Virus record (IMG/VR): IMGVR_UViG_3300031772_002373
Location: 1-28,533 of that record
DNA from: a virus
Direction: 5' to 3' (one strand)
Length of the DNA: 28,533 nucleotides
Shown here: positions 1 to 28,533 of the stretch, piece by piece
Layout of the letters: every line of letters begins with the position of its first letter
Numbering within the stretch: position 1 is the stretch's first letter
Program-made: the position numbers and the translations under genes
The notes under the pieces: model-generated
Databases searched by the model: none
The model's input: only the letters and a program-made list of their open reading frames with translations
What the model was told of the DNA's origin: nothing

Positions 1-207
1 CAAAAGGTAGAGGTTGATAAACATTGCTTTGGAGACTGCGGGAAGATACTGGTAGGCGGGATTGAAGTGGCAGGCGCGCCATTCTTCCCATGCCGAACTA
101 ATCCATGCCCCTACGAGGAGAAGACATTGGAGTTTGGAACGGTCTTATTTGAACTCGGTACGGAACAGATATTTGTGCGGAAATTGAAGAAGGAACAGAA
201 GCCATGA
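1..207 (+). CDS. Cys-rich small protein, 5' end cut by window
   Basis: The reading frame is open from base 1 and ends at TGA 205-207, giving 68 residues with the start outside the window. It carries two cysteine pairs: an H-C-x3-C near residues 8-13 and C-x4-C at about residues 31-36, with prolines around the second pair. This looks like a small zinc-binding knuckle; the C-terminus is rich in Lys and Glu. Its stop overlaps the ATG of the next gene (ATGA at 204-207), so the two are probably translationally coupled in one early/middle operon. I do not recognise the family. Small zinc-ribbon proteins next to recombination nucleases are common in phages, but no function is assigned. Confidence 0.6.
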   Translation, partial: QKVEVDKHCFGDCGKILVGGIEVAGAPFFPCRTNPCPYEEKTLEFGTVLFELGTEQIFVRKLKKEQKP

Positions 208-563
208 AGACAGCTCGCCAGGTTCTCGATTCCAAGATTACAGAGCGAGAGTTTCAGGATAGCGTAATCGAACTGTTCCAGAGATACAAGTGGCATATTT
301 GCCATTTCCGCCCAGCGCGTACACAAGAGGGCTGGCGTACTGCCATACAGGGTGATAAGGGATTCCCCGACACCCTTATAACAAAAGATGGGCAACTAAT
401 TATCGCGGAAATCAAGAGTGAGGGTGGAAAATTAAGTCCTGAACAAATAGACTGGTACACCTTGCTCTCGCTGGTAGAACTTAGCTCAGACGAAGCCCTC
501 AAGGTATTTGTGTGGCGTCCTTCGATGTGGGCTAGTATCGAATCTATAGCGAAAGGAGAGTAA
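204..563 (+). CDS. VRR-NUC domain nuclease
   Basis: 119 residues, a typical length for the stand-alone phage VRR-NUC family (PD-(D/E)xK superfamily, related to Holliday junction resolvase-type and structure-specific nucleases). Visible active-site elements are Glu16 in the first helix, G-F-P-D with Asp56, Glu69-x-Lys71 on the next strand, and Gln81 in the following helix (the pattern D..ExK..Q). The protein would act on phage DNA recombination or replication intermediates in the cytoplasm. The start overlaps the upstream stop by ATGA, and a purine-rich stretch (GAAGAAGGAACAGAAG) precedes it. It sits in the early/middle block upstream of a regulator and a DNA methyltransferase, a common phage setting. 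The family is confident; the exact substrate is not known. Confidence 0.88.
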   Translation: MKTARQVLDSKITEREFQDSVIELFQRYKWHICHFRPARTQEGWRTAIQGDKGFPDTLITKDGQLIIAEIKSEGGKLSPEQIDWYTLLSLVELSSDEALKVFVWRPSMWASIESIAKGE

Positions 564-564
564 T

Positions 565-600
565 ATGGGGGGAAAATGCCAATTCTGCGGATTGCCTTAA
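565..600 (+). other. 11-codon Cys mini-ORF, possibly a broken gene
   Basis: ATG at 565 follows a good ribosome binding site (AAAGGAGAG, 552-560) and reads 11 codons with a C-x2-C pair before TAA. A +1 shift at the CCT-TAA-C stop would add Asn-Cys-Ser-Gly-Ala-Lys-Gly and then stop. Either form is tiny. It may be a real micro-peptide, a decayed zinc-knuckle gene or a sequencing indel. The roughly 90 bases between the flanking genes hold nothing else I can support. Confidence 0.2.
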
Positions 601-656
601 CTGTTCAGGGGCGAAGGGATAACAGGGAGAGTCCATAGATTGAGAAAGGGGTGAGA

Positions 657-1109
657 GTGCAGGAAATATCGGGCATTGAGTATCTAAAAACCCATTCCGA
701 CTCCCGGATTCGCCGCGACTTTATGCACTTCCTGAAAATGGCGATCAATCCTCAGCCCCGAACCGTCTCCTCTTTCTACGCCGGGTTATTGCCTGAGTCT
801 ATGGTGATACAGGCAGACTCAGATGTGATGGATCACCAAACCGATACCATGACTATGACTAAAGGCGGAGGTTCAGAACTTACCCCTGCCTTCACCAATA
901 TGCTGGAAGTGCTGTTCTACATGACGGAGGCCAGCCAGGAGTCGGGATACCGCCAACACAAGGCGACTCGGCTCTATCTGTTTCACGGGAAAAGTTATGA
1001 GGAGATCGGTAAACTGCTAGGCTGCCATGAGCGCACGGTAGAACGGGATATTGCGCAGGTCATTGATTGGGCTATCCACTGGCTGAAAGAGGACGCGAGG
1101 AGAAAATGA
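657..1109 (+). CDS. Sigma-like/HTH transcription regulator (late-regulator type)
   Basis: About 150 residues. The C-terminal third has a helix-turn-helix of the sigma-70 region 4 / ArpU type: K-S-Y-E-E-I-G-K-L-L-G followed by the recognition helix C-H-E-R-T-V-E-R-D-I (about residues 112-135). The N-terminal half has no recognisable fold; the middle is Asp/Thr-rich and probably flexible. GTG 657 is preferred because AAGGGG lies 5 nt upstream; GTG 651 is possible but its SD would abut the start. Phage proteins of this shape, placed just before the packaging genes, often activate late transcription (ArpU, Q-like or sigma-like factors). A promoter and terminator lie upstream of the terminase genes about 1.4 kb downstream, which fits. 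The target is inferred, not shown. The gene ends in an ATGA overlap with the methyltransferase. Confidence 0.7.
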   Translation: MQEISGIEYLKTHSDSRIRRDFMHFLKMAINPQPRTVSSFYAGLLPESMVIQADSDVMDHQTDTMTMTKGGGSELTPAFTNMLEVLFYMTEASQESGYRQHKATRLYLFHGKSYEEIGKLLGCHERTVERDIAQVIDWAIHWLKEDARRK

Positions 1110-1963
1110 AACCATATTACGAGGACTCGGCAGTAACCATCTATCACGGTGATTGTCGTTTGATTCTGCCCCAGTTGCCGAAGGTGGACTTGGTACTGAC
1201 TGACCCGCCGTATGAACTAACTGCGACTGGCGGAGGACTTGGTAAGAAAAGAGGCTATGCAGAATCTCTTGCAGGACTAACAGATGGGTTTGACATGGAT
1301 ATCCTCTCGCCATTTGAAAGCTGGATGTGCTTTTGTTCAAAGGATCAACTTATAGACTTGTTAACCCTTGCCGCTAAAGGCGGACGGTGGATGCTTCTAA
1401 CGTGGAACAAACCAGACCCAACACCTTTAATGAATTGCAATTATTTACCTGATACAGAGTATATTGTTCATCGATTCCAAAGACTCTACGGAGGATATGA
1501 ATCCCGTGCCAGATTTATCGTTATGCCAGGTGGCGCAAAAGATTATCACCCTACGGGTAAACCACTTAACCTGATTAGGCGGTTACTACAGGTAGGCTCA
1601 GATAACGGATCGCTTATCCTCGACCCCTTCATGGGAAGTGGCACAACATTAGTTGCTGCACAGTCGCTTGGTAGAAAAAGTATAGGCATTGAGATTGAGG
1701 AGAAATATTGCAAAATTGCGGTTGAGAGACTACGGCAAAAGCCTTTAGACTTGACAATGCCTATGAGCCATGATAGACTTAGGGTAGAAGAAAAGCAAGG
1801 AGGTCTATTCGATGGCTCACACTCAGACAGAAGAAACGAAGCGCAAAATATCGGCAGCGAACAAAGGGAGGTTGAGGACGGAGGAAGCGAGACAAAAACA
1901 AAGGGAAACTCGCAAGCAGTTATTTCGGGAAGGGAAGTTATCAATCCCATGGAAAGGCACTAA
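1106..1963 (+). CDS. DNA methyltransferase, beta class (N4-cytosine/N6-adenine)
   Basis: 285 residues from ATG 1106, which overlaps the upstream stop (ATGA) and has GAGGAGA as SD; an in-frame ATG at 1067 would lie deep inside the regulator and is unlikely. Catalytic motif IV, D-P-P-Y, is at residues 33-36 and the SAM-binding motif I, D-P-F-M-G-S-G-T-T, at about 173-181. That order (IV before I) defines the beta class of amino-methyltransferases. No target-recognition specificity can be read. Phages use such enzymes to mask their DNA from restriction. Oddly, the last 50 or so residues are hydrophilic low-complexity sequence encoded over the start of the out-of-frame HNH gene, so the native stop seems to have been lost when that gene arrived. 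A fragment matching this protein's C-terminus lies at 2273-2389. Confidence 0.9.
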   Translation: MKPYYEDSAVTIYHGDCRLILPQLPKVDLVLTDPPYELTATGGGLGKKRGYAESLAGLTDGFDMDILSPFESWMCFCSKDQLIDLLTLAAKGGRWMLLTWNKPDPTPLMNCNYLPDTEYIVHRFQRLYGGYESRARFIVMPGGAKDYHPTGKPLNLIRRLLQVGSDNGSLILDPFMGSGTTLVAAQSLGRKSIGIEIEEKYCKIAVERLRQKPLDLTMPMSHDRLRVEEKQGGLFDGSHSDRRNEAQNIGSEQREVEDGGSETKTKGNSQAVISGREVINPMERH

Positions 1964-2276
1964 GGGGATAGTTACATGGAATCGCAAGGGCAAGGATTCG
2001 ACATCATGGAAGGGTGGAAGATTCAGGGATAAGAATGGGTATATATGGCTTCGAGTCACAGAACACCCGAACGCAAATTCAAGTGGCTTGATAGCCGAAC
2101 ATAGGTTGATAATGAGTCAAATACTGGGTAGACCATTAAAGGAGAACGAATTTGTACATCACCGAAACGGAGTTAAAGATGATAATATGCCTGCGAACTT
2201 ATTACTTGTGCTGAAACGGATACACAATGGAATAGTCTCATGTCCTTATTGCGAAAGAGAGTTTGCAGTTAGATGA
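1812..2276 (+). CDS. HNH homing endonuclease with NUMOD3-like N-terminus
   Basis: 154 residues. The N-terminus (about residues 6-35) has the repeat-like S/T-E-E-x-K-x-K-I-S-x-A-N-K-G pattern of NUMOD3 DNA-binding modules of phage homing enzymes. The HNH part has A-E-H-R at about residues 95-98 and H-H-R-N-G at 116-120, followed by D-D-N-x-P-x-N-L, as in the HNH_3 group. The end carries C-P-Y-C, half of a possible zinc knuckle. The start ATG has a near-perfect SD (AAGGAGGT about 8 nt upstream) inside the 3' end of the methyltransferase, in another frame. Such free-standing endonucleases nick or cut a neighbouring gene to spread themselves. The flanking methyltransferase pieces suggest that gene was the target. 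Confidence 0.88.
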
Positions 2277-2389
2277 TAACACTCCGAGCAGCCAAAGACC
2301 TTGGCAGAAAAGCCATAGGCATCGAGATTTGTGAGGCTTATTGCGAGATAGCAGCCAAGAGAATGAGCCAGACAGTGATGTCATTATGA
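2273..2389 (+). pseudogene. Orphan C-terminal fragment of a DNA methyltransferase
   Basis: A 38-codon frame begins with ATG 2273, overlapping the HNH stop as ATGA. Its product aligns with residues about 180-211 of the upstream methyltransferase: by eye 20 of 32 positions match, including L-G-R-K, I-G-I-E-I and Y-C-x-I-A. This is the strand-helix after SAM motif I, up to a normal family C-terminus. The catalytic D-P-P-Y part is missing, so alone it cannot be an enzyme. It is best read as the stranded 3' end of a methyltransferase gene split or replaced when the HNH endonuclease gene inserted. Confidence 0.7.
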
Positions 2390-2409
2390 CAACTAGCCCC
2401 AAATAATCG

Positions 2410-2452
2410 GCGACAAGGCCAGCTTCAGAAAATGCCATTTTTGTCGCTTTTG
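2410..2452 (+). terminator. Terminator-like hairpin after the methyltransferase operon
   Basis: GCGACAAGGC (2410-2419) can pair with GCC (2434-2436) and TTGTCGC (2441-2447), with a small ATTT bulge, and is followed by TTTTGT. The stem is good but the T-run is short. Its place 20 bases after the last upstream stop and just before a promoter fits the end of the left-hand operon. Confidence 0.5.
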
Positions 2453-2455
2453 TCC

Positions 2456-2475
2456 TTGACAGGGTGTGTTATACT
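2456..2475 (+). promoter_or_regulatory. Extended -10 promoter for the late/packaging operon
   Basis: TG-T-TATACT (2467-2475) is a good extended -10 element. A TTGACA at 2456-2461 precedes it, but with only 8 bases between the hexamers it is too close to serve as a normal -35 for this -10. Transcription would start near 2482, in the only sizeable gene-poor stretch of the window, pointing towards the terminase genes. A very similar TTGAC / TGnTATAmT arrangement precedes the minus-strand gene at 13617-13952. Confidence 0.55.
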
Positions 2476-2497
2476 TATCCTAGCGGAATCGTATCAG

Positions 2498-2524
2498 AGG
2501 GCGCTTAAAGAGTGCCTTTTTATT
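2498..2524 (+). terminator. Terminator/attenuator 20 nt after the promoter
   Basis: AGGGCGCT (2498-2505) pairs with AGTGCCTT (2511-2518) over a five-base loop, with two G-U pairs, and is followed by TTTTTATTT. This is a rho-independent terminator shape. It would cut a transcript from the promoter at 2467-2475 to about 40 nt, so late genes would need read-through or antitermination. Confidence 0.55.
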
Positions 2525-2531
2525 TGACTGC

Positions 2532-2621
2532 AACCAGGGCTTTCTCCTCCCTGGTTATCCCCTCCCTTGAGGGGATTCTCCGTTTCACCCCTCCTTTCTG
2601 ATTTGGTGCTGGCGAGGCCAG
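2532..2621 (+). other. Cluster of perfect hairpins upstream of terminase
   Basis: Three inverted repeats follow one another. AACCAGGG (2532-2539) pairs with CCCTGGTT (2549-2556); ATCCCCTC (2557-2564) pairs with GAGGGGAT (2569-2576) over a CCTT loop; CTGGC (2609-2613) pairs with GCCAG (2617-2621) over GAG. A short direct repeat of CACCGG follows at 2631-2642. The cluster could be structured leader RNA or a DNA packaging/recognition site. No coding explanation is apparent for 2525-2649. Confidence 0.45.
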
Positions 2622-2649
2622 ACATGACTTCACCGGCACCGGCACGGAA

Positions 2650-2889
2650 ATGAGAAGCAGTAAAGCAGGCGCAGTTGTAGAACGAGCCAGGGTAGCTGAG
2701 GAGGCCTTGCTCATCCAGTTCGATAAGCACGCGGGTAACCCTACCTCAGTCGGCGAGGGTATAGCCCGCCTCCCAGTCCAGACCTGCCCTGAGCTGGTAA
2801 AGTTCTGCATCCTCTCCGGCTGGTCGGCTTACTACCGGGGCGGTTATATTATCCTAAAACGTGGTTGCGGCATGGGGGGGAGGGGGTAG
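2650..2889 (+). CDS. Uncertain 79-residue ORF before terS
   Basis: An open frame with a fairly protein-like composition (a helical N-terminal half and an aromatic Tyr/Trp-containing segment near residues 58-68), but no convincing ribosome binding site and no recognised family. Its TAG stop (2887-2889) lies inside the G-rich tract, and the terminase small-subunit frame continues in the same phase directly after it. It may be a real small gene, the decayed front of a longer terminase small subunit, or chance. Confidence 0.3.
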   Translation: MRSSKAGAVVERARVAEEALLIQFDKHAGNPTSVGEGIARLPVQTCPELVKFCILSGWSAYYRGGYIILKRGCGMGGRG

Positions 2890-2901
2890 GGGGTGGGGGG
2901 G
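2874..2901 (+). repeat. G-quadruplex-type tract
   Basis: Four guanine runs of 7, 5, 5 and 7 bases are separated only by A, TA and T. This fits an intramolecular G-quadruplex with very short loops on the + strand (DNA or RNA), about 30 bases before the terminase small-subunit start. Nothing else in the window resembles it. Confidence 0.8.
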
Positions 2902-2931
2902 AGAGAACTAAAAAAGGGTGTGATTAAAACA

Positions 2932-3309
2932 ATGGCTGAGAATGGGCAGGAAAACGCAGACGGACGAAAACCCAATGGCTGTTTCGCCCCAGGTCATCAC
3001 CTTTTCGGGAAAGAGAATGGCATTAAAAACGGACGCAAAAAGGAACCCAAAACCATTGTCGCTAACGCCGTTGACGCGATCGATACCGTTAAGATTCTCA
3101 AGAAACTCGCTGAACTTTGCCTTGCTGGGAATCATCAGGCTTGTATCTATCTGTGCGATCGGCAACTCGGTAAGCCTCGGCAGGTGATGGGACTTGAGGG
3201 TTCAAAGCCGGGAGACCGGGTAGAGACCTCTCTGTTTCTCTGCTCGGACGGAACAACACGCACAGCCAAGGAGATGATGAGTGGTGACAGCAACAGTAAA
3301 ACAGATTAG
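2932..3309 (+). CDS. terS: Terminase small subunit (probable)
   Basis: 125 residues from ATG 2932; a GTG at 2893 inside the G-tract is a less likely start. The N-terminus is basic and Gly/Asn-rich, with an F-G-K-E-N-G-x-K-N-G-R-K-K-E stretch resembling the F-x-x-G-N-P-x-G-R motif of DUF5681-type proteins found beside terminases. A helical segment follows (about residues 48-75, D-T-V-K-I-L-K-K-L), ending in L-G-K-P-R-Q, also typical of that group. The small subunit recognises phage DNA and loads the large subunit. The SD is only fair (AGGGTG, about 11 nt away). The gene overlaps terL by 29 nt. Assignment rests on context plus the motif; a small DNA-binding protein of other function remains possible. 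Confidence 0.65.
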   Translation: MAENGQENADGRKPNGCFAPGHHLFGKENGIKNGRKKEPKTIVANAVDAIDTVKILKKLAELCLAGNHQACIYLCDRQLGKPRQVMGLEGSKPGDRVETSLFLCSDGTTRTAKEMMSGDSNSKTD

Positions 3310-4525
3310 GCTGCTGCCAGGGCAATCGGACATCCTGACTGACTACAAGTCGTCTGTGCAGGCTGCTATCTCCGGGACGGGCGGAGGCAAAACAATACTC
3401 GCATACTGGTGGTTGCATTCCCGCATGGAGGCACTTCCCGGCAACACCTGGGGACTCGCAGAGCCGACCTTCGGCATGCTGGCGAAGATTATGCTTACCA
3501 GCTCCGACCCTGACAGACCTTCGCTCATAGACTACTTCCGGCAGGTAGGACACCACCCGGATTATCACGCCGTCGACAAGATACTCAAGACGGACTTCGG
3601 CCAGATATATCTGGGTAGTGCTGACAACCCCGACTCCATGCAGGGGGCTGCCGTGAAAGGCTATGTGCTTGACGAGGGCGGGCAGATGAAGCTCCTGGCC
3701 TATGATACCGCCCGGCAACGTGTGTCTATGATGAGAGGCCAGATACTGATAGCAACCACGCCCTATAACCTGGGCTGGCTGCTGACTGAGGTCTGGGATA
3801 AGCGCAACCAACCAGGCTATTGTGTCAGAACGTGGCGCAGTATCGACAGACCTGGTTATCCCATCGCAAGTTACGAAGAGGAGAGGCAGAGATTACCCCC
3901 GTGGCGCTTTGCCATGCTCTACGACGGCAGGTTTGAAAGACCTGCCGGGCTTATCTATCAGGCTTTTGACGAAAGAGCCTGCCTGATTAACAGAGCGCCG
4001 ATACCGAAAACGTGGGAAATCTACGTAGGGCACGACTTCGGGGCCTCCAATCCTGCTGCTCTGTTCTATGCTCTTAATCCTGCGACCGGGCAGTTCAGGC
4101 TATTCCATGAGTACCTCCCTGGCCCCGGGCGGTCTATCCATCAGCACGTACAGGAGTTTGAGAAGATAACCGCGGGCTACAATGTGGTGAGGCGTGTGGG
4201 CGGCAGCCACCAGGAGGACGAAATCAGGCAAGGGTACAGCGCGCACGGCTGGCATATCATTGAGCCCAAGAATAACAAGGTCGAATATCAGATACTCAAA
4301 GTCCAGGGGATGCACCAGCTAAACAAGATTGAGGTGTTCAACGACCTGCGAAATTATCTTGATGAGAAAAGAACCTTCAGTCGCAAGCTCGATAGCAGGG
4401 GGATGCCGACAGAAGACATTGAGGACGAGGCGAGATACCATTTATGTGCCGCCGAGAGATATATTCTTTCTGATTTTACACCTGAGACAGTACGGAGCAA
4501 TACGATAGCGCAGGCACTATTTTAA
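3281..4525 (+). CDS. terL: Terminase large subunit (packaging ATPase-nuclease)
   Basis: 414 residues from GTG 3281, with AGGAG 7 nt upstream; GTG 3284 is an alternative. The N-terminal ATPase has a Walker A (G-T-G-G-G-K-T, about residues 32-38), a Walker B ending L-D-E-G (Asp131-Glu132) and a coupling motif A-T-T-P-Y. The C-terminal RNase H-like nuclease starts with G-H-D-F-G (Asp252); a later acidic D-E-A-R-Y (about 382) probably supplies another metal ligand. The protein cuts concatemeric DNA and pumps it through the portal. Its length is at the short end for the family, but both domains look complete. It lies 11 nt upstream of the portal gene. Confidence 0.93.
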   Translation: MVTATVKQIRLLPGQSDILTDYKSSVQAAISGTGGGKTILAYWWLHSRMEALPGNTWGLAEPTFGMLAKIMLTSSDPDRPSLIDYFRQVGHHPDYHAVDKILKTDFGQIYLGSADNPDSMQGAAVKGYVLDEGGQMKLLAYDTARQRVSMMRGQILIATTPYNLGWLLTEVWDKRNQPGYCVRTWRSIDRPGYPIASYEEERQRLPPWRFAMLYDGRFERPAGLIYQAFDERACLINRAPIPKTWEIYVGHDFGASNPAALFYALNPATGQFRLFHEYLPGPGRSIHQHVQEFEKITAGYNVVRRVGGSHQEDEIRQGYSAHGWHIIEPKNNKVEYQILKVQGMHQLNKIEVFNDLRNYLDEKRTFSRKLDSRGMPTEDIEDEARYHLCAAERYILSDFTPETVRSNTIAQALF

Positions 4526-4536
4526 GGTGGTAAGAG

Positions 4537-6216
4537 ATGGACATTGAATTAAAGGACATCGAGGAAAAGGAGCAGGAGTTCAGCGAGCTTTTTACTCGCA
4601 TGGACGCAGACAAGGCGCTGGTTTTCCTGGAGGCTTTCCAGATGAAGTCCCTGAAGACCGGGGTTGCGCTAAAACGGGTTGATAATGTGACCTTGCCCGA
4701 CCCGGCCATCTTCGTGGGGCGCGTCATGGGCTTACTCTCTTCTGCTGACCCCCAGACTGAGGTTGAGGGCGAGGAACTGTCTGACAAGGAAAGTACGCTT
4801 GTTGAGGACTTCCTGGCTGCTATGGCATACGAGATTGACAGCAGGCTGATTAAGCTGGGGAGGACACCGCTATTCCGCTTTTGCGTTGAGCAAGCCTCCC
4901 TGCGGGGTTATGTCATCACCCGGAACTGTCTGCGAGCCCTGGGGGATACCCTGATCCCCGATGTATTGCCCTGCGATGCTCGGTTTGTAACCTATGAAGT
5001 GGGCATGGATGGTTATGTGTGGGTGGCAAATAAGACCACTCGCTCTAAGGCCATGATTCAGGCTGAGTATAAGAAAGAGATTCAAACCGCTACTGAGACG
5101 GTGTGGGACTTCTGGGACTCGAAAGTCAATCGCATTTGGATAGGGAGGGAAGAAGCAAAGCAACAGCGTAATCCCTACGGATACCCACCCTTTACTATTG
5201 TCGAAGCCCCTACTGGATTACATCTGGGGGATTCGGATGCAAAGTCACACCGGGGCGAGAGCCTGTTGTCCTTGTCCCGGACGGTTTACCCTTACCTGAA
5301 TCAGATCATGACCATCTATCTGACCAGGGGGCGGCAGGTACTCAGGCCGGGTATGCAGTATGCCAGCGATGAGGGGGAGGCGAGTCAGAAGCCGAGGCAA
5401 CTAGAGGAACACCCGGCCGACACGGATGTCATTACTCCTGTGGAAAAGGGCGGAGGTTATCTCCCTGTTAATCAGGTGGGTGTGGATGCCTCGATACAGT
5501 TGGCCTGGCAGGTGCTTGATTCCAGGAAACAACAGGGCAGCATGACACAGGTGGACTATGGCAACTTAGCCTTCCCTCTGCCTGACATAGCGTTGGGGAG
5601 GCTTATGGAGCAGCGTAATCAGATCACCCTACCCATCTTGCAAGCCCTGGCCATCTCTGCGCAGCAAAACATGGAGATGTGGATTAGCCAGTACAAGATG
5701 CTCAAGAGGGCGTTTAAGATTGGTGAGACGGGGCACAAAAAGTCCTTCCAACCTGGCAGTCTGGAGGGAGACTTCACGATTAAGCAGCGGTACTTCGCCA
5801 CATCGCCTGAAGCGGACATGGCAAACTACGCTACCGCTGCTGCTGCGGGCAATATGATTAGCGACGACAGCAAGAGACGGGACATCATCAAGCTCAAGGA
5901 CCCGGGCGGCGAGATGACGAAGATTCGCTCTGAGCAGGCAGAGAAACTAGACCCGGCCATAGCCCTCTACAGGCAGATGCACGACTTGATTGACGAGGGC
6001 AAGAACGCTGAGGCGTGGCTGACGCTGGAGAGGTTGAAGATGATGTTGAAGACTCAGTTCCAACCCGCCTTACCCGCGGCAGCACAGAACATTCCAGCAC
6101 CTGCGGAAGTGACACAAGAACCTATAAATCCCAAGATTGCCCAGAAGGGCGGGCAAGGCCGGGGCGCGCAGCCCAATCAGCAACTATTGGAGGCACAACG
6201 TGGCAAAGCTGCCTAA
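4537..6216 (+). CDS. Portal protein
   Basis: 559 residues, AAGGTGG as SD. The gene directly follows terL, and the sequence has portal features: an acidic helical N-terminus, an early conserved L-x-R-G-Y-V region (about residues 120-126), a central beta-rich part with an E-Q-R-N-Q-I helix region (about 362-367), and a long charged, helical, Ala/Gln-rich C-terminus that may form a barrel. The portal forms the dodecameric ring at the head vertex through which DNA enters and to which the tail attaches. Family assignment rests on position, length and general pattern rather than a catalytic motif. The final 17 nt overlap a small ORF. Confidence 0.82.
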   Translation: MDIELKDIEEKEQEFSELFTRMDADKALVFLEAFQMKSLKTGVALKRVDNVTLPDPAIFVGRVMGLLSSADPQTEVEGEELSDKESTLVEDFLAAMAYEIDSRLIKLGRTPLFRFCVEQASLRGYVITRNCLRALGDTLIPDVLPCDARFVTYEVGMDGYVWVANKTTRSKAMIQAEYKKEIQTATETVWDFWDSKVNRIWIGREEAKQQRNPYGYPPFTIVEAPTGLHLGDSDAKSHRGESLLSLSRTVYPYLNQIMTIYLTRGRQVLRPGMQYASDEGEASQKPRQLEEHPADTDVITPVEKGGGYLPVNQVGVDASIQLAWQVLDSRKQQGSMTQVDYGNLAFPLPDIALGRLMEQRNQITLPILQALAISAQQNMEMWISQYKMLKRAFKIGETGHKKSFQPGSLEGDFTIKQRYFATSPEADMANYATAAAAGNMISDDSKRRDIIKLKDPGGEMTKIRSEQAEKLDPAIALYRQMHDLIDEGKNAEAWLTLERLKMMLKTQFQPALPAAAQNIPAPAEVTQEPINPKIAQKGGQGRGAQPNQQLLEAQRGKAA

Positions 6217-6370
6217 ATTGACACATGCAATGGCTGACGAGGAGATAGGGAATATCATGGCAGAGCTCAGGGGAGAGCAAGTACAGGGCACGAAGGCTGT
6301 GAGCGGCCAGAAATCCCTGCAAAGAATGTTGAATAGAGGGGCGCAGAATCAGCCCCCGGCAGGCGAATAG
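6200..6370 (+). CDS. Small hypothetical protein between portal and giant gene
   Basis: 56 residues from GTG 6200, with TTGGAGG ending 6 nt upstream; the start lies inside the portal 3' end. The product is hydrophilic and helical at first (A-D-E-E-I-G-N-I-M-A-E-L) with a Gln/Asn/Pro-rich tail. No family recognised. The good SD and the fit between its neighbours favour a real gene. Confidence 0.6.
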   Translation: MAKLPKLTHAMADEEIGNIMAELRGEQVQGTKAVSGQKSLQRMLNRGAQNQPPAGE

Positions 6371-6382
6371 AGCGGAGTTTAG

Positions 6383-9300
6383 ATGACGACTGAGACATTA
6401 GCTGATGTTCCACTAAATGACCAGCGGGCTTCCCGCGTAGCGCAGAACGAGGCTTATAAGACTTGGGACGCGGCACAGCAAAAGTCCACAGCTAAAGGCC
6501 TGTACGATACCCTATCATATATCATGGCGGATAGGGGCATCCCTACTGTACCTGCATTCGCTGACTTTTTTGCGACTGCTCAAAAGTACGGATTTCTAGC
6601 GGTAAATGATGCGCTCTATGGTGCTTATTTGCAACCTGCCACAGAGAATTGGGATTATTCCGTCTCCCCAGACGAGATATTAAGCGCATTCACTACCGCA
6701 GTAACTCCAGTAGCGTCTGCGGGCCTTACAAAGTTTGTCCAGTCCCAACAGGTCGTGGTGCAGCCCTCCCCTGTTGGCGAGGAAGCCTGGAATAGTCAGT
6801 ATCTCCCCCTGCAAGAAGCCTTGTCCTACCCAGCTGGAGAGCCATACAATAGCGCGCGTGCCTATCAAGGTCTAATCAGCAACCTCACCATGTTCGGCCT
6901 CCAGGCGAAGGCCCCTGATTGGAAGTCCTTTTTTGAGTCTGTGGGCAAGTATGGCCTCCAATACACAATGGGAGTCTATGAGAAACAGACAGGGCTGGGA
7001 ACTAAATTTGAAACCAATGCCCCTCTTGCCGCTCCTGCACCTGAATATCTGGGGCAGCCGGGCACCACGGCGTATCCTTTCCTCACTATGCCCGAAGTCT
7101 TGAATCCTGAGCAGGCTCTGGTCAAGGGCGTAGAGATACCGGAGGGCTGGTTTGTCAAACTCACCCCGGACAAGAGTGAGCGCGGGTACAGTGTCACCTA
7201 CATAGGACCCGACAAGTCCGAAGTGCCTGAAGGCCAACTCTTCCAGGATGAGGCTGGCGTCTGGCTCACTCCCACGGAAGTAAAGAATAGACAAGTGGCA
7301 GCAGATAAACTAGATGAACTTACCGGACTCGTGGGTGGGGCACTTCCTGATAAGGACAAGACAAATATACTTCAGTGGGCACAGGAAAACCCGGAAGAGT
7401 ACGCCAATGCGCTGGCAGCAGAGGGACAGAACCCGCAGACCGAGGCGCTGCTCAGGTATACTGTCCCTGGGATAACCGATGAGCAGATAGACCAGATATT
7501 CAACCCGACTGCTACCACATCAGCTCTTGAGGCAACGATGCGTGCGGTTTTTCCCACCGAAAACCTCCAAGACCTTCTAACTTACGCCAGCAGTTCCCCT
7601 GATGAATTCCTGAAGAACTTAGTTGCTATTAAAGGTCGCACACCCGCTGTAGAAACGCTGTTAAGTCAACTATTCCCCGGCATGACAGCCCCACAAAAGG
7701 ACTGGATGTTCAAAACGGATACGGAGAAGGTAGCATGGCTGGAGGAGACAGGCAAACTCGGAGCGCAGCGTAATGAGACCGTCAAGACTGCGATACCTGG
7801 CATAACTGACGAAGAGATAAGCACTATCTACGGCAACCTGTCTCTTGCCTCTGCTAAAAGCCCTATAGAATCTGGGTTCGGACCTCAACTTTTGGCAGGG
7901 GCGAATAACTGCTGGGGCGATATTACCCTGCCTCAAATTTTTAATCCCAAGACAGGTAAACTCGAAATAAGCCAGCCATCCCTTCCTAAGGGCGACCTTC
8001 TCGCGCCATTCAAGGATGTGTTAGCAGTTCTCAATAAGTATGTTGATCGCCCCTGGGAAGTGGCAGTCATGCAGGCACAGGCCAGTCTAAACATCGTCGG
8101 CGGAATACTGGGGCAGGGAATGGTAGGGCAGGTTGACCCCCTGGACGATGCTGTTACTAAGAAACTTCAGGAGAACCGGGACAAGTACGGATTCTGGGGG
8201 GCTTTAGTATCGGAGGACGTGCCCGATATATGGAACGACTTCGCGGCCACCCTGCCCGGAGGAAAGCTCACCACAACTGCCATCAGCTTCCTCAACCCGG
8301 TCTATCTTATCCCAGTGGGCGGGTCATTCGGACTGGCGGCAAAGTTCACCAGCAAGATTCCCATCATCGGCGAATCGTTGGCTAATATAGCGGGTGGAGT
8401 CCAGGCAATCGAGAAGGGTGTGGGAGAGATTCTGATAGTTGCGCCTATAAAAGGTGCAGCCAAGTACACAGGCAAAGCCCTGGAAGCAGTCGGCAAAGAG
8501 ATAGGGGACGTTGCCGTAGCCCAACTCATCAAAGAATCCGGGCACCTCCTTCCCCTGATGGAACTGCCCAGCAACGAGAAACTTCTAGCCGAACTCCTGG
8601 CCCCCAACTGGATGAGGACAGTGGTTCAGACTGCCGCTAAAGTACCGGCCATCAAAACAGGGATTGAAGTCTCACTGGGCAAGAGGATATTGATTGAGCA
8701 GGGCGTCAAGGATGTTGAGAATGCCATGGGGCAAGCTGCTGTAATCAAAGGCGCTATCGATAGAATGGGGGTAGACGCCGCTTCGCTCAAGGTTAATGAA
8801 CTCGCCGCTCTGATCTCTGACGACAGGGGATTCTTTGGCTTCACTGACAATGCCTATTCTGAGATGATGGCAAAAAGGATACTGCCCGAATACAAGGCGG
8901 CGGCTGAAGCGGCGGGACCCGAGGCGGCTGCTCAGTTCGGCACGCTGGAGCACATCTTCCAGAAGCCTGATATGTATGACTGGACTGGGATTGAGCAGGG
9001 GTTGACCTATATTGAACGGGTAAAAGAGGTCAACCAGAAGGTTACAGCCTTATTGATTAAAGAGGGCGTTGACCCCAAAGTAGTTACTGAGGACTATCTC
9101 AAGAGGATAGTTGAGGGCTACACCGACACGGAAACAGGCAAGTTCATCCCTGTTAAGGGGCAACCTGGTATTAAGTCTACCAGCCTGGGCGGGAAGCCAG
9201 CCTACGAGATGCACCGCCAGTTCGAGACGATGGCGGACGGCATAGCAGCAGGATACCGATACGGCCAGTCCATGAGGACTTCTACAAGCGCCTATATCCA

Positions 9301-12300
9301 GGAGGCATTCAGGAAGATAGGCGACGAGAGGGCGCTGACCGAGATGAGTTCTCAGCTTGAAAAGCTGGGGATGAAGCCAAGAACAGTGAGCGAGATTGTA
9401 GCCCAGCAATACCCCGACCTGGTAGCAAAGTGGGGAGCGATCAAGACGGAAGCAGGGGCTTTGGGCAAGGCACAGGCTTTAGTTAATCAGGCGATAAGGG
9501 GAGAGAATATCCCGGGTCAAACCATTGATGCTCTCAAGAGATCAGGGGTTGAGATTCCTTTCGGTGGCACTCCTGTAACCAGGTCATTAGGAGAACGTTT
9601 CGAAAACGCTTTAGCTCTAACCGGACAGAACCGCACCTCTGCCCTAAGAGATTTAAGCGCAGATATTAAACAAGCTATTGGCAGCCGCAAGCCCACATGG
9701 TATCAAACCAGGGGCGAACTTACAGTTAAGACTGAACTGGCAAGACAACCCACCCTTACTGAAGGCTATCTCAGACAGGCATTCGCGGGCGGCAAGAAGT
9801 ACGACCAAGAGGCCATTGACGCCTTCAATAAGTTCTTTGGCTATACACCCGGGCGGCCAGAACTTCAGGCAACAGCCGATATTGCAGGCGTGTTAAGACT
9901 GACTAAGGCATCTCTGGACTTCTCGGCCATGAGCATCCAGGGACTGCCTTCCTGGGGGTTAGCCCATGCCACGCTGCTGAGTGACCCCGCGACTGGGGTG
10001 AAGATGCTTGGCGAGTGGTACAAAGCCTACGGGTACTCGATTAGGGCTTTCTTCGACCCCGAGACGTTATCAAAGTATATCGCCAAGGACATAGACTCGG
10101 AGATGGGGCGGATAGCAGCCACAGGGTCGTCCAGGGTGGTAGACTATTTCTCAGCCCTGGAAGCAAGAACAGGACTGGGCGGGTTAGCGGAGAAAGGTCT
10201 TTCCAAAATTCCCCTCAAACCTTTTGAGAGGGCAAACCAATCTTTCTACGCTGGCGGCGAGGTTGTTAGGAATGAGTTCTGGAAGATCATGTCCCCCAAG
10301 GCTATAGCCCAGGGGAAAGAGATTGAGTTGGCTCAGTTCCTCGATAGGCTGACCGGACTCGCTGATTCTCGGGCTGGGATGGTGCCGCTTACTGCCCGGC
10401 AGTTAGAGCAGACCTTCGCCTGGTTTGCCCCTAACTACACAAGGAGCTGCCTGACTCTTCTGGCGGATATATTCAGGGGCGGTATGACTGGGGCAGAGGC
10501 ACGGAAGGCGCTGGGTGGCATGCTAGGGGCAGGTGCGGCATTCTACAGCGCTACGGTCTATTCCATGGCGCTGCTGGAAGGTGCTACCGATGAGCAGGCT
10601 ATGGATAGGATGCTGGCAGGCTTTGGAGTAGTGCAGGACCCGATTACAGGGGACTGGTCGTGGAAGACCTCAAGCACATTTATGACCTTGCCTATAGGTA
10701 ATTACAACTTCGGGTTTGGCGGATTCTGGTATGGGCTGACCTCACTGGTAAGCAATATAGGCCAATCCTTACAGGAGACGGGAGGAAATAAAAGGACTGA
10801 CTTCCTCGCTCTAAACTTAGATAACCCCCTCGTTCAGTGGTGGTACAACAGGTCCTCGCCGTTGGTGGGAGCAGTATCTTCCTTGGTGGGCAAGAATCCG
10901 TATTTTTTGGGTGATCCTCTTGAGTCCCCCGCCCAGTTCGGGAAGTATGCCCTGAGTCTGATGGAGCCTATCTGGATGGAGGGGGGAATAAACCCGCTTA
11001 TCCCCAAGCTGGCGCAGCAATACGAAGTGCCCGAAGGGACATTAGCCAAGATTGCAACCCCTATCGGGCAAATTCTGGGCTTGAGGGTGAATCCCGACTT
11101 CTTGTGGACTAAGTTCTACGATGCGGCCAAGCCCCTGATAGCCAGGATTACCGACGATATGATGGCTCAATATACCTCTGCCGAGGAACTGCCGAAATAC
11201 TTGGAGGCCAGAGACAAGGGGACTCTGGGCTGGGCTAACCTGCCCAAACTATTGCAAGAACAGTTGAAGATGCTTTATCCCGACCTGACGGCTAAATATA
11301 ACCTTGCCCTGGATGACTCCAAGAAGAGGGACAGCGACCTATGGAAGAGCTGGACTGCCGATACTTCGGGCAATAAGGCGACCTATTATCAACGAGGCGA
11401 TGACCTCTGGAATCAGTTGCAGTCTGGCTCGATTGACACCAAGGCCATGCGGCAGTCCTGGAGCGATGCGGGACAGATGTACGGCATCGCCATAAATACG
11501 ATTGAGAACTCTACTGCCTACAAAGCCATCTACGACCAACTCAATGCCTCTCAAGCCGATGGCAGCAAGGATTCTCAGTACATGGATTTAGCCTTGCAGT
11601 CTTACAACTCGGTTATGTTCAGCGACTATCTGGATACTCAGGGGGAGTGGGACTGGGATACTAAAGACGCGGCAGTGCAGGACTTCAAAGACACCTGGGG
11701 TGAGGATGTTTACCAGCTTATCAAGAAGATGTACTCAGACAAAAAGCTGAGGGAGGGATTGAATCCCACCTTTGTGAGGCTGGCAGACGATAAAGACCTG
11801 CTGAATGAGTACTGGAAACTGCCCTATGCTACCTCAGACGAGAAGACAGCAAGAACGGATTACCTGACAAACAATCCCCAAGCTGACGCCCTGCTGGTGC
11901 TCTGGGGCTATAGGCAGAACATCCAGACTAAAGAGGCTTACGACATCCTGGTCAAAGAGGCCGATGAGCTGGGAATTCCATTGAGCCGAATCACGGGCTT
12001 GCCACCTGAGGAGATAGCACCATTTGAATTCGAGTATAACAAGATGTCTGCCGAATATGGGGCAGGCTTTAGCAATACAGCCGAGGCCAAACTCTATCTC
12101 CTAGACCCCAAGAATAAGAAGTACCTTGATTGGACAGGGAGGGATTTAACAGACGAGAATGGCGAACTGCCTAACATCAACGTCCTGAAGTTGCAGGTCA
12201 AGGATAGGACTCAGGCGGCGGAGTACAGCGCCTTGACCACAGATGAGGCACGCAAGAGTTATCTGGCTGCGAATCCTGAGTATGACGCTGACCGAATCAG

Positions 12301-13576
12301 GATAACCGCCTATAAAGCTGAACTTCCCGAGGCACAGGTTGACACCTTTGTGGAGTGGAGACAGACTGATTTCAAAGACTATGAGGACGACTGGTATCTT
12401 CAGGAGCATGGGGACTTCTTCGAGGCAGCGAAAGCCGCGAAGTTGATATCCGAAGAAACATACAGCAAGGAACACTTCAGCAAGGTGCCGACAAAGGCTG
12501 TCTGGGCACTTTACGAGGAATACAATACGCTTCCTCTGGGCAATGCCAGGGTGGAGTTCAGGAAGAAGAACCGCCCATTAGACCTGTGGATGTTCAATAC
12601 GAAGAAGGTGAGCAAGCTGGTGAGCGAGGGGCTGGTGGTAGAGAGGCCGCAGACGCTGACGACTGCCCCAACACCCGTGAAGACACCGAGTTTTAGTAAT
12701 GCACCAACGGGAGGGACAGGTGCGGGGGGAGGTGCTGTCCAAAATATGACGGAATTGAAATCTGCGCTAAACATTGGACAAAAGACAGATGTGGTTGATT
12801 GGATAACTACGAATTGGGAAAATCTGGAAGACATTAGCGCAAAGGTTCAATCTGTCATTGAGGCTAACCCTATATTGGATAAAATTGCAAATTACCTGAG
12901 TAAGACACCCTTGGTTGATGCTATTCAGGCAGACATTAAGAAAAATCCTGCATTGGCTAAGTTGGAATTGCTTGAGGGTGTTCAACCGCCAGAACCGCAG
13001 GATTACCCTGACCCAGTTAAGGGAGAAGCAGGTCATACTGTCGCTGAGTTGCCCAATGATGTGTGGAAGGCGTACTTTACCGATTACTGTGTACCCAAAG
13101 AAGCACAACAACTTATCCTGACTGGTGGTGCTGAACTGCAGGGCATGATAATGCCATCGGGGAAAATTGGCGAGCACGGAGTTGGTAGTTTGGCTGGATT
13201 TGCATGGTGGAAGGAAGGGAATCCTGGCAAGGGTGGGACAATAGAATTGGCAGGTTCGTTTGTCGAAGGGTTTGCAGCGAAACACGAAACATGGTGGGGG
13301 CAAGTGGAGAGTCAATGGATGGCACATGAGATTGCCCATTGGTATCAGGATAACGTACTTTCTGATGAAGAATATAAAGAATTTCAAAATTTACTTCCAG
13401 CCCTCAAAGGGACTGACTTGGGTGATTGGGTAATCGCCCAAGGTGCCAGTGAAGCCTATGCGTGTGTATATCAATACACACTACTTTATCCTAATCTTTT
13501 CCCGAAAGAGTTTGACAAGTTTTACAGTGGTTTAGGTATAAAAGAATTAAGGAAATGGGCAGAAACAAATCAATAG
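6383..13576 (+). CDS. Giant virion-type protein (2397 aa) with C-terminal HExxH domain
   Basis: One uninterrupted frame; SD GCGGAG. No signal peptide. The front (about residues 1-500) includes three degenerate helical repeats (about 325-484) each carrying I/F-P-G-I/M-T. From about 510 to 1420 it is long, helical and Gly/Ala-rich, with hydrophobic stretches (e.g. 1375-1400) after a region F-A-P-N-Y-T-R-S that resembles very large 'polyvalent' or internal virion proteins of phages. A Pro/Gly linker near 2095-2121 leads to a last domain with H-E-I-A-H-W (His2315, Glu2316, His2319) and a downstream S-E-A-Y (Glu2357), the layout of a gluzincin-type zinc peptidase. The likely role is an internal or ejected head protein that enters the host with DNA; the peptidase may act on cell wall, host or virion proteins. 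Roles are inferred. The bases encoding the last 280 or so residues look more AT-rich than the rest. Confidence 0.75.
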   Translation: MTTETLADVPLNDQRASRVAQNEAYKTWDAAQQKSTAKGLYDTLSYIMADRGIPTVPAFADFFATAQKYGFLAVNDALYGAYLQPATENWDYSVSPDEILSAFTTAVTPVASAGLTKFVQSQQVVVQPSPVGEEAWNSQYLPLQEALSYPAGEPYNSARAYQGLISNLTMFGLQAKAPDWKSFFESVGKYGLQYTMGVYEKQTGLGTKFETNAPLAAPAPEYLGQPGTTAYPFLTMPEVLNPEQALVKGVEIPEGWFVKLTPDKSERGYSVTYIGPDKSEVPEGQLFQDEAGVWLTPTEVKNRQVAADKLDELTGLVGGALPDKDKTNILQWAQENPEEYANALAAEGQNPQTEALLRYTVPGITDEQIDQIFNPTATTSALEATMRAVFPTENLQDLLTYASSSPDEFLKNLVAIKGRTPAVETLLSQLFPGMTAPQKDWMFKTDTEKVAWLEETGKLGAQRNETVKTAIPGITDEEISTIYGNLSLASAKSPIESGFGPQLLAGANNCWGDITLPQIFNPKTGKLEISQPSLPKGDLLAPFKDVLAVLNKYVDRPWEVAVMQAQASLNIVGGILGQGMVGQVDPLDDAVTKKLQENRDKYGFWGALVSEDVPDIWNDFAATLPGGKLTTTAISFLNPVYLIPVGGSFGLAAKFTSKIPIIGESLANIAGGVQAIEKGVGEILIVAPIKGAAKYTGKALEAVGKEIGDVAVAQLIKESGHLLPLMELPSNEKLLAELLAPNWMRTVVQTAAKVPAIKTGIEVSLGKRILIEQGVKDVENAMGQAAVIKGAIDRMGVDAASLKVNELAALISDDRGFFGFTDNAYSEMMAKRILPEYKAAAEAAGPEAAAQFGTLEHIFQKPDMYDWTGIEQGLTYIERVKEVNQKVTALLIKEGVDPKVVTEDYLKRIVEGYTDTETGKFIPVKGQPGIKSTSLGGKPAYEMHRQFETMADGIAAGYRYGQSMRTSTSAYIQEAFRKIGDERALTEMSSQLEKLGMKPRTVSEIVAQQYPDLVAKWGAIKTEAGALGKAQALVNQAIRGENIPGQTIDALKRSGVEIPFGGTPVTRSLGERFENALALTGQNRTSALRDLSADIKQAIGSRKPTWYQTRGELTVKTELARQPTLTEGYLRQAFAGGKKYDQEAIDAFNKFFGYTPGRPELQATADIAGVLRLTKASLDFSAMSIQGLPSWGLAHATLLSDPATGVKMLGEWYKAYGYSIRAFFDPETLSKYIAKDIDSEMGRIAATGSSRVVDYFSALEARTGLGGLAEKGLSKIPLKPFERANQSFYAGGEVVRNEFWKIMSPKAIAQGKEIELAQFLDRLTGLADSRAGMVPLTARQLEQTFAWFAPNYTRSCLTLLADIFRGGMTGAEARKALGGMLGAGAAFYSATVYSMALLEGATDEQAMDRMLAGFGVVQDPITGDWSWKTSSTFMTLPIGNYNFGFGGFWYGLTSLVSNIGQSLQETGGNKRTDFLALNLDNPLVQWWYNRSSPLVGAVSSLVGKNPYFLGDPLESPAQFGKYALSLMEPIWMEGGINPLIPKLAQQYEVPEGTLAKIATPIGQILGLRVNPDFLWTKFYDAAKPLIARITDDMMAQYTSAEELPKYLEARDKGTLGWANLPKLLQEQLKMLYPDLTAKYNLALDDSKKRDSDLWKSWTADTSGNKATYYQRGDDLWNQLQSGSIDTKAMRQSWSDAGQMYGIAINTIENSTAYKAIYDQLNASQADGSKDSQYMDLALQSYNSVMFSDYLDTQGEWDWDTKDAAVQDFKDTWGEDVYQLIKKMYSDKKLREGLNPTFVRLADDKDLLNEYWKLPYATSDEKTARTDYLTNNPQADALLVLWGYRQNIQTKEAYDILVKEADELGIPLSRITGLPPEEIAPFEFEYNKMSAEYGAGFSNTAEAKLYLLDPKNKKYLDWTGRDLTDENGELPNINVLKLQVKDRTQAAEYSALTTDEARKSYLAANPEYDADRIRITAYKAELPEAQVDTFVEWRQTDFKDYEDDWYLQEHGDFFEAAKAAKLISEETYSKEHFSKVPTKAVWALYEEYNTLPLGNARVEFRKKNRPLDLWMFNTKKVSKLVSEGLVVERPQTLTTAPTPVKTPSFSNAPTGGTGAGGGAVQNMTELKSALNIGQKTDVVDWITTNWENLEDISAKVQSVIEANPILDKIANYLSKTPLVDAIQADIKKNPALAKLELLEGVQPPEPQDYPDPVKGEAGHTVAELPNDVWKAYFTDYCVPKEAQQLILTGGAELQGMIMPSGKIGEHGVGSLAGFAWWKEGNPGKGGTIELAGSFVEGFAAKHETWWGQVESQWMAHEIAHWYQDNVLSDEEYKEFQNLLPALKGTDLGDWVIAQGASEAYACVYQYTLLYPNLFPKEFDKFYSGLGIKELRKWAETNQ

Positions 13577-13616
13577 AGGCATGGGGCGAAGTAGAGTACG
13601 GGTGGAAACCTCTTGA

Positions 13617-13952
13617 TTAGCCTTTCCAAACCCCTGGTGTATGCTCGGGTCTGTTGCTGCGATAGTTTCGGGTAAGCAGGTGAAGGATAAAGATGAACAG
13701 CACAAGAAGAACAATCCTGAACCAACCTGAACGCATGATGTCAACCCATGTGGGGTTATCGGGCGTAGAGATGGGGATTGCCTTTACCACAGGACCAGGC
13801 AGCCCTCTATCGAGGTAGTAACTCCACTCGTCCTCCGGAACGGGTTGGTAACGGTACTGGGGATGAGGATAGGCAGTTCCCTGGTAAACGCAGGTGCCAA
13901 CTAAGGCAATGAAACAGACTATCAAGAGGAAAAGCAAGAACTTGTAACGCAT
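13617..13952 (-). CDS. Minus-strand two-pass membrane protein (moron-like)
   Basis: 111 residues on the strand opposite to all other genes here. Residues about 4-24 form a hydrophobic N-terminal segment (signal anchor or uncleaved signal), then an outside loop of about 50 residues rich in Pro and Tyr, then a second membrane segment (about 77-95) and a short basic tail. No SD lies before the ATG; instead a perfect extended -10 sits 6 nt upstream, so the mRNA may be leaderless. A lone gene with its own promoter inserted between late genes is the hallmark of a 'moron', often expressed in lysogens to change host surface or exclude other phages. Family unknown; that role is only a suggestion. Confidence 0.65.
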   Translation of the reverse strand: MRYKFLLFLLIVCFIALVGTCVYQGTAYPHPQYRYQPVPEDEWSYYLDRGLPGPVVKAIPISTPDNPTWVDIMRSGWFRIVLLVLFIFILHLLTRNYRSNRPEHTPGVWKG

Positions 13953-13958
13953 AGCTTA

Positions 13959-13977
13959 ATTATACCACAATCGTCAA
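13959..13977 (-). promoter_or_regulatory. Extended -10 promoter of the minus-strand gene
   Basis: Read on the minus strand: TTGACG (13977-13972), 7 bases, then TATAAT (13964-13959) preceded by TGG, a perfect TG-n-TATAAT. The hexamer spacing is too short for a classic -35, so the extended -10 should suffice. The expected start site falls at or next to the ATG at 13952. Confidence 0.65.
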
Positions 13978-13979
13978 CG

Positions 13980-14011
13980 AGGGCGGAATCCTTATGGGAG
14001 CCGCCCTTTTT
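13980..14011 (+). terminator. Rho-independent terminator upstream of scaffold gene
   Basis: GGGCGG (13981-13986) pairs with CCGCCC (14001-14006), with an inner TCC/GGA pairing, and TTTTT follows. On the + strand it would end or dampen transcription from the giant gene. No + strand promoter is obvious between it and the scaffold SD at about 14027-14033, so partial read-through into the capsid genes is implied. Confidence 0.65.
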
Positions 14012-14040
14012 GATTAATAAAAAACAGGAGGTAGGTATTC

Positions 14041-14739
14041 ATGGATGCTCAGGAAACAAAGCAGGACGCTCTTCCCGCAGGGGGACAGCCTTCTGCCGAG
14101 AAACAGGAGCCTTCAACACCAAAGACATTCACGGAGGAACAGGTCAAAAAACTGGTGAATGAGAGGCATTCCACGCTGGACAAGACTATTGCCGAGCAGA
14201 AAAGGCTTATTGATAGGCTCTCCGGTGAAAAGGATGATCTCTCAAAAGCACAGGGTTCTCTCGCTGAGGAACTTGAAGCGGTCAAGGCCAGAATCGAAGA
14301 TGCCGAACTCTCCAAGGTCAAGGGCGACCCGGGGCTGTTGAAACTCTATCAGAATCAAAAGGACATTGAGAAGAGGACTAAAGCCCTGGCTCAGAAGGAA
14401 CAGGCATTGACGCAGAAAGAGGTAACTCTGACTGCAATGGAGAGGGAGATTGCGAAGGTCTCAGTAGGCGCGAGGATTGCCGAGACTGCGGTATCCCATA
14501 AGGTCAGCGTGGAAGCATTGGAGCAAGAATTGGAAGACCTGGGGATCACCGACCCCGCCCGCTTCAACAAGGTGGCTGAGAGATTGGCAGCCAGCAAAGG
14601 GAACAGGACCGGCGAAGGTCTGGTTACTGATTCCGGACTGAGTGTCGGAGGTGGTGGGGAACCTACCCAAGAACAATTAGAAAAGATGTCGATGGATGAG
14701 TACAAAACTTATCGCGACAAGCAAAAAAAAGGCAGGTGA
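14041..14739 (+). CDS. Capsid scaffolding protein
   Basis: 232 residues with an excellent SD (CAGGAGGTAGG). The N-terminal 35 residues are Pro/Gln/Glu-rich and disordered; residues about 38-150 are strongly charged, helical and coiled-coil-like with Lys/Glu/Leu heptads (runs such as A-Q-K-E-Q-A-L-T-Q-K-E). A Gly-rich hinge precedes a short C-terminal helix ending K-T-Y-R-D-K-Q-K-K-G-R, where scaffolds usually bind coat. It stands 4 nt before the coat gene, the standard scaffold position. It would guide procapsid assembly and then leave the head. Assignment is from pattern and place. Confidence 0.85.
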   Translation: MDAQETKQDALPAGGQPSAEKQEPSTPKTFTEEQVKKLVNERHSTLDKTIAEQKRLIDRLSGEKDDLSKAQGSLAEELEAVKARIEDAELSKVKGDPGLLKLYQNQKDIEKRTKALAQKEQALTQKEVTLTAMEREIAKVSVGARIAETAVSHKVSVEALEQELEDLGITDPARFNKVAERLAASKGNRTGEGLVTDSGLSVGGGGEPTQEQLEKMSMDEYKTYRDKQKKGR

Positions 14740-14743
14740 CTAA

Positions 14744-15853
14744 ATGGGAACATACTTAACTCCAACTATCATCGCTAAAGAGGCGTTGATAGTGTTGGAA
14801 AACAACTTAGTCTTGGCGGGCTTGGTGCACCGAGACTACTCAAAGGAATACAAGAAAATCGGCTCTACCGTAATTGTGCGGAAACCGACCACGTTCACGT
14901 CCACGACCGTATCCAACACGGTGAACTTGAGCACGGCGACTGAGAGCAGCGTGGCAGTTGTGCTGGACAAGCACCTGGACATTACGTTCAACGTCTCGTC
15001 CCAGGAACTCTCGTTGACTATAGTGGACTTCAGCGAGCAGTTGATTCAGCCAGCGATGAGGGCACACGCGCAGGCTATCGATGCGTATCTGGCAGCGCTC
15101 TTCATAGATATACCGAATTTCTACACGGTAACATCTACCGCCGTTGCTGCCGATATAGCACACCTGAGAGAAGTGCTCAACCTCAACGGGGCTCCGATGG
15201 AAGACCGGAGATGTGTTCTGCATCCATCCACTGAAGCAGCCTATGTCTCGCTCGACGCTTTCCTGCACGCAGACAAGAAGGGTAGCACTGATGCAATCAA
15301 GGAAGCTCACATGGGGCGAGTGATGGGCATGGACTTCTATATGGATCAGAACATCAAAACCCACACCGGCGGGGACATGGCTGACGTAACAGGCGCTATG
15401 AAAGGCGCTCTGGCTGTAGGTGATGGCACAGCAACCATTGATGGTATAACCAGCGCTGGAACAGTTCTCGCAGGGGATTGCTTCAAGATTACTGGCTATC
15501 CAGTCTGGGGTGTTGTGACCACAAACGCTACTGCCAGCGCAGCGACTATCACTGTGGTCTTTACGCCGGTGATAGACCGGGTGATTGCCACCACGTCCGT
15601 GGTGAACTTCACCAAGACGCACAAGGCGAACCTCGCGTTCCATAAGAACGCCTTTGCCCTGGTGACTGCGCCTCTGGCTCCTCCCATCGGCGGAGCTGGT
15701 GCGGCAGTCCTGGAGTACAAGGGGTTAAGTGCTCGTGTAGTTTACGATTACACGATGATGACCAAGCAGAACTTGATTTCCATAGACCTACTCTGTGGAG
15801 TCAAGACGCTTGATCCCAAACTGGCGGCCAGGTTCGTAGATAGCACCAACTGA
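14744..15853 (+). CDS. Major capsid protein, P22 coat type
   Basis: 369 residues, SD AGGTGA. Features of the P22 coat group of the HK97 fold: an N-terminal helix with L-T-P-x-x-I-A-K-E-A-L, the G-S-T-V-I-V-R-K-P strand (about 40-48), the segment F-N-V-S-S-Q-E-L-S-L (about 82-91) followed by D-F-S-E, and a late A-F-H-K-N-A-F-A-L (about 303-311) before A-P-L-A-P-P. Residues about 226-290 are Thr/Ala/Gly-rich beta sequence in the place of the P22 insertion (I) domain. It forms the icosahedral shell with the scaffold made just upstream. P22-type coat with a portal and no recognised tape measure fits a short-tailed phage but does not prove it. Confidence 0.88.
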   Translation: MGTYLTPTIIAKEALIVLENNLVLAGLVHRDYSKEYKKIGSTVIVRKPTTFTSTTVSNTVNLSTATESSVAVVLDKHLDITFNVSSQELSLTIVDFSEQLIQPAMRAHAQAIDAYLAALFIDIPNFYTVTSTAVAADIAHLREVLNLNGAPMEDRRCVLHPSTEAAYVSLDAFLHADKKGSTDAIKEAHMGRVMGMDFYMDQNIKTHTGGDMADVTGAMKGALAVGDGTATIDGITSAGTVLAGDCFKITGYPVWGVVTTNATASAATITVVFTPVIDRVIATTSVVNFTKTHKANLAFHKNAFALVTAPLAPPIGGAGAAVLEYKGLSARVVYDYTMMTKQNLISIDLLCGVKTLDPKLAARFVDSTN

Positions 15854-15879
15854 GCCTATTGAGGCTAGGTAAACTGAGA

Positions 15880-15908
15880 GAGAGGGGAGGCGCACTACCT
15901 CCCCTCTC
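15880..15908 (+). terminator. Strong 11-bp hairpin after the capsid gene
   Basis: GAGAGGGGAGG (15880-15890) pairs perfectly with CCTCCCCTCTC (15898-15908) over a 7-base loop. It is followed by CTCATAAAAAAAA rather than a T-run, so it is not a standard intrinsic terminator. It may protect the 3' end of capsid mRNA or damp downstream expression. A smaller hairpin (AGCCT/AGGCT, 15853-15866) lies between it and the capsid stop. Confidence 0.6.
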
Positions 15909-15928
15909 CTCATAAAAAAAAGGAGTGT

Positions 15929-17482
15929 ATGCGTATCTTATGGTCTTCCAATAGTCCCTTCGCAGCCACGGGGTATGGGATGCAGACAGCGACAGCCTGC
16001 GCCCGTCTTCAAGGCATGGGGCATGAGATGGGTATCTTCGCCTTCTATGGTCTCGATGGCTCGAAGCTCGACTGGTTTGGTATGCCCATCTATCCGAACC
16101 CAAAACACGACTGGGGCGTTAAATTAGCCCCTGATTTCTTCAAGGACTTTCAGGCTGATCTCCTGATAACTCTCGTGGATGTGTGGGTACTAGGCGACAT
16201 GGACCCGACTTTGCCGTGGTGTCCCTGGTTCCCGGTAGACCACACCCCATGCCCGCCATTGATAATCAAGGCGCTGAAATCACCGGGCATTGTGAAGCCC
16301 ATAGCCATGTCTAAATATGGGGTTATGGAGGTCGCCAAAAGCGGTATTGACTGCTATTACATTCCTCACTCGGTTAATACCAAACTGTTTAGCCCCGATG
16401 CGGAAGCCCGAAAGACTGGACGGGAGCGGTACAAGTGGCAGGACAAATTTGTTATAGGAACTGTAGCCACAAATCACTCCGAACGCAAGAACTGGTCTAC
16501 GTCTTTTCAGGCTGCAAGGATACTGGCAGACAGGCACCCGGGGGAGATCAGGTACTATTGCCACACTCACCCGGGGGATGAACGGGGCATTAACCTGGTT
16601 GAGTTGAGAGACAATCTGCACCTGGAAGAGGTTGTTTTCTTCCCTTCCATAGCCCAGATGATTATCGGCATACCGCGTGATGTCCTCGCCAGGGCATATA
16701 ACGTCATGGATGTCTTCCTTCTGCCCAGCAAGGGCGAGGGGTTTGGCATACCTCTGATTGAGGCTCAAGCCTGCGAAGTGCCGGTGATTACCACAAACTG
16801 CACGGCACAACCCGAGCTGGTTGGGGGAGGATGGCTTATCAATGGCTTGAGAAAGGTCTGGACAGGGCAAGGTTCGTGGCAGTTCGAATGCGATGCCGAG
16901 GAAGTCGCTGAACGATTAGAGCAGGCATATCAAGAGTGGAAAGACGGTTCTATCCAGGACAAGAAAACCAAGGCCAGGGAGAAGGCACTTGAGTACGATG
17001 ACGACAAGGTATATGCCGAATACTGGCCCAAGGTGCTTGATGACATAGAGAAGCGATTGAAGCAGCCCAAGAACCTTGAAGGGATACAGCAATGGCGTCT
17101 GCTATTTGTGCCTCAGTCTTGTGTGCCCCGGAAAGTCCTTGACCTGGGCTGCGGTATCACTCAGCCCTATAAGAAGGTGCTGGAACACCTGGGCGAATAT
17201 GTGGGCTTCGATATTAAGCCCGGGCCGGGTATTGTCCAGGGCGATGCGCACAACCTGCCCTTCAAGACAAAGGAGTTCGGATTTGTATGGTGCTCTGAGA
17301 TGCTGGAACATGCCCGGGACCCGAGGCAGGTTGTAGCGGAGGCCAAGAGGGTGGCGAATCACGGGATAATCCTGTTCAGCACGCCGGCTAATTCCAACTT
17401 CAGAATTGACCCTGACCATAAGGTTGTGCAGGGGATAAAGTATTCCGTTGTAGCTTCAGGGGACGGTCTCATATCGTGGTGA
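15929..17482 (+). CDS. Glycosyltransferase (GT4-like) fused to SAM methyltransferase
   Basis: 517 residues, SD AAAAGGAG. The first 350 or so residues are GT-B-like: an N-terminal S-S-x-x-P-F-A-x-x-G-Y-G loop and, at about 267-290, G-E-G-F-G-I-P-L-I-E-A-x-A-C-E, the E-x7-E nucleotide-sugar site of family GT4. The last 120 or so are a class I methyltransferase of type 11: V-L-D-L-G-C-G (about 402-408), G-F-D-I, a D-A-H-N-L-P-F loop and C-S-E-M-L-E-H. One protein could thus transfer and methylate a sugar. It directly follows the capsid hairpin and is coupled to the radical SAM gene 4 nt on. The methyltransferase end seems short, perhaps lightly truncated. The acceptor (host glycan or virion protein) is unknown. 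Confidence 0.85.
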   Translation: MRILWSSNSPFAATGYGMQTATACARLQGMGHEMGIFAFYGLDGSKLDWFGMPIYPNPKHDWGVKLAPDFFKDFQADLLITLVDVWVLGDMDPTLPWCPWFPVDHTPCPPLIIKALKSPGIVKPIAMSKYGVMEVAKSGIDCYYIPHSVNTKLFSPDAEARKTGRERYKWQDKFVIGTVATNHSERKNWSTSFQAARILADRHPGEIRYYCHTHPGDERGINLVELRDNLHLEEVVFFPSIAQMIIGIPRDVLARAYNVMDVFLLPSKGEGFGIPLIEAQACEVPVITTNCTAQPELVGGGWLINGLRKVWTGQGSWQFECDAEEVAERLEQAYQEWKDGSIQDKKTKAREKALEYDDDKVYAEYWPKVLDDIEKRLKQPKNLEGIQQWRLLFVPQSCVPRKVLDLGCGITQPYKKVLEHLGEYVGFDIKPGPGIVQGDAHNLPFKTKEFGFVWCSEMLEHARDPRQVVAEAKRVANHGIILFSTPANSNFRIDPDHKVVQGIKYSVVASGDGLISW

Positions 17483-17486
17483 TGAT

Positions 17487-18686
17487 ATGAACATAATACT
17501 TGTGCAACCTGAAATGAATTGGCATCACCCTTACTGCGAGGCACCAAGCCGCGCCTTGCTAACCCTGGGCACTCTGGCTGAACAGGAAGGCCACAAGGTT
17601 AAGGTCCTGCATTTGGACATTGATAAGGTTGATATGGCCGCCGAGGTCAAGGAGTTCAAAGCGGACATAGTGGGACTCACCGTCAACACCTTCCAGGTAC
17701 GGTCTGCCCGGCAGGTAACAAAGCAGATCAGAGAGGTGAGCCGAGACATTCGCATAGTCGTGGGCGGTCCTCATGCTGTGGTATGGGATGGGGAAGCAGA
17801 CAAGGTTGTAATCGGAGAGGGCGACAATCAATGGCTTGAGTATCTGGGGTCGAGCCGGAGAATCAATAGCCTTGATGAGTTGCCCATGGTTGATTACGAC
17901 CTGATAAACCCGGTGAGATTCAGCGGCGTCTTCCCCATAGGCGGAATACCCAGCATGATGATGATGAGCTCACGGGGCTGCGGCTTCGGCTGTATTTTCT
18001 GTAATACGCCTCTCTTCTGGGGGCGCAGGGTAAGGTATCGAGACCCGGTTCTGGTTGTAGATGAGGTTGCATACCTGAACAAGCGGTTCGGGGTAGCCGA
18101 GGTCTTCTTTCAGGATGACACCTTTAACCTCAATCACGGATGGGCAAACGGGATATTTGAGGAAATCATACGGCGCCGCCTTAACAACAAGATGGTCTTC
18201 AAGTTGGCTTGCAGGGTGAATGAGAAACTTGTGACTGAACCTTTCCTGGAAATGGCAAGAAGAGCCGGAGTCTGGAACATCTTTTACGGAGTCGAATCGG
18301 GAAGCCAGAGGTTGCTTGACCACATGAAGAAGGGTATCACCGTCCCGGAGATAAAGCGAGCCTTCAGCCTGACACATCGTTATGGAATGCAGACGCAGGC
18401 CAGTTTCATAGTGGGGATGCCCGGAGAGAACCTTGAAAGCCTACAGGAAACCCAGTCTTTAATCTATGACTTGATGCCCGAGCACATGGGCTGGGTTTAT
18501 GCTTGCCCTTTTCCCCACACAGAATTTGATAAGGAAGTCACAGCAAGAGGCCACAAGCGGGATTTTGACTATGCGGACTATAGATATGGCCTGGTGATCT
18601 GCCGCACCGATGAGTTAGATTACGACCTTTTGGAGTCGTTTCCGGGGTATCAGGTAAGGAATTCAGTAATGGTAGGAGGTAGATAA
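17487..18686 (+). CDS. Radical SAM enzyme with B12-binding-type N-terminus
   Basis: 399 residues. Residues about 1-110 form a Rossmann-like fold of the kind that binds cobalamin in class B radical SAM enzymes (L-G-T-L-A-E-Q-E-G-H-K-V, then I-V-G-L-T and V-V-G-G-P-H); the base-off DxHxxG motif is absent, as is usual in that group. The [4Fe-4S] motif C-x3-C-x2-C is at Cys165, 169 and 172, after S-S-R-G. Later F-Q-D-D-T-F, Y-G-V-E-S-G-S and I-V-G-M-P-G-E (SAM and barrel strands) are all present, so the enzyme looks intact. Such proteins methylate unactivated carbons or rearrange sugars and lipids. Its setting among glycosyltransferases suggests a sugar or polyprenyl-linked substrate, an inference. 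Confidence 0.88.
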   Translation: MNIILVQPEMNWHHPYCEAPSRALLTLGTLAEQEGHKVKVLHLDIDKVDMAAEVKEFKADIVGLTVNTFQVRSARQVTKQIREVSRDIRIVVGGPHAVVWDGEADKVVIGEGDNQWLEYLGSSRRINSLDELPMVDYDLINPVRFSGVFPIGGIPSMMMMSSRGCGFGCIFCNTPLFWGRRVRYRDPVLVVDEVAYLNKRFGVAEVFFQDDTFNLNHGWANGIFEEIIRRRLNNKMVFKLACRVNEKLVTEPFLEMARRAGVWNIFYGVESGSQRLLDHMKKGITVPEIKRAFSLTHRYGMQTQASFIVGMPGENLESLQETQSLIYDLMPEHMGWVYACPFPHTEFDKEVTARGHKRDFDYADYRYGLVICRTDELDYDLLESFPGYQVRNSVMVGGR

Positions 18687-18892
18687 TGCCCAGTACGAGT
18701 GAGAACCAGCGCAAATTGATGTGCATAGCCCTGTCCATTAAGCGCGGCGAGACCGACCCTTCCTACAGCGCCGAGGCCGCGAAGATGGCGAATGAAATGG
18801 ATGAGAAGACCCTGGCAGACTACTGCGGGGCAAAGGTGCAGGGAAGCCAGCCACCTGCTGCAGCAGCCAGCCCGGGGCAACCACTGCGTTAG
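18686..18892 (+). CDS. Small phage protein, DUF3008-like
   Basis: 68 residues; SD GGAGGT, start overlapping the upstream stop (TAATG). The pattern S-x-x-Q-R-K-L-M-x-x-A-L-x-I-K-R-G, then Y-S-x-E-A-x-K-M-A, then M-x-E-K-T-L-x-D-Y matches a small, widespread phage family of unknown role (DUF3008-like) usually found near head genes. The tail is Ala/Pro/Gln-rich. Probably a minor virion or assembly factor. Confidence 0.65.
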   Translation: MPSTSENQRKLMCIALSIKRGETDPSYSAEAAKMANEMDEKTLADYCGAKVQGSQPPAAAASPGQPLR

Positions 18893-18904
18893 AAAGGGGG
18901 GACG

Positions 18905-19501
18905 ATGAGATATATCGCGGCGATCAGGCAGATAGTGAGGCAAAAGCTACGGGACGAAATTGTAGTCAGCGTCACCCCTGAGTGGGAGGACGATGAGATA
19001 GACGTTCACATTCAGCAAATCCTGGAGGAAATATCGGCTCATGTGCCCTATGAGACAAAGGAAACGCTCACCACTGTTGCAGCGACACGGGACATATCCC
19101 TGGCGACTGTCACCGACTTGATGAGCGTGGAACGAGTAGAGTATCCGGTGGGGGGTGACCCGAGGGGGTTCATTCCCTTCACCACGTGGGGCACCACGTT
19201 GACGCTGGGAGGGGATACAAAGCCGAGCATAGCCGAAAGCGCCTATGCCTATTGCCGCAAGCTGCACGCCGTCACAAACAGCAGCTCAACCCTGGGGGCG
19301 AACCTGGAACAACTCTTGATACGCGGCACATGCGCAAGTCTGGCAGCAGCTAAGGCCAGGGAGCACATCAACGAGGTCAATCAAGGCGGGGGCAATGTAG
19401 CCAGCCAGATGCTTCAGTGGGCAATGAATGAACTAAGTATCTTCAGGGCGGACATCAAGAAGATGGCGAGGCAGAGACAGGCGAACAGCGACCAATTCTA
19501 A
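18905..19501 (+). CDS. Head-completion / head-tail connector protein (probable)
   Basis: 198 residues, SD AAAGGGGGGA. It starts with a helical segment (I-R-Q-I-V-R-Q-K-L-R-D-E) and an acidic patch E-W-E-D-D-E-I-D-x-H-I, as in connector proteins whose N-terminal helices stack under the portal. A beta-rich middle and a helical end with A-A-A-K-A-R-E-H follow. The place after the coat gene fits an adaptor sealing the portal after packaging. No decisive motif is seen, so this rests on general pattern and position. Confidence 0.6.
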   Translation: MRYIAAIRQIVRQKLRDEIVVSVTPEWEDDEIDVHIQQILEEISAHVPYETKETLTTVAATRDISLATVTDLMSVERVEYPVGGDPRGFIPFTTWGTTLTLGGDTKPSIAESAYAYCRKLHAVTNSSSTLGANLEQLLIRGTCASLAAAKAREHINEVNQGGGNVASQMLQWAMNELSIFRADIKKMARQRQANSDQF

Positions 19502-19532
19502 TCAGATTAAACTTGGAAGCTAAGGAGAAAGC

Positions 19533-19943
19533 ATGAAACTGCTAAAAATCAGGGTGCGTGCAGACGAGAAGGGGAACATGAGTTACCCCGAGGGCTTTTT
19601 GACGTTTAGCTGCCTTGAGCATATTTACTGCGACGAGTTGGAAACAGGGATATGCTGGCTTATCGTCCTGATAGAAGACAAGAACCTGGACAAGATTACC
19701 GACATGAAAGATGTGGAGGAATTGACTGTGCTCGATGCGGGAACTTTTGTTGACAAGCATGACCCCCGCAATACGGAAGTCACAGATGAGGGCATAGTCA
19801 GGGCGATGGAAATAAAAGCAAAGGCAGGTGTCGCATTAAGTTCCACAGACCTGAAGGCACTCGATCCCGCAGACTCCACGCCTGGGATACAGTACAGGGT
19901 GAGGTTCATCGACAAGGTGAAAATCAGGATGGGGATTAAGTGA
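19533..19943 (+). CDS. Hypothetical protein of head region
   Basis: 136 residues, SD AAGGAGA. Mixed alpha/beta, acidic in the middle (D-M-K-D-V-E-E-L), with beta-strand ends, soluble, no signal or membrane segment. Not recognised. It lies between a likely connector and the deacetylase-like gene, overlapping the latter's start (GTGA, 19940-19943), so it may be a structural or assembly protein expressed with the sugar enzymes. Confidence 0.65.
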   Translation: MKLLKIRVRADEKGNMSYPEGFLTFSCLEHIYCDELETGICWLIVLIEDKNLDKITDMKDVEELTVLDAGTFVDKHDPRNTEVTDEGIVRAMEIKAKAGVALSSTDLKALDPADSTPGIQYRVRFIDKVKIRMGIK

Positions 19944-20404
19944 CCTTCCTGATTTGTGACGATGTGAACGAGGCAGAGTTTTACAAGCTGGAAAGACTAA
20001 GGGAGAAGGTTCCAAACTTGAAAGTAAATTGCTTTGTGATGGGCAAGGATGCGGGCAAGTACCTCAAGCAGGACTGGGTAGAGGTGGGTGTGCACGGTTG
20101 GGAGCATACCTACCCACCAGAGTGCGAGAGAGCTAACCAGCGGGACTATATCCTGAAAGGGCTGGAAGCTCTCAGCCCATATCTACCCAAGCGGTTCGGT
20201 TTCCGAGCACCTGGATTCCAGATGACCGCCTTGACCTACCCGATATTGAGAGAATTGGGGTTCGGGTTCATCGCTCATCAATTCAGGGTACAGCCACTAA
20301 AAGGTGGATTCGCACAAGGGGATATTATCAACACCCACATTTATGAATCATTGGAGGGAATAGAGGATGGAGAGCTTAGCTTTATCTCGGAAGGATGCAA
20401 TTAA
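19940..20404 (+). CDS. NodB-like polysaccharide deacetylase family protein
   Basis: 154 residues from GTG 19940. NodB-fold motifs are visible: motif 1 with Asp7-Asp8, motif 2 H-G-W-E-H (His52, His56, metal ligands), motif 3 R-A-P-G-F (Arg89-Pro91), and late His113 and N-T-H (about 133). That is a full Asp-His-His set, so the enzyme may be active. The family removes N- or O-acetyl groups from polysaccharides such as peptidoglycan, chitin-like or surface sugars. At 154 residues it is shorter than typical NodB domains (near 200), so a minimal form. No signal peptide, so it acts inside the cell or on nascent glycan. The gene overlaps the next methyltransferase by 38 nt. Confidence 0.75.
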   Translation: MTFLICDDVNEAEFYKLERLREKVPNLKVNCFVMGKDAGKYLKQDWVEVGVHGWEHTYPPECERANQRDYILKGLEALSPYLPKRFGFRAPGFQMTALTYPILRELGFGFIAHQFRVQPLKGGFAQGDIINTHIYESLEGIEDGELSFISEGCN

Positions 20405-20912
20405 GAGACTAGATTTAGCCTGCGGCAACAACAAACGTCCAGGTTATCTAGGAGTAGACATCACCCTGGCCGGCACGCAAGCAGATATGCGCCATGACCT
20501 AGAGAAGTACCCATGGCCTTTCGAGGATGATTCCATAGACGAGATATTTTGCCGTCATTACATCGAGCACACCTCAGACCTGATAATGTTTATGAATGAG
20601 GTCTACAGGATATTAAGAGTCGGCGGCAAGGCCACGTTCATAGCTCCTTACTACACCTCAATAAGAGCGTGGCAAGACCCCACTCATAAAAGAACAATCT
20701 CGGAAGCGACCTTTCTCTATTACACAAAGAAGTACCTCAAGGATAACAACCTTGAGCACTACCCGATACACACTGATTTCATTATCGAAGATGTGTCCTA
20801 TGTCATAGAGGAGGAGTTCAGGGGATTCCCTAAAGATGACCTGGAATTTGCCATGAGGCACTTCTGGAATGTGATTGCGGACATAAAGGTGATTCTATGC
20901 AAGAAGGTTTAG
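20367..20912 (+). CDS. SAM-dependent methyltransferase (type 11-like)
   Basis: 181 residues. SAM motif I is R-L-D-L-A-C-G-N-N (about 14-22), then Y-L-G-V-D-I (acidic residue for ribose), a D-x-x-x-x-P-W-P-F loop, R-H-Y-I-E-H and E-V-Y-R-I-L-R-V-G-G. This is the small class I methyltransferase type seen in glycan and O-antigen clusters, where it caps or decorates sugars. The start lies within the deacetylase gene, with GGAGGG 10-15 nt upstream, and the stop overlaps the next glycosyltransferase by 16 nt, so all three are translated as a unit. Substrate not known. Confidence 0.85.
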   Translation: MESLALSRKDAIKRLDLACGNNKRPGYLGVDITLAGTQADMRHDLEKYPWPFEDDSIDEIFCRHYIEHTSDLIMFMNEVYRILRVGGKATFIAPYYTSIRAWQDPTHKRTISEATFLYYTKKYLKDNNLEHYPIHTDFIIEDVSYVIEEEFRGFPKDDLEFAMRHFWNVIADIKVILCKKV

Positions 20913-22213
20913 TTAGCATAATCATACCAGTCAGGTTTAGGCCAGACTTGCTCAGGGTGTGCCTTGACAGTATAGCCGCCTACACGCCTGAGAAGCATGA
21001 GCTTATCCTGGTCTGCGATGGCGTAGAGAAGGGCGAGTTCGACTTCCTGAAACAGTACAAGGCCACGATACTATACAACGAGACGGCTCTAGGATTCCCC
21101 AAGACTGTCAACAGGGGCATTACAGAGGCTAAGGGCGAGTATATCATGGTGTTAAACCTGGACACCGTTGCTACGCCAAACTGGTTGACCGAGATGCTCA
21201 AGGCTTTCAAGTTGGATGATAAGGTCGGCTTGGTAGCCCCTACATACTCAGAAACGCAAGGACTCCAGCATGTTGACCATAACCAGGGCGATGAGTACAG
21301 TTGGTGTGACGAAGTATCTGGCGTTTGTATGTTCTTTAAGCGGGAGGCACTTACCCAGATAGGTCTATTCGACGAGCAGTTCAAGATGGGCGGTGGTGAA
21401 GATAACGACATCTGTATGCGGATTAAGCTGGGTGGATTCAAGACCGTCATAGCCCGCAAATCTTTTATCTATCACTACGGCTCTGCTTCGTTCAGGGAAC
21501 TATTTCATAATGATGTAGCCTACTCACGTAAATACTCATCAAGTGTGTTCAGTAGATTCAAACGCAAATGGGCAAAGGAACTCAATCAGAAGCCGAGAGT
21601 CTATATCGCAGTACCTAATCTGGGTGCGGTGCATCCTGAGCTAATGATTAGGATAATTGAGTGGACGCACGACCCAGAGATAGCGATACATCTTAATATG
21701 CCGATGGGGTTATCTCCCTTAGATAATGCCCGCAACACTTGTGTAAAAGATTTCCTTGAGGACTATTACGACTACCTATTGTTTATAGACAATGACATAA
21801 TCCCGCCTCCAAACACCTTGAGGGAACTGCTAAATGCCGACAAGGATATTATCTCCCCATTGTGCTTTGCATGGCAGAGAGATGACAAGGGGCAGGGATT
21901 TCCTATGCCTGTTGCTCATCGGTACGCAGAGAACGGAGAGTATAGGCCTTATATTGGCAAGGGAATTGAGGAAACCGATGTCATCACAGGCGGGATGTTC
22001 CTGGTTAAGCGGGAGGTCTATGAGAAGATGGACAGACCATTTGCTTTTACTTATCACGCCAATGGTACAGTAATATTGAGTGAAGATTTCTACTTTTCTC
22101 AGCAGGCACAGAAGTTGGGCTATAAACTCTATACTCATTATGGCTTACTGTGCAAACATTTCAAGAGTATCGACATTAAGGAAGTCAATTCATTGATGGT
22201 GAACTATGGCTAA
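20897..22213 (+). CDS. Two-domain glycosyltransferase (GT2-like, GT-A fold)
   Basis: 438 residues. Domain 1 (about 1-225) is a GT2 enzyme: V-S-I-I-I-P-V start, V-L-N-L-D-T (DxD region, about 89-94), and G-G-G-E-D-N-D-I-C (about 169-177), the usual acceptor/catalytic ED. Domain 2 (about 230-438) begins P-R-V-Y-I-A-V-P, has F-I-D-N-D-I-I-P-P (a second DxD, about 296-304) and S-E-D-F-Y-F (about 393-398). So one chain carries two GT-A sites, possibly adding two sugars in turn. No membrane segment. It overlaps its neighbours at both ends (16 and 8 nt), tying the repeat protein downstream to the same translation unit. Confidence 0.85.
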   Translation: MQEGLVSIIIPVRFRPDLLRVCLDSIAAYTPEKHELILVCDGVEKGEFDFLKQYKATILYNETALGFPKTVNRGITEAKGEYIMVLNLDTVATPNWLTEMLKAFKLDDKVGLVAPTYSETQGLQHVDHNQGDEYSWCDEVSGVCMFFKREALTQIGLFDEQFKMGGGEDNDICMRIKLGGFKTVIARKSFIYHYGSASFRELFHNDVAYSRKYSSSVFSRFKRKWAKELNQKPRVYIAVPNLGAVHPELMIRIIEWTHDPEIAIHLNMPMGLSPLDNARNTCVKDFLEDYYDYLLFIDNDIIPPPNTLRELLNADKDIISPLCFAWQRDDKGQGFPMPVAHRYAENGEYRPYIGKGIEETDVITGGMFLVKREVYEKMDRPFAFTYHANGTVILSEDFYFSQQAQKLGYKLYTHYGLLCKHFKSIDIKEVNSLMVNYG

Positions 22214-22883
22214 TGTATTATGTTCCGACGCTGACTCAGATAAAATCTATCTCCACACAGGTTTCAGTTCGACCATATCTAACTCATTCTCAAGTCCATC
22301 AGATAGTCCTTATGGATTGGCCTGGGATGGTACTAACGTGTTAAGTAGTGACGGTAACTCAGACCGAATCTATCTCCACACAGGTTTCAGCTCAACCATC
22401 TCTAATAGTTTCTCAAGCCCATCAAATAGTCCTGCTGGGGTTTCATGGGATGGTACTAACGTGTTAAGCGTCGATTGGACTTCAGACCGAATCTATCTCC
22501 ACACAGGTTTCAGCTCAACCATCTCTAATAGTTTCTCAAGCCCATCAAGTGGTCCTATAGGACTTTCATGGGGTGGTACTAACGTATTAAGTGCTGATGG
22601 TACCTCAGACCAAATCTATCTTCACACTGGTTTTAGTTCAACCATATCTAATTCATTCTCAAGTCCGGCAGTTAGCCCTGAAGGTCTTACATGGGACGGT
22701 ACTAATGTATTAAGTAGTGACGCTGACTCAGATAAAATCTATCTCCACACAGGTTTTAGTTCGACCATCTCTAACTCATTCTCAAGTCCGTCGACTAACC
22801 CTACGAGTCTTGAATGGGATGACAGGGTATTTTTCGGAAGGTTTCCAAAGGGTTCTTATTACCCTCATATTCTAGCGCAGTAA
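22206..22883 (+). CDS. Five-repeat beta-propeller-like surface protein
   Basis: 225 residues, almost all made of five tandem 41-residue repeats with the core S-D-x-I-Y-L-H-T-G-F-S-S-T-I-S-N-S-F and closing W-D-G-T; only variable 3-6 residue patches differ. The shape (N-V-L-x-x-D, aromatic, turn, W-D-G-T) is like one blade of a beta-propeller; five blades could close a ring as in tachylectin-2-type lectins. The repeats are rich in Ser and Thr. Last 20 residues are a distinct tail. The start overlaps the glycosyltransferase stop by 8 nt. It is likely a virion surface or host-binding protein, or the target of the enzymes upstream; both are inferences. Confidence 0.7.
   Translation: MANVLCSDADSDKIYLHTGFSSTISNSFSSPSDSPYGLAWDGTNVLSSDGNSDRIYLHTGFSSTISNSFSSPSNSPAGVSWDGTNVLSVDWTSDRIYLHTGFSSTISNSFSSPSSGPIGLSWGGTNVLSADGTSDQIYLHTGFSSTISNSFSSPAVSPEGLTWDGTNVLSSDADSDKIYLHTGFSSTISNSFSSPSTNPTSLEWDDRVFFGRFPKGSYYPHILAQ
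22212..22826 (+). repeat. Five 123-bp tandem coding repeats
   Basis: The 123-bp unit occurs five times with no spacer. Long stretches are nearly identical between copies (for example CTATCTCCACACAGGTTT), and changes cluster in two short windows per unit. Such likeness at DNA level, including silent sites, suggests recent duplication or gene conversion, giving easy gain or loss of blades. Confidence 0.9.
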
Positions 22884-22909
22884 AAAAATAAAAAAAGGAG
22901 GTCAAAAGC

Positions 22910-23410
22910 ATGGGAAGGACGTACCAAATCGTCTCGGCCAACGCAACAATGATAACGGCGGTCAATGTCCTGGCGGGCATTTACCCCGTTGCCACGCCGC
23001 CTGCGGCTGGCTCTGTGTTGGCAATCAACAGGGTGGAAATTAGTCAAAATGCCAACGCCACATCAGCGCAGGTGAGGGCTGCACTGTCCATGAGGACTGG
23101 TGGCAACTTGACCGTTGCTACCGTTACACCCTCACCAGTGATGTACGGCGGCGCTGCCTCCGCTATCGCAGGAATAGCGGGAACGCTCGCTGCTGGCAAG
23201 TGCGGAATCACTGGCTCGGCAGACGCAACACCAACGTATGTTGACATGGTAGTTGCGTCATTCAACGCACTGAACGGCTACCTCTGGATTCCAACACCGT
23301 CGGAGAAAATCTTCGTCACAGGTGCGGTAGCCTTTGTGGTGCGATTCATAGCCGACCCTGGCACTCTAACAGGGTGGAACGTCACAATAGATTTTGAAGA
23401 AATCTATTAG
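22910..23410 (+). CDS. Ala/Thr-rich beta-type virion protein
   Basis: 166 residues with a very strong SD (AAAAAAAGGAGGT), suggesting high expression. Composition is Ala, Thr, Val, Gly-rich, of alternating beta pattern, with no signal or membrane segment, as in head-decoration or small tail proteins. The end (W-N-V-T-I-D-F-E-E-I-Y) is a typical beta-sandwich closing strand. No named family is recognised. It stands first in the block after the repeat protein. Confidence 0.65.
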   Translation: MGRTYQIVSANATMITAVNVLAGIYPVATPPAAGSVLAINRVEISQNANATSAQVRAALSMRTGGNLTVATVTPSPVMYGGAASAIAGIAGTLAAGKCGITGSADATPTYVDMVVASFNALNGYLWIPTPSEKIFVTGAVAFVVRFIADPGTLTGWNVTIDFEEIY

Positions 23411-23418
23411 GAGTTCGG

Positions 23419-24480
23419 ATGCCCATTTGGAGAATACCGCCTCCTCACCCGAGTCAACCGACAAAGAAAGTACCCGACTCGGTGGACACCCCGCCCAAGG
23501 GGAATCTAGCGACCAGGCTCTATGCCTTGTTGCGTACTGTTCTGGACTTGCCATCTATTCAGCCGAGGCAGCCAACAAAACGCACACCTGCCTCGGCTGA
23601 GGCAGTTCCTCCAGTAGACAATCCGCCTATTGGCAGCCTAGTCACTAGGTTATACGCTGCCTTGCGCTCCGTCTGGGACATACCGTCGCAACAACAGAGG
23701 CAGGCAAAGCTACCAGTTACAGAACAGCCCGCTGATAATCCCCCCGCTGGTAACTTGGCTGTCAGGCTCTATGCTGCCCTGCGCTCCGTTTGGGACATAC
23801 AGTTCCTGCAGCAAAAGAGAACGAAGCAGACGCCAGAGTCAGTTGACCAGCCTCCTGTTGTCGGCTTGGCTAGTCGGCTCTACGCTTCCTTGCGTGCCGC
23901 TGCGGAATGGCCGTCTGCGCAGCCGAAGAAAGGGACGCCAGAGTCAGTTGACCAGCCTCCTGTTGGCAATCTGGCGACCAGGCTATACACAGCGATACGC
24001 TCTTTCATAGACATACCATACCAGCCACCCAAACAACCGATAAAGCAGACTCCTGATTCAGTTGACCAGCCTCCCGTTGGTAATCTCGTAACTAGGCTGT
24101 ATGCCGCTTTGCGTGGTGTTCTGGAAAGGCCGCCAGGGCAGCCGACAAAGTGGGCGCCCTTGTCAGCCCCAACTGATAACCCGCCTGTGGGCAATCGGGA
24201 TACCAGGCTCTATGCCGTATTACGTTTTTTCCAATACATACCACATCTGCCACAGCAGAAACAGATTATGGGAATCCCTGGGTACTGGGATGGGAAATTT
24301 CACGACTTTTACGTTATCACGGTAAAGTACCGTGCAGGTCAGATTATCACGGCAAGGAATCGTCTCGGAGAAGTGATTACAACCAAATACCGTCAGGGGA
24401 TAGCTGCCGTCTCTAAGAACAGGTTGGCCAGGGTTATTGTGGCTAAGTACCGCCATGTGAAGATTATCCTGTGGAAGTGA
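23419..24480 (+). CDS. Two-tier repeat protein (Pro-rich helix repeats plus decapeptides)
   Basis: 353 residues, SD TTAGGAG. Residues about 24-280 hold seven imperfect repeats of a P-P-x-G-N-L-x-T-R-L-Y-A-A-L-R-S-V core separated by Pro/Gln/Lys-rich linkers (spacing about 36-47). Each core would be a short amphipathic helix. Residues 299-348 are five exact-length 10-residue repeats, [VI]-I-T-x-[KR]-[YN]-R-x-[GA]-x, alternating K-Y-R and [RK]-N-R; this looks like a basic beta ladder. Overall very basic and Pro-rich, no membrane segment. I do not recognise it. Its place between probable virion proteins suggests a structural role; helices could bind membrane, DNA or partner subunits. Confidence 0.65.
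   Translation: MPIWRIPPPHPSQPTKKVPDSVDTPPKGNLATRLYALLRTVLDLPSIQPRQPTKRTPASAEAVPPVDNPPIGSLVTRLYAALRSVWDIPSQQQRQAKLPVTEQPADNPPAGNLAVRLYAALRSVWDIQFLQQKRTKQTPESVDQPPVVGLASRLYASLRAAAEWPSAQPKKGTPESVDQPPVGNLATRLYTAIRSFIDIPYQPPKQPIKQTPDSVDQPPVGNLVTRLYAALRGVLERPPGQPTKWAPLSAPTDNPPVGNRDTRLYAVLRFFQYIPHLPQQKQIMGIPGYWDGKFHDFYVITVKYRAGQIITARNRLGEVITTKYRQGIAAVSKNRLARVIVAKYRHVKIILWK
23488..24258 (+). repeat. Seven R-L-Y helix repeats (coding)
   Basis: Seven diverged copies encode P-P-x-G-N-L-x-T-R-L-Y-A-x-L-R. Some neighbouring copies still share DNA blocks, for instance GAGTCAGTTGACCAGCCTCC at about 23837 and 23941, so part of the array is recent. Confidence 0.85.
24313..24462 (+). repeat. Five 30-bp decapeptide repeats (coding)
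   Basis: Five in-register 10-codon units with the rule [VI]-I-T-x-[KR]-[YN]-R-x-[GA]-x; the fourth is the most diverged. Tyr and Asn alternate at position 6 from copy to copy, giving a 20-residue super-repeat. Confidence 0.8.
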
Positions 24481-24488
24481 GGTGAGCA

Positions 24489-24794
24489 ATGTCGATAGAG
24501 CCTGTTAGCGTTTTTATCGAGGATGACACGATTCGGATTCTTGCCTACTCGTATAGCGATGCAGGAGTCCTGGAGGATTGCACGGCTGTGGTTTGCACTC
24601 TTACTGACTCGGCGGCTGCAAAGAAACTAAATGCAGAGGCGATGACGAAGACCGCGACCGGGACATACCAGGTCACCTATACCATTCTAGTTACTGACCC
24701 TCACGGGGAATGGCAAGGACTGGCAAAGCTGACCGATGGCACCGGAGGCAGTGCCAAGAACACCAATATACCATTCAGTGTCAAGGTGATGTAA
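24489..24794 (+). CDS. Small beta-sandwich (Ig-like) virion protein
   Basis: 101 residues; SD GAGGTGAG. Alternating strands, T-A-T-G-T-Y-Q-V-T-Y near residues 57-66 and a final F-S-V-K-V-M strand are like small Ig/BppU-like domains found in phage tail and baseplate proteins. Ends exactly where the next gene starts. Probably a tail accessory piece; no catalytic residues. Confidence 0.55.
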   Translation: MSIEPVSVFIEDDTIRILAYSYSDAGVLEDCTAVVCTLTDSAAAKKLNAEAMTKTATGTYQVTYTILVTDPHGEWQGLAKLTDGTGGSAKNTNIPFSVKVM

Positions 24795-27008
24795 ATGAGA
24801 ACACTCACGAGTACACTTACCGACCGGCAGAAGGCAAACTCTTATATCGCTGTCCTGAAGGCCACGCTGACTCATGGGGCAACGACCTATATCTACGACC
24901 TGACACAGATCAAGGACCTAGACCACACCGAGCAACCATATCAGCAGAAAGCGGAGATAGTACTCAATAACTCGGATGGCGTACTCACCGCCTTAGACCT
25001 CAAAGGCTACAAACTCGTGTTGTCCTACGGGATGAGAACCTCGGTAGGCGAAGAGACCTCGGATGCCGCACCACTATATGTAGTGGGTCAGGCGCTAAAT
25101 AGCCAAGAGGGTAGTCTACTCTGTGTCCTCACCGCCATCGGCCTCTGCAATATCCTCGCCGAAGACAAGGCTAACGATTCCTACATCCCCACGTCCAGCG
25201 ATACCAAGACAGTCAAAACCATTATCGGTGAGATCATGGCTGCGACGCTGGCCTGTTATAGCCATTGCCCGGCCTATGATGTGGTCTGGGACAGCGAGGA
25301 CAGCCTGATAGACACCTATATCCCCAAAGATTCTTTCAGAATCTACATTGGCGGAAGCCGCATGGCTGCGATAAGACGCTTGTTGGACTATACCAAGTGC
25401 GTGGGGCGGTTCCAGGCTGACGGCAAGTACCACATCATGTCACCGACCACTACGGGCACGACCTATGATTACGAGTACACACTGGAGGGTGGCCACGTCT
25501 TCTTTGCCAAAGCGTATCGCAAGGCGCTGGTAATCCCTAATTATGTCGTGGTGCAAAGCAGGGATGCCGATAGCCCTCAGTACACCGGCTATTACACGGA
25601 CGCAGATAGCATCACAGCGTTCCGTGAGGTGAGGAATTATATCCAGACCAGCCTTGCCAGCAATGCTCAGGCAACCGCCATAGCAACTGCCGTAATAAGC
25701 AAGTACCAGATGCAGGCCAACATGGGCTCTGCCGAGGTGCCCATGAACTGCGGGGCTGAGCTGTTCGACTATGTGAAGGTCACAGATTCCCGGGAAGGTG
25801 ATAACAGGGTAGGGAATCTGGGCTCGATAAGAAGATATTGGCGCAAGGGCGCTTTCAGGATGACGTTCAGCTTCGGAGGGTGGCTGAGTGTAGCGGGTTT
25901 GCTCTCCGACCTGGAGGTCAACAGCGATGTGGGGAGTAGCCTGGCACGGACGACCTTAAAGGGGCTAGACATATATCTTGACGATATTGTGGATGGGACT
26001 GTCTACGCCAAGATTAAAGGACTGCACCTTACCGGTGGGCAACTCAAGTTAGATGACCAGGTTTATTATGGCGCAGGGTACAATCCCACAACAAAGGAAT
26101 TGCAAATCGAAAGAGGCACAACAGCGCCCGGAGACACTACAAAGCTCTGGATTGACACCAACACCACACCCAGCCAGATAAAAAGGTACTCAGGCGGGGC
26201 ATGGGTTGTATGCACTCCTAAAGACCTGGACGACCTGCCCAACGGCACAACCTATTCGAGGGTCAAAACCTCCTCACTGAATGCCTCGGGATTGGTGCTG
26301 CTAGATCAAGTGGTAACGGGAGGGTATGGGCTACTTAGTGTCAGCTGTCTGTCGGCAGGGTATCTTCAGCTAAACAACTACACACGGGTTAGCGGGGCAT
26401 GGTACGACGAATCTGGGGTTGAGATAGACGCCGCGCACGGAATCAATATCTATGGGACAGACAATGCCCTGACCACGAGAGCTACAAAGACAGGCACGAT
26501 ACAGTGCTATGTAGGGTCAAATGGGGCTATTTATGCAGGGGCGGGGGCGGTTAAACTTAACGCAAGCGGCGTAGAGATTACTGGTAAGTGGCTTTTTTTA
26601 AAATCTGGTTCCACTGTGGGGGACTTATACCAGGATAGTAGTTATCTCAGGCTGGAATCTGACGTAGGGATATGTATCTCGCCAGGCGATGGAAGTTGCA
26701 CGATTGTTCTCGCTACAGCAACTGTAGTGCCTGGTGTCGCTAATTCTGGCACATTAGGAACTTCAGGCGATTACTGGGGGACAGCCTATATAAATGTACT
26801 TTACTACAAGACGCATACTACCTTTGCAGATAAAGACGACTTGGCTTTAATAGCAGACCTTGAAAAGGGAATCATACCCAAGGAAGTTGCTTCACCTGAT
26901 GGGAGTTTTATCAGCATGGGAGCTGGGATTGGCCTAGCTCTTGGTGCAATAAATCAGTTGGCAGATAAGATAATGAAACTAGAAGAAAGAATTATAAAGC
27001 TGGAATAA
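24795..27008 (+). CDS. Tail hub/fibre protein
   Basis: 737 residues. The first 370 or so resemble tail-hub or baseplate-hub proteins: a beta-rich start with I-V-L-N-N-S-D-G (about 56-63) and later a helical S-N-A-Q-A-T-A-I-A-T-A-V-I-S-K-Y (about 291-306) and R-V-G-N-L-G-S-I-R-R-Y. The remainder has fibre-like beta repeats with Gly and Asn turns and the segment L-G-T-S-G-D-Y-W-G-T-A-Y (about 653-664) often seen near fibre ends. The C-terminus is a short coiled coil (K-I-M-K-L-E-E-R-I-I-K-L-E), good for trimerisation. This is probably the tail spike/fibre or adsorption protein. No enzymatic motif seen. Confidence 0.65.
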   Translation: MRTLTSTLTDRQKANSYIAVLKATLTHGATTYIYDLTQIKDLDHTEQPYQQKAEIVLNNSDGVLTALDLKGYKLVLSYGMRTSVGEETSDAAPLYVVGQALNSQEGSLLCVLTAIGLCNILAEDKANDSYIPTSSDTKTVKTIIGEIMAATLACYSHCPAYDVVWDSEDSLIDTYIPKDSFRIYIGGSRMAAIRRLLDYTKCVGRFQADGKYHIMSPTTTGTTYDYEYTLEGGHVFFAKAYRKALVIPNYVVVQSRDADSPQYTGYYTDADSITAFREVRNYIQTSLASNAQATAIATAVISKYQMQANMGSAEVPMNCGAELFDYVKVTDSREGDNRVGNLGSIRRYWRKGAFRMTFSFGGWLSVAGLLSDLEVNSDVGSSLARTTLKGLDIYLDDIVDGTVYAKIKGLHLTGGQLKLDDQVYYGAGYNPTTKELQIERGTTAPGDTTKLWIDTNTTPSQIKRYSGGAWVVCTPKDLDDLPNGTTYSRVKTSSLNASGLVLLDQVVTGGYGLLSVSCLSAGYLQLNNYTRVSGAWYDESGVEIDAAHGINIYGTDNALTTRATKTGTIQCYVGSNGAIYAGAGAVKLNASGVEITGKWLFLKSGSTVGDLYQDSSYLRLESDVGICISPGDGSCTIVLATATVVPGVANSGTLGTSGDYWGTAYINVLYYKTHTTFADKDDLALIADLEKGIIPKEVASPDGSFISMGAGIGLALGAINQLADKIMKLEERIIKLE

Positions 27009-27020
27009 AAAAGGAGGGAT

Positions 27021-27209
27021 GTGAACTTACAAGAGAGGCTCAAGCTAAAGCAGGCGCAGCTTCAGCAGCAGGTCAACAAGGCTAACGCCCTGGCTGACGA
27101 ACGCCAACAGGTGATGCAGGAGATTTTAAGGCTCGATGGGGCTGCCAAAGAGATACAGGAGCAAATAGAAGCCGAGGTAAAGGAACCTCAAACGCCAAAA
27201 GACACATAG
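27021..27209 (+). CDS. Small coiled-coil protein
   Basis: 62 residues from GTG 27021, SD AAGGAGGG. Nearly all one charged helix with Leu/Gln heptads (K-L-K-Q-A-Q-L-Q-Q-Q-V) and a Pro/Lys tail. No family assigned. Located between the tail protein and holin-like genes; small coiled-coil partners of holins or spanin-like parts are conceivable but unproven. Confidence 0.65.
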   Translation: MNLQERLKLKQAQLQQQVNKANALADERQQVMQEILRLDGAAKEIQEQIEAEVKEPQTPKDT

Positions 27210-27226
27210 CGAGAAAGGGCGATTGA

Positions 27227-27472
27227 ATGAATACAGATTTCATTTCCGCTGTAGCCAGTATGGGGATTGGTGCTGTTTTCGGGGTTATCATATTCGTGCT
27301 TTATCGGATAGACCGCAAGGCTAGTGAAGAACGATATGCGGAACTATGTGAGAGTATGGAACAGCGGTTAGCCACCTTATTGGAACGGGATACCCAAACT
27401 CGTGAAGAAAACACGAAGGCACTTCAGGAATTGATTACACTTGTTTCGAGATTAAACGGGCATCATACGTAG
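27227..27472 (+). CDS. Holin-like protein with one membrane helix (BhlA/UviB-like)
   Basis: 81 residues. A short N-terminus, one transmembrane helix (about residues 9-27, G-I-G-A-V-F-G-V-I-I-F-V-L-Y) and then a long charged helix R-I-D-R-K-A-S-E-E-R-Y-A-E-L. That is the plan of BhlA/UviB-type small holins. Holins punch the inner membrane to time lysis. An SD of GAAAGGG type precedes it. Could also be an antiholin or other membrane protein. Confidence 0.6.
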   Translation: MNTDFISAVASMGIGAVFGVIIFVLYRIDRKASEERYAELCESMEQRLATLLERDTQTREENTKALQELITLVSRLNGHHT

Positions 27473-27483
27473 AGGGAGGCATC

Positions 27484-27681
27484 GTGGAAAAGAAGCCAGG
27501 TGCAACAAGAGTCGCTTTTATCATCGTTCCTTTTGCCTTCGTGATATTCGGCTTCGTGGTCTGCCTGTTTGCATGGAAGGCCGATTCGTCAGGACTGGAG
27601 AAGTTGGCCTATCTTGCGGCCGGTACAATCTCTAATGCCATAGGCTTCGTAACTGCTTATTTGTTCAGTAAGGGGGAATAA
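27484..27681 (+). CDS. Small two-pass membrane protein, holin-like
   Basis: 65 residues from GTG 27484, SD GAGGGAGG. Basic N-terminus, one strong membrane segment (about 9-31, F-I-I-V-P-F-A-F-V-I-F-G-F-V-V) and a second weaker one (about 40-60, L-A-A-G-T-I-S-N-A-I-G-F-V). Two tandem small membrane genes before the end of a late operon suggest a holin/antiholin pair. Confidence 0.6.
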   Translation: MEKKPGATRVAFIIVPFAFVIFGFVVCLFAWKADSSGLEKLAYLAAGTISNAIGFVTAYLFSKGE

Positions 27682-27686
27682 GTAGG

Positions 27687-28352
27687 ATGAGGATTATCGC
27701 TTGCTCTGACCTCCACAACGGCACGACAGCCAACTATGAGAAGTATCACGCTCTGTTGCGAATTGTGGAGACAGAGAAACCCCACTATTTTATCAAAGTC
27801 GGGGACGGTATAGAGCTGGTCTGGGAGACGATGGAACACAACCTGACATGGCCGCCGTCCCGGGATGTTATCAAACATGAAAAGACCATAGCCCGGACTA
27901 TTTGCCCGGTGATAGAACTCAGCGGCAATCACAACCTCGATATGGCTCACTATACTAGCCTGTTATATCCTATTAAAGTCGGTGAGGAATTTTGCATTTT
28001 TGACGGGATCACATATATCCACGGTCATCAGTTCGATCCCACTGTACGGTATTGGTGGATGCCCCTCCAGACCGCATTCAAGGCGGTGGTGCCGTGTTTG
28101 GGCAGACGGTTATTCGGCACACCCTTCACACTCAAGAAAGAGGGGCGGGACATAAGCTATTCAAAGCTGGTCTCGATAGTTGAGAGGAACTTCCAACTAT
28201 GGCTGAATGGACGGAGCGGGGTTTTCGGTCATACCCACAGCGAGTTTGTCAAACAGAGAAGAGGCCAGGTCATCGCCAACACAGGCGACATCTATGACTC
28301 GTGCAGTTTTCTGAGAATCAATGACGGGGTGGTGCACTTGGATTGGATATAA
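27687..28352 (+). CDS. Calcineurin-like metallophosphoesterase
   Basis: 221 residues. All ligands of the binuclear metal site are visible: S-D-L-H (Asp8, His10), V-G-D-G (Asp40), S-G-N-H-N (Asn81, His82), I-H-G-H (His112, His114) and F-G-H-T-H (His182, His184). The usual GNHD/E is GNHN here, a small change. Phosphodiesterase or phosphatase activity on nucleotides, nucleic acid or phospholipid-linked sugars is possible. It follows the holin-like genes with 5 nt gap and overlaps a small ORF by 10 nt. Phage MPEs beside lysis genes are of unknown role. Confidence 0.85.
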   Translation: MRIIACSDLHNGTTANYEKYHALLRIVETEKPHYFIKVGDGIELVWETMEHNLTWPPSRDVIKHEKTIARTICPVIELSGNHNLDMAHYTSLLYPIKVGEEFCIFDGITYIHGHQFDPTVRYWWMPLQTAFKAVVPCLGRRLFGTPFTLKKEGRDISYSKLVSIVERNFQLWLNGRSGVFGHTHSEFVKQRRGQVIANTGDIYDSCSFLRINDGVVHLDWI

Positions 28353-28489
28353 GGCTACTGATCGATGCCGAGAACTGGCTCACCGGGGCGTTGATCCGAG
28401 AACTGGGCAAGAAACACCCGGATATGAAGATGGTCAGACTTATCCTTATGAGCATGACAAATCTTGACCTGTTTATCAGCAAGGACTAG
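28343..28489 (+). CDS. Small hypothetical protein, TTG start
   Basis: A 48-residue frame begins at TTG 28343 inside the phosphoesterase end, with GGGGTGG about 10 nt upstream. The product is helical with a Leu/Met/Ile-rich end (M-V-R-L-I-L-M-S-M-T-N-L). The last G of its TAG stop begins the terminator stem. No family recognised; the start is tentative. Confidence 0.4.
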   Translation: MDIRLLIDAENWLTGALIRELGKKHPDMKMVRLILMSMTNLDLFISKD

Positions 28490-28533
28490 GGGCGTTGGAT
28501 ACCGCCGATGGCGACCAGCGCCCCCTCTTTTTT
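28489..28533 (+). terminator. Strong rho-independent terminator of late operon
   Basis: GGGGCGTTGG (28489-28498) pairs with CCAGCGCCCC (28515-28524), one G-U pair, with a nested CGCC/GGCG hairpin in the loop and CTCTTTTTT at the window end. This is the clearest terminator here and closes the late operon. Confidence 0.85.

Follow-up and report, generated by a model that had tools for sequence, protein, structure and literature searches.

The question raised by this locus is how a tailed phage turns on its packaging and head genes. The window analyzed here is a virus record of 28,533 bases, one strand of IMGVR_UViG_3300031772_002373 (positions 1-28,533), whose late region lies on the plus strand and fills the right-hand 25 kb. 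Upstream of the terminase genes, a first-pass annotation had described a promoter directly followed by a terminator and likened this layout to the late switch of phage lambda. The host is probably Dehalococcoidia, as suggested by the spread of the TerL family, which comprises nine IMG/VR loci and one Dehalococcoidales assembly (L038, 60% identical).

Gene order and the promoter-terminator pair

To the left of the switch lie genes for a VRR-nuclease-like protein (below the Pfam cut-off), the putative regulator (651/657-1109), a DNA methyltransferase and an HNH endonuclease (Table 1). Two relatives, L002 and L006 (records L021 and L014, respectively), permit this region to be compared. L002 has a TerL 99% identical to that of the window and lacks the methyltransferase and HNH genes, so the 1.3-kb gap between regulator and switch in the window is an accessory insert. 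In L002, about 80 nt separate the end of the regulator gene from the spacer element, and regulator and switch adjoin; just a few methyltransferase codons are left there. Within the insert, the methyltransferase and HNH genes overlap at the 3' end of the former, and a second methyltransferase-like C-terminus follows the HNH gene, as if that gene had been inserted with a duplicated end.

Downstream of the switch, neither the first small ORF (no family match) nor the presumed TerS (no Pfam or PHROG match) could be assigned from its sequence. A run of G-tracts at 2874-2901, just 5' of the presumed TerS gene, could form a G-quadruplex; it is present in L002 and missing from L006. Further into the late region, the 2397-amino-acid protein encoded between the 4537-6216 gene and the capsid gene has no Pfam match. 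Directly 3' of the capsid gene, a single gene (15929-17482) combines glycosyltransferase and methyltransferase domains, which is unusual for a head module.

Table 1. Coordinates of the features discussed, in the window unless another locus is named
Feature	Position	Strand	Evidence or remark
Putative late regulator, about 150 aa	657-1109 (alternative start 651)	+	PF08281, E 4.6e-6; phrog_1558
Accessory insert between regulator and switch	1106-2390	+	PF01555, PF13392; absent from near-identical L002
N4/N6 DNA methyltransferase, part of insert	1106-1963	+	
HNH endonuclease, part of insert	1812-2276	+	
Methyltransferase-like 3' remnant, part of insert	about 2279-2390	+	remnant translation
Putative loading element TTGTCC-TTGACAGGG	2450-2464	+	-32 to -18 from predicted start
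Extended -10 element TGTTATACT	2467-2475	+	sequence; 9/9 identical in L006
Conserved initially transcribed sequence, +1 to +20	2482-2501	+	19/20 identical in L006
AATCGT, +6 to +11, candidate -10-like pause element	2487-2492	+	weak, 3/6; read by eye
Predicted intrinsic terminator, hairpin and U-run	2496-2524	+	predicted default transcript about 40-43 nt
Two adjacent perfect hairpins	2532-2576 (2532-2556, 2557-2576)	+	past terminator
Hairpin just 5' of first short gene	2605-2640	+	11-bp stem also in L002 and L006
First small ORF past switch	2650-2889	+	conserved in L006
Presumed small terminase subunit, TerS	2932-3309	+	position alone
Terminase large subunit, TerL	3281-4525	+	phrog_2, E 7.5e-23
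Protein without match	4537-6216	+	late region
2397-aa protein	6383-13576	+	late region
Major head protein	14744-15853	+	
Second-family member	L038:7271-7768		
Second-family member	L004:1-333		
Second-family member	L063:3607-4014		
Second-family member	L033:5031-5462		
Second-family member	L060:1498-1971		
Second-family member	L059:1456-1914		

The promoter and the hairpin that the first-pass annotation had placed before all packaging genes are both found in the window, with TerL lying downstream. The extended -10 element has the predicted position, and transcription is expected to start near 2482. TTGACA occurs just 8 nt from the -10 element, which is too close for a normal -35. A generic scanner listed neither the switch promoter, because its filter demands a -35 that is absent here, nor the switch hairpin. 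Upstream of the -10 element, TTGACAGGG occupies -26 to -18, and the putative loading element to which it belongs has a position comparable to that of the elements bound by Q, AlpA and GafZ between -35 and -10. Even with 3 mismatches allowed, the window contains the 20-base motif TTGACAGGGNNTGTTATACT only once (0.01 expected).

The hairpin, annotated earlier at 2498-2518, is formed by AGAGGGCGCTT/AAA/GAGTGCCTTTT at about 2496-2519, followed by T's to 2524. Folding of the region 2490-2524 yields -12.8 kcal/mol (z -3.4), and the hairpin is the only terminator-like site among the plus-strand intergenic gaps of the window. A purpose-made scan of both strands likewise found a single promoter-then-terminator pair. 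Sixty dinucleotide shuffles contained 0.25 such pairs per shuffled window, a rate that falls to 0.083 for hairpins of -11 kcal/mol or below and gaps of up to 40, limits within which the window's pair lies.

Conservation of the unit in a second lineage

L006 carries a regulator that is 75% identical, over the alignment, to the window's 657-1109 protein. About 25 nt after its gene comes the whole switch unit of spacer element, -10 element, +1 to +20 and terminator. The terminase of L006 is a different one and was not returned by searches with the TerL of the window. Against a yardstick of 28 identical sites among the 52 fourfold sites of the regulator gene, window and L006 agree at 4/4 positions of TTGT, 9/9 of TTGACAGGG, 9/9 of the -10 element and 19/20 of +1 to +20, and at 1/6 of the 6-nt discriminator. 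The binomial tail for +1 to +20 is 8e-5, a rough figure because the sites are not independent. The hairpin and T-run are formed in both lineages, with a slightly longer stem in L006. By sequence comparison, the layout is thus confirmed as real and as conserved ahead of different terminases. Within +1 to +20, AATCGT is the only hexamer with an A at position 2 and a T at position 6; it is conserved in L006 and is a weak match (3/6) to a -10-like pause element.

These comparisons bear on the simplest alternative, in which the resemblance to a promoter arose by chance and the hairpin does no more than end transcription of the upstream early operon. Terminators are commonplace at the end of such operons, the promoter scores in the middle range (9), and similar layouts were found at 4 of 140 gene ends at cut-off 9 in the scan described below, one of them being the L063 regulator itself. 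Coincidence does not, however, predict that -10 element, spacer element and +1 to +20 are conserved in register in two lineages and well above the identity of fourfold sites, and this explanation is considered very improbable.

The transcribed leader is itself structured. Positions 2482-2580 fold better than all 200 of their own shuffles (z -4.7), and two adjacent perfect hairpins follow the terminator, where L006 has one. For the hairpin at 2605-2640, 97% of cells are paired with one two-sided change, a value that is not above shuffles and comes from 3 sequences. The terminator stem showed no compensatory change in the comparison of relatives, and Rfam returned no match at E <= 1. Between the hairpins, CCTCCTTTC, the Shine-Dalgarno complement, is conserved (window 2590-2598, L006:3584-3592).

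Such a leader raises the possibility that the regulator is an RNA, either the 40-nt default product or the multi-hairpin leader 2496-2640, acting as a small RNA, an attenuator or a put-like cis element. The put sites of HK022 consist of adjacent hairpins and act in cis on polymerase without a protein. The hairpin pair at 2532-2576 recalls this arrangement, and both the strong folding and the conservation of +1 to +20 would suit a functional RNA. A put-like RNA is nevertheless disfavored: L006 does not keep the hairpin pair, the Rfam search gave nothing, and each of the three records with the unit (window, L002 and L006) also has the regulator gene, which the unit directly follows in the latter two, whereas put acts without a protein. 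An RNA regulator is therefore judged improbable.

The exact unit is confined to just two independent lineages. The DNA pattern GTTATACT-N(8-22)-GTATCAGAGG was found in 18 IMG/VR stretches, of which only the L002 and L006 records are real; the other 16 were rejected by eye as having neither spacer element nor terminator. In a second exact scan of IMG/VR, both matches (2/2) were records that also carry the regulator. No relatives of the regulator were detected in the genome contigs searched, and a regulator search of 393 Dehalococcoidia genomes produced one weak helix-turn-helix match only (E 9e-4). A covariance model of the unit, run without a positive control, matched 0 of these 393 genomes and, among 18 sources, only the three sequences from which it was built.

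The putative regulator gene and an unrelated family in its place

The sigma-like or helix-turn-helix regulator claimed by the earlier annotation upstream of the pair is supported by a match to sigma-70 region 4. The protein belongs loosely to phrog_1558. Its AlphaFold2 model is poor overall (mean pLDDT 46) and fair in the C-terminal third, where residues 73-149 match region 4 of sigma factors; the best match is 1or7, with residues 76-148 aligned to sigma-E region 4 (Z 8.7, 67 aligned residues, 2.3 A). The Foldseek and VIA matches listed for the regulator are mostly sigma region 4 chains. 21Q and AlpA are absent among them, which is uninformative given the poor query model (pLDDT 46). The N-terminal half (residues 1-82) has no confident model and no assigned fold; in a Q-like protein, it should form the nozzle. 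An alternative sigma factor was considered and rejected, since region 4 alone was matched and no region 2 was detected in the 150 residues. PDB sequence matches to lectins and hemopexin were judged to be chance. The predicted recognition helix varies between the window (HERTVERD) and L006 (HVNTVRND), while the proposed site is unchanged. As the first-pass annotation had anticipated for the lambdoid proteins, searches of Pfam, PHROGs, NCBIfam, PDB sequences and INPHARED phages detected no homology to known Q, AlpA or GafZ.

The regulator could instead be a plain activator of late initiation, similar to the Ltr/RinA proteins of Gram-positive phages, staphylococcal ones among them, with the hairpin ending early transcription or insulating the late operon; Xpf of PBSX is a further late activator of this kind. 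Position alone would fit, as Ltr-type activators are small proteins whose genes likewise lie directly upstream of the late promoter that they control (PMC13123087). In addition, phrog_1558 also matches in Bacillus subtilis, and the lack of a properly spaced -35 is as expected for an activator-dependent promoter. The promoters of Ltr-type activators carry repeats upstream of the core, through which initiation is activated (PMC13123087), but no multiple direct repeats of the Ltr/RinA type were found in 2276-2455, only short, chance-like ones. Furthermore, because the promoter lies before the hairpin, late transcripts would still have to cross it, and an activator requires neither a terminator downstream of its promoter nor the conservation of +1 to +20, which here equals that of the promoter; the word "terminator" has 0 occurrences in the main text of PMC13123087. 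Activation without antitermination is the leading alternative and is rated unlikely.

Without the exact sequence, the layout is more common than the exact unit. In L004 and L038, another small-protein family takes the place of the regulator, these two members being 39% identical to each other; further loci came from a search of 393 genomes. Members of this second family share conserved W and WPP motifs, and their C-terminus is basic. They gave no Pfam match (L038 and L004 tested) and no significant PHROG match. In several cases, the gene lies directly 5' of a promoter-terminator pair in proviruses or phages of Dehalococcoidia. L063 is a provirus whose early genes, TerS, TerL, portal and capsid were named by eye from translations; its second-family gene is followed by TTGACA-17-TATACT and then, 31-34 nt on, by a strong terminator. 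L053, L033 and L067 appear similarly arranged by eye, with the terminator of L033 lying about 100 nt past the promoter. L059 and L060/L064 do not have a promoter-terminator layout. L037 (=L005) was set aside, because the genes that its hairpin faces are convergent ones on the minus strand and the contig end truncates the gene upstream.

A strict scan compared the 430 bases 3' of 11 regulator genes from the two families with 140 other gene ends. As the settings had been relaxed once (an earlier scan with an 80-nt limit had found the layout at 2/11 loci), results are given for cut-offs 8, 9 and 10: the layout occurs at 5, 4 and 2 of the 11 regulator loci (shuffle expectation about 0.06, 0.08 and 0) and at 6, 4 and 3 of the 140 other ends. 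With the L063 regulator removed from the control, Fisher p is 1.6e-4 at cut-off 8 and 5e-4 at cut-off 9. A conservative count, which leaves out L006, because it shares a family with L002, and L068, whose frame is odd and whose family membership is doubtful, gives 3/9 versus 3/139 (p 0.003). The strict scan did not find the layout at 6 to 9 of the 11 regulator loci, some of which show weaker or more distant forms by eye, and the L053 hit hinges on scoring, since the scan placed the promoter at 786 and inspection by eye at about 840. Given the small sample, the settings widened once and the shared families, these statistics are support rather than proof.

Proposed switch and its relation to known systems

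The reading favored here, which is rather probable, is a late switch of a tailed phage that works on the Q principle; promoter use, termination, binding, pausing and read-through are all predicted from the sequence. Host polymerase would start at about 2482 from the extended -10 promoter and, by default, terminate at the hairpin 2496-2524 after about 40 nt. Once the 657-1109 regulator accumulates, its sigma-region-4-like domain would bind TTGACAGGG just upstream of the -10 element. Polymerase would probably be held briefly within the conserved first 20 bases, where the regulator could join it, and the resulting complex would continue past the terminator to the packaging and head genes. The lambda-like layout proposed by the first-pass annotation has gained support, as the unit is conserved beside the regulator in L006 and the pairing recurs after an unrelated family. 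Passage through the terminator under control of the regulator is proposed by analogy, for a protein in which no homology to known antiterminators was found. As a working model, the lambda analogy is good and has independent support from the comparisons.

A broader interpretation, which is tentative and somewhat doubtful at present, is that a promoter-terminator late switch is common to Dehalococcoidia phages and is served by an exchangeable antiterminator, either a free-standing sigma-region-4 protein or a member of the unrelated family (L038, L004, L033, L053, L063 and L067). If this were true, a Q-type switch would have been assembled independently in Chloroflexota together with a new antiterminator family, and the -35-binding domain of sigma would have been reused at a displaced TTGACA beside the -10 element.

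Few antiterminators that load at promoters are known, and since they have no sequence in common, they cannot be detected by homology. What can be searched instead is the layout of regulator, promoter, early terminator and packaging genes, which here singles out two candidate families among phages from a phylum rich in uncultured members. Should these be antiterminators, Q-type control would have arisen repeatedly, and a short module testable with reporters would be gained. The open papers listed for Dehalococcoides, prophage and antitermination together did not deal with the subject in title or abstract opening.

Lambdoid phages place a small regulator gene just upstream of the Q-dependent late promoter. 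Like lambda pR'-tR' and 21PR'-21tR', the window has a single predicted late promoter, a small regulator gene upstream of it, a predicted terminator close downstream and a candidate spacer element. The DNA element of 21Q is located within the promoter spacer; 21PR' lacks any -35-like sequence and has a -10-like pause, and the crystal structure of 21Q resembles sigma region 4 bound by an anti-sigma helix (PMC6606751). The window likewise lacks a normal -35, and the C-terminus of its regulator has a predicted fold similar to sigma region 4. In contrast to lambdoid Q systems, no homology was found, the presumed host belongs to a different phylum, the match to a -10-like pause is weak, and TTGACAGGG stands in place of the TGAGCA repeats.

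AlpA of Pseudomonas aeruginosa has a C-terminal helix-turn-helix and an element between -35 and -10, and its terminators begin at +26 and +54 (PMC7969949, PMC9371919). A candidate spacer element, a predicted early terminator and a C-terminal helix-turn-helix are shared by the window, but AlpA serves chromosomal lysis genes rather than packaging genes, and a PDB search revealed no sequence relation. GafZ of the Caulobacter gene transfer agent is an antiterminator with a sigma-like helix-turn-helix. Its site lies between the -35 and -10 elements of a head-gene cluster, and it requires GafY and IHF and acts on a terminator past the first gene (PMC11150451). The window resembles it in the sigma-like helix-turn-helix and the putative site in the spacer and differs in that its terminator begins near +15. 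AlpA, 21Q, lambda Q and 82Q are described as lacking mutual sequence homology (PMC7969949, PMC9371919). In position and domain order, the predicted regulator of the window fits this class of promoter-loaded antiterminators, and no sequence homology to them was detected, just as they have none to one another.
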